The notes under the pieces are model-generated. The model made no database searches. It had not been told where the DNA came from and was given only the letters and a program-made list of their open reading frames with translations. This document shows, piece after piece, positions 1 through 64,000 of a stretch of DNA of 64,000 nucleotides. The stretch comes from Marinomonas hwangdonensis (GTDB lineage: Bacteria; Pseudomonadota; Gammaproteobacteria; Pseudomonadales; Marinomonadaceae). Numbering within the stretch: the first letter of the stretch is position 1; each line of letters starts with the position of its first letter. Both the position numbers and the translations under genes were made by a program. Location: NCBI RefSeq assembly GCF_003721245.1, contig NZ_RIZG01000010.1:1-64000 (forward strand), given 5' to 3'.

Positions 1-203
1 AAACTGTCAACCTATTTTAGGACGACACACTATAGTTTGGTGTCTCCCAAATCTGATTTCGCCGTTGGGGTTGGGTTGATGATGCCGGATATGATGAATC
101 GGAAGATCGGTAACGTATCAATCGCTCGGTTCTTGTCCTTGGTTATGTCAAATATCTCTAAGCGAAAAGGCACTTTGCTCTGTATTTTGCTAACATCTTA
201 GGC

Positions 204-217
204 ATGAAAATTTTCAT
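204..217. promoter_or_regulatory. 14-bp perfect palindrome upstream of SDR gene
   Basis: ATGAAAATTTTCAT reads the same on both strands and ends 11 bases before the SDR start codon, just upstream of the AAGGA ribosome binding site. It could be a small operator or chance in an AT-rich leader. Nothing else is recognised in bases 1-203. Confidence 0.25.
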
Positions 218-228
218 AAGGAAGCGTT

Positions 229-1062
229 ATGCAATATTCGGTTCTTATTACAGGTTGTTCCTCAGGTATTGGACTGGAAGCGGCGAAGAGGCTTCAAGAG
301 CGGAATTTTTTGGTGGTGGCGAGCTGTCGTAAACAAGAAGACGTAGAGGCGTTACGAGCGCAAGGCATTAAACATGTTGTGCAATTGGATTTGGCGGATT
401 CGGCGTCGATAGAAAAGGGCTTGCAAGAAACATTGACGATCACCAATGGCCAGCTTTTTGCTTTGTTTAACAACGGTGCCTACGGTCAGCCGGGGGCGGT
501 AGAAGATTTGCCTGTGGAGGCGCTGCGTGCGCAGTTCGAATCTAATGTCTTCGGCACGCATGAACTGACCATCAAGGTGCTGAAAGTGATGCTGGCCCAA
601 GGATACGGACGTATTGTGAACAACAGTTCGGTACTTGGCTTGGTAGCAGCGCCGTTCCGTGGCGCTTACAACGCCAGTAAGTTTGCCTTAGAAGGCTTGA
701 CCGATACCTTGCGTTTGGAATTATTTGATACGCCGATTAAGGTAAGCTTGATCGAACCCGGCCCAATCGAAAGCCGTTTTCGTGCCAATGCCTTGCTGGC
801 GTTGCAAAACAATATCGACATGGAAAACAGCCGCCATAAAAAGGGTTATGAAGACGCTATAGCAAGGTTGAGCAAACAAGGCGTGACGTCGTCGCAAACC
901 TTGCCAGCCAGTGCAGTAGTCAGTAAATTAATTCACGCTTTAGAATCGAACCGACCAAGAGCGCGTTATTACGTCACATTGCCAACCTATGGCGCCGTGT
1001 TGATGAAGCGCCTACTGCCAACCTGTTTGTTGGATTGGGTGATGCGCCGTCAAGGCGCGTGA
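229..1062 (+). CDS. SDR family NAD(P)-dependent oxidoreductase
   Basis: A 277-residue classical short-chain dehydrogenase/reductase. The cofactor motif TGCSSGIG is at residues 8-15, NNGAYG at 81-86, a Ser near 133, and the catalytic YNASK at 147-151, so the usual Ser-Tyr-Lys set is complete. The length is normal for the family. The start ATG follows AAGGA with good spacing. The gene stands alone, converging on the sulP gene with 9 bases between the stop codons. The C-terminal extension rich in basic and hydrophobic residues resembles retinol- or steroid-dehydrogenase-like members acting on lipophilic substrates, but the substrate cannot be told from sequence. Confidence 0.9.
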   Translation: MQYSVLITGCSSGIGLEAAKRLQERNFLVVASCRKQEDVEALRAQGIKHVVQLDLADSASIEKGLQETLTITNGQLFALFNNGAYGQPGAVEDLPVEALRAQFESNVFGTHELTIKVLKVMLAQGYGRIVNNSSVLGLVAAPFRGAYNASKFALEGLTDTLRLELFDTPIKVSLIEPGPIESRFRANALLALQNNIDMENSRHKKGYEDAIARLSKQGVTSSQTLPASAVVSKLIHALESNRPRARYYVTLPTYGAVLMKRLLPTCLLDWVMRRQGA

Positions 1063-1071
1063 TGTCTGAGT

Positions 1072-2787
1072 TCATGGATTCATTTGAGCAACGTCTTTGA
1101 ATGCTTGGAATTGGGATAAGTAGACCTTGCCTGTGAGGTGTTGCAAAAATCCGCTGCAGGTGAGGTGGTCCATCACTGGGCCTTTGACTTCTGAAAGCGA
1201 TAAGGTGATGCCTAAAGCGTCGAGCTCGGCGTTGAGGTTTTCCAGCATTTCTAAGGCGCTGTAATCAATGTCGTTGACGGCGCTGCATTGAATAATCACA
1301 TGACAGACTTCGCGGCGTTCACTCAATACCGCCATGATGTGGTCTTCTAAAAAAGCCGCATTGGCAAAAAATAAACTTTCGTCAGGGCGCAGACACAGTA
1401 CCCTGGGAAGGGTTTCTACTTCAAAGCGTTTCACATTACGAAAATGCTCAGTGCCGGCAATCAGTCCGACTTCAGCCACATGCGGTGTCGACGAATGGTG
1501 AAGGTGCAGTACGATGGACAGTATCACGCCCGACGCCACGCCCACTTCAACGCCCAAGACTAAAGTAATCACTATGGTCGCCAGTACAGCGTAAAAGTCA
1601 CTGCGAGAAAAGTCCCAGGTTTTCTTTAAAATGGAAACGTCGACCAGGGTAATGACAGCCACAATAATAGTGGCCGCCAAGGTCGCTTTAGGCAAATAAT
1701 ACAAAGCCGGCGTGAGAAACAAGGAAGCGATCATGATGCCAATAGCCGTCATGATACTGGCCAGCTGGGTGACCGCACCGGCATCAAAATTCACCACAGA
1801 GCGAGAAAAACCGCCTGTTACCGGAAAGCCGCCAGATACGCCAGACGCCAAATTCGCCGCGCCCAAGGCAATCAGTTCTTGGTTCGGTTTGACTTTTTCA
1901 CGGCGTTTCGCCCCTAGGGTTTTGCCCACCGAAATGGATTCCACATAACCAATAATCGAAATCATCAGTGCGGGTAAGGCAAGACTTTTAATCAACTCCA
2001 GCGACGGCAGATTAACGCCCAAACTGGGCAATCCGGCCGGAATGTGGCCTGTAATCGCCACGCCTTGCGCATTAAGATCATAACCAAATACCACCCCAAG
2101 GCTGAGTAAAACACCCAAAATCGGCGCGGTTTTCGCCAACGAAGCCGCCGTGTTACTCGACAAGCCCAGCGCCATTAGTACAGGTTTTGCGTAGCGCCGC
2201 GCCAGCAGCAAAAACGCCACCACGCTGATACCGACCACCAAAGTCGGCAAATTAAACTCGCCAAGGCTGGCGAACAGAGTCTGTAGCTGGGTAACAAGAT
2301 TATCGCCTTCCGATTGAATGCCAAACACATGCTTCAGTTGGCTCAATGCAATAATGATCCCCGACGCGGAAATAAACCCCGATATAACCGAATGGGACAA
2401 AAACTGCGTAATCATGCCCAGCTTCATTGCCCCCATGGCAATCAGTATAGCGCCAGACAACAGCGCTAAGGTAATGGCACCGGTCAAATAGCTGGCACTG
2501 CCTTGCTCGGCAATCGCCCCTAAAGACGTCGCCGTCATTAACGACGCCACCGCCACAGGTCCGACCGACAAGCTGGTGCTGGTGCCAAACAAAGCATACA
2601 GCACCAAGGGCAAGATGCTGGCGTATAAACCCACTTCAGGTGGCACGCCCGCCAGCATGGCATACGCCAAAGACTGAGGAATCAGCAGCATGGTGACAAT
2701 AAAAGCCGCCGTGGCGTCCTGAGCAAATTGCCCCTTGTTATACCCCCTCAGCCAAGCAAGGGCGGGGATCAGGTCTGCGATCTTCAT
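1072..2787 (-). CDS. SulP family inorganic anion transporter with STAS domain
   Basis: A 571-residue inner-membrane transporter. The first ~400 residues carry about a dozen hydrophobic segments with the SulP hallmark near residues 28-55 (PQSLAYAMLAGVPPEVGLY). The last ~120 residues form a cytoplasmic STAS domain. SulP proteins move sulfate, bicarbonate or other anions. The gene lies 20 bases downstream of the metallo-beta-lactamase gene on the same strand and is very probably co-transcribed. With a persulfide-dioxygenase-like partner, sulfate or sulfite movement is the likeliest role (inference from context). No strong ribosome binding site is visible. Confidence 0.92.
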   Translation of the reverse strand: MKIADLIPALAWLRGYNKGQFAQDATAAFIVTMLLIPQSLAYAMLAGVPPEVGLYASILPLVLYALFGTSTSLSVGPVAVASLMTATSLGAIAEQGSASYLTGAITLALLSGAILIAMGAMKLGMITQFLSHSVISGFISASGIIIALSQLKHVFGIQSEGDNLVTQLQTLFASLGEFNLPTLVVGISVVAFLLLARRYAKPVLMALGLSSNTAASLAKTAPILGVLLSLGVVFGYDLNAQGVAITGHIPAGLPSLGVNLPSLELIKSLALPALMISIIGYVESISVGKTLGAKRREKVKPNQELIALGAANLASGVSGGFPVTGGFSRSVVNFDAGAVTQLASIMTAIGIMIASLFLTPALYYLPKATLAATIIVAVITLVDVSILKKTWDFSRSDFYAVLATIVITLVLGVEVGVASGVILSIVLHLHHSSTPHVAEVGLIAGTEHFRNVKRFEVETLPRVLCLRPDESLFFANAAFLEDHIMAVLSERREVCHVIIQCSAVNDIDYSALEMLENLNAELDALGITLSLSEVKGPVMDHLTCSGFLQHLTGKVYLSQFQAFKDVAQMNP

Positions 2788-2807
2788 AAAAGCGCGTTAC
2801 ACCTAAC

Positions 2808-3677
2808 TTACTTAAAAGCATTCAAAGGGATTTTAAGGTACACGGTGCCATTGTCGTCTGGAGGTGGCATGTGCCCTGCGCGCATATTGATTTGCAGCGA
2901 TGGCAAAATTAAACGCGGCATGGCGAGGCTTCTATCCCGTGTTTCACGCATGTCGACAAAGTGCGCTTTGCTGATGTCCTGTTTGACATGAATGTTGTGT
3001 TCACGTTGCTCAGCGACCGTGGTTTCATAGGCCAATGCCCGACCATTTGGGCAGTAGTCATGGCACATGAAAATCCGATACGCATCGGGCAAGGCAAGAA
3101 TTTTTTGCACTGAATCGTACAAGGTCGCCGCATCGCCACCGGGGAAGTCTGCCCGCGCTGTGCCGGCATCTGGCATAAATAGGGTATCGCCCACAAAAAT
3201 GGCATCGCCTAACACATGAGTAAAACACGCTGGCGTATGGCCTGGGGTATGAATGGCCTGACATTCAAGCTCACCCACTTGGTAGGTTTCGCCATCGCGA
3301 AATAAATGATCGAACTGGGAGCCATCCATTTTGAATTCGGTACCTTCGTTAAACACCTTGCCGAAAGTGTCTTGCACCACAGTGATCTGCTCGCCAATAC
3401 CGATTCGACCGCCCAACGCTTTTTGCAAGTAAGGCGCGGCCGACAAATGATCCGCATGGACATGGGTTTCGATCAGCCATTCCACGTTCAGCTTGTGTGC
3501 AGTGACGAATTCAATGATTTTGTCTGCGCTTTTTTGGGAAGTGCCGCCAGAGGCATAATCAAAATCCAACACGCTGTCGACAATGGCGCAGTTTGAGGAC
3601 TGGGGGTCTTTCACCACATAAGAAAAGGTGCTGCTGTCGGCATCAAAAAACGCCGTCACTTCTGGTTGCTTTGTCAT
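2808..3677 (-). CDS. MBL-fold metallo-hydrolase, persulfide dioxygenase-like (ETHE1/Blh type)
   Basis: A 289-residue cytoplasmic metallo-beta-lactamase-fold protein. The metal-binding motif THVHADH is at residues 71-77, with later GHTP, GDTLF and CHDY segments supplying further ligands. This pattern is shared with ETHE1/Blh persulfide dioxygenases, which oxidise glutathione persulfide to sulfite. I start it at the ATG at 3677 rather than an in-frame GTG four codons earlier, because GAGG sits 7 bases before this ATG and overlaps the GTG. It leads an operon with the SulP transporter. A good -35 box overlapped by a long palindrome lies upstream. Substrate is inferred from family and context. Confidence 0.85.
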   Translation of the reverse strand: MTKQPEVTAFFDADSSTFSYVVKDPQSSNCAIVDSVLDFDYASGGTSQKSADKIIEFVTAHKLNVEWLIETHVHADHLSAAPYLQKALGGRIGIGEQITVVQDTFGKVFNEGTEFKMDGSQFDHLFRDGETYQVGELECQAIHTPGHTPACFTHVLGDAIFVGDTLFMPDAGTARADFPGGDAATLYDSVQKILALPDAYRIFMCHDYCPNGRALAYETTVAEQREHNIHVKQDISKAHFVDMRETRDRSLAMPRLILPSLQINMRAGHMPPPDDNGTVYLKIPLNAFK

Positions 3678-3739
3678 ACTGTACCTCACTGATAGAGTGA
3701 AATTTTATGGTTATGAATATATAACCTATTCTTCTATCA

Positions 3740-3790
3740 ATGATGGTACAGAGGAGGGTGTTTGTCAAATATTAGTTAAAACTAATATTT
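3740..3790 (-). promoter_or_regulatory. Promoter with palindromic operator upstream of MBL-sulP operon
   Basis: On the minus strand a perfect -35 box TTGACA (3763-3768) is followed after 17 bases by CATCAT (3740-3745, a 4/6 match to -10). A perfect 10-bp inverted repeat AAATATTAGT / ACTAATATTT with a TAAA spacer (3767-3790) runs into the -35 box. A second, shorter repeat GGTTAT / ATAACC lies at 3709-3726. AT-rich palindromes over the -35 are typical of ArsR-type repressor sites such as those of BigR-like sulfide sensors. No regulator gene is adjacent, so the repressor is unknown. Confidence 0.55.
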
Positions 3791-3832
3791 ATTTTCTTGG
3801 GTTTCTATCCGGCGCTGTAATTTACAAACGGT

Positions 3833-4747
3833 CTAGCCCATGCCCATAAAAAGAGGAATTAAAATAGGTACCAAGATACTCATAATAAAGCCGCTGGCGA
3901 TACACACAGGCACGATCTGCGCCCCATGAAATTTTCCTAAAATGGGCAAGGTGAAATCCATCGCCGTCGCCCCGCAATACCCTACAGACACATGACTGTT
4001 CAGTCGTGACAAAAAGGGGATCAGCATCAGCGCCAAAATTTCCCGCGACAAATCCAGCAAAAACGCCGTGGTGCCTAACACGGGATCGCCCAACCCGGTA
4101 ATCAAGATGCCAGACAAACTGTACCAGCCAAACCCAGACACCACCGCTAAGCCGTGGTTCCAGCTCAAACCTAACACCAGGCTGCCAATCCAACCGGCCA
4201 GCAGGGTCGTAAAAATCGTCACCAAGGCGATGATCAAGCCCTGGGCATTCAAAAACAACTTACGCAAATGGTAGTTACTTTGACGCAACTGACAGCCAAT
4301 CAAAAACAGCAACACATACAATAAACCCGTGACCAGTTCATCGATACCAAATAACCAGTCCTTGGTAAAAATGCCAATCACCACACCGCCAATCACCCAA
4401 CCAATGGTTTTGACCGCGTCGATCAGCGCATGGCTTTTACTGTCAATCGGGCCTTTGCCTAAGCTGTCGGCATGGGTGCCACCAAAGCGTAAACCGCTCA
4501 AGTATAAGCCGGTTAAACTGATCACACTGATCAAAACGAAAAACACCAGTGCCTGATACCCAGCCAACAAAAGTTTACTGGTCAGATCATCGAGCGCGCC
4601 GAGACTTAAGCCAATCAGACCTAAAATCACAAACACCAATTGCTCCAGCCCTTTCGCCACGCGGGTAGGAGTAAACACGTTAATATTGACCCAATAACCA
4701 AAGAACAAAGCAACGAGTAAGGGGCCGAGCGTAATAAGAATGGTCAT
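3833..4747 (-). CDS. lysO: LysO family lysine exporter (DUF340)
   Basis: A 304-residue integral membrane protein with roughly eight hydrophobic segments. Its length and N-terminal pattern match the LysO/YbjE family, which exports L-lysine and toxic analogues such as thialysine. The middle region (about residues 85-120) is the soluble linker between the two halves. The start ATG is preceded by AGGA. The gene is separated from upstream hisF by a terminator hairpin at 4771-4790, so it is probably transcribed on its own. The assignment rests on overall pattern; the exported substrate was not tested. Confidence 0.8.
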   Translation of the reverse strand: MTILITLGPLLVALFFGYWVNINVFTPTRVAKGLEQLVFVILGLIGLSLGALDDLTSKLLLAGYQALVFFVLISVISLTGLYLSGLRFGGTHADSLGKGPIDSKSHALIDAVKTIGWVIGGVVIGIFTKDWLFGIDELVTGLLYVLLFLIGCQLRQSNYHLRKLFLNAQGLIIALVTIFTTLLAGWIGSLVLGLSWNHGLAVVSGFGWYSLSGILITGLGDPVLGTTAFLLDLSREILALMLIPFLSRLNSHVSVGYCGATAMDFTLPILGKFHGAQIVPVCIASGFIMSILVPILIPLFMGMG

Positions 4748-4763
4748 GAACCGTCATCCTAGA

Positions 4764-4790
4764 CAAAAAAGCGCCAGCAAAAGCTGGCGC
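4764..4790 (-). terminator. Rho-independent terminator of the his operon
   Basis: A perfect 8-bp stem GCGCCAGC / GCTGGCGC with an AAAA loop (4771-4790) is followed, on the minus strand, by a run of six T. It lies between hisF and lysO in the direction of his transcription. Confidence 0.85.
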
Positions 4791-4905
4791 GAGAAAAGTG
4801 GTAAAAAAAGGTAACAGAAGGGCGAACAAAGCGGTAGCACCGGATTCACAAATCGTCTCGGAGTAACCGCAAACGTCGCCTAATCAATAATAAAGGTCGC
4901 AAACC

Positions 4906-5679
4906 TTATAGACGCATTTCTATTCCTGCGTCTGTCATGCGTTGCTTGGCTTGTTGAATACTGTACTCACCAAAGTGGAAAATACTCGCCGCCAACACCG
5001 CATCGGCCTTTCCTTCGATCACACCATCAACCAGGTGATCTAGGTTACCCACGCCGCCAGAGGCGATCACAGGCACATGAACCGCTTCGCTTATTGCTCG
5101 GGTGATGCCCAAATCAAAACCATTTTTGGTGCCGTCACGATCCATACTGGTGAGCAAGATTTCCCCTGCGCCGTATTCCACCATCTTAATTGCCCATTCT
5201 ACCGCGTCTAAGCCAGTGGGTTTACGACCGCCATGGGTGAAAATCTCCCATTTATCTGGCTCGCCGTCAGCACTGACTTTTTTCGCATCAATGGCAACCA
5301 CAATGCATTGGGAACCAAAGCGTTGCGCCGCTTCACGGACAAACTCAGGGTTAAACACCGCGGCGGTATTAATGCCCACCTTGTCCGCCCCCGCATTCAA
5401 CATACGACGAATGTCTTCGCAGGTACGAATCCCGCCCCCCACCGTCAAAGGAATAAACACCTGGCTGGCAATGGCTTCCACCATGTGCACCGTGGTTTCC
5501 CTATCGTCTGAACTGGCGGTAATGTCTAAAAAAGTAATTTCATCCGCGCCTTGTTCGTTGTAGCGCTTGGCAACCTCAACAGGGTCACCCGCATCACGAA
5601 TATCGACAAACTGAACGCCTTTGACCACGCGGCCATTGTCCACATCAAGACAAGGAATGATACGTTTTGCTAAGCCCAT
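4906..5679 (-). CDS. hisF: Imidazole glycerol phosphate synthase cyclase subunit HisF
   Basis: A 257-residue TIM-barrel cyclase subunit. With HisH it turns PRFAR and glutamine-derived ammonia into imidazole glycerol phosphate and AICAR in histidine synthesis. Both catalytic aspartates are present: D12 in the CLDVD motif and D131 in VVAID. Phosphate-binding motifs VGGGI and ASGG are intact. AGGAG lies 8 bases before the start. It is the last gene of hisB-hisH-hisF and ends before a clear terminator. Its intact D12 separates it from the hisF2 paralogue at 35.0 kb. Confidence 0.97.
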
Positions 5680-5734
5680 GAAATGGCTCCTAATGTCTGT
5701 TTTTTTAGCCTATCTATTGTTTGCATGAGCGCTG

Positions 5735-6397
5735 TTATGGCTTGCCATCCCAGTGAAGGAAGTTTTTATAAAGCTGAAGGCCATCTTTGTGGCTTTTTTC
5801 TGGGTGAAACTGCACCGCAAACACATTGTCCCGAGCGATTGCAACACAGAATTCCAAACCATAATCACAGGTACCTGCGACCTCGCTTTTATTCTCTGGC
5901 ACCACATAAAAACTGTGCACAAAGTAAAAGCGAGCGTTGTCTGGAATGTCCGCCCAAAGAGGGTGGTTTATGGTGTGCTTAACTTGATTCCAGCCCATGT
6001 GTGGCACTTTTAATTTGCTGCCGTCGTGGTCGGTGTGTTTTTCACCAAAGAAGAGGGCGTTGCCTTGGAAATGATTCAAACAATCCACGCCGCCGTTTTC
6101 TTCGCTGTGTGACATCAAAGACTGAATGCCCACGCAAATCGCAAGAAAAGGCTTTTCCGCCATGGCTTTGCGAATGCTCGGTACCAGGCCCGCATTATGC
6201 ATTTCACCAATGCAATCACGAATCGCGCCGACACCCGGTAGTAACACACGATCTGCTGCATCAATGACAGCAGGATCGCTTGTCACAATCACGGAGGTGT
6301 GTTCATCCGCAACAAACTCTAGCGCCTTAGCAACCGAATGCAGGTTGCCCATGCCGTAATCGATCACCGCCACCGTCGATTTTTTCATAGTGTTCAT
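5735..6397 (-). CDS. hisH: Imidazole glycerol phosphate synthase glutaminase subunit HisH
   Basis: A class I glutamine amidotransferase that supplies ammonia to HisF. The catalytic triad is visible as Cys88 (AICVG), His198 and Glu200 (QFHPE). The frame opens at a GTG at 6406, but that codon sits directly on the AGGA; I prefer the ATG at 6397 (MNTMKK). A further ATG at 6388 is possible. It follows hisB by 12 bases and precedes hisF by 55. That 55-base gap cannot hold hisA, which many gammaproteobacteria carry at this position. Confidence 0.95.
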   Translation of the reverse strand: MNTMKKSTVAVIDYGMGNLHSVAKALEFVADEHTSVIVTSDPAVIDAADRVLLPGVGAIRDCIGEMHNAGLVPSIRKAMAEKPFLAICVGIQSLMSHSEENGGVDCLNHFQGNALFFGEKHTDHDGSKLKVPHMGWNQVKHTINHPLWADIPDNARFYFVHSFYVVPENKSEVAGTCDYGLEFCVAIARDNVFAVQFHPEKSHKDGLQLYKNFLHWDGKP

Positions 6398-6409
6398 GTT
6401 CACCACGTC

Positions 6410-7003
6410 CTACAAACAACCTTTCGTTGACGGCATTTGCCCCGCCATGCGCTCATCCACTTCCAACGCCATGCGCAAAGCACGACCGAAAGCCTTAAAA
6501 ATGGTTTCCGCTTGGTGGTGAGTGTTTTTGCCGCGAAGATTGTCTAAATGCAGCGTCACTTTCGCGTGATTGATGAACCCATGGAAAAATTCAGAAAACA
6601 AATCCACATCAAACCCGCCAACCGAACCGCGTGTAAAAGGCACATGCATTTGCAAGCCTGGACGGCCAGAAAAATCGATCACCACGCGAGACAAGGCTTC
6701 GTCTAACGGCACGTAAGCGTGACCGTAGCGTTTGATGCCTTTTTTATCGCCCACGGCAATATCAAACGCCTGACCCAGCGTAATGCCCAAATCTTCCACC
6801 GTATGATGCGCATCGATGTGAAGGTCGCCCACCGCATGAATGTCTAAGTCAATCAAACCATGACGAGCCACTTGTTCAAGCATATGGTCAAGGAAAGGCA
6901 CCCCTGTGACGCAGTTAAATTTACCGGTACCGTCTAAGTTAATCGACACCTTAATCTGAGTTTCAAGCGTATTGCGCTCGACGCTGGCAATGCGATCGGA
7001 CAT
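6410..7003 (-). CDS. hisB: Imidazoleglycerol-phosphate dehydratase HisB (monofunctional)
   Basis: A 197-residue manganese-dependent dehydratase of histidine synthesis, matching the monofunctional form without the N-terminal phosphatase of enterobacterial HisB. Metal-binding motifs are seen at residues 39-48, [10 protein letters not shown] at 62-71, and a second HHQAE segment near 160. It is first in the leftward his operon. The divergent asmA gene starts 236 bases away, so the space between holds promoters for both directions. Confidence 0.97.
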
Positions 7004-7178
7004 TGATTAGTTTCTCCACAGTGAGGGTGACGAAGGGTCGCCACTTTTTAGTCGTCTAAAAGTCACCCATTATAGAACGTGGGCTCTTTTGCTTCTATGC
7101 TTTGTCTGAGTGTTTTTAATGACTTGTCACTATCGCCTCGATAACGTCATCGCGCACTTAGTGAAAAAGCACCGCAAA

Positions 7179-7187
7179 TGGTATGAT
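7179..7187 (+). promoter_or_regulatory. Extended -10 promoter element for asmA-mutY-chrA
   Basis: TGGTATGAT (TG at 7179-7180, TATGAT at 7182-7187) is a good extended -10 about 52 bases before the asmA start codon. No strong -35 is seen, which is normal for extended -10 promoters. Confidence 0.4.
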
Positions 7188-7239
7188 ACTGACCCTGTGC
7201 ATGATACGCAGCACAGTTTGTCTTCATAAGGAGTTTGTC

Positions 7240-9591
7240 ATGGTTTGGTTGAAACGATTGTCGTTTTTAGTCGCTGGGATTCTGGCGTTGATCATAGCGT
7301 TGTTGGCGTATGTGATGCTGTTTGTAAATCCGAACGATTTTAAAGATCAACTTAAAAACGTCGCTCAACAAAAAGCCAATGTCACTTTGCGTTTAGACGG
7401 TGATATCCGCTGGTCGTTTTTTCCTTGGCTGGGGCTTGAGCTGGAAAACATCGGCGTTGCACTAGGCAATGACCCTGAAATTCTCCAATTTGACCGTGCC
7501 GAATTTGGCCTAGCCATACTGCCTTTATTTGAACGAAAAATTCAGGTCGACCGCGTCAATTTGGTCAACCTCAGCGCCCGTTTAAACAAAGACGCCAATG
7601 GACAAGGCAACTGGCAACTAAATCTTCCTTCATCGGCGTCTAACGACGAGCGCACCCAGTCACCAGTTGCTCAGGGTAGCGCCCAGCCAGCGCCTGAGAG
7701 CACCACGACAGACGTCACCACGGCAAACAGCGCTGCTACTTTCCAGCTGCCCGACTTACAATTAGACGAACTGCGCATCGAAAACGCCCAAGTACAATAC
7801 CGCGATGAGCAAACGCAACAACTGATTAACGCCACCATCAATGTTCAGCTCAATGATGTTCAATGGGACAAAGCTTGGCCGATGGCCATGGACATTGTCT
7901 TGACCCAAAGCGATTTAGAAGGCAAGTTGCCAATCCAGGCCAAAGCCAGCCTAAATGCCAACCTAAGCGTTTTCCCAGAGCGTGAATCAGCGTCGCTCGA
8001 AGGCTTGGTATTAAATGCAGAAGTCGCCGGCGACTCATTGCCCGTCAGTCCAATCAGCGCCAACCTTAGCGCCATGACGGTAGACCTAGATTTGCCCCAA
8101 GAAAACATCATCGCCGACGGACTCGCGCTCAGCGTATTGGGTGTCAATGTCGACGCCAAAGTGCAAGCTTATCAGGTACTCAGTAATCCTCAATTTTCCG
8201 CTGTATTATCCGTAGGCGAGTTTAACCCCCGTTATCTGCTGACACGGTTAAACTTACCCCTGCCCGATATGTCAGACGAAACGGCCTTAACCAAAGCGCG
8301 CGCTGAGATTCTATTTGAAGGTGACATGGACATGATTACCGCGCAGCCCATTTCCGTCGAAATGGACGACACCAAGATAGAAGCCAATGCCGTCTTGTCC
8401 CTGGCGCCGCTGCGTTGGGACGTGAGTATTGCCGGAGCAAACTTAAACCTAGACCGCTACCTTCCGACCCCAGTAGACACACCAGCAGACGCCACAGATA
8501 ACAGTACACAGACGCCTGGTTCAGGGCCTAACGATGCTGCGACAGCCAATACCGAGCCGGCCAGTACAGAACCGACCGACGCGACAGGGCTCATTCCTGT
8601 TGAGCTGATCCGCAGCTTAAACGGCCACATAGGTCTCGTGTTTGAAGACATTACTGTAAAACAGCTAAAAATTGACAAGATCGAGCTGGATTCTACTCAG
8701 CTTAATGGGTTGATCACAGTCTCGCCCCTGCAAGCGTCTTTATATCAAGGGCAAGTCTCCGCCCCGGCGCGTCTTGACGTTCGTGGACGTACACCAAGAT
8801 TTGACATCGCCCCTAGCATCGACGGCGTGCAAATTCAGCCCTTGCTGGTGGACTTCATGGACATGAACAAGATCGCTGGCGCCACCTACTTAAACGGCGA
8901 ACTGCAAGCCAGCGGCAACCAAATCGACCGCCTAATGGCGTCCTTAAAAGGGGACCTTTTGGTGGAAATCAAAAACGGCGCCCTGATCGGCACCAACCTC
9001 ACCAAAACCGTTTGTGAAGGCATCTCTGCCGTCCGCAAAGAAACCCTCAATGACAAACAATTCGGTCCAGATACTCCGTTTGAAACCCTGCGCTTTCCGG
9101 CGTACATCGTTGACGGAGACATCTCCACACCGGGCCTAAAAATCAGCTCGGCTGGTGTACAAGTCACCGGCAACGGCGTTATCTCACTACCGAACGCCTC
9201 TTTAGACTACCAAGCCAACGTCGCCATTGCGGGCAGCGGTATAGACCAAGCCTGCCGCGTCAACGAAAAAATCACCCAACTCGCATTTCCTATTGTCTGT
9301 AAAGGGCAATTCAGTGACGACCCAGCAGGCCTTTGCCGTCCCGACATCAAAGGCTTCGGTAAACTCTTCGCCGACCTAGCCAAAGCCGAACTGACCGTCA
9401 AACTCGAGGAAGAAAAAGCCCGTCTACAAGAAAAAGCCGACGCAGAAAAAGCCCGTTTAAAAGCCGAGCTGGACGCCAAGATTGAAGCGGAAAAAGCCCG
9501 CGTAAAAGCCGACCTAGAAGCAAAACGCAAAGCAGAAGAAGAACGCCTTAAAGACAAACTGCAAGACAAACTAAAAGGCCTATTTCAATGA
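7240..9591 (+). CDS. asmA: AsmA family protein
   Basis: A 783-residue protein anchored in the inner membrane by one N-terminal segment (about residues 6-27) with a large periplasmic part. AsmA proteins are thought to aid lipid and outer-membrane homeostasis. The AsmA N-terminal pattern (FKDQLKN..AQQKANV, then IRWSFFPWLGLELENI) and a C-terminal AsmA region at about 530-700 are present. The start ATG follows AAGGAG at ideal spacing; an in-frame upstream ATG at 7183 overlaps the -10 box and is rejected. Two linkers rich in Ser, Thr, Pro and Ala lie near 140-180 and 410-450. The last ~65 residues are a charged coiled coil of Glu-Lys-Ala repeats. The stop overlaps mutY as ATGA. Confidence 0.88.
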   Translation: MVWLKRLSFLVAGILALIIALLAYVMLFVNPNDFKDQLKNVAQQKANVTLRLDGDIRWSFFPWLGLELENIGVALGNDPEILQFDRAEFGLAILPLFERKIQVDRVNLVNLSARLNKDANGQGNWQLNLPSSASNDERTQSPVAQGSAQPAPESTTTDVTTANSAATFQLPDLQLDELRIENAQVQYRDEQTQQLINATINVQLNDVQWDKAWPMAMDIVLTQSDLEGKLPIQAKASLNANLSVFPERESASLEGLVLNAEVAGDSLPVSPISANLSAMTVDLDLPQENIIADGLALSVLGVNVDAKVQAYQVLSNPQFSAVLSVGEFNPRYLLTRLNLPLPDMSDETALTKARAEILFEGDMDMITAQPISVEMDDTKIEANAVLSLAPLRWDVSIAGANLNLDRYLPTPVDTPADATDNSTQTPGSGPNDAATANTEPASTEPTDATGLIPVELIRSLNGHIGLVFEDITVKQLKIDKIELDSTQLNGLITVSPLQASLYQGQVSAPARLDVRGRTPRFDIAPSIDGVQIQPLLVDFMDMNKIAGATYLNGELQASGNQIDRLMASLKGDLLVEIKNGALIGTNLTKTVCEGISAVRKETLNDKQFGPDTPFETLRFPAYIVDGDISTPGLKISSAGVQVTGNGVISLPNASLDYQANVAIAGSGIDQACRVNEKITQLAFPIVCKGQFSDDPAGLCRPDIKGFGKLFADLAKAELTVKLEEEKARLQEKADAEKARLKAELDAKIEAEKARVKADLEAKRKAEEERLKDKLQDKLKGLFQ

Positions 9592-10682
9592 GTGACCTGC
9601 AGCCTGTTGAACATTTTGCGCCGCGTGTTTTGGCTTGGTTTGACCAACACGGGCGTAAAAGCTTGCCGTGGCAAGAAGACAAAACCCCGTATCGCGTGTG
9701 GATTTCTGAGATCATGTTGCAGCAAACCCAAGTGACGACGGTCATTCCTTATTACCACAAATTCATGGCCTCGTTTCCCACGGTAGAGGCCCTAGCGGCG
9801 GCGGAACAAGACGACGTACTCGCCCATTGGAGTGGACTTGGCTACTACACTCGGGCGCGCAACATGCACAAAGCCGCCAAGATGCTAGTAGAAGAATTCG
9901 ACAGCGAATTCCCTGCCACCGTTGAAGGCGTGTGTGAACTGCCTGGCATTGGCCGTTCTACCGCGGCGGCCATTTTGTCGATTTCTCGTGGCGTGCAAGC
10001 CGCCATACTGGACGGAAACGTCAAACGCGTGCTGGCGCGTTTTCACGCCGTACCAACCTGGCCTGGGGAGAGAAAAACCGAAAACGCGCTTTGGGAGCTG
10101 GCCGAACACTACATGCCCAGCGACCGCTGCGGCGACTACACCCAAGCCATGATGGACCTTGGTGCCACCTTATGCACCCGCGCCAAACCACAATGCTTAC
10201 TCTGTCCGCTGGAAAGAGACTGCCAAGGTCGACTCACTCAAGACCCAACCCAGTTCCCCATCCGTAAGCCCAAAAAAGCCGCCAAGCCAGAAAAAAGCCT
10301 ACAGCTTCTGGTAATGATCAACCCAGAGCAAAAAATACTGCTCGAAAAACGCCCCTCAACTGGCATCTGGGGAGGGCTGTGGAGCCTGCCAGAACTGGCT
10401 TCAGAAGAATCCATCGTGTTGCACACAGAGCAACGCTTTGCCACACAAGTCACCCATGTCATTCCTCTGTCATCTTTTCGTCATACCTTTAGTCACTATC
10501 ATTTGGACATTTGCCCAAGCCAAGTCCACATCAGCCGCAGCGATAGCGTGATGGAAGAGGGCAAATACCAATGGTTTAACCACCAAGACGCCATGACCCA
10601 AGGCCTGCCCGCCCCGGTCAGACTCATCTTGGAACAGGTGAAAACCGACCAAAACACCAAAAGCGAAAGAGAGCACACATGA
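9588..10682 (+). CDS. mutY: Adenine DNA glycosylase MutY
   Basis: A 364-residue DNA repair enzyme that removes adenine mispaired with 8-oxoguanine. The HhH-GPD core includes catalytic Glu41 (EIMLQQTQV), the LPGIGRSTAAAI hairpin and catalytic Asp142 (LDGNVKRV). The four iron-sulfur cysteines are C196, C203, C206 and C212 with the usual 6-2-5 spacing. The C-terminal third is the NUDIX-like 8-oxoG recognition domain. Start and stop overlap asmA and chrA as ATGA on each side, so the three genes are translationally coupled. Confidence 0.96.
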   Translation: MSDLQPVEHFAPRVLAWFDQHGRKSLPWQEDKTPYRVWISEIMLQQTQVTTVIPYYHKFMASFPTVEALAAAEQDDVLAHWSGLGYYTRARNMHKAAKMLVEEFDSEFPATVEGVCELPGIGRSTAAAILSISRGVQAAILDGNVKRVLARFHAVPTWPGERKTENALWELAEHYMPSDRCGDYTQAMMDLGATLCTRAKPQCLLCPLERDCQGRLTQDPTQFPIRKPKKAAKPEKSLQLLVMINPEQKILLEKRPSTGIWGGLWSLPELASEESIVLHTEQRFATQVTHVIPLSSFRHTFSHYHLDICPSQVHISRSDSVMEEGKYQWFNHQDAMTQGLPAPVRLILEQVKTDQNTKSEREHT

Positions 10683-11842
10683 CAGCAAGGTCTCGTACAT
10701 CACGGATTTTTGACGTATTCACCACATTCTTCATGCTTGGCTTCACCAGCTTTGGCGGCCCCGCGGCGCACCTTGGCTACTTCAACCAGACCTTCATCAA
10801 GCAAAAAAAATGGGCCGACGAAACCCAGTACGCCCAATGGGTCGCCCTTAGTCAAATCGTCCCCGGTCCAGGATCCAGCCAAGTAGGCTTTGCCCTAGGT
10901 TACCACCGGGCGGGTCTCGCAGGGGGCATAGCCGCCTTTATCGGCTTCACCTTGCCTTCCTTCATCATCATGGTACTGCTCGCTCAATTTGGCAGCCACT
11001 GGCAAGACAACAGTCTCTTTACCAACGTTATTCATAGCCTAAAACTGCTGGCCGTCGTCATAGTCGCAGACGCCTGCATCAGCATGTGGTCATCGTTTTG
11101 CCGCCGCCGCGTCATGGCCACCATCGCCATACTCAGCGCCGGCGTGTTGGTGGTTTTCTCCCACCACTTCGCCAGCTTACTCGTTCTGTTTAGCGCCGCC
11201 CTTGTAGGCGCCTTTATTCCCGCTGGCACCATCACTCAACATGCACCACTGCCAAGCGTATCAATAGGGCGAGCCTGCTTTATTCTCGCCTTACTCCTCT
11301 TCATCGCCAGCTTCGCCTTTGACACTGGGCTGATTGGCCTATTTGCCGACTTCTACCAAGCCGGCGCCCTCGTCTTTGGCGGAGGGCACGTTGTCCTGCC
11401 CATGCTCGCCAGCATCGCCTCAGACAGCATCAACGACAACAGCCTGCTTGTTGGCTACGCCGCCGCCCAAGCCGTCCCCGGCCCCATGTTCACCATGGCC
11501 AGCTTTCTTGGTGCCAGCGTCACACCACACGACAGCAACCCCTGGCTCTGGGCCGGCATCGCCACCCTCGCCATCTTCTCATCCGGCCTACTGCTCATGC
11601 TCAGCGCCCAAAACGCCTGGCAAACCCTCGCCAACCACCCACGCGCCCACACCATCATCCAAAGCCTCAACGCCAGCGTCGTCGGCATCCTCATCGCCGC
11701 TCTATACCACCCCATCGCCACCAGCAGTATCACCAATCTATGGGACATCGCCCTCGTCACCGCAGGCTTCCTATGGCTAAAATACCAACGCCCCCCCATC
11801 CTCATACTCATCACAGCCACTGTATTAACCGGACTACTTTAA
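10679..11842 (+). CDS. chrA: Chromate transporter ChrA
   Basis: A 387-residue two-domain CHR-family membrane protein. Each half carries the family signature: GFTSFGGPAAHLGYF and GPGSSQVG in the first; FGGGHVVLPML and QAVPGPMF in the second. Family members export chromate by proton-driven antiport. The start overlaps mutY by ATGA. Placement behind mutY may reflect shared protection from oxidative damage, but this is inference. It converges on yjbH, and a REP-like repeat and a stem-loop fill the gap. Confidence 0.92.
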   Translation: MTARSRTSRIFDVFTTFFMLGFTSFGGPAAHLGYFNQTFIKQKKWADETQYAQWVALSQIVPGPGSSQVGFALGYHRAGLAGGIAAFIGFTLPSFIIMVLLAQFGSHWQDNSLFTNVIHSLKLLAVVIVADACISMWSSFCRRRVMATIAILSAGVLVVFSHHFASLLVLFSAALVGAFIPAGTITQHAPLPSVSIGRACFILALLLFIASFAFDTGLIGLFADFYQAGALVFGGGHVVLPMLASIASDSINDNSLLVGYAAAQAVPGPMFTMASFLGASVTPHDSNPWLWAGIATLAIFSSGLLLMLSAQNAWQTLANHPRAHTIIQSLNASVVGILIAALYHPIATSSITNLWDIALVTAGFLWLKYQRPPILILITATVLTGLL

Positions 11843-11859
11843 CCCCATGAATCAAAAAC

Positions 11860-11916
11860 GTAGGTCAGACTTGTAGGTCAGACTTGTAGGTCAGATTAGC
11901 CGAGGCACGAGGCGTG
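11860..11916 (+). repeat. REP-like element, copy 1
   Basis: GTAGGTCAGACTT occurs twice in tandem, then GTAGGTCAGATTAGCC followed by a CGAGGCACGAGGCGTG half. This copy lacks the closing ATCTGACG arm seen in other copies (21.5, 26.2, 26.3, 45.7 and 45.8 kb). Such palindromes resemble gammaproteobacterial REPs spread by RAYT transposases. No RAYT gene is in the window. Confidence 0.8.
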
Positions 11917-11927
11917 TGGGTTGAGTT

Positions 11928-11952
11928 CCACCAACCGGGGTTCGGTTGGTGG
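11928..11952. terminator. Stem-loop between converging chrA and yjbH
   Basis: A perfect 9-bp stem CCACCAACC / GGTTGGTGG with a 7-base loop lies 5 bases past the yjbH stop and 86 bases past the chrA stop. On the plus strand it is followed by a T-rich but interrupted stretch. It could end transcription from either side. Confidence 0.5.
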
Positions 11953-11957
11953 TGGGG

Positions 11958-14210
11958 TTATTTGTTTTGGTTGGGTCGTTGGTACCAGGGGGAGACCATG
12001 TCGGTGATGCCGAAGAGGTTGTTTTGTCTGCCGAGCATTTGGCCGCCGTCGCGGGTGATGGGTTGCCAGTTGAAGTTGCCGCGGCTGTTGGTGGGTTTGA
12101 GAGAGAGTGTGTCAAACGGGATAGACAAGTAAAAGCCTTTGGTGAAGCTGCCTTCGCCGAAGTCTTCTGCAGACATGTTGGTTCGGCTGGCATAGGCGCC
12201 GACAATCACGCCGCTGTCGTATTGTTTGGAGAAGTCAAAGCGAGCGCCAACATCGGCCGCTAGGAATTTGCCTACGTCCAATCGAAACTGGGTATTGGCC
12301 AAGAATTCCCACTGGGGTTGGTAGTAAAAAGACAAGTGCCCTGTGGTGCCTTTGGCGAGTACTCTTGTGTTAGCGGCATAGGCGTTTTCATCGCCAAACA
12401 CGCCAAAGACCGATTCAGGATCACGTTGGGAAATAGCGTTCACATCGGCACCTATGGCCCAGTTTGAATTGGGTTGGCGGTAGAGAATTTCGGTACCCAC
12501 CCCAGCAAACATGGTTTCTAAATAGCCACCGTAAACCTGCTGATACCAATTCTGCCCGTAGCGATTAAACCAAGTGAGTTGCAAGGTGTTCATATAAGCG
12601 TCATTGTCGCGGACATAAGCACGCACCAAGGTGCGGACACGGTAGTTAGAAGTGCCATCACTCGGGATACTAAACTTGAGTTTGTCATAGTTGTCCACCA
12701 AGTTAATAGCCAGTGAGCTGGACAATTCAAGGTTGCGGTTGAACCAATAAGAGCCACCGCCGGTTAAACTTAAACTGTAAAGATAAAAACTTTCAGGGCC
12801 GCCAAACGATTGGTTTAAGTGTGGTTTAAAGCCATAGCTTAAGGCTTTAAAGTCATCGTATAGAGGCTGAGTGTTATCCACACCAAAGGGCGTGATTTCT
12901 AACGGTGCGTCGGTGACGGCATCCTGAATAGAGGGATTAAAATAAGTCACGTCGGCGATATCGCGATAGCCCTGTGCATCTATGGTGCTGGCTTTGACCG
13001 GAATATTTTTAGATTGTTCGACAATGGTATAGCGCGATACCTCGGTGGGGAGGTTATTCGCCAACACAGCGGCGGCTTTTTCCAAGGCAATATCGCGATC
13101 ACGGTATTTACTTTGCTGCGTTACCAGCGTCACCGTATCCCCTTGTTGATAAACCGTGTCGGTTTTATAGCCCGCAATCTGGTTTAAATCGGCATCGACT
13201 TTTTGCCAGTCAACCGCATCCAATGTGGTAGCTTGGTCTGTGCCCATAGTAGGTACTGGGTCATCAATCCAAGGGGTATAAATGGTGTTAAAGTTGGTGG
13301 AAAAATTAAAGCCCAACGCCACAGTAGTGCCACGCTGATAGCTCAAACGCACATCCATGCCGTCGGTCAGGGCGTACAAAAGCCCAAAGTTAAAAGGTGA
13401 GCGAGGGGTCATGTCCACGCCGCCACGGGTAACCGGAAAGTCTTGGCTATAATCGTTGCCGTCGTATTCCAGTTTTAAGCGTAATGGTTCGAAAGGCGTT
13501 TGATATTCGATACCACCAAATAAAGAGGTCCTGCCAGTAAACCAGCGGTTATAATCAATCGAGCCACCGTTGTCACTAAATCCTGAAATACGATTACAAA
13601 ACCGATCCGCCGCAGTGCACAAGGGATTGCTGATGTTGCCGCGGGTACCGAAATACCCCCAGCCTAAGCCTAGAGTAAAATCAAATTGTCCAAAACCATC
13701 GGTGGCCAGATGTTTGGTGGCGGCAATGTATTCACCATCAAATAAGCCTGTGCCCCCTAAATCTTGCAACCCTACTGACACTTCCGGTCGCCAGTGGTTT
13801 TCTGTCCATAGTCTTAATTTCGCATCAATGCCTTTATCGGCCAGTTTGGTATCACCACTAAATTCTTCTCGTTCGCTGTAAAGCACGTCTTCCACTTGGG
13901 TGTAACGCAAAGTGGTTTCCAGCCAAGGCATGAGCTGCAAAGACACGGTGTAAAATTGATATTCAGGACTGGTATTGTAACCAAAGCTAAATTGACCTTC
14001 TGCTGCTACACGGCCGGTAGGCATTTGCAGTAAGCCGACCCCACCGAGGTTTCTTTGTGACGGTGAGAGTTGAGGGCCTTGAAAAGGCAGTGCAAAATAC
14101 GCCTTGCCCTTTGCATCAGGGTTAGCTCCCGTCTCAGCGAGCAGTACGCCGCTAAGTAAAACGCCACAGCCAGTAACAAAAGGGATCATCAGTAAACGAT
14201 TAAACGACAT
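11958..14210 (-). CDS. yjbH: YjbH/GfcD-like outer-membrane exopolysaccharide protein
   Basis: A 750-residue protein with an N-terminal signal sequence (hydrophobic up to about residue 25). The rest is rich in alternating aromatic/polar strands typical of outer-membrane beta proteins. Its length and early motif (LGGVGLLQMPTGRV) match the YjbH/GfcD/WbfB family, which works with GfcB and GfcC in group 4 capsule or exopolysaccharide export. It starts directly on the fused gfcBC stop as TAATG with GGAG before it, so the two are translationally coupled. A stem-loop follows its stop. Confidence 0.88.
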   Translation of the reverse strand: MSFNRLLMIPFVTGCGVLLSGVLLAETGANPDAKGKAYFALPFQGPQLSPSQRNLGGVGLLQMPTGRVAAEGQFSFGYNTSPEYQFYTVSLQLMPWLETTLRYTQVEDVLYSEREEFSGDTKLADKGIDAKLRLWTENHWRPEVSVGLQDLGGTGLFDGEYIAATKHLATDGFGQFDFTLGLGWGYFGTRGNISNPLCTAADRFCNRISGFSDNGGSIDYNRWFTGRTSLFGGIEYQTPFEPLRLKLEYDGNDYSQDFPVTRGGVDMTPRSPFNFGLLYALTDGMDVRLSYQRGTTVALGFNFSTNFNTIYTPWIDDPVPTMGTDQATTLDAVDWQKVDADLNQIAGYKTDTVYQQGDTVTLVTQQSKYRDRDIALEKAAAVLANNLPTEVSRYTIVEQSKNIPVKASTIDAQGYRDIADVTYFNPSIQDAVTDAPLEITPFGVDNTQPLYDDFKALSYGFKPHLNQSFGGPESFYLYSLSLTGGGSYWFNRNLELSSSLAINLVDNYDKLKFSIPSDGTSNYRVRTLVRAYVRDNDAYMNTLQLTWFNRYGQNWYQQVYGGYLETMFAGVGTEILYRQPNSNWAIGADVNAISQRDPESVFGVFGDENAYAANTRVLAKGTTGHLSFYYQPQWEFLANTQFRLDVGKFLAADVGARFDFSKQYDSGVIVGAYASRTNMSAEDFGEGSFTKGFYLSIPFDTLSLKPTNSRGNFNWQPITRDGGQMLGRQNNLFGITDMVSPWYQRPNQNK

Positions 14211-15628
14211 TACAGCTCCAAACGAAAAGCAAGCAGTTGAGCGATATTGGCATTCAAATCGCGATACGCATGGGGAAGGTCTTCCAAGCCAACAAAGACC
14301 ATGGCGCCTGGGCTAAGATAATAACGCGTATCTCGCCATTGCAAATCCGTGACGGGATAAACGCGACGATCTGCTTGAATCACCCATGCCGTATGCATAG
14401 GTGGTAAATTCGTGTCGGAAGCCGTATCTCGAGTCAACTCAGCCAAATACTTCGACACATGAAAATCCGCTCGGCTTGGTAACACCACAAGGTCTTCTTT
14501 TAACGGGTGTAAGACTCGAATATGGTCAGGGCGCGCTGGCAGCGACAGCCAATAGTCACCGTTAAGCAAGGGATCAAGCCTAGGGTTGACACGAACCTGC
14601 ACCAGATTATGAGAAATATCTTCATGGTATGCAAAACGCATCGTTATAAGGTGTTTGGCGAGCGTATTAGCCGCTGGTGTATTAAGGTTTTCCAATTGTT
14701 TGATCACTTGCTCTTTTTGCTGGTCAACTAGGGACTGTTTACTCAAATCCACCAAGGCCGTGCCAAGTGAATAGGGGATATCGTTCAAAGTCCAAAACGC
14801 CGTTTGTCGATGGGCGTCTTGCAAGGCAAGGGAAAAGCGCCCTCCTTCGGGCAACAATAGCTGTTTACCCATAAAACGCTCGGTGTCGGAGGGCGGAGCG
14901 GCCATAGGCGCTGGCTCAACAAAAGGACGCACAGCCTGCATTTCCACCCGATCCATATTAGGCCCCAAATACTGGATGCTTTTAATAATGTACGAAGGCA
15001 CCGTATCGGTGGCGGGTACGCGCCAAAAATGATTGGTGAACTGGGCGTCTAACTGATCAAAGGTAACTGTCTCAGTAAAGTGTTCCACTTCCTCACGCCA
15101 TAAATCGGTTATTAGCGTTTCCCATCCGAGCGAACGTGTTTCCACGGTCGCGGTAAAACCATATCGATATCCGGGTGACCAGTCATAGGTAACCTTTAGC
15201 GGAGAGTCTAACGTATCGCCGGGAAGCGGTAAGTTTCTCGCTATAGAGGAATGCGCCAGCCCTGCCAAATTATTGGTATCAAAGCCATTGGTCTGCACAA
15301 TGCGCCCATGTTGGGTGACTATGCTGCCAGAGTCTTTGGCGAGCCAGGTGAGCTGATGGGGGGCGCTTTTGTCGTATTGATCCGCAAAGGCCAGCACCAC
15401 AAAAATCGGCTTGTTGTCATTAATGGTGACTAAGCTGCTAGCGTAAGGAATAGAGGCAATGTATTCCGGCGAGACATTCGCGCCCTTGCTCAATTCCGCA
15501 GCGGCTTTAAAGGAGTCGGTAAAACTTTTAAAGTTGGATGAACAGCCTGAAAGGATGAATAAAAAAACACTCGCGCTAAACAAACACACACAACGAGAGA
15601 AAGAAAAAGAAGAAAAAAAGACAGGCAT
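14210..15628 (-). CDS. Fused GfcB (YjbF) lipoprotein and GfcC (YjbG) capsule protein
   Basis: About 472 residues. A lipoprotein signal ends in ILSGC with the lipid-bearing Cys at residue 29, placing it in the periplasm on a membrane. Residues up to about 220 resemble GfcB/YjbF (group 4 capsule lipoprotein, with SLGWETLITDLW and FWRVPATD segments). From about 250 to the end the sequence resembles GfcC/YjbG (LPEGGRFSLALQDA, VRVNPRLDPLLNGDYWLSLP). In E. coli these are two separate genes. The ATG at 15628 is preferred over an in-frame TTG at 15643, but neither has a clear ribosome binding site. It lies between gfcA-like and yjbH genes, as in E. coli gfcABCD and yjbEFGH. Domain borders are estimated by eye. 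Confidence 0.75.
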   Translation of the reverse strand: MPVFFSSFSFSRCVCLFSASVFLFILSGCSSNFKSFTDSFKAAAELSKGANVSPEYIASIPYASSLVTINDNKPIFVVLAFADQYDKSAPHQLTWLAKDSGSIVTQHGRIVQTNGFDTNNLAGLAHSSIARNLPLPGDTLDSPLKVTYDWSPGYRYGFTATVETRSLGWETLITDLWREEVEHFTETVTFDQLDAQFTNHFWRVPATDTVPSYIIKSIQYLGPNMDRVEMQAVRPFVEPAPMAAPPSDTERFMGKQLLLPEGGRFSLALQDAHRQTAFWTLNDIPYSLGTALVDLSKQSLVDQQKEQVIKQLENLNTPAANTLAKHLITMRFAYHEDISHNLVQVRVNPRLDPLLNGDYWLSLPARPDHIRVLHPLKEDLVVLPSRADFHVSKYLAELTRDTASDTNLPPMHTAWVIQADRRVYPVTDLQWRDTRYYLSPGAMVFVGLEDLPHAYRDLNANIAQLLAFRLEL

Positions 15629-15642
15629 GAGAAAGACCAGCA

Positions 15643-15681
15643 AATAAAACGAAAAAATCGCCTGATGAAAGCATCAGGCGA
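15643..15681 (-). terminator. Terminator or attenuator between gfcA-like and gfcBC
   Basis: A perfect 10-bp stem TCGCCTGATG / CATCAGGCGA (15658-15681, four-base loop) is followed on the minus strand by TTTTTTCG and more T. It begins 9 bases after the gfcA-like stop and ends before the gfcBC start. It should cut or damp transcription into the downstream gfc genes. Confidence 0.8.
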
Positions 15682-15690
15682 TTCGGGGTA

Positions 15691-16155
15691 TTAATTGGTG
15701 TTCGTAGTAACAGAAACCGCAGGAGCGACGTTATCTTGGGCTGTTGCAGCCACCGCGCCTGCAATAGCAGTTGATGCTACCGCTGCTGTGGTAGCCGCTA
15801 CTGTGCCAGCGGCTGTAGCCGCTGCCGTGGTGGCACCTGCTGCTGCGCTGGTTGTAGCCGCTGTTGTCGTTGCAGCAGTTGTTGTCGCCGCACCGGTTGT
15901 AGCCGCGCCAGTTGTTGCCGCACCGGTCGTTGCGCCAGTGGTAGCACCTGTCGCCGCGCCAGAAGTCGCGCCTGTGGTAGCACCCGTTGTTGCACCTGAA
16001 GTAGCCCCGGTTGCTGTACCCGAAGTCGCACCAGTAGTCGTACCTGTTGCGGTACCTGTCGTACCAGATGCAGAACCTGTTGCTGAAGTCGTCTCAGCGT
16101 AGGCATGGCTAGCTAGGCCAAGCGCTACGATAGTCGCGATCGTCGTAAGTTTCAT
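15691..16155 (-). CDS. Low-complexity Ala/Thr/Gly-rich secreted protein, GfcA/YjbE-like
   Basis: A 154-residue protein with a clear signal peptide (MKLTTIATIVALGLASHAYA, cleavage before ETT). The mature part is almost entirely Ala, Thr, Gly and Ser in short 4-5 residue repeats (GATTGAT, GAATT, AATTT), ending with a less repetitive ~40 residue tail. Position and composition match the small Thr/Ala-rich first genes of E. coli gfcABCDE (gfcA) and yjbEFGH (yjbE). Their function is not settled. AAGGA lies 6-7 bases before the start. A strong terminator follows directly. Repeats make alignment to any family unreliable, so the assignment is mostly by position. Confidence 0.7.
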   Translation of the reverse strand: MKLTTIATIVALGLASHAYAETTSATGSASGTTGTATGTTTGATSGTATGATSGATTGATTGATSGAATGATTGATTGAATTGAATTGAATTTAATTTAATTSAAAGATTAAATAAGTVAATTAAVASTAIAGAVAATAQDNVAPAVSVTTNTN

Positions 16156-16173
16156 AATATTTCCTTATCATTT

Positions 16174-16203
16174 AAACATCGATGTTTGAAGAACACTCTT
16201 CAA
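16174..16203. promoter_or_regulatory. Paired palindromes in the gfc/wzi divergent region
   Basis: AAACATCGATGTTT (16174-16187) is a perfect 14-bp palindrome, partly overlapping a second inverted repeat TTGAAGA / TCTTCAA (16186-16203). Both lie 19-48 bases before the gfcA-like start, in its leader or promoter. The 296-base divergent space should hold promoters for both directions; no clear -35/-10 pair was recognised for the rightward genes. Confidence 0.35.
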
Positions 16204-16451
16204 TACTGATTCTAAATTAAGAGCTCAATGAATGTAAGCGTGAAGGCTTGCTTTTTTGTGAATTTTTTGCTCAGTTTTGATGTCGGTTAAGGGCTTTTCT
16301 GACGAGGTAAATGGCAGTCGAAGTCTTTTTTCAGCTCTTATATAAGGCATAGGGAATAGGTGAAAAGAGCAAAAGAGACTTTATTTTTTGCCCTAATTCG
16401 TACACTATGTGCGGCATATTTAAGATGTACATAAAGGAATGTGAGTCATCA

Positions 16452-17780
16452 ATGCCTCTAATGAAACGAACCACGACCTCTCAAGCTTTTGTCGGTACCT
16501 CTTTTCCGTATCTTAAAACCGGCCTAGCGGCCGTTCTGATGTCGCCTATGGCGGGCATGGCTTCCCCGTGGCTAGAAGCCAGCGATCCTTTTTTGCGCTC
16601 CTCTTTAGTGCTGTTGTCAGATTCTGGGCAATTATCCGCACCCATTAATCAGTACCCCTTGCGTTGGTCGGCTTTCGCCGACGATTTGGTTTTTTTGGGT
16701 CGCAGTAACGATCACAGAGCCATTGCCAACCAAGAGTTGTCCCACTCGTTAAACAACGCCAAACTCAACCGTGGTAATCGCCGCTTAGGGTTGTTAGGCA
16801 GCTCAAGGGCCGCAACGCCCCACGGCTACGGTCAGTTTAACGACGACAAGAAAGGCCTTTATACCCATTACGAACAGCTTAATCACGATTTTTCCTACCG
16901 TATTTCAGCGCAATACCGAGAATACCAAGGTAATACAGACGTACGTTGGGAAGACAGCTACCTTGCTTACAACGCAGGGCCATGGTTGTGGTCGATTGGC
17001 GATCTTGACCGCTGGTGGGGGCCGGGTTGGCAGCATAATCTGACCTTGGGATCTTACGCCAAAGCGGCACCCGATGTGAGTGTCAGCTACCTAGGGCAGC
17101 ACTCAAGCCTGGGTATGTGGAGTATAGAAAGTCTTGTAGCGTCACCTAGTAACAACCAAGTAGACTACCACAGCGCCACCCGCTTTGTGGCCAAACCCTT
17201 TAAACGCGTTGAATATGGTTTGACGTATCAGATGTGGCTCGCGGCTCAAGACAGTGCGTCAAACGACGATCAAATCACCCTAGACGGTAAGTTGACCTTG
17301 CCAGCAATAGACGATTTTTACCACAGTGTGTACTTAGAAGCCGCTTCCACCGCAAAAAACACTGAGTTAGGGGCGTGGATGTTAGGTTGGACAGGGGCCT
17401 TCCCCGTAGGCGACAGCAGCGTGCGCTTGATACTTGAAACCCAACAAACCACAGCGGATCACAGCAAGACGCCATGGTCTGTTGGTGCCTATCCTTCTAT
17501 GACAGACGGCGTATCAAACACCAGCTACTTGTTAGAAAACAGTCAGTCTATTGCCGTACACTGGCAGCGCAGCAACGACCACAAGCTCGGCGCAAGTCAC
17601 CAGACATCGACTCAAAACCAAACAGACTACGACCTAACGCAATTAACCTATCGTTTCCCTGCATTAGCGGGCATGGTGCATTTTGGGGCCAGTTATCAAA
17701 GGTCCCACAATCAGCAACATCAAAATGCAACAAACAACAGCCAAACTGCGATATGGTCAGGTTACGAGTTCCGCTTCTGA
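16452..17780 (+). CDS. Capsule assembly Wzi family outer-membrane protein
   Basis: About 442 residues. The N-terminal part carries a hydrophobic export-like stretch ending near MAGMASPW, followed by the Wzi-type opening (DPFLRSSLVLLSDSG, then INQYPLRW). The rest has beta-barrel-like alternation. Wzi proteins are outer-membrane lectins that tether capsule to the cell surface. I chose the ATG at 16452; an in-frame ATG at 16407 adds 15 unlikely residues and another start at 16461 is possible. The ribosome binding site is weak (AAGGA, 13 bases off). It opens the rightward export genes, 103 bases before the SLBB protein gene. Confidence 0.8.
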   Translation: MPLMKRTTTSQAFVGTSFPYLKTGLAAVLMSPMAGMASPWLEASDPFLRSSLVLLSDSGQLSAPINQYPLRWSAFADDLVFLGRSNDHRAIANQELSHSLNNAKLNRGNRRLGLLGSSRAATPHGYGQFNDDKKGLYTHYEQLNHDFSYRISAQYREYQGNTDVRWEDSYLAYNAGPWLWSIGDLDRWWGPGWQHNLTLGSYAKAAPDVSVSYLGQHSSLGMWSIESLVASPSNNQVDYHSATRFVAKPFKRVEYGLTYQMWLAAQDSASNDDQITLDGKLTLPAIDDFYHSVYLEAASTAKNTELGAWMLGWTGAFPVGDSSVRLILETQQTTADHSKTPWSVGAYPSMTDGVSNTSYLLENSQSIAVHWQRSNDHKLGASHQTSTQNQTDYDLTQLTYRFPALAGMVHFGASYQRSHNQQHQNATNNSQTAIWSGYEFRF

Positions 17781-17883
17781 TAAAGGCGCGGGCATTTAGC
17801 AGAACAGTAAAACAGCAGAGCAGTAAAATAACAGAGCACTTGATACCTAACGGATTTCCTTTTGACAAACAAAGACCAACACG

Positions 17884-20481
17884 ATGCGACTAGATAAACG
17901 ATTGATAGCGACTTTCCTGATGATATTGACGAGTCATGCCATGGCATTTACCCCGTCAGCCGCGCAAATTAGCCAGTTTCAAAACTTGCCAAAAAGTCAG
18001 CAAGAAGCCCTTGCTCGCCAATATGGCGTGGATCTTGGCAGTATCAGCGCGGGCGCAGGTGCCGGTTCCGCTGCTGAAGCGCCAGCGCAAGTCATCGCCC
18101 CCGCTACCCCCGCCGCGACCAAGGTCGCACCGGCGAAAGTCAGCAACAACGGCTTGCCCCTGTTTGGTTACGATGTGCTTAGTGGGGAAAGTAAAGGCTT
18201 TACTGTCGTAGACGATTTGCCCGTCCCGGTGGACTATCAAATGGGCCCAGGGGATGTCATAAACGTCCAAATGTTTGGCAAAAACAACCAAAATATCTCG
18301 GTCAAAATCGACCGCGATGGCACTATTAGCCTTCCAGAGCTGGGGCCGTTGGCGGTTTCTGGTCAAACCTTTGCTCAGCTGCAACAGCAAATCACCCGAG
18401 TGATCAAGCAAAAAACCATAGGGGTGGATGTGTCTGTCACCATGGGCGCCATGCGCACCATGCAAGTCTTCATTGTGGGGGAAGTGGGTCAGCCAGGAGC
18501 GTATAATGTCAATGCCCTGACCACCATCACACAAGCCCTGATCTCCAGCGGTGGCATCAACACAAGCGGTAGCCTGCGTGATATACAGCTAAAGCGCAAG
18601 GGCCAAATGGTGGCTCGTTTTGATCTATATGACTTGCTGATTAAAGGCGACGCGTCTAAAGACGTGCGCTTGTCAGCGGGGGATACCTTGTTTATTCCTC
18701 TGCATCACAACCGTGTCAGCGTCAGTGGCCAGGTCACCCGAGCGGCTGTGTATGAATACCAAGATACCATGACCATCACAGAGCTGCTTGACCTTGCCGG
18801 TGGGGCACAGCCTCAGGCCTATCTTTCCCAAGTCAGTCTACGCCGTAGCAATCAGAACGGGGTGCAGCAATACACCCTAGATTTGTCGACCAAGGCGGGT
18901 CAGCAATTTCAGGTTGAAGGCGGTGATGAAATACGTCTTAACGCGGTGAGCAGCTCACTGAAAAATGCCATTGCCGTTCGTGGCGAAGTAGCACGCCAAG
19001 GGGCGTTGAAGTTCACCCCTGGTATGACCATACGGGATGCCATCGGCAGCATAGACGAAGGGTTAAAAGCCAGTGCTGATCTAAACTACGCCCTGTTAGT
19101 GCGTCAGATTAATCAGAAACAAGACATAGAAGTGCATCAGTTTAGTTTGCTAAATGCGCTTAACACGCCCACCTCGGCCGACAACCTAACACTGCAAGAA
19201 AAAGACCAAATCTTTGTGTTTGATAACGGACTAGAGCAAGGCTACTGGAATGCCTACAGCAACGCATCGGTGAGTGGTCGTAGCGGCGGTGCCGAAAAAG
19301 AACGCGAAGTGATCGACCCAGAAACCGGTGCCACTGTGGTGCGAAACGAAGTCACGGCATTAAACATTGACGACGCCGATACCGTCACCAGCGCCACAGA
19401 ACAGCGTAAAACCAGCCGTGAAGCCTTGCTCAGACCGATTGTCGAGCGTCTAAAAGAACAAGCCCGTTTTGGTGCCCCTGCACAGCTTATCGAAGTATCC
19501 GGTGCCGTGACTTTTCCAGGGGTGTACCCGTTAGCGGTCAATAGCACTCTAAAAACCTTACTCACCGCCGCAGGCGGATTGATGGAAAATGCCTATTTAG
19601 ACGAAGCGGAACTGTCACGTCGCGCGTTTGGTCAATCGGCGTCTTTGGCCGACCGTATCAATGTCTCGCTTCACAACCTAATGGCAGGGCACTCAAACGT
19701 CACCTTGCAAGCCATGGACCATCTGATCGTTAAAACCCAACCAGGTTGGCAAGAAGGCATGGTTGTTGAGCTGCAGGGCGAACTGGTTTTTCCAGGTCGC
19801 TACACCTTTCAGCGTGGTGAAACCCTAAAAGACCTCATTGAGCGCGCTGGGGGCTTTACTGAGTTTGCCTACCCAGAGGGGGCCGTACTCAGCCGTGATC
19901 GTTTAAAGCGCCAAGAAGCAGAGCGTTTAAAACAAATCAACAATCAGCTGAAGCAAGAGATCAGCAACATGGCGCTCCGTCGCCAAGGCTCAGCCGCGGC
20001 CAATGACCCAGCCCAAGCCATTGCGGTGATTAATCAGTTGGAAGATGTTCAGCCTATTGGACGTCTGGTAATAGACCTCAACGCCGCCATGGAAAACGAC
20101 CCACTGGCGAACATCATGTTAGAAAAAGGCGATAAGCTTTTTATTCCTGCTGTTAACCCTGTAGTCAGTATCGTGGGTGAAGTGCAGTTTGCGTCCCACC
20201 ACACCTTTAACCCTAGGCTAACCGTAGACGACTACATCACCGCCGCCGGTGGCACCAAACGCCAAGCCGACACAGGCCGTGTGTATGTGGTCAAAGCCAA
20301 TGGCTCGGTGGAACTGCCCAATAATTCCTTCTGGTTTAGTCGCAGCAGCGACCCACTGGCACAGGGAGACACCATTATAGTGCCAGTCGACACAGACTAC
20401 CTAGACGGTCTAAGCACGCTGACCACCGCCACCCAAATACTGTATCAAATTGGTGTTGCGTGGAGCGCCATCAAAGACTAA
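17884..20481 (+). CDS. Polysaccharide export protein with multiple SLBB domains (Wza/GfcE-like)
   Basis: An 865-residue envelope protein. A signal peptide ends near residue 21 (HAMA-F); no lipobox Cys is seen, unlike Wza. After an Ala/Pro-rich linker comes a Poly_export domain (about 115-190, starting QMGPGDVINVQMFG). Then come about six SLBB-type repeats, each with a V.G.V..PG.Y-like strand and an AGG turn, spread from about 195 to 810. It is roughly twice the length of E. coli Wza (about 380 residues), as in OtnA-like exporters. It probably forms the outer-membrane or periplasmic conduit served by the neighbouring Gfc, Wzi and Wzz proteins. Confidence 0.88.
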   Translation: MRLDKRLIATFLMILTSHAMAFTPSAAQISQFQNLPKSQQEALARQYGVDLGSISAGAGAGSAAEAPAQVIAPATPAATKVAPAKVSNNGLPLFGYDVLSGESKGFTVVDDLPVPVDYQMGPGDVINVQMFGKNNQNISVKIDRDGTISLPELGPLAVSGQTFAQLQQQITRVIKQKTIGVDVSVTMGAMRTMQVFIVGEVGQPGAYNVNALTTITQALISSGGINTSGSLRDIQLKRKGQMVARFDLYDLLIKGDASKDVRLSAGDTLFIPLHHNRVSVSGQVTRAAVYEYQDTMTITELLDLAGGAQPQAYLSQVSLRRSNQNGVQQYTLDLSTKAGQQFQVEGGDEIRLNAVSSSLKNAIAVRGEVARQGALKFTPGMTIRDAIGSIDEGLKASADLNYALLVRQINQKQDIEVHQFSLLNALNTPTSADNLTLQEKDQIFVFDNGLEQGYWNAYSNASVSGRSGGAEKEREVIDPETGATVVRNEVTALNIDDADTVTSATEQRKTSREALLRPIVERLKEQARFGAPAQLIEVSGAVTFPGVYPLAVNSTLKTLLTAAGGLMENAYLDEAELSRRAFGQSASLADRINVSLHNLMAGHSNVTLQAMDHLIVKTQPGWQEGMVVELQGELVFPGRYTFQRGETLKDLIERAGGFTEFAYPEGAVLSRDRLKRQEAERLKQINNQLKQEISNMALRRQGSAAANDPAQAIAVINQLEDVQPIGRLVIDLNAAMENDPLANIMLEKGDKLFIPAVNPVVSIVGEVQFASHHTFNPRLTVDDYITAAGGTKRQADTGRVYVVKANGSVELPNNSFWFSRSSDPLAQGDTIIVPVDTDYLDGLSTLTTATQILYQIGVAWSAIKD

Positions 20482-20490
20482 ACGCCTAGC

Positions 20491-20529
20491 CCCCCTATAA
20501 ACGCCACCCTGTGTGGCATTCATAGGGGG
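20491..20529. repeat. Long stem-loop after SLBB export gene
   Basis: CCCCCTAT (20491-20498) pairs with ATAGGGGG (20522-20529), and GCCAC pairs with GTGGC inside it. No T run follows, so it is more likely an mRNA processing or stabilising structure between the export gene and wzz than a classical terminator. Confidence 0.5.
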
Positions 20530-20561
20530 AATTAACACACAGAGTCGCGACAACCCATTTT

Positions 20562-21500
20562 ATGAATGACCAGAACCTAGTAGCACCACAATACCTGCAG
20601 CATCACGACGATGAAATTGATCTAAAAGAACTCTTCATCGCCCTTTGGAAGGGTAAGTGGATCATCATACTGCTCACCGCCGTCTTTGCCGTGGGGGGCG
20701 TCCTCTATGCCCTATCCATCCCCAACACCTACAAAGCCGAAGCCGTATTAGCCTCAGCCAACGACAGTAAAACCAGCGGCATTGCTTCTCAGCTGGGCGG
20801 CCTTGCCTCGCTTGCTGGGATTAACTTAGGTGGCGGTGGATCAGACGGCAAAGCCATCGCCCTTGCTACCTTGCAATCGCGTCAATTTCTCAATGCCTTC
20901 GTCAATAAATACGATCTACTTGTCCCCCTTGTGGCTGGCGAAAAATGGGACCCAGCACAAGATAGACTGCTGATTAACCCAGAGATGTACGATGAACAGC
21001 AACAAAAATGGGTCAGAGAGGTGCCACCCGGTAAGTCTCCACAACCCACAGACTGGGACGCCTACAAAGAATTTAAGAAAATATTGGCCGTGTCAGAAAG
21101 CAAAGACACAGGTCTCGTTACATTGTCTATCACACATTTGTCACCTAGCATTGCTAAGCAGTGGGTAGACCAACTCGTCATTGATTTAAACGCTTGGATA
21201 AAAAACAACTCACTTAACGACACCCGTCGTAACATCAGCTACTTAGAAACTCAAATCGAAAAAACCAACATCGCTGACATGCAATCCGTCTTCTACCAAC
21301 TGATAGAAGAGCAAACTAAAAACCTCATGCTCGCTGAAGTACAAGACGAATTCGCCTTCAAAATCATCGACCCCGCCGTCGTGCCAGAAGAAAAAGTCGG
21401 CCCCAAGCGCGCCCTCATCTGCGTACTCGCCGTACTGCTCGGCGGCATGCTCGGCACCGCCATCGTCCTTATACGCTACGCCTTCGCCAAAAAAGACTAA
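20562..21500 (+). CDS. wzz: Wzz/chain-length determinant protein, copy 1
   Basis: A 312-residue inner-membrane polysaccharide co-polymerase. The Wzz N-terminal pattern DDEIDLKELFIALWKGK precedes a first membrane segment (about 33-52). A periplasmic region follows with a coiled-coil stretch near 215-265, and a second membrane segment lies near 285-305. No kinase domain is present. Such proteins set glycan chain length. The C-terminal 20 residues (GGMLGTAIVLIRYAFAKKD) are almost the same as in the second wzz at 24.3 kb. It follows the SLBB gene across an 80-base gap with a stem-loop. Confidence 0.9.
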   Translation: MNDQNLVAPQYLQHHDDEIDLKELFIALWKGKWIIILLTAVFAVGGVLYALSIPNTYKAEAVLASANDSKTSGIASQLGGLASLAGINLGGGGSDGKAIALATLQSRQFLNAFVNKYDLLVPLVAGEKWDPAQDRLLINPEMYDEQQQKWVREVPPGKSPQPTDWDAYKEFKKILAVSESKDTGLVTLSITHLSPSIAKQWVDQLVIDLNAWIKNNSLNDTRRNISYLETQIEKTNIADMQSVFYQLIEEQTKNLMLAEVQDEFAFKIIDPAVVPEEKVGPKRALICVLAVLLGGMLGTAIVLIRYAFAKKD

Positions 21501-21515
21501 CCCTCCAACACACCC

Positions 21516-21567
21516 GTAGGTCAGACTTGTAGGTCAGATTAGCCGAGGTACGAGGCGTGATCTGACG
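21516..21567 (+). repeat. REP-like element, copy 2
   Basis: GTAGGTCAGACTT precedes a full unit GTAGGTCAGATTAGCC.GAGGTACGAGGCGTGATCTGACG. The outer arms GTCAGAT / ATCTGAC pair. It lies just after the first wzz, in the convergent gap with the beta-CASP gene. A weaker, degenerate copy may continue to about 21610. Confidence 0.85.
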
Positions 21568-21641
21568 TTCGAGGTGTGATCCCATGCCCAACGGCACATC
21601 ACGCTTCGCTAATGGTGCTCTACAAGATCAAGAGCAAATCT

Positions 21642-23078
21642 CTAAGGTACGATGACGTCACATGTCGGGTGTGCCTGTTCAATCATGTCTTTCAATGTCT
21701 GCTTGGCGCGGTCGTCGCCATGTACTAGGTGTACTTTTCCGGGTCGCACTCGCATGCCTTTTATAAAATTCAATAAATCCCGTTGTCCCGCATGGGCGGA
21801 GTAGCCGCTGATTTGTTGTACCTTGACTTTGATGGGATAGCGCTCGCCGTCGAACATGACGTAGCCATTCGGTTGATCGTGGTAGCGCAGTATATCCCGC
21901 CCTGGTGTGCCGTTGGCTTGGTAGCCGACAAACAAGACGTCGTTGCGTGCATCGCCCAATAAGGCTTTCAGATAATTCACCATACGCCCACCAGCGCACA
22001 TGCCCGATGCGGCAATGACAATGGCTGGGCGGGTTTGACGTTGCAGGTAAGACACAGTTTTTAGGTGAGTGTCATGATCGTCTATCGTCGTCACTTGTTC
22101 AAAACTCAACGGATGCCGCCCGGCATTGACACGGCGCTTAGCCTCCGCATCCCAGTAGGGTTCAAGAGATCGATAAACACGGGTAAAACGGCTCGCAAGA
22201 GGGGAGTCGATGATGATATCCATGTCTTCCCATTTTAATGGCACGCCAGAACGGGTGTGGCTCACGGCTTTTTGCTTGTTCTGATGGATAATGTGCTCTA
22301 ACTCATAGAGCAATTCTTGGGTGCGGCCAATGCTAAACGCGGGGATCAATACCGTGCCTGAATCGCTCAAAGCATGCTCAATACTCTGCTGCAAACGCTT
22401 ACGCCGAGTCTTACGGTTTTCGTGGTTTCTGTCGCCATAGGTGCTTTCTAACACCAACTGATCGGCCCGATAAGGCGATTTTGGTGCGGGCAACAAAGGC
22501 GAGTAGGGCGCGCCTAAATCCCCCGAAAACACCACATCATGATATGGTTTGCCTTGCGATGTTATCTCAGCATTTTTCACCCGAAAAGTCACATACGCGG
22601 AGCCCAAAATATGCCCCGCACGGCACAAACGTACCTGCACATTAGACGCTTCTGTCGCCAGCGGAATACTTGCCCACTGTTTGTACTCCAACGGCACCAA
22701 CTGCGCCGCTAATCGATCCAAACAGGCTTCGATAATACTGGCATTGCGCGTGACGCCAACCTTAAGGGCATCTTCAATCACCAAGGGCAACAGCTCTGCA
22801 CTGGGTTTCGAGCAATAAATTGGCCCAGTAAATCCAGCAGCCAACAAATACGGCAAACGCCCCACATGATCGATGTGTACATGCGTCACCACCAAGGCCC
22901 GCACCGCCGATACATCAAATTCTATCTCTAAACGCTTCGAATCCGCCCCAGCCCCAGACGTCTCCGCCCCCTGAAACAAACCAATGTCCACCAATACTGA
23001 ATTCTCGTCATCCACAAACAATTCATGACAAGACCCAGTCACACCCTCTACCGCACCGTGATGCTTAATATCCAACAT
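21642..23078 (-). CDS. MBL-fold/beta-CASP metallo-hydrolase (RNA-processing type)
   Basis: A 478-residue protein of the Ysh1/CPSF73-like group. The metal site THVHIDH is at residues 65-71, followed by later His/Asp motifs (GDLGAPYSPLL). A beta-CASP insert begins around ESTYGDRNHENR and holds SIGRTQELLYEL. The C-terminal part has the RNA-specificity segment (SGYSAHAGQRDLL, VHLVHGD). Family members cut RNA, sometimes with 5' exonuclease action. It follows the Tle1-like gene by 63 bases on the same strand and may share its transcript. Both sit between the two wzz genes and have no known link to glycan synthesis. Confidence 0.88.
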   Translation of the reverse strand: MLDIKHHGAVEGVTGSCHELFVDDENSVLVDIGLFQGAETSGAGADSKRLEIEFDVSAVRALVVTHVHIDHVGRLPYLLAAGFTGPIYCSKPSAELLPLVIEDALKVGVTRNASIIEACLDRLAAQLVPLEYKQWASIPLATEASNVQVRLCRAGHILGSAYVTFRVKNAEITSQGKPYHDVVFSGDLGAPYSPLLPAPKSPYRADQLVLESTYGDRNHENRKTRRKRLQQSIEHALSDSGTVLIPAFSIGRTQELLYELEHIIHQNKQKAVSHTRSGVPLKWEDMDIIIDSPLASRFTRVYRSLEPYWDAEAKRRVNAGRHPLSFEQVTTIDDHDTHLKTVSYLQRQTRPAIVIAASGMCAGGRMVNYLKALLGDARNDVLFVGYQANGTPGRDILRYHDQPNGYVMFDGERYPIKVKVQQISGYSAHAGQRDLLNFIKGMRVRPGKVHLVHGDDRAKQTLKDMIEQAHPTCDVIVP

Positions 23079-23141
23079 ACAAATCCCTCTGTAATAAATT
23101 AAAAAATAACCTTATCCCACAACAGCATCCAACCACAACCG

Positions 23142-24125
23142 TCAGGGGCGTATTGGTTGCCAAAGTGTGGCGGGGGTTGGGCAGTGGGCGATGGGGAAGT
23201 AGCCGATGTCGCTGCGGATGCGTTGGCTGACGCTGTGGTGCCAGTGGGGGGAGAGTTCGGGGTTGGGACGGTCGTTTTCTAAGACGCAGCAGTGTCGTGG
23301 GGCGAGGGTGAGGTCGCGCCAGAAGCTGAGGTTGCGTTCTTGGTAGTGTATTTTGCCTAGGTGTTTGGGCGCTATGGTGAGCAGTGGTTGCCAATGGGGC
23401 GGGTGATTTTTTGCTAGGCGCGTTGTGCGGTAACAGTGTTGTTGGGTTTGTTGTTCGATCCAGTCTATTATGAGGCGTGATACTAGATCTCCTATGCCGT
23501 CTTTGCGGTAGCCACCGCCAATATCTGAATGGGCTCCTGCTAGCCATATTTCTAATGCGCGCCCATCTTGGTTCATCAACGTGGGCCGAAAGACGAGGCG
23601 TTGTTCGTCTAACGCGACCAGGTGCAAAGCGCGGTGAACGCCGTCTGGTAGTGTGTGTCCATGTTCAAATACCACGTCGGTTTGTGGGCGTTGGTTGGTG
23701 TCTAAGTTTGGCCAGCCGATAGAAGCGACTGTGTCTATGACGGCTTCTATGATGATGGGGCGATCAATAAGCGGAGTGATGAGAGCGGCAAAGCGTCTTG
23801 CTAAGGCCGCGCCTCGGCTAAAGCCGATTAAGACTATGTGGCGCGTATAGCGGGTATAATGGTGTTTGAAGTCGTGTAAAGCGCGGTTTAAAATATTGGC
23901 GACGTGGCCGGATTCAATGGCAAACGCCGCGTTGATTTTTTGTTCCAGCCAATGACCGTAGGTACCGACGCCAGCGTAGTAAAAGCTGCGATGATTTGTC
24001 ACGCGACCACCCAATAGCATGTGGGATTTCAATACATTGGTGATGCTCGAAACGCTGTGTTCTGGTGCGTAGGCGTCATCTGGGCTATTGTCAGTGCCAT
24101 CGAAATGAAAAAATAATATCGACAT
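23142..24125 (-). CDS. DUF2235/Tle1-like alpha/beta hydrolase
   Basis: A 327-residue predicted serine hydrolase. It has the nucleophile motif GFSRGA (Ser103) and the typical DUF2235/Tle1 segments DTVASIG (Asp131) and GAHSDIGGGY (His199), so a complete Ser-Asp-His set is plausible. Tle1 proteins are phospholipases, some delivered by type VI secretion, but no vgrG, PAAR or immunity-like gene is adjacent and no signal peptide is seen. The start ATG at 24125 follows a perfect AAGGAGG; an in-frame upstream codon at 24185 is rejected. True substrate unknown. Confidence 0.75.
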   Translation of the reverse strand: MSILFFHFDGTDNSPDDAYAPEHSVSSITNVLKSHMLLGGRVTNHRSFYYAGVGTYGHWLEQKINAAFAIESGHVANILNRALHDFKHHYTRYTRHIVLIGFSRGAALARRFAALITPLIDRPIIIEAVIDTVASIGWPNLDTNQRPQTDVVFEHGHTLPDGVHRALHLVALDEQRLVFRPTLMNQDGRALEIWLAGAHSDIGGGYRKDGIGDLVSRLIIDWIEQQTQQHCYRTTRLAKNHPPHWQPLLTIAPKHLGKIHYQERNLSFWRDLTLAPRHCCVLENDRPNPELSPHWHHSVSQRIRSDIGYFPIAHCPTPATLWQPIRP

Positions 24126-24329
24126 TGTGTGTCCTCCTTGGTTGTCGTGACCCCATCTTCCTGATGATTGGGGATAGCATAACATGGTTTTTTGTCAGTG
24201 TGGTGTTTGTGGCTAATCTGATCTACATGGCAAGGTTTTCTTAAGAACCCCCCGAAGGTTTGTTTTGCGAAACGAAGCGGTTCAGGTAAACTGTTCCGCT
24301 GTAAAAATAGACACCACCCAGAGGAAGCA

Positions 24330-25460
24330 ATGTCCAATTCAGAACTGTCGAACAGAGTCAACGCCGTCACCCTAACCCATGACGATGAGATCGACCTTAA
24401 AGAACTCTTTATTGCCCTATGGAAGGGAAAACTCACCATCATAGCGTGCACTGTGGTGTGTGCCGTTATCGCCGTGGTGTACGCCTTAAACGCTAAGCAG
24501 GTGTGGACAACGGAAGCTCTGATTACTACTCCTCAAGTTAGCGATTTTGCCAACTACCAGCGTATGGTCAGTGATTTTCAGCCCGTGTTTGATGTTTACC
24601 AAGATGATGGCACCGTACTAGTTAGCGAAAGATTAGACGACATCATATTGCCAGAAACCTTGTTTTCTATTTACATCCAGCAGTTTGAATCACGTGCGAA
24701 TAAAAAAGCCTATATTGCTCAAAATGCTGAATTTCAGCGTGAATTGAGCGAAGTAAAAGCCAACACCCAAGACAGCATAGAAGAAGAAAACAGAGATAAA
24801 GAGGCTGCATTATACAGCGAATGGTATGCTAAATTAGTCGCCACACCAGTGAAGTCTTCTAATCAAAACGTTGACCAATACACGTTACAAGGTCAACTCA
24901 GTACAGGTAATGACAGCTACGAATTCTTAAACGGCTACATTAGCTATGTGGCAGAAAAGGCTCGTGCCATCGCCGTTGCAAACGTCTCTTCTGTAATCGC
25001 CAGTAAACGCAGTGAAATCATCCAACAACAAACGCTATTTACTGAGCAAGCAAGAGGGCGATTATTAAACGAACGTGCACAGGCGCAATATGCCTTAGAA
25101 ATCGCCACCGCCGCGGGATTGGATTCTCCACAGCAAAACCTGAATAGCCAAGATTTATTTGCAATCAATATAGGTGCCAACGCCCTCGCTGCAAAAGTAA
25201 AGGTCTTAGATAATTTAACCGAGCTCAGCATCATAGAGCCTAAGTTACATCAACTAAACGCCAAATTTGATTTGTTAAATACCTTAACCATAGACCCAAA
25301 TCTTGCGTTTAATACCTTTCAGTTTATTGAAGCGCCAGAAAAACCCACTAGCCGCACCTCACCTAAACGTCCTCTTATCGCTATATTGGGTGTTTTACTT
25401 GGTGGCATGCTAGGCACCGCCATCGTTCTTATCCGCTACGCCTTCGCCGAAAAAGACTAG
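24330..25460 (+). CDS. wzz: Wzz/chain-length determinant protein, copy 2
   Basis: A 376-residue Wzz-domain protein with the same N-terminal pattern (DDEIDLKELFIALWKGK) and nearly the same C-terminal membrane segment as the 20.6 kb copy. The periplasmic middle is different and longer, with Ala/Gln/Glu-rich helical stretches from about 150 to 330. Membrane segments lie near 33-52 and 345-368. GAGGAAGC precedes the start. Conserved ends with divergent middles fit duplication or gene conversion followed by specialisation; the two may serve different polymers. Confidence 0.88.
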   Translation: MSNSELSNRVNAVTLTHDDEIDLKELFIALWKGKLTIIACTVVCAVIAVVYALNAKQVWTTEALITTPQVSDFANYQRMVSDFQPVFDVYQDDGTVLVSERLDDIILPETLFSIYIQQFESRANKKAYIAQNAEFQRELSEVKANTQDSIEEENRDKEAALYSEWYAKLVATPVKSSNQNVDQYTLQGQLSTGNDSYEFLNGYISYVAEKARAIAVANVSSVIASKRSEIIQQQTLFTEQARGRLLNERAQAQYALEIATAAGLDSPQQNLNSQDLFAINIGANALAAKVKVLDNLTELSIIEPKLHQLNAKFDLLNTLTIDPNLAFNTFQFIEAPEKPTSRTSPKRPLIAILGVLLGGMLGTAIVLIRYAFAEKD

Positions 25461-25465
25461 CCGCC

Positions 25466-25496
25466 TCTCTTTCCCTTTATTTAAAGTGGAAAGAGA
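25466..25496. repeat. Stem-loop after second wzz
   Basis: TCTCTTTCC pairs with GGAAAGAGA, with an inner CTTTA / TAAAG extension. It starts 5 bases after the wzz stop. No T run follows. Confidence 0.5.
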
Positions 25497-25506
25497 TAGT
25501 GCTGAT

Positions 25507-25576
25507 CCTCCCCTTTGTGTTTTTAAGGGGAGGGAGCTCAGATCTTCACCCCCCCCCCTTGTCATTTTTAAGGGGG
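25507..25576. repeat. Two tandem C-rich/G-rich stem-loops
   Basis: CCTCCCCTT / AAGGGGAGG (25507-25533) and CCCCCTT / AAGGGGG (25554-25576) have the same layout, each with a loop ending TTTTT. They look like two copies of one short palindromic repeat, distinct from the REP-like family elsewhere in the window. Confidence 0.6.
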
Positions 25577-25633
25577 ATGCTGGGAGGGGGTGGTAGTCTT
25601 AAGTCATCATTGCCCAATTTACCCTCATCATCC

Positions 25634-25671
25634 AAAAATGTTTAGTAACCCCTCGTTTCACTAACATTTTT
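25634..25671 (+). terminator. Probable terminator before the EPS regulator
   Basis: AAAAATGTTTAGT pairs with ACTAACATTTTT with one bulged T; the right arm ends in a T run on the plus strand. It would end the wzz transcript or act as an attenuator ahead of the glycan genes. Confidence 0.45.
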
Positions 25672-25770
25672 TAAACACATTGTTTGCATAATGTCTTAGC
25701 CTGAATTATCATCGTTCACCAATTGAACATGGTCAAATAAACAACGGTTAACACCAAACAAGGCAAACAC

Positions 25771-25860
25771 ATGGAAAGCTTACTTACACCGCAATACACC
25801 ACTTCTTTCCATTCCGGCACATCTTTGTTAAATTGCGTCATCAAGGCAATAAAATGCTAA
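25771..25860 (+). CDS. Candidate 29-residue leader peptide upstream of EPS regulator
   Basis: An ATG with AAGG 7 bases upstream opens a 29-codon frame (starts MESLLTPQYTTS, ends IKAIKC) whose TAA overlaps the start of the regulator gene by 7 bases. The spacing and overlap suggest translational coupling. I recognise no family, and a frame of this size could occur by chance. The 310 bases before it hold only the stem-loops listed here. Confidence 0.35.
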   Translation: MESLLTPQYTTSFHSGTSLLNCVIKAIKC

Positions 25861-26174
25861 CAGATGAATACCGCTACAAAATTCTAAAAGAACTGCAACA
25901 AGATCCAGACCTAAGTCAGCGCGAGCTAGCCAAGCGACTGGGCATAAGCCTAGGCAAAGCCAACTTTTGCCTAAAAGCCCTAATTGAAAAAGGCTCGATA
26001 AAAGCTGACAACTTTAAAAACAGCGCCAACAAAACCGGTTACTTATACTTACTTACCCCAAAAGGGATAGAAGAAAAAGTCACCCTGACACAGCGCTTCT
26101 TACAGCGAAAAATCGCTGAATACGAAGCCCTAGAACAAGAAATAGAACAACTGCGCAGAGAAGTAAAAGCATAA
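25854..26174 (+). CDS. MarR-type EPS-associated transcriptional regulator
   Basis: A 106-residue winged-helix protein. The helix-turn-helix lies at about 15-50 (SQRELAKRLGISLGKANFCL), followed by a wing (TGYLYLLTPKG) and a C-terminal coiled coil of about 25 residues. This matches small MarR-like regulators found at the head of bacterial exopolysaccharide loci. The start ATG at 25854 (AAGG 8 bases before) is preferred to an in-frame TTG at 25833. It precedes the glycan cassette and probably controls it; target sites are not evident. Confidence 0.85.
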   Translation: MLTDEYRYKILKELQQDPDLSQRELAKRLGISLGKANFCLKALIEKGSIKADNFKNSANKTGYLYLLTPKGIEEKVTLTQRFLQRKIAEYEALEQEIEQLRREVKA

Positions 26175-26188
26175 GCGACAAAAAACTG

Positions 26189-26224
26189 GGTCAGATAAGC
26201 CGGGGCACGAAGTGCGATCTGACG
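26189..26224 (+). repeat. REP-like element, copy 3
   Basis: A diverged unit, GGTCAGATAAGCC then a GGGGCACGAAGTGCG centre and ATCTGACG arm. It starts 15 bases after the EPS regulator stop and marks the left side of the glycan cassette with copy 4. Confidence 0.75.
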
Positions 26225-26267
26225 ATTAAATAGGAATAAAAACACGAGGCGAAAACACAACCCGCCC

Positions 26268-26306
26268 GTAGGTCAGGTTAGCCGAGGAACGAGGCGTGAT
26301 CTGACG
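26268..26306 (+). repeat. REP-like element, copy 4
   Basis: GTAGGTCAGGTTAGCC, GAGGAACGAGGCGTG, then ATCTGACG. Same orientation as copy 3, 43 bases on, and 37 bases before the wbpA start codon. Confidence 0.85.
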
Positions 26307-26343
26307 TTAATAATAAAATCTAGTTAAATTTATTGGATGGAAA

Positions 26344-27606
26344 ATGAAAAAAATTGCAGTAATAGGCTTGGGCTATGTAGGTTTACCACTCGCAGTTGAG
26401 TTCGGTAAGAAGCAAGAGGTGGTGGGCTTTGACATCAATCAATCGCGTGTTAATGAACTTCTTGCAGGCAAAGACTCAACTTTGGAAGTAACGCCAGATG
26501 AGTTGAGGCAAGCGTCACGGCTTGCATTTTCCTTTAATATTGATGACATCAAAAACTGTAATATTTACATTGTCACTGTTCCTACCCCTATCGATGATGC
26601 TAACGCGCCTGATCTTACACCGCTTCGCAAGGCGTCGGCTATGCTTGCTACCGTTATTAAGAAAGACGATGTGGTAATTTACGAGTCGACTGTTTACCCT
26701 GGTGCCACCGAAGAAGTGTGCATCCCTATTATTGAAAAAGCCTCGGGCCTGAAATTTAATGTGGACTTTTTTGCCGGCTACTCGCCAGAACGTATTAATC
26801 CAGGCGATAAAGTTAATACCCTCACAAAAATCAAAAAAATCACGTCAGGCTCTACCCCTGAAATTGCAAAATTTGTCGATGATCTTTACGGTTCCATTAT
26901 TACGGCGGGAACCCATTCTGCTAGCTCAATCAAAGTAGCAGAAGCGGCAAAGGTAATAGAAAACACACAACGTGATTTGAATATCGCCATTATAAATGAG
27001 TTCGCCAAAATCTTTAATATTTTGAAAATTGATACTCAAGAAGTGCTTGATGCAGCTGGGACAAAGTGGAACTTTTTGCCATTTAAGCCAGGTTTGGTTG
27101 GAGGGCATTGCATCAGTGTTGATCCATATTACCTGACCTATAAAGCGAAAGAGGTAGGTTACCAACCTGAAGTCATTTTAGCAGGCCGTCGAATTAACGA
27201 TGGTATGGGGCAATACACCGCTACTCAATTAGTGAAAGCAGTTTCGAAGCGAAAAATACACGTTGATGAAGCGAAAGTATTAGTTCTTGGCTTTACTTTT
27301 AAAGGAGATTGTCCTGATGTTCGAAATACGAAAATCGTTGATATGGTTAAAGAACTAAAAAGCTTTAATATGAATGTGGATGTGTACGATCACTGGGCCA
27401 ATCCTAATGAAGTCAAACATGAATATGGTATTGAGCTAATAAGCGAACTTAAAAATGGTTACTATGACGCTATTGTTTTAGCTGTAGATCATTCTGACTA
27501 TAAAAAATGGGGCGAAGAGAAGATTCGCGGTTTTGGCAAAGAAAAACACGTGCTTTATGATGTGAAATACGTCCTATCTTACGGCCAGTCTGATTTGCGT
27601 TTATAG
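26344..27606 (+). CDS. wbpA: UDP-N-acetylglucosamine 6-dehydrogenase WbpA (Vi/B-band type)
   Basis: A 420-residue cytosolic nucleotide-sugar dehydrogenase that oxidises UDP-GlcNAc to UDP-GlcNAcA. The NAD motif GLGYVGLP is at 8-15, and the catalytic Cys256 lies in GGHCISVDPYYL. Similarity in plan to WbpA/TviB is clear. GGA lies 6 bases before the start. It is the first enzyme gene of the cassette and the first step toward the mannuronic acid derivative made with wbpB, wbpD, wbpE and wbpI. Base composition is still close to that of the flanks. Confidence 0.93.
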   Translation: MKKIAVIGLGYVGLPLAVEFGKKQEVVGFDINQSRVNELLAGKDSTLEVTPDELRQASRLAFSFNIDDIKNCNIYIVTVPTPIDDANAPDLTPLRKASAMLATVIKKDDVVIYESTVYPGATEEVCIPIIEKASGLKFNVDFFAGYSPERINPGDKVNTLTKIKKITSGSTPEIAKFVDDLYGSIITAGTHSASSIKVAEAAKVIENTQRDLNIAIINEFAKIFNILKIDTQEVLDAAGTKWNFLPFKPGLVGGHCISVDPYYLTYKAKEVGYQPEVILAGRRINDGMGQYTATQLVKAVSKRKIHVDEAKVLVLGFTFKGDCPDVRNTKIVDMVKELKSFNMNVDVYDHWANPNEVKHEYGIELISELKNGYYDAIVLAVDHSDYKKWGEEKIRGFGKEKHVLYDVKYVLSYGQSDLRL

Positions 27607-27623
27607 TTTTTAATTGTTGATAA

Positions 27624-28589
<966 letters not shown>

Positions 28590-28591
28590 AG

Positions 28592-29173
28592 ATGTCAGAT
28601 TATTTTAAACATGCTAGTGCCATCGTCGATGATGGGGCTCAGATTGGTGCGGGTTCGCGAGTGTGGCATTTTGCACATATCTGTGCAGGCGCAAAGATCG
28701 GTGCTGGTGTGTCTTTGGGGCAAAATGTCTTTGTTGGTAATAAAGTCACCATTGGTGATAAGTGCAAAATACAAAACAATGTTTCTGTCTACGATAATGT
28801 ACATTTAGAAGAAGGCGTATTTTGTGGCCCTAGCATGGTGTTTACCAACGTCTATAACCCACGCTCGTTAATTGAACGTAAAGACCAGTATCTTGACACG
28901 ATAGTCAAAAAAGGCGCCACGCTCGGTGCAAACTGCACGGTAGTGTGTGGAGTGACCATCGGCGAATATGCGTTTATTGGCGCAGGTGCGGTGGTTAATA
29001 AAGATGTGTCTGCTTATGCCTTAATGGTAGGTGTACCCGCGAAACAAATCGGCTGGATGAGTGAGTATGGTGAGCAACTAGATTTGCCTCTATTGGGATG
29101 TGCACAAGCCATATGCTCACAAACACAACGTGTTTATCAGCTAAACAATAACATCGTTACCATAGTCGAGTGA
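28592..29173 (+). CDS. wbpD: UDP-GlcNAc3NA N-acetyltransferase WbpD (LbH)
   Basis: A 193-residue left-handed beta-helix acetyltransferase, close in length to WbpD (about 190). Hexapeptide repeats run through residues 10-140, with the conserved NNVSVYDNV and FTNVYNPRS segments of WbpD/WlbB. It acetylates the 3-amino group made by WbpE. It starts 2 bases after wbpB. The C-terminal tail ([15 protein letters not shown]) also fits the WbpD pattern. A sharp drop in GC follows this gene. Confidence 0.92.
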
Positions 29174-29179
29174 AGAAGA

Positions 29180-30286
29180 ATGAAAATAGACTTTGCAAAC
29201 CTACAACATCAGTATCAGCTATATAAAAAAGAAATTGATTTGGCAATACAATCAGTTTTAGATAAATCAAACTATATAATGGGTGATGAGGTTAGCTTAC
29301 TTGAGCGGCAGCTAGAGCGTTTCACGAGTACTAAGCATGCGATTACTTGTTCTAATGGTACGGATGCACTAACTTTATCCATGAAAGCTTTAAATATAAG
29401 TGCCGGAGATGAGGTTATTACTACTCCTTTTACATTTATAGCAACTGCAGAAACCATAGCTATGTTAGGCGCTATACCTGTATTTGTTGATGTAGAGCCA
29501 GACACATTTAATATTGATACAACTAAAATTATCTCTGCAATTACTTCCAAGACGAAAGCAATTATGCCTGTGAGTCTTTATGGGCAGCCATCAAACATGC
29601 TTGAAATTTCTGATATAGCAAAATCACACGGTCTGAAAGTGATTATTGACGGTGCACAATGTTTTGGCTCCACTTATCATGGTGAATCTACTGCAAAGTT
29701 TGCTGATATATATACAACCAGCTTTTTTCCAGCAAAGCCGCTTGGCTGTTACGGTGATGGTGGAGCAATCTTTACAGATAATGATACTTATGCTGAAAAA
29801 ATTAGGATGTTACGTGTCCATGGACAAAATGAGCGTTATCATCACAAGTATATAGGCATGACGGGTCGATTAGATACCATTCAAGCTGCTATTTTATTAG
29901 CAAAACTACCGCATCACAAAGAAGAAATATTAGCTAGGGATAATGTGGCCCAGTTGTACAACAAAGGTTTAAAAAATATAGTTAAAACACCTGTGGTTCG
30001 CAGTGATAGAAAGAGTGCATGGGCTCAGTATACTATTAGAGTTAATAACCGTTCAGAATTTCAAGAGAATTTACTATCTAAAAATATACCAACCTCCATT
30101 CATTATCCTAAACCTCTACATCTACAAGAATGTTTTCAATATTTAAACTTGAGCTCTGGTATGTTTCCTATATCAGAAATGCTTTCGAAAGAAGTAATTA
30201 GCTTGCCAATGAATCCATTTTTAAAAACTGAAGAAATTGATTATATAGTAGATGCAGTGACTTCTTTTTGTAATGCAGATAATTAA
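29180..30286 (+). CDS. wbpE: DegT/DnrJ/EryC1 aminotransferase WbpE
   Basis: A 368-residue PLP-dependent aminotransferase. The PLP-binding lysine is K186 in FFPAKPLGCYGDGG, and the NGTDAL and DGAQ motifs of the fold are present. The overall pattern agrees with WbpE/WlbC, which transfers an amino group to C3 of the UDP-3-keto-GlcNAcA made by WbpB. GAAGA lies just before the start. It completes the wbpA-B-D-E series, but its AT-rich base composition differs from wbpA, wbpB and wbpD, so it may have a different origin. Confidence 0.9.
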   Translation: MKIDFANLQHQYQLYKKEIDLAIQSVLDKSNYIMGDEVSLLERQLERFTSTKHAITCSNGTDALTLSMKALNISAGDEVITTPFTFIATAETIAMLGAIPVFVDVEPDTFNIDTTKIISAITSKTKAIMPVSLYGQPSNMLEISDIAKSHGLKVIIDGAQCFGSTYHGESTAKFADIYTTSFFPAKPLGCYGDGGAIFTDNDTYAEKIRMLRVHGQNERYHHKYIGMTGRLDTIQAAILLAKLPHHKEEILARDNVAQLYNKGLKNIVKTPVVRSDRKSAWAQYTIRVNNRSEFQENLLSKNIPTSIHYPKPLHLQECFQYLNLSSGMFPISEMLSKEVISLPMNPFLKTEEIDYIVDAVTSFCNADN

Positions 30287-30308
30287 CCCAAAGGTTATGG
30301 AGTGCTTA

Positions 30309-30815
30309 ATGACTGAATACTTTAAACATGAAAAATCGGTAGTAGAGGAAGGCGCTGAAATTGGTAGTGGTTGTAAGGTTTGGATAAATGCACAGATTCG
30401 TTCAGGTGCCATTATAAAAAACAACTGTATTATCTCTAAAGACACTTATATCGATTCAGGTGTACATATTGGAAGCAATTGTAAAATCCAGAATGGTGTG
30501 TCCATATACAACGGTGTATTTATTGCAGATGACGTTTTTGTAGGACCTAATGCCGCTTTCACTAATGATAAAATACCGCGTGCATTCAATCATTCTTGGT
30601 CAATTACTAAAACAATCGTAAATAAAGGTGCCAGTATTGGCGCGAATGCAACCATTGTTTGTGGTGTTGTTATTGGTGAGTACGCAATGGTGGCCGCTGG
30701 TAGTGTAGTGACAAAAGATGTTGAGCCATACAGCCTAGTCATGGGTAATCCTGCAAAACACTACAGCTACGTCGATAAGGACGGTAATAAAGTAGAGGTG
30801 AATCAAGATGCTTAA
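30309..30815 (+). CDS. LbH N-acetyltransferase, WbpD paralogue
   Basis: A 168-residue beta-helix acyltransferase that resembles the 28.6 kb WbpD throughout (TEYFKHEKSVVEEGAEIG; KIQNGVSIYNGV; GASIGANATIVCGV) but lacks its C-terminal tail. The frame opens at 30273, but GGAG stands 6 bases before the ATG at 30309, which I use. The stop overlaps the next gene by 8 bases. It may acetylate a second amino sugar, made by the following Gfo/Idh, SDR and aminotransferase genes. Confidence 0.85.
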   Translation: MTEYFKHEKSVVEEGAEIGSGCKVWINAQIRSGAIIKNNCIISKDTYIDSGVHIGSNCKIQNGVSIYNGVFIADDVFVGPNAAFTNDKIPRAFNHSWSITKTIVNKGASIGANATIVCGVVIGEYAMVAAGSVVTKDVEPYSLVMGNPAKHYSYVDKDGNKVEVNQDA

Positions 30816-31797
30816 TATTGGTCTGATAGGGTATGGTTACTGGGGACCAAATGTAGCTAGAAATTTGCATGTCAACTCAAAAATCTGCCTTAAATGGATT
30901 TGTGATAATAAGTATGAGCGTATAGAAAAAGCTAAATCAACCTATATTGCTCAAACGAATTATACACAAGATCATCATATGTTAATGAATGATCCTGAAT
31001 TAGATGCTGTTGCAATTGCTGTAGAAACTTCTGCTCATTATTATTTAGTAAAACAAGCTCTTTTGGCAGGTAAACACGTTTATGTAGAAAAACCTTTTAC
31101 ATCAACTGTAAAAGAAGCTGAAGAGCTGCATGACCTAGCTACTAAGCTAAACTTAAAAATCCATGTTGACCATATTATGGTTCATCATCCAGTAATAAAG
31201 AAAATTGCTGATCTTGTTAATTCAGGAGAGCTCGGTGACATTCTTTACATTGACGCAATGAGAATGAACCTTGGTCAAATAAAAAAAGATGTTAGCGCAA
31301 TGTGGGATTTGGCAGTTCATGATCTTGCCATTATTGATTTTCTTACTGGTGGTAAAGAACCTTATTTTTTAAGTGCACTTGGTGAAAAATATTACAACCC
31401 AAAAGAGAGTCTTTGTTTTTTGACTATGCGTTACCCAGGTTTTATTTCACATATTCAATCAAGTTGGATCTCACCATTAAAAGAGCGAAAGCTTATTGTT
31501 GCAGGCACAAGAAAAATGTTAGTTTTTGATGATATTAAGCCATCTGAGAAGCTAGTTGTCTATGACAAAGGGGTGAACATAATAGCAGGGGATTCCGTAG
31601 AATATGAAGATTATGCAGTAAAAATCAGGGAGGGAGATATTTTGGTCCCCTTTATCAAGATGAGTGATGCATTGTTTAATAGTATTGATCACTTTAGGGA
31701 GTGTATTGAAAAAAATACACAGTCTATTACTGGAACAGATCAAGCGATACGAATACAAAAAATTCTTGAAAGAGCCGATCAGGGAATGAATCAATGA
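30808..31797 (+). CDS. Gfo/Idh/MocA family oxidoreductase
   Basis: A 329-residue NAD(P)-dependent oxidoreductase. The Rossmann start IGLIGYGYWGPNVARN (3-18) and the EKPF motif near 95 are clear. It belongs to a different subgroup from WbpB and probably oxidises a sugar nucleotide at C3 or a related position. It overlaps the acetyltransferase upstream by 8 bases and the SDR gene downstream by ATGA. Substrate unknown. Confidence 0.85.
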   Translation: MLNIGLIGYGYWGPNVARNLHVNSKICLKWICDNKYERIEKAKSTYIAQTNYTQDHHMLMNDPELDAVAIAVETSAHYYLVKQALLAGKHVYVEKPFTSTVKEAEELHDLATKLNLKIHVDHIMVHHPVIKKIADLVNSGELGDILYIDAMRMNLGQIKKDVSAMWDLAVHDLAIIDFLTGGKEPYFLSALGEKYYNPKESLCFLTMRYPGFISHIQSSWISPLKERKLIVAGTRKMLVFDDIKPSEKLVVYDKGVNIIAGDSVEYEDYAVKIREGDILVPFIKMSDALFNSIDHFRECIEKNTQSITGTDQAIRIQKILERADQGMNQ

Positions 31798-32771
31798 ATA
31801 TAAATCGAGATAGACCAACTATTAAATCAAGTACAATTCTTGTGACAGGTGGAGCTGGCTTTATTGGAAGCCACTTGGTAGACAGGTTGTTATTAGAAGG
31901 CGCCAAAGAAGTTATCATTGTTGATAATCTTTTTGTTGGCTCTGAAGATAATATCTGCGATGCTATAAAAAAAGGTGCAGTTTTTTATAAGGATGATATA
32001 GAAATTACATCTTCATTAGACTATATTTTTGAAAAACATGCGGTAGATATTGTTTTTAATTGTGCAACGAAAGCTTTAAATTATTCTTTTGTTAATCCTA
32101 AAAATGCCTTTGATACAAACGTTAATGGTGTACTAAACATTCTTGAGCACCAAAGAAAAGGTCATTTTAAGACACTCGTACATTTTTCTACATCTGAGGT
32201 TTACGGTTCAGCTGTTTATGAGCCTATGGATGAGAATCACCCAATAAGCCCGACAACAACCTATGCTGCTGGAAAAGCTGCTGCGGATATAGCTATCAAT
32301 AGTTGGGTGAATATGTTCAATGTAGATGCATTTATTGTTAGACCGTTTAATAATTATGGGCCAAGACAAAACTACAGAGGATTTTTAGCTGGTATTATTC
32401 CAATAACGGCTTGGCGAATTGCAAATAATATCTCTCCTGAAATACATGGTACAGGTCAACAGACACGCGATTTTATCTATGTCGAAGACACCGTTGATGC
32501 CGTAGTAAAGCTGTATTCTATTCTAAGTCCAAGTGAAAGTATTAATATCTCCACTGATGGTCAAATATCAATGAATGAGGTGATTGAAAAAATCATTTCA
32601 TACTATGATTATCAAGGTGAAATTATTAGAAAAGAAGCTCGTAGCGCTGATGTATCAGCTCATAATGCTAGTAACGAGAAAGTGAAAAATCTTATTAAAT
32701 ATAATTTAACGCCTTTCGATGACGGTTTGGTAAAAACACTAAATTGGTACCATAAAAAATTTACAGGTTAA
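31794..32771 (+). CDS. NAD-dependent epimerase/dehydratase (extended SDR)
   Basis: A 325-residue nucleotide-sugar SDR. Cofactor motif GGAGFIG is at 19-25; active-site segment STSEVYG (132-138) and Y157..K161. A Ser-Glu pair in place of the Asp-Glu of RmlB-type dehydratases is closer to UDP-glucuronate decarboxylases, GDP-mannose dehydratases or 4-epimerases, so the reaction cannot be fixed by eye. The start overlaps the preceding stop as ATGA. Together with the flanking Gfo/Idh, aminotransferase and acyltransferase it forms a compact module. Confidence 0.85.
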   Translation: MNINRDRPTIKSSTILVTGGAGFIGSHLVDRLLLEGAKEVIIVDNLFVGSEDNICDAIKKGAVFYKDDIEITSSLDYIFEKHAVDIVFNCATKALNYSFVNPKNAFDTNVNGVLNILEHQRKGHFKTLVHFSTSEVYGSAVYEPMDENHPISPTTTYAAGKAAADIAINSWVNMFNVDAFIVRPFNNYGPRQNYRGFLAGIIPITAWRIANNISPEIHGTGQQTRDFIYVEDTVDAVVKLYSILSPSESINISTDGQISMNEVIEKIISYYDYQGEIIRKEARSADVSAHNASNEKVKNLIKYNLTPFDDGLVKTLNWYHKKFTG

Positions 32772-32776
32772 TAATA

Positions 32777-33886
32777 ATGAAAGAAAGAATTAAATTAATA
32801 AAGCCATATATAACTTTTGAAGAAATATCATCAGAGCTAGAAGAGGTTTTCAACTCTGGTCAGCTAACTAAAGGACCGCATGTTGCGAAATTTATTAAAA
32901 GCTTAACGGATTATACTGGTAGCTCATATGCTATACCTATGACTTCGGCAACAACCGCATTGACAATGTGTCTAAAGGTACTTGGGATAAAAAAAGGAGA
33001 CAAGGTTGCTATATCTGATTTTTCTTTTCCTGCTACAGCTAATGTGGTGGAAGATGTAGAAGCAACACCGATTTTTATCGATGTAGATAAAAACACCTAT
33101 AACATGTGTGTTGAAGATTTGCGTAGTAAATTAGATGATAAAGTGAAGGCTGTTATTTTTGTCGATGCACTAGGAAATCCGTCAGGGATAGACGAAATAA
33201 AATCAGTCTGTGAAGAGTTTGGAATACCACTAATTGAAGATTCCGCATGCGCTATTGGCAGTTCAGTTAATGGTGTTAAAGTTGGCAGCATAGCAGATTT
33301 AACTTGTTTTAGTTTTCATCCTCGCAAACTACTTACTACCGGCGAAGGTGGTGCTATCCTAACTAATAATCATGAATATGCATCTTGGTTAGAAATGAAA
33401 GCTAATCATGGTGCTTCAGGTTTACGTGGTAAAGTGTTTGATTTTGTAGACTTTGGTTATAACTATAGGATGAGTGAAATTCAAGCTCTCATGGGTTGGA
33501 AACAAATTGTAAAGCTCGATGATATTACCGGACGTCGTAATCTAATTGCAAAAAAATACGCTCAAGGCTTACAACCATTAGGTATGAAGCGACAAGAAGC
33601 TACGGAAGGTATATATCACAATATTCAATCACTTGTATTTACTGTTCCTGAAACGATTAAACGTGATGATTTAATAGAATATTTAGCTGAGCACAATATC
33701 GAATCAACCCTTGGCACTTATTGCATGAGTGGTACAACCTTCTACTCTAAAAAGTATAATACGATACAGCCAATAGCTCAGTGGCTTGAAAATCACACTA
33801 TAACGCTTCCTTGTTATGATGGTGTTGATTTGCAAAGAGTAATTAGTGTTATAACTAGTTTTTTTTATTTAAATAGAAAAAAGTAA
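32777..33886 (+). CDS. DegT/DnrJ/EryC1 aminotransferase, second copy
   Basis: A 369-residue PLP-dependent sugar aminotransferase with the PLP lysine K184 in [13 protein letters not shown] and a TSATTAL segment replacing NGTDAL. It is clearly different from the WbpE at 29.2 kb and probably works on another keto-sugar, perhaps the product of the SDR or of the WbpM-type dehydratase. The next gene begins on its stop as TAATG. Position of amination (C3 or C4) not deducible. Confidence 0.87.
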
Positions 33887-34374
33887 TGGCATATTTAACA
33901 AGAGTTTTTCGTTATCTGCGCTTTAGAATGAAAAATAAATATAATCGCCATGTTTCATTCGGTGATTTATTTACAGATCGTTGGGAAACTGCATCTTTTT
34001 TAGGGTTTGGCGAAGGAACCTCCTGTTATAACAATGTTTTAGTCTTAGGTAATGTAAAAGTCGGGAAAAATACATGGATAGGGCCAAATGTAGTTTTAGA
34101 TGGAAGTGGAGGAGAATTAATTATTGGTGATTTTTGCTCTATTAGTTCTGGTGTTCAAATATATACACATGACTCAGTTTCTTGGTCAACTAGCTTAGGT
34201 GTAGATACAGTAAGAAAAAGTTCGACTTATATTGGAAATGGTGTGTACATTGGACCAAACACTGTCATTCAAAAAGGAGTGAAGATAGGAGACAAAGCAA
34301 TTATAGGTGCTATGTCATTTGTGAATAAGGATGTAGAAACTAATCAAAAAGTATTTGGTATTCCTGCAAAGTAG
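33886..34374 (+). CDS. Hexapeptide acyltransferase (LbH)
   Basis: A 162-residue left-handed beta-helix acyltransferase with hexapeptide repeats from about 60 to 155 and the closing GIPAK motif. The usual C-terminal extension after GIPAK is missing. It shares a TAATG start with the aminotransferase upstream and probably acylates the same sugar or a hydroxyl of the glycan. hisH2 follows after 12 bases. Substrate unknown. Confidence 0.82.
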
Positions 34375-34386
34375 CTAGGCAATAAT

Positions 34387-35007
34387 ATGATTTCAATAAT
34401 TGATTATGGCGTTGGGAATTTAGGTTCAGTAAAAAATATGCTGAAGTACCTTGGTATAGAAAGTAAAATTATTACCACAACTGAAGAGTTGAGTTCTGCT
34501 GATAAAATTATACTCCCTGGTGTCGGTAGTTGGGATAATGGCGTAGCTAAGCTAAAAGATAGTGGGTTACTTTCTGTATTGAATCAGAGAGTACTTACTG
34601 ACAAAGTTCCTGTGCTTGGGATTTGTCTTGGCATGCAAATCTTACTTGATTGCAGCGAAGAAGGAGAGTTACCTGGTTTAGGTTGGATTCCAGGGAAAGT
34701 AAAAAAGTTTGACTTTAGCCAAACACTAAAAGAAAACAACTTAAGAATACCGCATATGGGCTGGAATGTTACTCATAATGTGAAAAAAACACAGCTTACT
34801 CAATTAATCGATGTTGAAACAAGGTATTATTTTGTGCACTCTTATTATGCGGAAGTTATAAATAAAGAACATGAATTAATGACTTGTCATTATGGCTATG
34901 AATTTACTTGCGCCATACATAAAGAAAATATATGGGGTGTTCAATTTCATCCTGAGAAAAGCCATAAATTTGGTATGGCACTAATAAAGTCATTTTCGGA
35001 GCTATAA
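34387..35007 (+). CDS. hisH2: HisH-like glutaminase subunit for sugar amidination (HisH2)
   Basis: A 206-residue glutamine amidotransferase. The triad Cys80 (GICLG), His188 and Glu190 (QFHPE) is intact, so ammonia release should work. In Pseudomonas B-band loci a second hisH-hisF pair works with WbpG to make the acetamidino group. The same three genes are adjacent here. The true histidine gene hisH is at 5.7 kb with different base use. AT-rich codons mark this copy as part of the cassette. Confidence 0.92.
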   Translation: MISIIDYGVGNLGSVKNMLKYLGIESKIITTTEELSSADKIILPGVGSWDNGVAKLKDSGLLSVLNQRVLTDKVPVLGICLGMQILLDCSEEGELPGLGWIPGKVKKFDFSQTLKENNLRIPHMGWNVTHNVKKTQLTQLIDVETRYYFVHSYYAEVINKEHELMTCHYGYEFTCAIHKENIWGVQFHPEKSHKFGMALIKSFSEL

Positions 35008-35011
35008 TAAA

Positions 35012-35776
35012 GTGCTTAGAACACGTGTTATGCCCTGTTTGTTATTAAAAGGTAGAGGTTTAGTAAAAACAGTAAAGTTTAAAAACGAGCGCTATGTAGG
35101 TGATCCAATTAATGCTGTTAGGATCTTTAATCAAAAAGAGGTGGATGAGTTAGTTTTGTTCGATATTAACTGCACTACTGAAGGCTGCGCTATTAATTAC
35201 TCATTACTTGAGCAAATTACATCGGAATGTTTTATGCCTGTTTGCTATGGTGGTGGTGTTAAAATGTTAGAAGATTTTCGCAGACTTTTTTCTATGGGTA
35301 TTGAAAAAGTATCGATAAGTTCTTTACTTTTTGAAAATGCAGATGTAGTAAAGCAGGCGGTCGCAATATATGGTTCGCAAAGTATAGTCGCTACATTAGA
35401 TATTACCCAATCTAGATTTAGGAAGAAATATCAAGTATGTACCCACTCAAGTAAAAAAATAAAAAATTATACCCCAGTCGAAGCTGCTAAATATGCGTAC
35501 AGTTTAGGTGTTGGTGAAATTATTGTTAATACCGTACATCGCGATGGTACTTGGCTTGGTTTTGATGAAAACCTGATTAAACAAATTTGCGAAAGTGTGA
35601 ATATTCCTGTGGTAGCTACAGGTGGAGCCGGTACCTTAAATGATATTAGAGATGTCGTTGTAAATGCCCATGCTTCTGCTGTTGCACTTGGAAGTATGGC
35701 AGTATTTCAGGCAAAAGATATGGGTGTTTTAATTAAATTCCCTAAACAAGCAGAACTAACTAAAATTTTATCTTAG
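35012..35776 (+). CDS. hisF2: HisF-like subunit for sugar amidination (HisF2)
   Basis: A 254-residue TIM-barrel protein of the HisF family, GTG start. The catalytic Asp of the CLDVD motif is replaced by Leu11 (CLLLK), while the second Asp (D130, ATLD) is kept. A lone aspartate is not expected to support the cyclase reaction, so the protein more likely serves as an ammonia channel between HisH2 and WbpG. YGGGV and TGGAG phosphate-loop positions remain. It starts 4 bases after hisH2 and is followed by wbpG after 9. Confidence 0.92.
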   Translation: MLRTRVMPCLLLKGRGLVKTVKFKNERYVGDPINAVRIFNQKEVDELVLFDINCTTEGCAINYSLLEQITSECFMPVCYGGGVKMLEDFRRLFSMGIEKVSISSLLFENADVVKQAVAIYGSQSIVATLDITQSRFRKKYQVCTHSSKKIKNYTPVEAAKYAYSLGVGEIIVNTVHRDGTWLGFDENLIKQICESVNIPVVATGGAGTLNDIRDVVVNAHASAVALGSMAVFQAKDMGVLIKFPKQAELTKILS

Positions 35777-35785
35777 GCATTAAAT

Positions 35786-36943
35786 ATGACTTATCAAATC
35801 TGTACTCGCTGTATTTATGATACCGAAGTTCCCAATATTTTTTTCAATAATCAAGGTATATGTAATTATTGTGTGCAAATCGATGAGCTTTCAGAGCAGT
35901 TTCCAAATGACGAGAGAGGTAAGGTTGAGTTACAGCGCTTAGTCGATGAAATGAAAAGAGCAGGTAAAGGAAAAAAGTATGATGCATTAATTGGGGTAAG
36001 TGGTGGTTGCGATTCATCTTATCTACTCGACTTAATGACCAAAAAATATGGTTTAAGATTGTTAGCTGTACATTTTGACAATACTTGGAATTCTACCGTT
36101 GCGACTGAAAATATTCACTGTATGACTGAAAAGCTAGGAGTGGATCTTTTTACTCATGTTGTAGATGCTTATGAGTTTGATGATTTGATTTTATCGCATT
36201 TAAAAGCGGGTGTTAAAGAAATTGAAAATCCAACAGACATTGGTTTAGCTACGACGATGAATCTTGCTGCAGAAAAATATGGTATCAAATATAAAATTGA
36301 TGGTCACTCTTTTAGAACAGAAGGGTCTGCCCCTATGGGCTGGATTTACATGGATGCTAAGTATATACAGAGTGTGCATAAAGAATTTGGTAGTGTACCG
36401 ATGAGAACATTTCCCAATTTATGGCTTTCAAAACAATTGAAATGGATGTTGTTTAATCAAATAAAATCTGTAAGGCCATTGTATTATTTACAATATGATA
36501 AAGAAGCTGCTAAAGAGATGTTAGCTAGAGAATATGGATGGACGTGGTACGGTGGCCATCATTTAGAAAATAGAACTGCTTCGTTTTTTCATAGCTACTT
36601 CTTTCCTAAACGTTGGAATATTGATTTTCGTATTGCTGGATATTCTGCTTACTGTCGTGATGGGCGAATGACTAGAGAAGAAGCCTTAAGCTTAATGAAG
36701 AAAGAGCCACATATTGAAGATGGTTTAGTAGAATATTATAAAAAGCGATTAAATCTTTCAGATGAAGAGTTTGAGCATTTAATGAATTTACCTAAAAAAT
36801 ATTATACAGACTTCAAAACGTATAAAAAAACTTTTGAGAGGATGAGGCCGTTTTTCTACTTAATGGCTATGTGGAAGCTAATACCTTGGAGTTTTTATAT
36901 TAAATATACACTACCTCACAAGGTTGCTAAGGATTTTAAGTGA
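35786..36943 (+). CDS. wbpG: N-acetyl sugar amidotransferase WbpG
   Basis: A 385-residue ATP-dependent amidotransferase. An N-terminal zinc knuckle has cysteines 6, 9, 26 and 29 (CTRC, CNYC). The ATP pyrophosphatase loop is SGGCDSS at 72-78. WbpG-type proteins use ammonia from HisH2/HisF2 to convert an N-acetyl group to an acetamidino group on a 2,3-diacetamido uronic acid. The gene order hisH2-hisF2-wbpG supports this directly. The glycosyltransferase downstream overlaps it by GTGA. Confidence 0.93.
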   Translation: MTYQICTRCIYDTEVPNIFFNNQGICNYCVQIDELSEQFPNDERGKVELQRLVDEMKRAGKGKKYDALIGVSGGCDSSYLLDLMTKKYGLRLLAVHFDNTWNSTVATENIHCMTEKLGVDLFTHVVDAYEFDDLILSHLKAGVKEIENPTDIGLATTMNLAAEKYGIKYKIDGHSFRTEGSAPMGWIYMDAKYIQSVHKEFGSVPMRTFPNLWLSKQLKWMLFNQIKSVRPLYYLQYDKEAAKEMLAREYGWTWYGGHHLENRTASFFHSYFFPKRWNIDFRIAGYSAYCRDGRMTREEALSLMKKEPHIEDGLVEYYKKRLNLSDEEFEHLMNLPKKYYTDFKTYKKTFERMRPFFYLMAMWKLIPWSFYIKYTLPHKVAKDFK

Positions 36944-38103
36944 TTCGTTCTGTTTTTCTTAATGGAATTTTTTTTGTTCAAAAGCTTTTATTTAATATTT
37001 CTCTGTGTTTTTTTCGTGTTTTTTCTTGGAAAGAAAAAAATGGAATTATAGTTGGCGTTGAAGAAATAGCATCTATACTTTATTCATTAGGTAGTGCGCT
37101 AGAAGGTTCTAAGACCGTCAATCTCTGCAAAAACCTTTATTACAATGAAAATTATGATTACTATGTTGGTAAATACAGGTATTCAAAAGTGTTCAGATAT
37201 TTAATATCCCCAATTTTGTTTGGGTATTTAATTAATAAATTTAAGGTGTTTATCTATATTAGTGGGAATGGATTTTTAATTCCTCATATAGATGGAAGAG
37301 AATATGAGTTTAAGAAATTAAAGCAGAATGATTGTAAGATTATATGCTATTTTACTGGTTCAGATATACGCTCATTTAAATTGTTGAACGAATTTGGAAA
37401 AAAACATGGCATGGATGTTATAACGACTTTTCAGCCGATATCACATAGAGGTATTGATTCCAAAGAGAAAGAAAATGTTCGTTTTATGTTGGGTCAAGCT
37501 GCAGATAATTATGCTTCAGCAATATTTAACCCTTCTACAGATCAAATGGCATACATATCACGGTCATGCTACCCATTTTTGTACTTTGCAGATGAAAAAA
37601 AAATAAAATATTTTCCAAATAAATTTAAACAAGAACGTAAGGTCGTACTTCATGCACCGTCATCCCCAATTATAAAAGGTACTCCACTAGTTAGGTCTGC
37701 GGTTAAGCAATTGAAAGAAGAGGGCTATAATTTCGACTACATTGAATTAATTGGTGTTTCTAACGAAGTTGTAATGGAGCAGCTTGCTAAAGCACATATA
37801 GTACTCAATGAGTTTTATGCATTAGTACCTGGTGTTTTCGGTGTTGAAGCGATGATGAACAATGCTGCTTTACTAACTTCAGCAAATATGGAATTGGAAA
37901 CTAGTTTGTTTGTCGGTGCCAATGATGCGTGGGTCGTGACCCCGTATTGGTTAGTATATAAAAATTTAAAGGCTGCTTTAGATGCACCTATGGAGATATT
38001 GAAAGATCAAGCAGATGCAGGAACGAGATGGGTAGAGCAATATTGTACATATAGCTTTAGTGCCAAATATTTAAATAAAGTGTTGGAAGAAATTGATGAT
38101 TAA
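36940..38103 (+). CDS. Glycosyltransferase (GT-B like)
   Basis: A 387-residue cytoplasmic or membrane-associated protein. It begins with a short hydrophobic stretch. The C-terminal half has GT-B-like pieces: HAPSSPIIKGTPL near 240, and LNEFYALVPGVFGVEAMM around 295-312, where a conserved Glu usually contacts the donor. The start is GTG overlapping the wbpG stop. It probably adds one sugar of the repeat unit; donor and linkage unknown. The family was judged by pattern only. Confidence 0.7.
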   Translation: MIRSVFLNGIFFVQKLLFNISLCFFRVFSWKEKNGIIVGVEEIASILYSLGSALEGSKTVNLCKNLYYNENYDYYVGKYRYSKVFRYLISPILFGYLINKFKVFIYISGNGFLIPHIDGREYEFKKLKQNDCKIICYFTGSDIRSFKLLNEFGKKHGMDVITTFQPISHRGIDSKEKENVRFMLGQAADNYASAIFNPSTDQMAYISRSCYPFLYFADEKKIKYFPNKFKQERKVVLHAPSSPIIKGTPLVRSAVKQLKEEGYNFDYIELIGVSNEVVMEQLAKAHIVLNEFYALVPGVFGVEAMMNNAALLTSANMELETSLFVGANDAWVVTPYWLVYKNLKAALDAPMEILKDQADAGTRWVEQYCTYSFSAKYLNKVLEEIDD

Positions 38104-39349
38104 GCAGTTTTTTAAAGACTCTTTTTTTTATACTTTGTCAAATTTATTTACTAAAGGCATTGCATTTATAATGTTGCCTATTTATTTAAGTTATTTGGAT
38201 AAAGGTGAATATGGTATTTTTGACTATATATCTAGTGTTGGATCTATTTTTAGTGTGGTTGTGACGTTAGAAATAGCTCAATCGGTTATCCGTTTCGCTG
38301 CAGAAGAAGTTAATCTTGTTGAGAAGAGTAAGATTATATCTAATGGTTTTTTCTTTACATTATGTACGTATATCGTTTTTTGTACTGTTTTGCATTTAAA
38401 TTTGGAGGAAGCTTCTGTAGTATTAACTGACAGTCCAAATAACAAAAATATTGCCTCATTAGCTGCAATTTCTTATATGACAAGTGGATTATTGTATTTA
38501 AGTGTTGTTATTTATAGGGCTAATCTTAATGTAGGGGCAGCTGTAATTTCTGCTGCGGCTTCCGCCGCTATTTCTGCAATAGTAAGCTTTGTTCTATTAA
38601 GTTATTATGGAATGGGAATAAATGGTATTTTGATAGGTTTGATTACAGGTCAGTCAATAGTGTCTGTAGTAAATTATTTTAATCTACGTATTTTCTTAAT
38701 CTGTAAGCCTGAAATGAATGTCTTAAAGAGTATGATTGTTTTTTCTGCTCCTCTTGTTTTTTCAAGTCTTGGTGTTATGTTAGCTATGTTCTCTGATAGG
38801 TTTATGATCAAAGAGATGCTTGGGTTTGATGCCCTTGGCGAATATGGAGTTGCAGCAAAATTTGCTGCAGTAGTAACATTATTAACAGTTGGTTTTCAAA
38901 GTGCTCTTGCTCCTTTAGTATATAATCGGTTTAATGATCCTGATACGCCTAAAAACTTAAATAAATTGTTTTTTTACTTCTTTTTAATAGGTTTTGTTTT
39001 TATAATTTTTTCATTTATTTTATCTGAAACCATTATTACATTAATAGCTGGTGATGGTTATAACAAAGCGATATCTATACTTCCATTATTAGTAACCTCT
39101 GTTTTACTTTCAAATGGCTACTTGTTCTTTCCAGGCTTGTCAATTGCAAAGAAAACACATATCTTGGCTTTTTTGAATATTTTTACCGGAGTACTTAATC
39201 TAGTTTTAAATTTATTTTTGATCCCCATTTTTGATGTTTACGGTGCAGCATTAGCAACCATGTTAAGTGCATTAATCGGTTTTATTTTGAATGTTTTTTA
39301 TTCAGAAAGATATTATCCTATTCTTATTGCTAAAAGTGTTTTAAAATGA
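38096..39349 (+). CDS. wzx: O-unit flippase Wzx
   Basis: A 417-residue integral membrane protein with about 12 hydrophobic segments and the polysaccharide-synthesis flippase pattern (N-terminal LSNLFTKGIAFIMLPIY, then EYGIFDY). Wzx moves undecaprenyl-linked repeat units across the inner membrane. The ATG at 38096, preceded by GGAAG, is chosen over an in-frame TTG one codon earlier. It overlaps the preceding gene by 8 bases and wbpI by ATGA. Confidence 0.9.
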   Translation: MIKQFFKDSFFYTLSNLFTKGIAFIMLPIYLSYLDKGEYGIFDYISSVGSIFSVVVTLEIAQSVIRFAAEEVNLVEKSKIISNGFFFTLCTYIVFCTVLHLNLEEASVVLTDSPNNKNIASLAAISYMTSGLLYLSVVIYRANLNVGAAVISAAASAAISAIVSFVLLSYYGMGINGILIGLITGQSIVSVVNYFNLRIFLICKPEMNVLKSMIVFSAPLVFSSLGVMLAMFSDRFMIKEMLGFDALGEYGVAAKFAAVVTLLTVGFQSALAPLVYNRFNDPDTPKNLNKLFFYFFLIGFVFIIFSFILSETIITLIAGDGYNKAISILPLLVTSVLLSNGYLFFPGLSIAKKTHILAFLNIFTGVLNLVLNLFLIPIFDVYGAALATMLSALIGFILNVFYSERYYPILIAKSVLK

Positions 39350-40431
39350 ATATTGTTACTATCTTAGGTGCTAGACCACAATTTATTAAGGCAGGACCTG
39401 TTAGTCGCGAGATTATTACATTACAGCAAACGAATGTTAATATAGAAGAAGTAACAGTTCATACTGGACAGCATTACGACGCCAATATGAGTGATATTTT
39501 TTTCGAAGAAATGAAAATCCCTACACCAAATTATTTTTTAGGTATTGGTGGCAAAAGTCATGGTGCTATGACAGGCCAGATGATTGAAAAAATTGAGGAT
39601 GTTTTGCTCAAAGATAAACCGGATTGGGTAATGGTCTATGGTGATACTAATTCAACCTTGGCTGGTGCTCTAGCTGCTTCAAAATTACAGATTAAAATTG
39701 CCCATGATGAAGCAGGGTTACGTTCGTTTAACATGAGAATGCCAGAAGATATTAATAAAATCCTTACAGATAGAGTATGTAACGTATTGTTGTGTCCAAC
39801 TCAAGCTGCAATGAACAACCTATATAATGAAGCAATAGAGAACTGGAATACCAAAGCAAGTGCATTACTAGTTGGTGATGTTATGCAAGACGATGCACTA
39901 TTTTACAAAGAGTTAGCGCAAAAGCCAACGCATATACATATTGATACAGAGTTTGTACTATGTACCATTCATCGTGCTGAAAACACAGATAACGCAAAAC
40001 GGTTGGCTGATATTGTGGCAGCCCTCAATGAAATTTCTAAAGAAAAGCAAGTGGTTTTACCGCTGCATCCGCGCACAAAGAAAATTCTACAAACTGGAAG
40101 TTTTATTATTGAGAATCTTACTATTACCGATCCCGTTGCTTATTTGAATATGATTTGGTTACTTGATAACTGCAGTCTTGTAATGACGGATATTGGTGGT
40201 TTGCATAAAGAAGCGTATAATTTTTCGGTACCCTGTATAACTATGCGTGATGAAACAGAGTGGGTCAAACTTGTTGAAGCAGGCGTTAATGTTTTAGTTG
40301 GGGTGGATAAAATAAAAATTATAAATGCCTATCAATCTATAAGAAATAATTTCTCCGATGAAATCGGTAAACCTGATTTATATGGGAAAGTGTTGGCTTC
40401 ACAAAAAGCTGTAGAGTATATTTACTTATGA
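39346..40431 (+). CDS. wbpI: UDP-GlcNAc3NAcA 2-epimerase WbpI (non-hydrolysing)
   Basis: A 361-residue epimerase of the WecB/WbpI family. Family marks include GARPQFIKAGP near the start, TGQHYDANMSD at 42-52, YGDTNSTLAGA near 100, and HRAENTD around 210. It inverts C2 to turn the gluco uronic acid derivative into the manno form, the last ring change toward UDP-ManNAc3NAcA. ATGA overlaps join it to wzx and to the glycosyltransferase downstream. Confidence 0.92.
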   Translation: MNIVTILGARPQFIKAGPVSREIITLQQTNVNIEEVTVHTGQHYDANMSDIFFEEMKIPTPNYFLGIGGKSHGAMTGQMIEKIEDVLLKDKPDWVMVYGDTNSTLAGALAASKLQIKIAHDEAGLRSFNMRMPEDINKILTDRVCNVLLCPTQAAMNNLYNEAIENWNTKASALLVGDVMQDDALFYKELAQKPTHIHIDTEFVLCTIHRAENTDNAKRLADIVAALNEISKEKQVVLPLHPRTKKILQTGSFIIENLTITDPVAYLNMIWLLDNCSLVMTDIGGLHKEAYNFSVPCITMRDETEWVKLVEAGVNVLVGVDKIKIINAYQSIRNNFSDEIGKPDLYGKVLASQKAVEYIYL

Positions 40432-41672
40432 AGATCGTCTATTTGACTTGGGGCGAAACTCCACGAGCCTACGGTGTATTTGGTTCACAGGTGATAGGTC
40501 AATTCCTTGAAACGTCTAAGTTGTCACCAGAAGTAGAATTTCATTTTATTTCCGCTGTTCCTATTATTCATAGTGGTTTAATCCGAGAAAAGTGGCATTA
40601 CTTTAAAGAGTTAAAATCTGTGAAAAGTAAGCTTTCTCCGATTGCATTCCACTGGTTGCCTATTTGGACCTCTCAAAACTTTATCAATTCATCTAAATAT
40701 AGTTTTGTCTTGATGCATGGTTTGACTCACTTACATCTGAAAGCGAAGTTAAAAAAAATTCAACCAGAGATAGTACACTGTCGTTCTTACCATGCTGCAT
40801 GGGCTGCCTTAAATGTTAAAATAAAATATGGTTTTACATACAAAATTATTTTTGATGGACGAGGTTTGTGGCCGGAAGAAGTAGCTCTCAAAAAGGACTG
40901 GAGTGAACAGTCTATAGACTATCTTTTTTTGAAGTCAATTGAATCGCAGTTGCTTGATAAATGTGATTGTTCCGTTAGTGTTTCTGATACGATGCATGAA
41001 TATTATACCAATCTTGGCGCTCAAAATGACCATACGATTTATCTTTCCGCAGATACTCGGAAGTTAAAAGTTGAAATTAATGAGTTTGAAGTAAGTGATA
41101 CGATTCGTTTTTGTTATGTTGGTGCCTTATCCGAAGATACTTGGCATAAGCCTCAGCTATTAGTAGAGCTGTATCGTAAATTAAGATTGCTTTTTCCAAA
41201 AACACAATTAACAATAGTTACTACATCTAACTTTTTATTATTGAAACAAGCTTTTTCAGAGTTTCCAACTAAAGAGATTATTTTCACCTCAACAAAAACA
41301 CGAGAAGAATTAAAACAAGTCCTTAAAAAACAAGATTTTGGCTTAATGACTTATTTCTTGCCAGAAAATGATAAAGAAAAATTGTTAGGTAATATGGTTC
41401 TTGCTGTAAAAACAGCTGAGTATTTCGTTGCTGGTTTGCCGATGATTTGCAACGCATACTGTGGTGGTGCTTCAAGTATTATAAAGGAGAATGGTTTAGG
41501 AGTAATCTATTACCCAGAGAATATCGACGATCTAACTTTGGAAGAGTTTATTCCTTATTTGAAAGTAAGTGCTCGTGAGAAGTGTCAATCTTTTGCATCA
41601 GAAAATTTTGATTACGAGATAAATGCAGAGAACTATAAAGAGCTTTATCAAAGCTTAATGGTGTATAAATGA
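40428..41672 (+). CDS. Glycosyltransferase (GT4-like)
   Basis: A 414-residue GT-B-type glycosyltransferase. N-terminal half has the acceptor-domain start (IVYLTWGETPRAYGVFG) and FDGRGLWPEEV near 145. The C-terminal half has donor-domain signals (SFMT-like FGLMTY, then AEYFVAGLPMICN). It lies between wbpI and the polymerase candidate with ATGA overlaps on both sides. It may transfer the acetamidino-mannuronic acid, as WbpH or WbpJ do in Pseudomonas, but specificity cannot be read from sequence. Confidence 0.8.
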   Translation: MKIVYLTWGETPRAYGVFGSQVIGQFLETSKLSPEVEFHFISAVPIIHSGLIREKWHYFKELKSVKSKLSPIAFHWLPIWTSQNFINSSKYSFVLMHGLTHLHLKAKLKKIQPEIVHCRSYHAAWAALNVKIKYGFTYKIIFDGRGLWPEEVALKKDWSEQSIDYLFLKSIESQLLDKCDCSVSVSDTMHEYYTNLGAQNDHTIYLSADTRKLKVEINEFEVSDTIRFCYVGALSEDTWHKPQLLVELYRKLRLLFPKTQLTIVTTSNFLLLKQAFSEFPTKEIIFTSTKTREELKQVLKKQDFGLMTYFLPENDKEKLLGNMVLAVKTAEYFVAGLPMICNAYCGGASSIIKENGLGVIYYPENIDDLTLEEFIPYLKVSAREKCQSFASENFDYEINAENYKELYQSLMVYK

Positions 41673-42835
41673 CTAGTTTTCGTCTTTCTTACTTTGGTTT
41701 AATTGTTTTTTTTAGTTTTATTATTTTATTGTTAATCTCAAGGGTATTGTTTCCTTTTGCTGATGAGCCTGATTGGATTGCTCGTGCCCCTTTAGTGCTT
41801 TTTGGCGATCATTCGTTATGGTCTCCTTATTATATTTTTTCTAATTTTTTAAACCAATTGAACATTGAAAACTCTGTATGTCAGCCCGTTGCTGGTGCTT
41901 TGAGTTTTTGGGCAGAAATATCAAGCTCATGCACTGAAAGTTTAGAAGAAATTATAATAAGATTTTCAGTAACACTATTTGTGATTTTGCCAATTCTTTT
42001 TATTATTATTTTTAGAAATTTCTTTATTCTATTAATGAATTTAGTTAATTTAAGGCTAAGTAAAGAAGAGTGGAATTATCGTATAGACTCATTAGCTCTT
42101 ACAATTATTTTTCCTGGTATTCTTTACTATTTAGGTGTCCTTGCTGAAGAGCAGTTTTTTTTAGTTGTTTCGTTATATATATTTTTATTTTGGGGTTTTT
42201 GGCTTCCTATTTCTCTTTTATTGATGGTTTTATCTACTATTGATTTTGGTAATACTGTAGTGGTTTTGTTTTTTATATTATCTGTTATGTTTTTTTCAAA
42301 AATCCGTAATTATAATAGAAAATTATTCTTTTCTTTTTTTCTATTTTTTTTATTTTTAGCTTATTTTATTGGGTTTAGATTTCTTGAACTGTTTTCTCAA
42401 ATTTCTTTTCTAGGAGGTAGCTTTTCTTCAAAATCTGATGCTATCTATCAGGTGCTCAATGATAGTGATCTAGTAGAAAAGTATCCTGTGATCTTAAGGC
42501 CTATAATTACACTTATGAGCTTTATTTTTATGACTCCTTCGGGGGTTAAAGTGCCAGTTCTGTATGTAGCTATATTTATTTTAATTTTTACATTAACGCT
42601 TAAGGTATTTAGGGGTAAAAATAAATTGCTTGATGTTTACTGGTTTGTTCCTTTTTTTTCGACTATTTTTTTTGTCTTTTTGTTTCCAAACTATGCGAAC
42701 GCAAAGTATTATGTTTTTGTCATGCCTTTTTTAGTTTATGCATCTTTAAATTACTACTCTAGGAATGTTGTTTTTGTTTTTTTTGTAGCTTCGACCCTTC
42801 TCGTTTTTTTTCATCTTATACTTTATCGGTTTTGA
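41669..42835 (+). CDS. Multi-pass membrane protein, Wzy polymerase candidate
   Basis: A 388-residue protein with about ten hydrophobic segments and a longer outside loop near residues 235-280. There is no strong family motif, which is normal for Wzy polymerases. It sits beside wzx and the glycosyltransferases, and no other polymerase-like gene is in the cassette. Very AT-rich. It could also be a membrane glycosyltransferase. A fossil rmlD follows. Confidence 0.6.
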   Translation: MTSFRLSYFGLIVFFSFIILLLISRVLFPFADEPDWIARAPLVLFGDHSLWSPYYIFSNFLNQLNIENSVCQPVAGALSFWAEISSSCTESLEEIIIRFSVTLFVILPILFIIIFRNFFILLMNLVNLRLSKEEWNYRIDSLALTIIFPGILYYLGVLAEEQFFLVVSLYIFLFWGFWLPISLLLMVLSTIDFGNTVVVLFFILSVMFFSKIRNYNRKLFFSFFLFFLFLAYFIGFRFLELFSQISFLGGSFSSKSDAIYQVLNDSDLVEKYPVILRPIITLMSFIFMTPSGVKVPVLYVAIFILIFTLTLKVFRGKNKLLDVYWFVPFFSTIFFVFLFPNYANAKYYVFVMPFLVYASLNYYSRNVVFVFFVASTLLVFFHLILYRF

Positions 42836-42907
42836 CTTTAGATTTATTAGGCTTTTTTGGGATTTTACATTGAATATAAAAGTTTTTTTAGTTTTTTCTT
42901 TAAAGCT

Positions 42908-43129
42908 GGTGTCTTGACGTTTCATCATTATTCTGATGACATATCAACCAGTTGGCATTTTTTGCATCTGCTATTTATGTAAAGGCGGGGGGGAATGTGT
43001 GTTATTGTGAAACGACCACAACTGATGGTGATTAGTTCTGATCAGTATTCAACGACCGCGAAACATCCAGCGTATACGGTAATATCGAGGCAGGCGCTTG
43101 GTTTTTTAGGTGCTAGGCCTTCTAATTGA
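42908..43129 (+). pseudogene. Decayed C-terminal fragment of rmlD (dTDP-4-dehydrorhamnose reductase)
   Basis: Translated in one frame, this stretch keeps a row of RmlD C-terminal motifs: TFHHYSDDISTSWH, then a TAA stop, then KRPQLMVISSDQYSTTAKHP and LGFLGARPSN. The intact rfbD at 52.0 kb has TYHYCGDTPTSWHGF and KRPQLKAISSDQYPTPAKRP in the same order, with exactly 18 codons between SWH and RPQL in both. Inside that interval the reading has decayed. A weaker match (DL..ILH) may extend it back to about 42841 in another frame. It is not translatable as a whole. Confidence 0.8.
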
Positions 43130-43176
43130 CTATATGAACTCAATAAAACACTCAGTATTGCTGAAAGGTTAATAAA

Positions 43177-44061
43177 ATGGAAAAAAATAAATATCCAAAA
43201 GTGGCTGTACTGCTTGCAGCCTACAATGGGATGCAATGGATTGAAGAGCAAATAAATAGTATTTTAGCTCAAAAAAATGTTGATGTTACTATTTTCGTTA
43301 GCGTTGATTTTTCTACCGATGGTACGGAATTGTGGGTTGAAACTCTAGTAAAAAATACATGGAATGTTGTGTTTCTTACTTATGGTGAGCGCTTTGGTGG
43401 TGCTGGTGCTAATTTTTACCGTCTTATTCGAGATGTTGATTTTAAAGGATTTGACTACGTTGCTTTTTCGGATCAAGACGATATATGGCTAGATAAAAAG
43501 CTGGATAGAGCTTGTTCTCTAATATCCTCTAGCGTTTGTGATGCTTACTCTTCCGACGTTATTGCTTTTTGGTCAGACGGAAGGCAGCAGCTAATAAAAA
43601 AATCTTATCCTCAAAGAAAGTTCGATCATTTCTTTGAGGCGGCCGGTCCCGGTTGTACTTATGTTTTCAGTATTCGCTCAGCTTTGTCTTTTCAAATTTT
43701 TGTTAGAAAAACAGATAATTTATCTCAGCTTGTCAGTTTACATGACTGGCTTGCTTATGCTTTTTGTCGGCAAAATGGTTTCACTTGGTTTATTGATGAT
43801 CAGCCTTTGATGTTATACAGGCAGCATGAAAATAATCAAGTAGGCATTAATGATGGCATTAATGCCTACAAAAAAAGGATTAGTTTAATCAAACAGCGTT
43901 GGTACAGAAGTCAAGTTAAAACTATTTCTGAATTAGTTAACCCATGTTTTTCATTAAAATTAAATAGCTATTTTTTTAGAATTTTTAGCTGTTTGTTTTT
44001 TCGTCGACGTTTGAGAGATAGGCTTGCGCTCCTGTATATTTTTATATTCGGAATCTATTAA
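43177..44061 (+). CDS. Family 2 glycosyltransferase, rhamnosyltransferase-like
   Basis: A 294-residue GT-A fold enzyme. The N-terminal LLAAYNGMQWIEEQINSIL pattern and SDQDDIWL near residue 98 (metal-binding DxD-like) are typical of rhamnosyltransferases and related GT2 enzymes. The rml genes in the window make dTDP-rhamnose available, and an rmlD fossil lies just upstream. The stop overlaps the following SDR start as TAATG. Donor assignment is inferred. Confidence 0.83.
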   Translation: MEKNKYPKVAVLLAAYNGMQWIEEQINSILAQKNVDVTIFVSVDFSTDGTELWVETLVKNTWNVVFLTYGERFGGAGANFYRLIRDVDFKGFDYVAFSDQDDIWLDKKLDRACSLISSSVCDAYSSDVIAFWSDGRQQLIKKSYPQRKFDHFFEAAGPGCTYVFSIRSALSFQIFVRKTDNLSQLVSLHDWLAYAFCRQNGFTWFIDDQPLMLYRQHENNQVGINDGINAYKKRISLIKQRWYRSQVKTISELVNPCFSLKLNSYFFRIFSCLFFRRRLRDRLALLYIFIFGIY

Positions 44062-45026
44062 TGATAAAATCTATCCTTTTGACTGGCTCAACTGGTTTTG
44101 TTGGAGCTAAATTATTAACAAAACTTTCACTTGAAAATGATGTAGTTGTAAAGTGCATTGTGCGTCGTTTAGAGCAAAGTAATGTAGAGCACAGTAATGA
44201 AAAGTTGTGTTTTAATATCGGTGACATTGGCTCAAAAGCAGATTACTCATCGGTAATTCCTGATGTTGACGTTGTCATACACCTTGCTGCCCGCGTTCAT
44301 ATCATGAATAACTCATTTTCAGATTCGCTTTCTGAGTTTCGAGCCGTTAACACCGAAGGTACGTTAAACCTCGCTCGCCAAGCCGCTGAGGCGGGTGTGA
44401 AGCGGTTTATCTTCTTGAGTTCGATTAAGGTAAATGGTGAATCTACTTCGGGCCGTAAACCCTTTACAGCTTTTGAAATGCGTAATCCAGAAGACCTTTA
44501 CGGCATGTCTAAATCCGAAGCCGAAGAGAAGTTATTGGCGTTAGGCAAAGAAACAGGCATGGAGATAGTTATTATTCGCCCGCCTTTGGTCTACGGTGAA
44601 GGGGTAAAAGCCAATTTTGCGTCTTTGATGAGACTGGTTGGTAAAGATTTCCCCTTGCCGTTTCGAGCGATTAACCAGAATAAACGCAGCTTGGTTTCTG
44701 TGTATAATTTGGTGAATTTGATTAAGGTGTGTATTGATCACCCTAAGGCGGCAAATCAAGTGTTCTTGGTATCGGATGATAATGATTTATCCACGGCTCA
44801 AATGGTTGCTTTGATGGCCAAGGTTCAGGGTAAAGCAAACTTATCTCTTCCTGTGCCAGTCTGGTGTTTCAAATTGGCTGGTAAGCTTTTTAAGAAAGAG
44901 GCTGTGGTGGATCGCTTGGTTGGGTCTTTGCAGCTCGACATCGAGCACACTAAAAAAACGCTTGATTGGGTTCCCCCTTATACAGTTGAGCATGGTTTTC
45001 AACTGGCGGCTAAAAAAAACTCGTGA
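44061..45026 (+). CDS. UDP-4-keto-6-deoxy-HexNAc reductase-like SDR (WbpV-like)
   Basis: A 321-residue extended SDR with TGSTGFVG at 8-15, SS120-121, and Y147..K151. The overall pattern matches WbpV-type proteins that reduce the 4-keto product of a WbpM-type dehydratase to UDP-QuiNAc (or its epimer). The phosphoglycosyl transferase follows directly and the WbpM-type dehydratase two genes on, as in several O-antigen loci. GC content rises again within this gene. Confidence 0.83.
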   Translation: MIKSILLTGSTGFVGAKLLTKLSLENDVVVKCIVRRLEQSNVEHSNEKLCFNIGDIGSKADYSSVIPDVDVVIHLAARVHIMNNSFSDSLSEFRAVNTEGTLNLARQAAEAGVKRFIFLSSIKVNGESTSGRKPFTAFEMRNPEDLYGMSKSEAEEKLLALGKETGMEIVIIRPPLVYGEGVKANFASLMRLVGKDFPLPFRAINQNKRSLVSVYNLVNLIKVCIDHPKAANQVFLVSDDNDLSTAQMVALMAKVQGKANLSLPVPVWCFKLAGKLFKKEAVVDRLVGSLQLDIEHTKKTLDWVPPYTVEHGFQLAAKKNS

Positions 45027-45041
45027 TAACTGGATGATAAA

Positions 45042-45593
45042 ATGTTTCGTGTATTAGATTTTGTATTTGCCCTGTTAGGCCTAGTGTGTGGTTTTCCCGT
45101 GTTGTTGATTATTTTTATCATCGGTTTGTTTGACACTGGCTCACCTATTTTTCGTCAAGAGCGCGTTGGGCGTAACAAAAAACCATTTGTGCTGGTGAAG
45201 TTCCGCACCATGTCGGTGGATACGGCATCGGTGGCGAGTCATTTGGCCTCTACCAGTTCTATTACGCCTTTGGGCGGTTTTTTACGTAAAACCAAATTGG
45301 ATGAATTGCCGCAGCTTTGGAATGTGTTGAAAGGTGAAATGAGCTTGGTTGGTCCGCGTCCTGGGTTGTTTAATCAAACGGAATTGACTCAAGCACGCGA
45401 TGCCAAAGGGGTGTTTGCCGTGCGACCGGGTATTACGGGATTGGCACAAATTTCGGATATTGATATGTCTACCCCTAAGTTGCTGGCGGAAACCGATGCT
45501 AAGATGATTCAGAGTTTGTCTTTGAAAAATTATTTTGTTTATATCATTAAGACGGTCACGGGCAGTGGGTCTGGTGACAGGGTCAAAGGGTAG
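45042..45593 (+). CDS. Undecaprenyl-phosphate sugar phosphotransferase (PglC/WcaJ type)
   Basis: A 183-residue monotopic phosphoglycosyl transferase. It has one N-terminal re-entrant hydrophobic segment (about 8-30) and the catalytic Asp87-Glu88 pair in [23 protein letters not shown]. It moves a sugar phosphate to undecaprenyl phosphate, starting the repeat unit. Small size matches the minimal catalytic core. Neighbours suggest the sugar is a 6-deoxy-HexNAc. Two REP-like elements separate it from the WbpM-type gene. Confidence 0.9.
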
Positions 45594-45740
45594 TTTTTGT
45601 CATTTTTCGCAAACCTTGCATGCGTATTTTTTGCAAATTTAGCGTAAAATGTTATTGCTTAGGTTTGTTGCTGTAGGTCGTGTTTTAGTGCGACATTTTT
45701 GTTTTTGGAAGGTTTTGTCGGCCTAAAGGTGATGATTAAT

Positions 45741-45779
45741 CGTCAGATCACGCCTCGTACCTCGGCTAATCTGACCTAC
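45741..45779 (-). repeat. REP-like element, copy 5 (inverted)
   Basis: CGTCAGATCACGCCTCGTAC then CTCGGCTAATCTGACCTAC: the exact reverse complement of the copy 2 unit. Its orientation is opposite to copies 1-4. Confidence 0.9.
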
Positions 45780-45801
45780 AAGACCGGATGGTTGGTTATA
45801 G

Positions 45802-45841
45802 CGTCAGATCACGTCTTGTGTCTCGGCTAATCTGAATCTAC
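45802..45841 (-). repeat. REP-like element, copy 6 (inverted)
   Basis: CGTCAGATCACGTCTTGTG, TCTCGGCTAATCTGA then ATCTAC. A diverged copy in the same direction as copy 5, 45 bases before the dehydratase gene. Together they mark the right side of the cassette. The remaining ~145 bases from 45597 hold nothing I recognise. Confidence 0.8.
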
Positions 45842-45886
45842 AGGGCTAATCTACATTTTTGAGTTTGTGTATACAGGGTTTTTGAG

Positions 45887-47863
45887 ATGGTGAAGCAGTT
45901 GGATTTTCTTTGGTCTTTGTCGCGGTTTAATAAACGTTTGATCAGTTTGGCTGTGGATTCATCGTTTGTTTGTCTGGCTTTTTTTTGTGCTTACTGGGCG
46001 CGGCTGGGTGAGTTTAGCGCCTTTAAAAGCGATTCGGTTTGGTTTGTTCTGGCCGGTACCGTGTTTGTGACCTTGTTTGTCAATGCTCGGTTGGGTTTAT
46101 ACAGAGCTATTCTACGCTACCTAACTTTTCATGCTTTTACCGCAATTTTGTTTGGTGCTGCAGTGTCTGCCTTAAGTGTTACGACCTTGGCGTATTTCTT
46201 TCAGGCGCCGATTCCCCGTACTGTGCCGATTATTTATTTTCCTTTTTTGGTGATGTTGTGCGGTGGTTCGCGTTTGTTGGTCCGTGGTTTGCTGATGCAT
46301 GCTCCAACAAAAGGTTGTGAGTCGGTTTTGGTGTTTGGGGCTGGGTCTACTGGTCGTCAGTTGGCTTTGGCCTTGCGTCAGGCCTCGAGTTATCGAGTAA
46401 AGGGTTTTATCGATCACGATGCGTCTTTGGCCAATACCATCATTCAAGGCACGCATGTGTATAACGTGGATAAAATCGATGAGCTGATTGAAAAATTCCA
46501 CATTAGTAAAATCTTGCTGGCGATTCCTAGGGCGAGTCGTTCTGAGCGTAAAAAAGTGATTGATCGTTTGTTGCCTTACGCTGTGGAAGTGTTAACCGTG
46601 CCTGACTTTGACGATATCGTGACAGGCAAGGCCAAAATCAGTGAGCTGCAAGATGTGGCGGTGGACGATTTGTTAGGCCGTGATGTGGTAGCGCCTGTGG
46701 CGTCGCTGATGCAGTCGAACATTGCGGGTAAAGTGGTCATGGTAACGGGCGCCGGTGGATCGATAGGGTCTGAATTGTGCCGTCAAATTGTGGCGCAACA
46801 GCCAACGACTTTGGTATTGTTCGATTCGTCGGAATTTGCTGTATACAACATTAATAAAGAACTGGGTGAGTTGTTAGACACCTTGCCCTTTAACGTCACC
46901 ATAGTGCCTTTAATCGGCTCTGTGCAGCGCATTAACCGCTTGGCGTCGACCATGAAGGCGTTTGGGGTTCATACGGTTTATCATGCCGCCGCTTACAAGC
47001 ATGTTCCCCTGGTTGAATACAATGTGGTGGAAGGTGTGCGTAATAACGCGTTTGGCACTTATTATTGCGCTAAAGCGGCGATTGAAACAGGTGTTGAGTC
47101 CTTTGTATTGATTTCGACCGATAAAGCTGTGCGACCCACCAATGTGATGGGCGCGACCAAACGCATGGCGGAACTGGGCTTACAAGCCTTGGCAGAACAA
47201 GAAGCGAAAAAAGCGGCGAAACAAGAAAAATTCACTCGGTTTTGTATGGTGCGTTTTGGCAATGTGCTTGGCTCGTCGGGTTCGGTGATTCCGGTGTTTA
47301 AAAAGCAAATTCAGGAAAACCAGCCGATTACTGTGACTCATCCAGACATTATTCGTTACTTCATGACGATTCCGGAAGCCGCGCAGTTAGTTATTCAAGC
47401 AGGTGCCATGGGTAAGGGCGGTGACGTCTTTGTGTTAGACATGGGCGAGCCGGTCAAGATCGTTGATTTGGCGACCAACTTGATTCGTTTGTCTGGCTTA
47501 GAAGTTAAATCCCCTGACAACCCGAATGGGGATATTGAGATACAGTTTACGGGGTTACGTCCTGGTGAGAAGCTGTTCGAAGAATTGCTCATTGGCGACA
47601 ACGTTCAAGAAACCCAACACAAACGCATTATGACGGCACAAGAACGCTTCTTGTCTTTATCTGACTTTGAGCAAACTATGGAAAAACTGGACAAAGCCTG
47701 CCATGATTTTGACCATGAAGAAGTGCGAGAAATATTGATCACCTCCCCCAGCGATTTTCAGCCAACGGATGGTATCGGTGATTTGGTATGGAATGCCAAA
47801 CGTGCACTGGATAAAAAGACCGTAGACTCCAACGTCGTCGTGCCCATGCAAAAACGTCATTAA
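45887..47863 (+). CDS. UDP-GlcNAc 4,6-dehydratase, WbpM/CapD family
   Basis: A 658-residue membrane-bound dehydratase. Four hydrophobic segments occupy about 18-125, followed by a first Rossmann region (GAGSTGRQL, 151-159) and the catalytic SDR domain starting at TGAGGSIG (287-294). The active site reads STDK (410-413) and MGATK (421-425), with Met where most SDRs have Tyr, as in WbpM and PglF. The expected product is UDP-4-keto-6-deoxy-GlcNAc, substrate for the 44.1 kb reductase. GC content is back to that of the genome flanks. Confidence 0.92.
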   Translation: MVKQLDFLWSLSRFNKRLISLAVDSSFVCLAFFCAYWARLGEFSAFKSDSVWFVLAGTVFVTLFVNARLGLYRAILRYLTFHAFTAILFGAAVSALSVTTLAYFFQAPIPRTVPIIYFPFLVMLCGGSRLLVRGLLMHAPTKGCESVLVFGAGSTGRQLALALRQASSYRVKGFIDHDASLANTIIQGTHVYNVDKIDELIEKFHISKILLAIPRASRSERKKVIDRLLPYAVEVLTVPDFDDIVTGKAKISELQDVAVDDLLGRDVVAPVASLMQSNIAGKVVMVTGAGGSIGSELCRQIVAQQPTTLVLFDSSEFAVYNINKELGELLDTLPFNVTIVPLIGSVQRINRLASTMKAFGVHTVYHAAAYKHVPLVEYNVVEGVRNNAFGTYYCAKAAIETGVESFVLISTDKAVRPTNVMGATKRMAELGLQALAEQEAKKAAKQEKFTRFCMVRFGNVLGSSGSVIPVFKKQIQENQPITVTHPDIIRYFMTIPEAAQLVIQAGAMGKGGDVFVLDMGEPVKIVDLATNLIRLSGLEVKSPDNPNGDIEIQFTGLRPGEKLFEELLIGDNVQETQHKRIMTAQERFLSLSDFEQTMEKLDKACHDFDHEEVREILITSPSDFQPTDGIGDLVWNAKRALDKKTVDSNVVVPMQKRH

Positions 47864-47922
47864 GCGGTTCTTGGTCTGTACATTCTTTGTGGTTTTTGTG
47901 CTTTTTGTGGTGAGGTTTTGGT

Positions 47923-49326
47923 CTGTTTGTCGTTCCTGTTGTGTTAGCTGGCGGTGTGGGTAGTCGGCTTTGGCCTGTGTCTCGTGAGTTTTTCGCGAAG
48001 CCGTTTTTGCCCTTGGTGGATGTGTCTTTTAGTCTTTTGCAGCAGACGATGTTGCGGGCGGGGTCTTTGTCTTTAAACATGGCCGATCCTATTGTGGTAT
48101 GCCATGAAGACCATCGCTTTTTGATTGCCCAGCAACAACAGTCTATTGGTGTCAAAAATGCCCGTATTTTGTTAGAGCCTAAAGGTCGTAATACCGCGCC
48201 GGCGATTGCTTTGGCGGCGTTGGAAGCGTTGCGGTGTGCAAAAGACGATGTGATCATCTTGGTGTTGCCTGCGGATCATGTGATTCGTGATATGGCGGCG
48301 TTTGAAGTCACGATTAACCAAGCGGTTGAGTTGGCGAAAGACGATGCTTTGGTCACTTTTGGTGTGCAGCCGACTCGCCCGGAAACCGGTTATGGTTATA
48401 TTCGCTCTGGTGAGCACTTCGCGGTGGCGGAGTTTGTTGAAAAGCCCAATCTTGAAACAGCGCAGGCGTATTTAGATTTGGGTGATTATCTGTGGAACAG
48501 TGGGATGTTTTTGTTCCGTGCCAAAGCTTTTTTGGACGAGTTGGCGGTTCATCGTGATGATATTTATCAAGCGGTGAATAAAGCCTATCAGCAGCGGACG
48601 GAAGATTTGGATTTTGTGCGTATCGATGCCACTTTGTTTGCGCAATGCCCTGAAGAATCGATTGATTTTGCCGTGATGGAGCATACTAAGAAAGCGAAAG
48701 TCGTGCCTTATGCGGGGGATTGGAGCGATATCGGCGCTTGGGATGCCTTGTACGATTACGCGGGTAAAGACGCAGATAATAATGTGCTGCTAGGCGATGT
48801 AATGGCCGAAGGGGCGACGAATTGTTTGATTCGTTCTGAGTCGCGTTTGATTGCCGCTGTGGGTGTGCAGGACTTGGTGATTGTCGAGACCGCGGATGCG
48901 GTGTTGGTAATGGACAAAAACAACGCCCAAAATGTGAAGAAGATCGTTCAGCGTATTAAAGACGAAGGACGCCAAGAGCATATATATCACACCACGGTTC
49001 ATCGCCCTTGGGGTACTTACCAAGTGATTGACCGCGGTGAACACCATCAGGTTAAGCGCATTATTGTGAAGCCTAGGGCTAAGTTAAGCGTGCAAATGCA
49101 TCATCACCGTGCTGAGCATTGGGTGGTGGTGTCGGGCACGGCGAACGTACTCAATGGGGAACGTGACATCCTATTAACTGAAAACGAATCGACCTATATT
49201 CCTGCTGGCGTGGTTCATGCTTTAGAAAACTTCACTGACCTTCCTCTAGAAATCATCGAAGTGCAGTCGGGCATCTATTTAGGCGAAGACGACATAGTGC
49301 GATTCAGTGATCGTTATGGGCGATAG
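47923..49326 (+). CDS. manC: Mannose-1-phosphate guanylyltransferase / mannose-6-phosphate isomerase
   Basis: About 467 residues, a bifunctional enzyme making GDP-mannose. The N-terminal nucleotidyltransferase has LAGGVGSRLWPVSRE, and FVEKP appears near 160. The C-terminal cupin isomerase has VQMHHHRAEHW. The first ATG/GTG/TTG in frame (GTG, 47941) would cut off the conserved start of the first strand. A CTG at 47923 lies 7 bases after GAGG and restores FVVPVVLAGG; I propose it as the start. No phosphomannomutase or GDP-mannose-converting gene is in the window. Confidence 0.88.
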   Translation: MFVVPVVLAGGVGSRLWPVSREFFAKPFLPLVDVSFSLLQQTMLRAGSLSLNMADPIVVCHEDHRFLIAQQQQSIGVKNARILLEPKGRNTAPAIALAALEALRCAKDDVIILVLPADHVIRDMAAFEVTINQAVELAKDDALVTFGVQPTRPETGYGYIRSGEHFAVAEFVEKPNLETAQAYLDLGDYLWNSGMFLFRAKAFLDELAVHRDDIYQAVNKAYQQRTEDLDFVRIDATLFAQCPEESIDFAVMEHTKKAKVVPYAGDWSDIGAWDALYDYAGKDADNNVLLGDVMAEGATNCLIRSESRLIAAVGVQDLVIVETADAVLVMDKNNAQNVKKIVQRIKDEGRQEHIYHTTVHRPWGTYQVIDRGEHHQVKRIIVKPRAKLSVQMHHHRAEHWVVVSGTANVLNGERDILLTENESTYIPAGVVHALENFTDLPLEIIEVQSGIYLGEDDIVRFSDRYGR

Positions 49327-49426
49327 AATCTAGCTACATCTAAATCGAAATTGATTTTTTAGAAAAGAGACTCATATTGTTTTGAAGAATTTATTTTAAT
49401 TAACACTGTATTAATAGAGAGTAATT

Positions 49427-50509
49427 ATGAAAATCTTGGTTACCGGTGGTGCCGGTTTTATTGGCAGTGCGGTTGTGCGTTATTTGCTGACTAGTACTCA
49501 GTATTCTGTTGTAAACTTGGATAAACTGACTTATGCAGGGAATTTAGAGTCTATTCCTGAGTCGTTGCAGAATGAGCGTTATGCTTTTGAGCCGGTGGAT
49601 ATTTGCGATTCGGTTGAATTGGATCGAGTGTTTCATGTACACCAGCCGGATGTAGTGATGCATTTAGCGGCGGAGAGTCATGTTGACCGTTCTATTGATG
49701 GCCCTGGTGATTTTATTCAGACCAATGTGGTGGGGACGTACACTTTATTGGAAGCGAGCCGTAAGTATTGGATGGGGCTGTCTGACGATAAAAAATCCGC
49801 GTTTCGCTTTCATCATATTTCCACTGACGAAGTGTATGGGGATTTACCGCATCCTGATGAGGTTGAGGGTGAGTTGCCCCTGTTTACGGAAACCACGCCT
49901 TATGCACCGAGTTCGCCTTATTCTGCCAGTAAAGCCAGTTCAGACCATTTGGTTCGCGCTTGGTTACGCACTTATGGCTTACCGACGGTTGTCACTAATT
50001 GCTCGAATAACTATGGTCCCTATCACTTTCCTGAAAAGCTTATCCCTCATGTGATTTTGAATGCTTTGTCGGGTAAAGCTTTGCCGGTTTATGGCGATGG
50101 TTCGCAAATTCGTGATTGGTTGTATGTGGAAGACCATGCGCGGGCTTTGGTAAAAGTGGCGACAGAAGGCCAAGTCGGTGAGACTTATAACATTGGCGGC
50201 CACAATGAAAAGCGCAATATTGAGGTAGTAAAGACGATTTGTGCTCTGTTGGAAGAGCTTGTTCCAACCAAACCACAAGGCGTCAATGCCTATGAAGATT
50301 TGATCACGTATGTGAAAGACCGTCCGGGTCATGATGTGCGTTATGCTATTGATGCCAGTAAAATTGCCCATGAACTTGGGTGGAAGCCCGAAGAAACCTT
50401 TGAGACAGGTATGCGCAAAACGGTACAATGGTATTTAGACAATCCAGATTGGTGGCAACGCGTGTTAAGCGGTGACTATCAGTTACATCGTATCGGTGAG
50501 AACGAATAA
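49427..50509 (+). CDS. rfbB: dTDP-glucose 4,6-dehydratase
   Basis: A 360-residue extended SDR, second enzyme of dTDP-L-rhamnose synthesis. NAD motif GGAGFIG is at 8-14; catalytic T133-D134-E135 in [10 protein letters not shown]165 and K169 in YSASK. Length matches RmlB. It heads an rmlB-A-C-D row with short gaps (10-40 bases). The AT-rich 100 bases upstream probably hold its promoter, though no clear boxes stood out. Confidence 0.97.
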
Positions 50510-50519
50510 GGACTGGGGT

Positions 50520-51401
50520 ATGACAAAACGTAAAGGCATTATTTTAGCGGGCGGCAGCGGTACTCGCTTGCATCCGTTAACCTTGGCTACATCAAAACAA
50601 CTGATGCCCATTTATGATAAACCAATGATCTATTACCCGTTGTCTGTGCTTATGTTGGCCGGTATTCGTGAAGTCTTAATTATTACCACGCCCGAAGATC
50701 AAGCGAGTTTTCAGCATTTGCTAGGCGATGGTCGTCAGTTTGGCGTTGAGTTGACTTATGCGGTACAGCCCTCACCCGATGGTTTGGCGCAAGCGTTTAT
50801 TATTGGTGAAGATTTCATTGGTGATGACAATGTCGCCTTGGTATTGGGTGATAATATTTTCTTTGGTCAGCATTTTTCTGAAAAATTAAAGCAAGCCTCG
50901 TCTCTTGAGAAAGGTGCGACGGTATTTGGTTATCATGTGTCTGATCCTGAACGCTTTGGTGTGGTCGCCTTCGATGAGGCGGGCAAAGCCGTCAGCATTG
51001 AAGAAAAACCAGAGAAGCCTAAGTCGCCCTATGCGGTAACAGGGTTGTATTTTTACGACAATGATGTGGTTGAGATTGCTAAAAAGATACAACCTTCTGT
51101 ACGCGGTGAGTTAGAAATTACCGATGTGAACTTGGCGTATCTGCATCGTGGTGATTTGCATGTGTCTTTACTGGGGCGAGGCTTTGCTTGGCTAGACACG
51201 GGAACGCATGATTCTTTGTTGGAAGCGGGTCAGTTTGTGCAAACGGTTGAGCATCGCCAAGGTCTGAAAGTGGCGTGCTTAGAAGAAATTGCTTACCGTC
51301 AGAAGTGGATCACCAAAGCCCAGCTGGTGGCTTCTGGCCATGCGCTGAAAAAAACCGGTTATGGTCAGTATTTGCTAAAAGTCGCTGATGGTTATCAGTA
51401 A
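50520..51401 (+). CDS. rfbA: Glucose-1-phosphate thymidylyltransferase
   Basis: A 293-residue nucleotidyltransferase, first step to dTDP-rhamnose. The nucleotide-binding GGSGTRLHP is at 11-19, with [11 protein letters not shown] and EEKP further on. I use the ATG at 50520 with AAGGA before it; the frame opens at 50472 inside rfbB. It follows rfbB by 10 bases. Confidence 0.97.
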
Positions 51402-51441
51402 AAGGCCATCAATAAAAGGCTATCTATAAAAGGTAAGTGTG

Positions 51442-51978
51442 ATGAATGTTATCAAAACCACGATCGATGGTGCGTTGATTATTGAGCCTAAGGTGTTTGG
51501 CGATGAGCGCGGCTTTTTTTTGGAAACGTTTCAGGCAGAACGTTATAAAGCACTGGCCGGAATTGATTTACGCTTTGTGCAAGATAATCACTCACGTTCT
51601 GGTAAAAACGTGCTGCGCGGTTTGCATTTTCAAAAGACCAAACCACAGGGTAAGTTAGTGCGTGTGGTGCGTGGTGAAGTGTTTGATGTGGCGGTCGACA
51701 TCCGCAGAGGTTCACCTACTTATGGACAGTGGGCTGGGGTAATTTTATCAGAAGAGAACAAGCGTCAGTTTTGGGTGCCACCGGGTTTGGCCCATGGTTT
51801 TGTGGTGTTGTCGGACGTGGCGGATTTCGAATATAAATGCACAGATTATTATGACCCGAGCGATGAAGGCTGTCTGATGTGGAATGATCCTACTGTCGAT
51901 ATAGACTGGCCAGAAGGCATTGAACCGATTTTATCGGCCAAAGACAAAGAGGGCCTAACATTGGGTGAATTATTTTAG
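51442..51978 (+). CDS. rfbC: dTDP-4-dehydrorhamnose 3,5-epimerase
   Basis: A 178-residue cupin epimerase. The active-site His lies in RGLHFQ near 60, and family segments QDNHSRS and VPPGLAHGFVVLSD are complete. I start at the ATG at 51442 with AAGG 8 bases upstream; a GTG one codon earlier is possible. It stops directly before rfbD with no gap. Confidence 0.97.
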   Translation: MNVIKTTIDGALIIEPKVFGDERGFFLETFQAERYKALAGIDLRFVQDNHSRSGKNVLRGLHFQKTKPQGKLVRVVRGEVFDVAVDIRRGSPTYGQWAGVILSEENKRQFWVPPGLAHGFVVLSDVADFEYKCTDYYDPSDEGCLMWNDPTVDIDWPEGIEPILSAKDKEGLTLGELF

Positions 51979-52851
51979 ATGCGTATTTTACTCACCGGTA
52001 AAAATGGCCAGCTTGGCCGTTGTTTCCAAGATGTATTAACAGGAACGGATCATGCGTTATTTGCTTATGGTTCGGCTGAATTAAATATCGCTGACGCTCA
52101 GCAGGTTGCTGAGGTTGTCCAACAGGTAAAACCGGATATCATTGTTAACGCTGCAGCTTATACCACGGTTGACAAGGCAGAAACTGATTCAGGCAATGCT
52201 TACCTGGTGAATGCCACAGGGCCTGAACTGCTTGCCAAGCAAGCGGCTGATTTAGACATTCCTTTTGTGCATGTTTCCACCGATTACGTTTTTGATGGTG
52301 AGGCGGTCGAACCCTATTTGCCGACCGATGAGACCAATCCACAAGGGGTTTATGGTGCCTCTAAATTAGCGGGTGAGCGTGCCGTAAAAGCCGCCTGCGA
52401 GAAATACATTATTTTGCGGACGGCTTGGGTATTTAGCGAATACGGTAATAACTTTGTGAAGACCATGGTGCGTTTGGCGAGAGAGCGAGATGCATTAAGC
52501 GTAGTGGCCGACCAATACGGTTGCCCTACCTACGCGGGTGATTTGGCTAAGGCGATTTTGCACATTTGTGAACAACATGAGCATGACAAGCCCTTAGTTT
52601 GGGGGACGTATCATTACTGTGGTGACACGCCGACTAGCTGGCATGGTTTTGCTCGCGCAATTTTTGCCAAAGCCGAGGTGTTGGGTGTTATTGATAAGCG
52701 TCCGCAACTGAAGGCGATTAGCTCGGACCAGTACCCTACGCCTGCGAAGCGACCTGAATATTCCGTTATGAAAGATGAGAATTTATCTTTACTTGGAATA
52801 ACACCTTCAGATTGGTTTGCTGGCTTGCGTTCTGTTTTAAATAGAATATAG
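51979..52851 (+). CDS. rfbD: dTDP-4-dehydrorhamnose reductase
   Basis: A 290-residue SDR, last step of dTDP-L-rhamnose synthesis. GKNGQLG is at 7-13, STDYVFDG near 102, and YGASKLAGE around 128-136 with the catalytic Tyr and Lys. It begins on the base after the rfbC stop. A broken copy of its C-terminal third is at 42.9-43.1 kb. Confidence 0.97.
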   Translation: MRILLTGKNGQLGRCFQDVLTGTDHALFAYGSAELNIADAQQVAEVVQQVKPDIIVNAAAYTTVDKAETDSGNAYLVNATGPELLAKQAADLDIPFVHVSTDYVFDGEAVEPYLPTDETNPQGVYGASKLAGERAVKAACEKYIILRTAWVFSEYGNNFVKTMVRLARERDALSVVADQYGCPTYAGDLAKAILHICEQHEHDKPLVWGTYHYCGDTPTSWHGFARAIFAKAEVLGVIDKRPQLKAISSDQYPTPAKRPEYSVMKDENLSLLGITPSDWFAGLRSVLNRI

Positions 52852-52875
52852 CGTACTGTAAACCGTGTCATTGCG

Positions 52876-52914
52876 ATTCGCTGCTCTCTTATATTGCTTA
52901 CCAGAGCAGCGAAT
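52876..52914. terminator. 12-bp stem-loop between converging rfbD and GT2 genes
   Basis: ATTCGCTGCTCT (52876-52887) pairs perfectly with AGAGCAGCGAAT (52903-52914). No T run on either strand, so termination may need help, but the place between two converging genes fits a terminator. Confidence 0.5.
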
Positions 52915-52921
52915 GGTTATG

Positions 52922-53710
52922 TCAGCGTTTTATATAGCCATTGTCACACACTGATTTGCCTTCTTTTACTTTTCTTTCGTATAACTCGCCACTTATCTTC
53001 CAATCCTCATCCCTGTCTTTCGTAGGATGGTGCAGATGGTATTGAATTGTCTGGAATTTTGAGCACTGTAGCTTGACACCAATCAAGGTTAAGCGCCTTT
53101 CTATATCCGTATCTTCACCAAACAAGGGGCGAGTAAAATCTTCATCAAATCCGTTTATTTCAATCATCTTTTCTTTGAAGACACTGAAGTTACATCCAAG
53201 AACCCCAGTTTTCCGCCAAGAAATAAAAAATGGGAAACGGATAGCTGATTCTAAATGGCCGGTTTTTGTAAATAAAAGTTTCATGAAAGAGAGGTATTTG
53301 AAATCTTTTGTTTTGACTAATCTTTCTGACGTTTTAGGATCCAGCATTACCCGTCGACCAAACAGACAAACATTCGGCTTAGCATTTTTAACATGATCTT
53401 CCACAAAATTCTTATCAAGGATGCAGTCACCGTCAATAAAAATTAAATACTCACCATCAGCAACACGCATGGCCTTGTTCAATAAGATGTTTTTTCTGAA
53501 GCCATTATCTTCTTGGCTGATGTGTTTTATTTCAAAGGGGAAATTTCTTTCCTTTTCCTCTAAAAAATGTTTGACCATTGGTGAACAGTCGTCTTCAGCA
53601 ATAATGACTTGGAAGTCTCTAAATGTTTGATTTTCTAGCGATTTGAAAATTAATTCGAGGAAGTCAACTCGCTTATAAACCGCAATAATAAGAGATACTT
53701 TATTTTTCAT
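52922..53710 (-). CDS. Family 2 glycosyltransferase
   Basis: A 262-residue GT-A enzyme. SLIIAVYKRVDFLE starts the fold; FIDGDC near 88 supplies the metal-binding Asp pair; GCNFSVFK and FGEDTDIERRL are later donor/acceptor marks. Its start at 53710 (AAGG 8 bases before) lies inside the end of the ligase gene by 11 bases, so the pair is coupled. An in-frame ATG at 53752 is rejected. It may act in LPS core or O-unit assembly; sugar unknown. Confidence 0.85.
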   Translation of the reverse strand: MKNKVSLIIAVYKRVDFLELIFKSLENQTFRDFQVIIAEDDCSPMVKHFLEEKERNFPFEIKHISQEDNGFRKNILLNKAMRVADGEYLIFIDGDCILDKNFVEDHVKNAKPNVCLFGRRVMLDPKTSERLVKTKDFKYLSFMKLLFTKTGHLESAIRFPFFISWRKTGVLGCNFSVFKEKMIEINGFDEDFTRPLFGEDTDIERRLTLIGVKLQCSKFQTIQYHLHHPTKDRDEDWKISGELYERKVKEGKSVCDNGYIKR

Positions 53711-54974
53711 CTTTAAGACCTTTTTGGAGAGAGGGTACCTTATCGTTTTCATTTAAAATATACAGTGCGGCAAAGAGTATCAAATAGAATGTCGTTGAGC
53801 CATAGGAGTAAAGTTCGCTGTGGAAAAATTGAATAGAAAGAAACGCCAATGAGCTAACTAACGCCGCTAAAGGGTATTTTCTGTCTTCAAACGGTATCTT
53901 TTGTATTCTTTTTATAAAGTAAAGCAGGCACACAGCCATGCTTGTTATATAAATAATGAAAAAAATAATCCCTGTTTCGACGTGTATTTGCAAGTAGCTA
54001 TTATGATAATCCCCCATGTGATGAATCACATAGTGGTATTTTGCTTTATAGGAATCGTCTTGTTTATCATAGAAGTTTTTATACAAAGCACTTGCTTGCT
54101 TTGCCCCTGTACCAAAGATAAATTGTTCTTTTGAAAAATCCCACCCCGTCTTCCAGAGATTTAATCTAGTTTTATTAGAAATATCGTTTTGAGTGTCGGC
54201 TATAGACGCTATTTGATTTTTAATTGTGTCTATATTGTCGTATGTTTTAAGAAAAGTAACGCTGGATAACATAATTAGTAGTAACAGACTAAACGCTAGC
54301 CATCTTTGTTTTAAAAAAAACAACCCTATAATAATAAAACACACCCCAATAAATACGCCTAACCATGCTCCTCGCATTTCTGTCATCAATACCGCCCAAG
54401 CAAGAGTAAGCGCCGTGCCGAGTAATATGAGCTTTCCTATATTGGATCTAAGGTTGAAAGTAAAACGAGATTGAATTATGTATGCTAGAGATGCCAGTAG
54501 TAAAACAACAAGCATATCAGCTGTTCGACCTATACTATGGAATCCATGAAATCCTCCATAAGGTTGATTTTTATATATTCCATAAAAAATAGCGATAAAG
54601 GCAGAGGCATACACCATGATCAATAAGAAAATCATTTCCTTTTTGCTTTTAACAAAACAAGCCAAAGGAAGAATTATAATCATGAACCTAAATTGTTGTA
54701 AAAATTCTATAGATCCAATGACACCGTTTTCTGAAAAAAAGCCTAAGATAAAACCTGAGATATAAGGCCCAATAAACAGCCATACATATTTTTTTTCTCT
54801 AAAAAATGCTTTGTTAAAAAATGCGATATAGATTATAGAGGTAACGAAAGATAGAAGGAAAAAAATATTTATTAATGCTTTCGATTGAAACGAAATGACA
54901 AATAAGAGTGATAAAAAAGTGAGCCCAAGAAATTCTAGGGCCTTTTTTGCTCCCCATCCCTTACTGCTAAACAT
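53700..54974 (-). CDS. waaL: O-antigen ligase/polymerase family membrane protein (WaaL-like)
   Basis: A 424-residue protein with about 11-12 hydrophobic segments. The Wzy_C/O-antigen ligase marks are RGAWLGVFIG near 203 and, in the large outside loop, HNSYLQIHVETG around 322-333 with the conserved His. WaaL joins finished O-polymer to lipid A-core; polymerases of the Wzy group share this domain, so a polymerase role cannot be excluded. It runs leftward against the rml genes, upstream of a coupled glycosyltransferase. AT-rich. Confidence 0.82.
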   Translation of the reverse strand: MFSSKGWGAKKALEFLGLTFLSLLFVISFQSKALINIFFLLSFVTSIIYIAFFNKAFFREKKYVWLFIGPYISGFILGFFSENGVIGSIEFLQQFRFMIIILPLACFVKSKKEMIFLLIMVYASAFIAIFYGIYKNQPYGGFHGFHSIGRTADMLVVLLLASLAYIIQSRFTFNLRSNIGKLILLGTALTLAWAVLMTEMRGAWLGVFIGVCFIIIGLFFLKQRWLAFSLLLLIMLSSVTFLKTYDNIDTIKNQIASIADTQNDISNKTRLNLWKTGWDFSKEQFIFGTGAKQASALYKNFYDKQDDSYKAKYHYVIHHMGDYHNSYLQIHVETGIIFFIIYITSMAVCLLYFIKRIQKIPFEDRKYPLAALVSSLAFLSIQFFHSELYSYGSTTFYLILFAALYILNENDKVPSLQKGLKDEK

Positions 54975-55160
54975 GCATCTCGCCTTAGAAAACTAAACAG
55001 AATTGTGTATAAAATTGGTCATTTATTTTACAGTAAATTGAACAGTGAGGCATCTACTATTACAAGGTTGGATCTGTTTAATTGTATGTGAAGATGGCGA
55101 TTTCGCACGGCTCAACGAGAAGCTTGATCAATGTGTCCTACGCGTTAGTAGACGCACAAA

Positions 55161-55188
55161 AAAAGGCCATCGTGTGATGGCCTTTTTT
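55161..55188. terminator. Bidirectional rho-independent terminator
   Basis: GGCCATC / GATGGCC (55165-55182) with loop GTGT is flanked by A run and T run, so it can act on both strands. It is 81 bases past the FKBP stop. The rest of 54975-55269 holds no recognisable gene. Confidence 0.85.
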
Positions 55189-55269
55189 GTTTGTTGATTT
55201 CGACTTATTTGGTTTGACTTGTTCGGTTTAATTTTTTAAGTCTGACTTATTCGGTTTAACTGGCAGCGC

Positions 55270-55995
55270 TTATTCTGTCGCCGCTGTGTCTTCTTTGACT
55301 ATGTTGTGCAGTTCCACCACAAATTTCAATGCGGCGTGTGGAGGGATTGGGCCTGTGCCACCTGGGCCATAGGCTAGGTCAGCAGGGATGTAGAGTTCGT
55401 ATTTAGATCCGACTGTCATCAGTTGTAGGCCTTCTGTCCAACCTGGGATGACGCCGTCCAGTGGGAAGGAGATGGATTCGCCGCGCTGGTATGAGCTGTC
55501 AAATACGCTGCCGTCTACTAGGCTGCCTTCGTAATCCACTTCTACTGTGTCTGTGGCGCTAGGTTTGTCTCCTGTGCCTTCGGTGATGACTTTGTACAGT
55601 AGGCCGGATTCCGTTTTCATCACGCCGTCTTCGGCTTCTTTTTCACTCAACCAGGCGGTCGACGCGGCTTTGGCTTCTTCTGCGGCTTTTTGTTCTTCAA
55701 GCTGGGCTTTTTCCATTTGTTCTTGCTGGTAGGCTTGAATGGTCTGTGTGACTTCTTCCATGGTCATTTTGCCGTCTTTACCAGCAAAGGCGTCTTGGAA
55801 ACCTGCCATAAAGGTCGTCATATCCAGTTCCGCAAAGTCTTGTGCCATGCGTGAGCCAAACATGGTGCCTATGCTGTAGCCTAGGCGTTGTTCTTGTGAA
55901 TCAAGTTGAATGGCATGGTTGTCTGCGTAGGCAAAAGAAACGGAGGACATGACCAGCGCAGCAATAAGTGTTTTTTTCATAGCTATTTTTTTCAT
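55270..55995 (-). CDS. FKBP-type peptidyl-prolyl isomerase (FkpA/Mip-like)
   Basis: A 241-residue periplasmic chaperone. A signal peptide ends near SFAYA-DN. Residues about 25-120 form the N-terminal dimerisation helices (RLGYSIGTMFG), with a Gln/Glu/Ala-rich linker. The FKBP domain occupies about 130-235 (VEVDYEGSLVDGSVFDSSYQRG, IPPHAALKFVVEL). The start is uncertain: ATGs at 55995 and 55980 both lack a clear ribosome binding site, and the shorter form has the more usual signal peptide. It ends before a strong terminator. Confidence 0.92.
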   Translation of the reverse strand: MKKIAMKKTLIAALVMSSVSFAYADNHAIQLDSQEQRLGYSIGTMFGSRMAQDFAELDMTTFMAGFQDAFAGKDGKMTMEEVTQTIQAYQQEQMEKAQLEEQKAAEEAKAASTAWLSEKEAEDGVMKTESGLLYKVITEGTGDKPSATDTVEVDYEGSLVDGSVFDSSYQRGESISFPLDGVIPGWTEGLQLMTVGSKYELYIPADLAYGPGGTGPIPPHAALKFVVELHNIVKEDTAATE

Positions 55996-56091
55996 AAGGA
56001 AAGGTGTTCCATTATTTGTGGGTTTATCACTTAGTGATGTTATGCATTAAGACGGAATATGACTGCCTGTGTTGTTTAAGAACCAAATTGT

Positions 56092-56229
56092 ACGTCTTGT
56101 GTTTTGCAACATCAGATCCGTTGATACTGTTCTATCATAAGGCAGGGCTTGGATGCCAATCTTATGTGATCAGTTTATCAAAGTGACCCCTTCACCTGTA
56201 CACTTTGTTTGCTGCAAAACACAAGTCGT
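56092..56229. repeat. Separated inverted repeat (17 bp, one mismatch)
   Basis: ACGTCTTGTGTTTTGCA (56092-56108) is repeated in reverse complement at 56213-56229 with one mismatch; 13 bases match exactly. The 104 bases between contain smaller self-pairing pieces (ATCATAAG / CTTATGTGAT). It may be a small non-autonomous element or a structured RNA. The remaining intergenic sequence 55996-56430 has a 7-bp hairpin GCGACCC / GGGTCGC (56365-56384) and no gene. Confidence 0.5.
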
Positions 56230-56430
56230 GTAAGCAGAGTAAGCGGTGTGGGTTTGGGAAAACAATCGGTTTTACATAAGCTTGACAGTGTTTGCAGAAG
56301 GGCTTTGGTAAACCTTGGGACTTTTACACCTCACTGACTTTTCTTGCACCTAGGGCGTTAGACGGCGACCCCGTTCAGGGTCGCTGTGGTTATGGGTTAC
56401 TTTGATTATGGGGCGCCGCGGTTATGTGGG

Positions 56431-58056
56431 TTAGGAGGCAAAACGGAATTGCTTGATTTTTTGGCTTAGGTCGTTGGTCATTTGGGCGATCATGGCGCTG
56501 CCGTCGGAGACTTGTTGGGCGTCTTCGAGGACTTTTTCAGACACTTGACGTATGCCGATGATGTTGTTGTTGATCTCTTCTGCGACGCTGCCTTGCTGTT
56601 CTGCTGCGGAGGCAATTTGGTGGCTGCGGTCAGAGACGTCGTCTACTTGGGTGAGCATGTTGTTGAGGTTTTCCGCGGCGACGTGCATGCGGTCGGCGCC
56701 GCGTTCTGCTTGCTCTGTGCTGGTGGCCATAGAGGTTGACGCGACTTTCGACTGTTGCTGCAGTTTTTCAATGATGGTGCGAATTTCCACAGTGGAGCCT
56801 TGGGTGCGGCTGGCAAGCGAGCGCACTTCGTCGGCGACGACAGCAAAACCGCGGCCCAGTTCACCCGCGCGGGCGGCTTCAATGGCGGCGTTGAGTGCGA
56901 GTAAGTTGGTTTGTTCCGAGATATCGCCAATCACGCCCAGTACAGAGTCGATGTTGCCAGTTTGTTGGAGCAATTGAATGATGACGTCGTTGGCGCCTTC
57001 GATGTTTTTGGTGAGGCTTTGAATGTCTTCATTGGTGGCGTTCAAGTCTTGGCTGCTTTGGCGGGTGATGACTTGTACTGTCTGAGTGGCGTTGGCGGTG
57101 TCTTTAGCGTGCTGCGCCACGTCTTTAATGGAGTAAGACATTTCGTTCATGGCGGTGGCGAGCAACTCGACTTCTTGGAATTGCTGATCCATGCCTTTTT
57201 TGGTGTGCAGGCTGTTACTTTGCATCTGGATGCAGACGGCTTGCAGTTCGGTAATAGCGCGATCGACGTCCCCTAGGGTGTCGTTAAGTGCGTTTGACAC
57301 GCGATTGGCCGCGTTGGCCAAAAGGCCGATCTCATCTCCCCTTTGCATGTCTAAATGCACTGTCATATCGCCTTCTGACAAGCGTTGTAGGTGTTCGGTG
57401 ACGGTATTGAGTGGTCGGGTGATGTTACGCACGATTAGGATACTGCTGATGATAGCAATCAGTACCAGCAATAATTCAATGCCGGCGGTTTGCTGTGCCG
57501 ACGCCCAAAAAATAGTCAATACATCGCTGTAAAGCACACCACTGCCAATCACCCAACCCCATGGTTGGTAGCCTTTGACATAGGAGACCTTGTTTTCTGG
57601 GCGTTCGACTTGGGGGCCTTTGTAAGCGTATTCCACAAAACCTTCGCCACTTTTTTTCACCTCGGACACCATGGCTTGCCAGTGAGGAATGCCGTTGGCG
57701 TCGGTGACGTTCGTCATGTCTTTACCTGCCAGTTGCGGTTTAAAGGGGTGCATGAGTAAGACGGCGTTCATGTCGTTGACCCAGAAGTAGCCATCGTCTC
57801 CAAAGCGTAGGGCCGCCAGCGCGGCGAGCGCCGATTGCTTGGCTTGTTCTTCACCGATTATGGCGCTTTGATCACCGTAGTATTTGACCAGCGAGTGGGC
57901 GTTGTCGACTTGTTCTTTGACGTGTAGTTTGCGGGCGTTGACCAGCTCGTGGTAGAGCTCGCTGTAGGTGATGACGCTGAACGCGATGAGTAATGCGACA
58001 AGGGCGCCGATCAGCCCCCACAATTTGTAACTGACTTTGATCGAGCTGAGTTTCAT
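56431..58056 (-). CDS. Methyl-accepting chemotaxis protein with Cache sensor
   Basis: A 541-residue inner-membrane chemoreceptor. Membrane segments lie at about 12-32 and 190-210, with a periplasmic single-Cache-type sensor between them ([32 protein letters not shown]). HAMP follows at about 210-265. The long cytoplasmic coiled coil holds the CheA/CheW-binding tip [19 protein letters not shown] near 375-395. No C-terminal pentapeptide for CheR is seen. AGGG is 7 bases before the start. Ligand unknown; sCache receptors often sense small organic acids. Confidence 0.95.
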
Positions 58057-58226
58057 GTGTTATCCCTTCTTTTCCGTCACTGGAAGTTCATGATGAATGG
58101 TGCATTTATAAGCGGGAATTATGGGATCTGGGGTGGTTTAATACTATGACACGGATCAATAAGCTGATTAAGAAGTGCCCTTAGGTGAAGATTTTGTGAC
58201 GGTTTTCTGACGTTTTGTTGGCTTGC

Positions 58227-59210
58227 TTAGAAGCCTTGCGCGGATTCTTGGATGTGGAGCCAGTCGGTGAGAGCTTGGTAGTAAGCTTGGCGAGCGGGTA
58301 GCGCGGATAAGGCAAGGTCGTGAAAGCCTTGTGGGATAGTGACTTGGGTTAGATCAGTGAAGGTTGTTTCGGCGGCGGCTTGCATGCTGTCGACATCGAG
58401 CACGCCATCCCCTTGTTGGGTTTCGGCCACGGTTAATTTGCCGATGGTGCTGGTGTTAGAGCGACACAGTAAAGTGGGCAGGTGTAGGCGTTGGTTGGCT
58501 AGATAGCGCTGGGCGTGGATGACTTCTTTGAGCCAATGAAAGGATAAGTCAAAGCCTTGGGCGGGTTTCCAGTCTAGTCGGTAGTGCCATTCTCCGCCAA
58601 ATTTATGGTGAATGCTTTGGGCATACAGGGTGAACTTTTTTGCGCGTAAATACGAAAAGGGCAATAACCCCACCAGAATGCGAATTGGCCAACTGAGTCG
58701 TTTTAGTATTTTAGGGGGAAAAGGCAAGGCCAAAAACGGGCTGTTAAGCATGAGCCCACGCACCGTCGGTAAGCCCTTGTGGTGGCGCTGGGCTAAGTAG
58801 GTAGAGACGATTAAACCACCGGTTGAGTGTGCCAGCATGACCACGTCTGTGATGCCGTCTTGCTTTAACGTGGCAAGGGCGATGTTGAGGTCTTGCTGGT
58901 ATTGGTCGATTGAATCGCACCAGTTGGGTGGGGTGGAGGGGCGGATAGAGCGACCATAACCTTGCAAATCCATGGCGTAAAAACGATAGCCTAAGCTGAC
59001 CAGATGTTCTGCCAGCTCAGTTTGAAAGAAGTAATCGGTGTAACCGTGTACATACAAGATGGCTTTGGTGGCGCTCGGGTTGCCCACATGGTGAACCAAG
59101 GTGGTGTGAACCTGATTCACAGGGGCAGTGCTGTGGCGATTAGCAAACGCAAAAGTACGGGCTCGGTAATCGCTCCCTAGTAGGTCTTGCTCTTCGTGCA
59201 GTAAGGACAT
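58227..59210 (-). CDS. Alpha/beta hydrolase (serine aminopeptidase/lysophospholipase-like)
   Basis: A 327-residue hydrolase. Oxyanion-region YVHGYTDYF, nucleophile motif AHSTGG and the C-terminal GFHDL with the catalytic His are all present. This fits the Hydrolase_4 lysophospholipase-like group. No signal peptide. Start is the ATG at 59210, one base after the HlyU stop; the in-frame TTG three codons earlier overlaps that stop. Coupled to hlyU. Substrate unknown. Confidence 0.85.
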   Translation of the reverse strand: MSLLHEEQDLLGSDYRARTFAFANRHSTAPVNQVHTTLVHHVGNPSATKAILYVHGYTDYFFQTELAEHLVSLGYRFYAMDLQGYGRSIRPSTPPNWCDSIDQYQQDLNIALATLKQDGITDVVMLAHSTGGLIVSTYLAQRHHKGLPTVRGLMLNSPFLALPFPPKILKRLSWPIRILVGLLPFSYLRAKKFTLYAQSIHHKFGGEWHYRLDWKPAQGFDLSFHWLKEVIHAQRYLANQRLHLPTLLCRSNTSTIGKLTVAETQQGDGVLDVDSMQAAAETTFTDLTQVTIPQGFHDLALSALPARQAYYQALTDWLHIQESAQGF

Positions 59211-59211
59211 G

Positions 59212-59499
59212 TTAGCCAAAAATCTTATCGCCCAGTTGATCTATGGTGAGCTTGGTTTTGCGTAGGGTGATTTCGATGCATTCATCGCGGTTTGGCATCA
59301 GGTCTGAGCGGATGAATTGGTGGGTTTTTTGTTCCTCGCCTTCGCCTTTGGTGATGATGGCGGCCACGCGGTATTGTCCACCGTCTTTCATTGGCGCAGG
59401 CTGGATGTGAAAGCCTTGGTATTCAATGGTGTCTTCGGTTTTTTCCGCCGCACTGGGAGCGCCAGCAAACAAGCCTTTTAGGCCAGATAAAATACCCAT
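59212..59499 (-). CDS. HlyU family protein
   Basis: A 95-residue protein matching the short HlyU domain family (pattern EYQGFHIQPAPM..GGQYRVAA, then HQFIRSDL...RDECIEITLRKTKLTIDQLG). Members are annotated as transcriptional activators by name, but the domain lacks an obvious helix-turn-helix, so the role is unclear. The start at 59499 has GGAG 7 bases upstream. An upstream extension of the frame to 59595 is made of tandem leader repeats and is rejected. Confidence 0.85.
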   Translation of the reverse strand: MGILSGLKGLFAGAPSAAEKTEDTIEYQGFHIQPAPMKDGGQYRVAAIITKGEGEEQKTHQFIRSDLMPNRDECIEITLRKTKLTIDQLGDKIFG

Positions 59500-59508
59500 G
59501 TGTTTTCT

Positions 59509-59574
59509 CCTGTGATTTTCTTTATGGTTACCCTGTGATTTTTTATGGTAACCCTTGGCTTTGTTTATGTTAAC
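59509..59574 (-). repeat. Three imperfect ~22-bp tandem repeats in hlyU leader
   Basis: On the plus strand: CCTGTGATTTTCTTTATGGTTAC, CCTGTGATTTTTTATGGTAAC and CCTTGGCTTTGTTTATGTTAAC follow each other without gaps. They lie just before the hlyU ribosome binding site. Confidence 0.6.
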
Positions 59575-59666
59575 AGAGTCGCGCCGAAAACCCATTCCTA
59601 ATGAGATGGAACAATTTAAGGTATACTGGCGCGTACATTGTTAGATCATTATAGGAATAGAATACC

Positions 59667-59894
59667 ATGAGCGAGACACAGGTAAATAACCCATTGCACG
59701 GTGTGACGTTAGAAAAGGTCGTCACTGAATTGGTGGCACACTATGGCTGGGAAGCATTGGCGCTTCGAATTGATATTAATTGCTTTAAAAGTAACCCTTC
59801 GGTGAAATCCAGCTTAACGTTTTTGCGCAAAACCCCTTGGGCCAGAGCCAAGGTAGAGGCTTTGTTTGTGGACATGCAGGCTGGGAAAGCTTAA
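59667..59894 (+). CDS. VF530/DUF2132 family small protein
   Basis: A 75-residue protein almost fully made of the DUF2132 pattern ([24 protein letters not shown], then [24 protein letters not shown]). The VF530 family is named for a DNA-binding-like fold. Function unknown. A TATACT -10-like box is 43 bases upstream. Converges with the diguanylate cyclase gene, with a 4-base overlap of ends. Confidence 0.92.
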
Positions 59895-61006
59895 GCCGAC
59901 TTGACTGACTCTAGCGTGTCGATCACACCGTAGTGCACTAGGTTGCGGCCTTGGTTTTTGGCCGAGTAGAGGTTTTGGTCGGCATCGCGTAAAAAACTGC
60001 GGAAGGTTTGGCCCTTATGAAGTTCGGCGATGCCAATGCTCACGGTGATTTGAATATCGTGTTCTTGTGGGGTGAAGGTGGTGCTTTCTACTCGCTGACG
60101 AATGGCTTCGGCGAATTTATAGGCTTGTGTAGCGCTGTGATTGCGCAGCGTAATCAGGAATTCTTCACCGCCAATGCGGTAAATGTTGTGGCTGTCGGTA
60201 AAGCGTTTTAACAGGTCTGCCATGTCTACCAACACCGCGTCGCCAATGTCGTGCCCAAAGGTGTCGTTCACTTGTTTAAAGTAGTCAATGTCGACGATGA
60301 GCAAGCGCATACTCTCTTCTTTTTTTCTAGGGTGCTGAAAAGGGTCGTTTGGAATGCGATTAAACTGATCAAAGAAGATTTTCAGTGCGTGTCTGTTTTG
60401 TGTCCCAGTGAGTGGATCTTGATACGCCATTTTGCGCAAATTTACGCTGTTTTTTTCGTATTGTTTCTCGTAGATGTAACACACAGTACAGGCGAGAAAA
60501 TAGGCAAACGTAAAATTGATGCTGGAACGATAGGGAAAATACGCGATCGAATCGGATTTTATAAACAACAAGGGAATGGTCGGTAACGCCAATAATAGCG
60601 TATAGATCAAACCCAGTTTGGGGCCATTCAGCAAGCAATACAGAGGCGGCATCAACAGTAACCAGTAGACGGCTCCGGCTCTGACATCGGCGTTGTAAAA
60701 AGCAAAAAAAGCGGCGGCGGTAGCGGATACGGTTAAAAAGTGGCGGTGCCAGGGTTTGGCTTTGCCATGATATGCCATGAAAAAGAAGTACAGATTGCCG
60801 ACACCAAATACCCCATTTACCAGGCTTACATTGGGCTGGTTAATCATAAATAGGTTAAAGAAACAGAAGAACAGCATGATGCCCCCTATCACCAGGCTGA
60901 GCCACTGGTGAAGGGTGTTGCGTGTTTCTGTTAATAAGGTATTAGTCTGATGTCTCATTGGGTCATTGTATACGAATTGATCATCGTGCGTAATTTTGAG
61001 GCCCAT
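59891..61006 (-). CDS. GGDEF-domain diguanylate cyclase
   Basis: A 371-residue membrane-anchored enzyme that makes cyclic di-GMP from GTP. Six or so hydrophobic segments occupy about 35-190. The GGDEF domain covers about 205-360 ([12 protein letters not shown]; active-site GGEEF in [12 protein letters not shown]). No clear RxxD inhibitory site is seen before it. I take the ATG at 61006; the frame opens at 61078 inside the NYN gene, and another ATG at 60958 is possible. The signal sensed is unknown. Cyclic di-GMP could influence the polysaccharides encoded in this window, but nothing here shows that. Confidence 0.92.
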
Positions 61007-61037
61007 ATACTGTCGTAAAAATATAGTCAATGGGTAT

Positions 61038-61514
61038 TTATTTTCGTAACAATTTGTAATCAATCGGGATGAAGGCATCGGCTGCGTTAATCAGTGACTG
61101 GGCGGTAAGGGCTTCGACCCCGTACACTTCCACTCGGGTTTGGTATTTTTCTCTGAGCGTTCTGGCTAAGATGTCAAAATCGCCGTCCCCTGATACCAGT
61201 ATTAAGACATCGCTGTCTTTGCCGTGTTCAATACCGTCTATGGCGATGCCTACGTCCCAATCGCCTTTGGCGGAGCCATCAGAGCGTTGTATAAAAGGTT
61301 TGAGCTTGACGGTGAAGCCAATGGCTCGCAGGATGTTTTGAAACTGCCGCTGTTTTTCATCTCCTCGGTCAATGGCGTACGCTATGGCGCTGACCAGTTC
61401 GCGACCTTGTGTGGCCTGTTGCCAAAACAGGTTGTAGTCAAAGGTGCGTCCGAATGTCTGTTTGGTGGTGTAGTAGACATTTTGCACGTCGACTAATATG
61501 GTCACTTTTTGCAT
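61038..61514 (-). CDS. NYN domain-containing protein (LabA/DUF88 family)
   Basis: A 158-residue PIN-like putative nuclease. Acidic residues expected for metal binding are in ILVDVQNVYY (Asp9) and SGDGDFDIL. Length fits the LabA/DUF88 group. The start at 61514 (MQKVTILVD) with GAG 6 bases before is preferred over an extension to 61562. It lies upstream of the diguanylate cyclase on the same strand. RNA target unknown. Confidence 0.88.
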   Translation of the reverse strand: MQKVTILVDVQNVYYTTKQTFGRTFDYNLFWQQATQGRELVSAIAYAIDRGDEKQRQFQNILRAIGFTVKLKPFIQRSDGSAKGDWDVGIAIDGIEHGKDSDVLILVSGDGDFDILARTLREKYQTRVEVYGVEALTAQSLINAADAFIPIDYKLLRK

Positions 61515-61578
61515 GCGTTTCTCGTGTGCCGTATGAATAGAATAGATTTGATTATCAATCACTCAGGAGAGAAGAACA

Positions 61579-61938
61579 ATGGCAGAGTTTGAATCCAATC
61601 CGCCGCTGACGCCACGGGAAGATAACGCGAAGAGTAATGTGATCATCGCGTACATTTTTATGTTGTTGGGAATTTTTACTGGCGTGTTTTGGTTGATTGG
61701 CGCCGTGTGGGCCATGATAAAAGCCACTGAGGCCAGCGGCACCCGTTTTGAAGACCATTATGCCAATATTATTAGCACTTTTTGGTGGGGAATTTTTTGG
61801 GGGGTGGTCGGTGTGCTCTTGGCGATTTTTCTGATCGGTTATTTGGTGTTGGTTGCGATCTGGCTCTGGTCGATTTTCCGTATGGTGAAGGGGCTCGGCC
61901 GAGCCCTATCGAATCAGTCTTTTAGGTTTGCGCTGTAA
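61579..61938 (+). CDS. DUF4870-like small membrane protein
   Basis: A 119-residue inner-membrane protein with three hydrophobic segments (about 20-45, 66-90, 80-103). The pattern AYIFMLLGIFTGVFWLIGAVWAMI with a short loop and a closing hydrophobic hairpin resembles the DUF4870/Tic20-like family. AGGAG lies about 13 bases before the start and GAGAAGAA nearer. Divergent from the NYN gene. Function unknown. Confidence 0.75.
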   Translation: MAEFESNPPLTPREDNAKSNVIIAYIFMLLGIFTGVFWLIGAVWAMIKATEASGTRFEDHYANIISTFWWGIFWGVVGVLLAIFLIGYLVLVAIWLWSIFRMVKGLGRALSNQSFRFAL

Positions 61939-61948
61939 ACCGTCGCCT

Positions 61949-62986
61949 TTATTGGTTGACCTGCAGGGTTATTTGGCCGTCTTGATACAATGCCCCTTGT
62001 TCTGCCAGATCCCGCAGGGTTCGCAGGCTAAGGGGCGCAGTGGGTTGCACATTTACGGTGAGGTTCTTCGGAGCGATTAGAAACGCTCTTAGGGCGTTGT
62101 CTATGTCCGTGGCCTCAGCTGAGCCTTCTTGAGCTAGACCCAGGGCAGACGCTAAACCTAGGTAATTGGTTGGGTCGTCTGACGATACGGAGTAGCGGTG
62201 TTGTACCAGCCCTAGTTCTTCGTATTGCAGCGTCAGCGATCCAATTTCAATGTCGTCTTCGTAAATAGATAATAGCGCACTGGGTTGACCCATGGCGATG
62301 GAGGCCAGGGTATCGGCGCGCAGATCCCTGATTAGGGTGGTTTTGTCTAATAGCGTGATATCGGCGGAGAGGGTCAGCTTGCCCACGTCTTTGATGTCGA
62401 GATGAAATGCCCACGTTAGCTTGTCGTTTTCAATCTCGGAAGACAAGTGCCCCTTGCCGAGCAAGGTGTCTATGCCAGCGGCGCGCATAAGTGCCGCTGT
62501 GTCACGAGACAGTTTGGTCGCATCGCTTTGCTGAATCCAGAAGTCGATGTCCAAATTAGGGTGTTCAATGGGGTAACTGTTGAAAGATATCCGAGCGAAG
62601 GTGAGCCAAGGGGCATCGGCAGGGCCGACACGGACATTTTCTAGGGAAGGTGTTAGGCTGAAAGGGTTGAAATACAGGCTGTCGTATTGCACTAATCCGC
62701 TCAACCCCGCTTGGGCGATTTTTTCTTGCGCTTTATCGTTGGCGTAATTGCCGCCAAAGCGTTGCACTCCGTATACAACAAAAACGCCAAAGCATGATAA
62801 TAAGACAAAGTGGGTGAAGAGCTTCGCGATTAGGCTTTGTTTGGGCAAGGTGGTTTTGGGCTGTGTGTTTATGGTCAATGTAAGGTCCACTTGTCGGTAA
62901 AATGTTGTTAAAAAGTCATTAAAAAAGTGTTGAATCGTCGTAGGTATTCGCGATGATTTTAACGGAAAATGCGTATTATAATCCAA
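61949..62986 (-). CDS. Membrane-anchored protein of unknown function
   Basis: A 345-residue protein with one hydrophobic segment near 55-72 and a large outside part. After the anchor come regular beta-like segments (SLYFNPFSLTPSLENVRVGPADAPWLTFARI), loosely similar to AsmA-like or DUF748-like envelope proteins, but I cannot assign a family. Start uncertain: the ~50 residues before the anchor are unusually long, and a start nearer to 62880 is possible. It diverges from the RNase J-like gene by 37 bases. Confidence 0.65.
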   Translation of the reverse strand: MDYNTHFPLKSSRIPTTIQHFFNDFLTTFYRQVDLTLTINTQPKTTLPKQSLIAKLFTHFVLLSCFGVFVVYGVQRFGGNYANDKAQEKIAQAGLSGLVQYDSLYFNPFSLTPSLENVRVGPADAPWLTFARISFNSYPIEHPNLDIDFWIQQSDATKLSRDTAALMRAAGIDTLLGKGHLSSEIENDKLTWAFHLDIKDVGKLTLSADITLLDKTTLIRDLRADTLASIAMGQPSALLSIYEDDIEIGSLTLQYEELGLVQHRYSVSSDDPTNYLGLASALGLAQEGSAEATDIDNALRAFLIAPKNLTVNVQPTAPLSLRTLRDLAEQGALYQDGQITLQVNQ

Positions 62987-63032
62987 AAGATTTGGGTCTT
63001 TTTCATTATTTAAGGAGTGTGTTATTTCATCT

Positions 63033-64000
63033 TTGATTCCATCACAGGACGATTTGTGGTTTTTGCCGTTAGGTGGGACGGGCGAGATCGGTATGAATAT
63101 GAATTTATACGGTCACGATGGTCAATGGCTGATGGTAGATTGTGGCGTGTCCTTTAATGAACCCCTGACACCGGGAGAGCTGTCTACGGCGACCACGAAA
63201 GCCGAGATTGTTTGCGCTGATCCGCGCTTTATCACTGAACAAAAAGAACGTTTGGCCGGCATTGTCATTACACACGCCCATGAAGACCACGTGGGAGCGC
63301 TGCCGTTTTTGTGGCGACGCTTTAAGTGCCCCGTTTACACCACCGCCTTTACCGCCGAAGTGTTGCGCCGTAAGTTAGCGCAGGTGGGACTGACCGACCA
63401 AGTGCCTATTATTGAAGTGGCTGAGAACGAAAGTAAGGTGATTGGGGGGTTTACGGTGAAGTGGTTGGGTTTAACCCACTCTGTGCCAGAACCCTTTGGT
63501 ATGACCATAGCGACGCCAGCCGGTAAGATTTTTCACACGGGCGATTGGAAGATCGACCGAACACCGATATTGGGTAAGGGTTTTTCGTCCAGTGCTTTTA
63601 AAGCCTTGGCGAAAGACAATATTTTGGCCATGGTGTGTGATTCCACCAATGCGTTAAAAGAGGGCTTTACCCCTTCTGAAAGCGAGTGTTACCAAGGCTT
63701 ATTGGCGGCGATAAAAGCAGAGAAAAACCGCGTGGTGGTGGGGTGTTTTAGCAGTAACGTGGCGCGCTTGGTGGCCCTAGGACGCATTGCCCAAGAAACC
63801 GGGCGTTACCTAGCTTTAATAGGTCGTTCCTTGATCAATATGGTGGGGGCCGCACGAGTGACGGGCCATTGGCCTGACGATTTGCCAATTATAGACGCGG
63901 CGCATCTGGGGTATTTGCCACGGGAAGAAGTGCTCGCGGTGGTGACAGGCAGCCAAGGCGAGCCAAGAGCGACCTTGAACCGTTTGGCGATGAATAATTG
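63033..64000 (+). CDS. Ribonuclease J-like MBL/beta-CASP protein (partial, cut by window end)
   Basis: The first ~322 residues of an RNase J family protein. LPLGGTGEIGMN starts the fold; the metal site is HAHEDHVGALPFL; HTGDWKID and CDSTNA follow; the beta-CASP part continues to the window edge (VVGCFSSNVARL, GSQGEP). RNase J enzymes degrade and mature RNA in many bacteria. The frame is open to base 64000. No ATG or GTG fits the start: a TTG at 63033 is 15 bases from AAGGAG, whereas an ATT at 63024 is 6 bases from it. I give the TTG but the ATT may be the real start. Confidence 0.85.
   Translation, partial: MIPSQDDLWFLPLGGTGEIGMNMNLYGHDGQWLMVDCGVSFNEPLTPGELSTATTKAEIVCADPRFITEQKERLAGIVITHAHEDHVGALPFLWRRFKCPVYTTAFTAEVLRRKLAQVGLTDQVPIIEVAENESKVIGGFTVKWLGLTHSVPEPFGMTIATPAGKIFHTGDWKIDRTPILGKGFSSSAFKALAKDNILAMVCDSTNALKEGFTPSESECYQGLLAAIKAEKNRVVVGCFSSNVARLVALGRIAQETGRYLALIGRSLINMVGAARVTGHWPDDLPIIDAAHLGYLPREEVLAVVTGSQGEPRATLNRLAMNN

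Follow-up and report, generated by a model that had tools for sequence, protein, structure and literature searches.

Sequence comparison confirmed that positions 42921-43176 (+) of the window, i.e. of the whole 64,000-nucleotide stretch of DNA that was analysed, carry what reads as a dead 3′ remnant of rmlD, a putative pseudogene. The fragment lies in the gap 42836-43176, between a wzy-like gene (41669-42835) to the left and a GT2 glycosyltransferase gene (43177-44061) to the right. It is very probably the non-functional remnant of an rmlBACD-glycosyltransferase unit that was stranded by replacement of the genes upstream of it. The relevant features of the window are as follows.

41669-42835 (+): Wzy-like membrane protein, polymerase candidate; homologue only in genome G034 among 49 congeners
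42836-42920 (+): AT-rich stretch between the stop of the wzy-like gene and the point where rmlD homology becomes detectable (the blastn block begins at 42921)
42921-43176 (+): rmlD 3′ remnant (putative pseudogene), about codons 211-294 of RmlD, from tblastn, TIGR01214 and blastn to genome G030
about 42959-43003 (+): small indels causing a frameshift that is then restored, with no net change; TAA at 42980-42982 inside
43127-43129 (+): TGA replacing a conserved Trp (PSDW to PSN-stop), from alignment to intact Marinomonas RmlDs
43177-44061 (+): GT2-family glycosyltransferase, Pfam Glycos_transf_2; follows rmlD in relatives
49427-52851 (+): intact rmlB-rmlA-rmlC-rmlD operon downstream of algA, from Pfam and NCBIfam

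Identity, extent and lesions of the fragment

The original prediction, that C-terminal motifs of RmlD occur in the gap in the order and spacing of the intact rfbD at 52 kb, was borne out. The motifs sit in frame +2 of the window, and translation of the gap reached a score of 150 against the RmlD encoded at 51979-52851, a value attained by 0/2000 shuffled sequences (mean 26, SD 4, maximum 51); the remaining five frames scored 21-29. The translated search that had been proposed as a check recovered RmlD, as did a profile search. With the 52-kb RmlD as query, tblastn found 42% identity over 78 amino acids at 42923-43156 (E 1e-13), and the NCBIfam profile TIGR01214 matched the fragment with E 1.2e-4 at positions 205-278 of 285. 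The match to Pfam PF04321 was weak (E 0.28), yet in the right place (209-264 of 287). Neither curated threshold was reached, the fragment scoring 21.2 bits against a cut-off of 224 for TIGR01214 and 10.7 against 27 for PF04321, and the fragment is not a full-length SDR with an N-terminal NAD(P)-binding Rossmann domain. Three properties of an rmlD pseudogene were found, namely significant homology in order and register (by the pairwise as well as by the profile search), disabling lesions (5′ truncation, frame-shifting indels and a nonsense codon) and constraint that is relaxed in comparison with the coding neighbours, as seen in the DNA identity to G030 and in a long branch.

Clear rmlD homology begins at about 42921, corresponding to about residue 211 of RmlD, so that some 210 N-terminal codons are missing and the last 84 or so remain in damaged form. 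To the right, homology continues beyond the TGA at 43127-43129 up to the start of the glycosyltransferase gene at 43177. The span first proposed, 42841-43129, was thus right as to rmlD homology, while its limits had to be moved to about 42921 and 43176. Homology leftward to 42841 was unconvincing: the score was raised with one of four references (7 of 500 shuffles reached it; 87-392 with the others).

A stop codon had been noted between the motifs, namely the TAA at 42980-42982. This codon lies in the frameshifted stretch, where the shifted frame reads FASAIYVKAGGNV, resembling FARAIFAKAE of RmlD. The TGA at 43127-43129 stands at a Trp that is kept in 18/18 aligned intact Marinomonas RmlDs. 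Judged from this alignment, the TGA is the true in-frame nonsense codon of the presumed pseudogene and the TAA is not. Motif similarity is still visible and a short open frame is present, which would suit a segment retained as a short peptide (44-codon frame from 42995), a regulatory leader or an RNA. Such a function is extremely improbable, given the small indels, the nonsense codon and a divergence faster than that of the neighbouring genes. The gap 42836-43176 showed no terminator, no same-strand promoter-like site, no meaningful match in Rfam and no notable repeats.

Ancestry of the fragment

Fragment and glycosyltransferase gene were found to share one unbroken DNA match with the nearest relative, G030. 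By blastn, window positions 42921-44022 correspond to G030 positions 19337-20439 over 1109 nt with 76.9% identity. Inside this match the fragment showed 65.6% and the glycosyltransferase gene 81.5% DNA identity (Fisher p 3e-7), as expected where a dead sequence adjoins a functional gene. The glycosyltransferase is 77% identical to its G030 homologue, which there lies directly 3′ of an intact rmlD. When 49 other Marinomonas genomes were searched for homologues of the glycosyltransferase (E below 1e-20), six had one, and in five of these (G030, G004, G021, G045 and G008, the last matching M. atlantica) the glycosyltransferase gene directly follows an intact rmlBACD operon, rmlD being its neighbour. 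The named M. atlantica record L030 likewise has rmlBACD directly 5′ of this gene. Together with the unbroken DNA match, the intact operons upstream of the glycosyltransferase in relatives indicate that the fragment is the tail that an rmlBACD-glycosyltransferase unit left behind. They also support the suggestion made with the original prediction, i.e. an earlier rml operon at this site or import from a locus with rml genes at its end.

The intact rml operon of the window (49442-52770) matched the same G030 operon (16185-19500) with 81.1% identity in blastn. According to these matches, the single rmlBACD-glycosyltransferase unit of G030 corresponds to two places in the window, namely the operon that follows algA and, at 43 kb, the rmlD tail with the glycosyltransferase gene. 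The last 80 nt or so of the intact rmlD (52770-52851, after KRPEYSVM) had no match in G030, the remaining operon being 81% identical; this might reflect rapid divergence, or a further junction where rmlD ends.

The 52-kb rmlD is on the same strand of the same genome, shares the KRPQL..ISSDQY motifs and has the 42% amino acid identity given above, as would be expected if its 3′ end had been copied to 42.9 kb and had then decayed. At sites where the rmlDs of G030 and of the 52-kb operon differ, however, the fragment agreed with G030 28 times and with the 52-kb copy 13 times (p 0.03), and in its last third the ratio was 23:6 (p 0.002). A maximum-likelihood tree (255 sites) placed the fragment, with a long branch (0.76), within the rmlDs of Marinomonas; the 52-kb copy was not its sister, and support for the placement was low (61). 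Site pattern and tree placement thus indicate that the fragment did not arise by recent local duplication. Its match to G030 extends to the C-terminal LNK-L tail and to the glycosyltransferase gene that follows, and the rmlD-glycosyltransferase neighbourhood is common to most relatives. Partial local duplication is accordingly very unlikely, and the 52-kb rmlD was rejected as the source on the grounds of site pattern and neighbourhood. Whether the fragment was a local duplicate or foreign had been the question put to the tree; it appeared to be neither, but an rmlD of the type of this genus, closer to that of G030 than to the 52-kb copy. As far as could be seen from the sequences, there was no sign of an origin outside the genus.

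The sixth congener with the glycosyltransferase, M. sargassi (G034), was an exception. Its homologue is the nearest among named species (69% identical; M. atlantica 56%), its rml genes lie after algA, and no rmlD is found upstream of the glycosyltransferase gene; the corresponding gap contained no trace of rmlD. This arrangement indicates that other histories of the locus exist. M. sargassi also holds the sole, distant homologue of the Wzy-like protein in the genus (30% identity, record L029, 2792-3940); this protein (41669-42835) matched neither Pfam nor NCBIfam. Outside the genus, rmlC-rmlD-glycosyltransferase was found in one genome of another genus (G260; record L113). In the Pseudomonas records L032-L034 and in L112, the glycosyltransferase gene comes after rml genes of which rmlA is the last. 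Outside Marinomonas it is commonly followed by gne and wbpL, the same as in the window. In one further Marinomonas genome (G013, contig 38; L107 8050-11024, minus strand), an entire second rmlBACD operon was broken into several frames, and a different contig carries rml genes in which the rmlD frame is open. Unless the sequence is poor, duplication and loss of rml operons have thus occurred in other members of the genus as well.

Possible origin of the remnant and other features of the locus

In the ancestor of the window DNA, rmlBACD would have been followed directly by the glycosyltransferase gene that now starts at 43177. Other polysaccharide genes, the last of them the wzy-like gene at 41669, would have been set upstream of the rmlD 3′ end by a non-homologous join, which falls between 42836 and 42921 and enters rmlD after some 210 codons; rmlBAC and the 5′ part of rmlD would have been lost with it. 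Freed from selection, what was left of rmlD could then have decayed through point changes, indels and the nonsense codon. The intact operon at 49.4-52.8 kb, downstream of algA, would have maintained synthesis of dTDP-rhamnose and made loss of the upstream rml genes tolerable. The exchange junction probably lies within 42836-42920, so that one junction of the locus is placed to about 85 bases. How the exchange of the upstream genes took place is our inference, as are its completion in a single step and the arrival of the second operon ahead of the loss of the first.

A variant of this explanation is that fragment and glycosyltransferase gene were imported jointly from a Marinomonas locus of the G030 type, the rml operon never having been at this site in the lineage. 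Gene content on both sides is unlike that of G030, and the order glycosyltransferase, gne, wbpL seen in non-Marinomonas genomes marks the locus as a mosaic. G030, however, has its rmlBACD-glycosyltransferase unit at the same chromosomal locus, with algA and an fkpA-like gene near; loss in place needs fewer events for this reason and is favoured, joint import being the less probable course, though one of some weight. The rmlD 3′ end beside the glycosyltransferase gene might be conceived as a site of repeated breakage and joining in Marinomonas. Left-hand polysaccharide cassettes would be swapped there before a fixed end containing the glycosyltransferase, and rml operons would be lost and later regained at other places in the locus. 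Such a general role is speculative and rather unlikely.

Further observations concern the remainder of the polysaccharide locus. A dispersed 34-nt hairpin-like repeat, CGTCAGATCACG.CT.GT..CTCGGCTAATCTGA, has five copies genome-wide, four of them in the window:

21534-21567 (-): 34-nt repeat copy
26273-26306 (-): 34-nt repeat copy
45741-45774 (+): 34-nt repeat copy
45802-45835 (+): 34-nt repeat copy

The four copies flank polysaccharide genes on both sides in opposite orientations, and similar copies are present at either end of the locus in G030. An ORF at 23142-24185 (-), beside wzz, encodes a T6SS Tle1-like phospholipase domain (PF09994); its G030 homologue lies, with the dispersed repeat, inside the locus between a sugar-transferase gene and galE. 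The non-coding or broken segment 25660-26174, between a second wzz-like gene and a nucleotide-sugar dehydrogenase gene, is 78-81% identical to the left end of the G030 locus and is possibly another remnant.

Comparison with known polysaccharide loci

The fragment documents a different gene order in the past of the window DNA and is, on these comparisons, a real yet ordinary scar of gene-cassette swapping in what appears as a Marinomonas surface-polysaccharide locus. Remnants in such clusters are well known and no new mechanism follows from this one; it extends to a marine genus the pattern, already known, in which rml genes are joints of polysaccharide cassette exchange. No paper on remnants of this kind in Marinomonas was found in a search with limited cover of subscription journals. 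A close likeness is to the rmlBACD-GT2 unit of the five Marinomonas relatives, with which the window shares the glycosyltransferase and the position of rmlD; in the relatives the rml genes are intact, whereas in the window only the damaged end of rmlD is left.

Among Salmonella O-antigen clusters, those of groups B1 and D1 carry wzy remnants between wbaV and wbaU (PMC3715488). As in the present case, a truncated and degraded polysaccharide gene lies there between intact genes of a mosaic locus, its function having moved elsewhere; in Marinomonas it is rmlD that persists as a remnant, and the operon that replaces it belongs to the same locus. Recombination junctions inside rml genes have also been described in S. 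enterica O-antigen clusters (PMC3715488). Common to both genera is that rml genes adjoin the variable region and that exchanges break inside them. In the Salmonella exchanges, however, the rml genes stay working, whereas the break seen here has left a dead 3′ tail.
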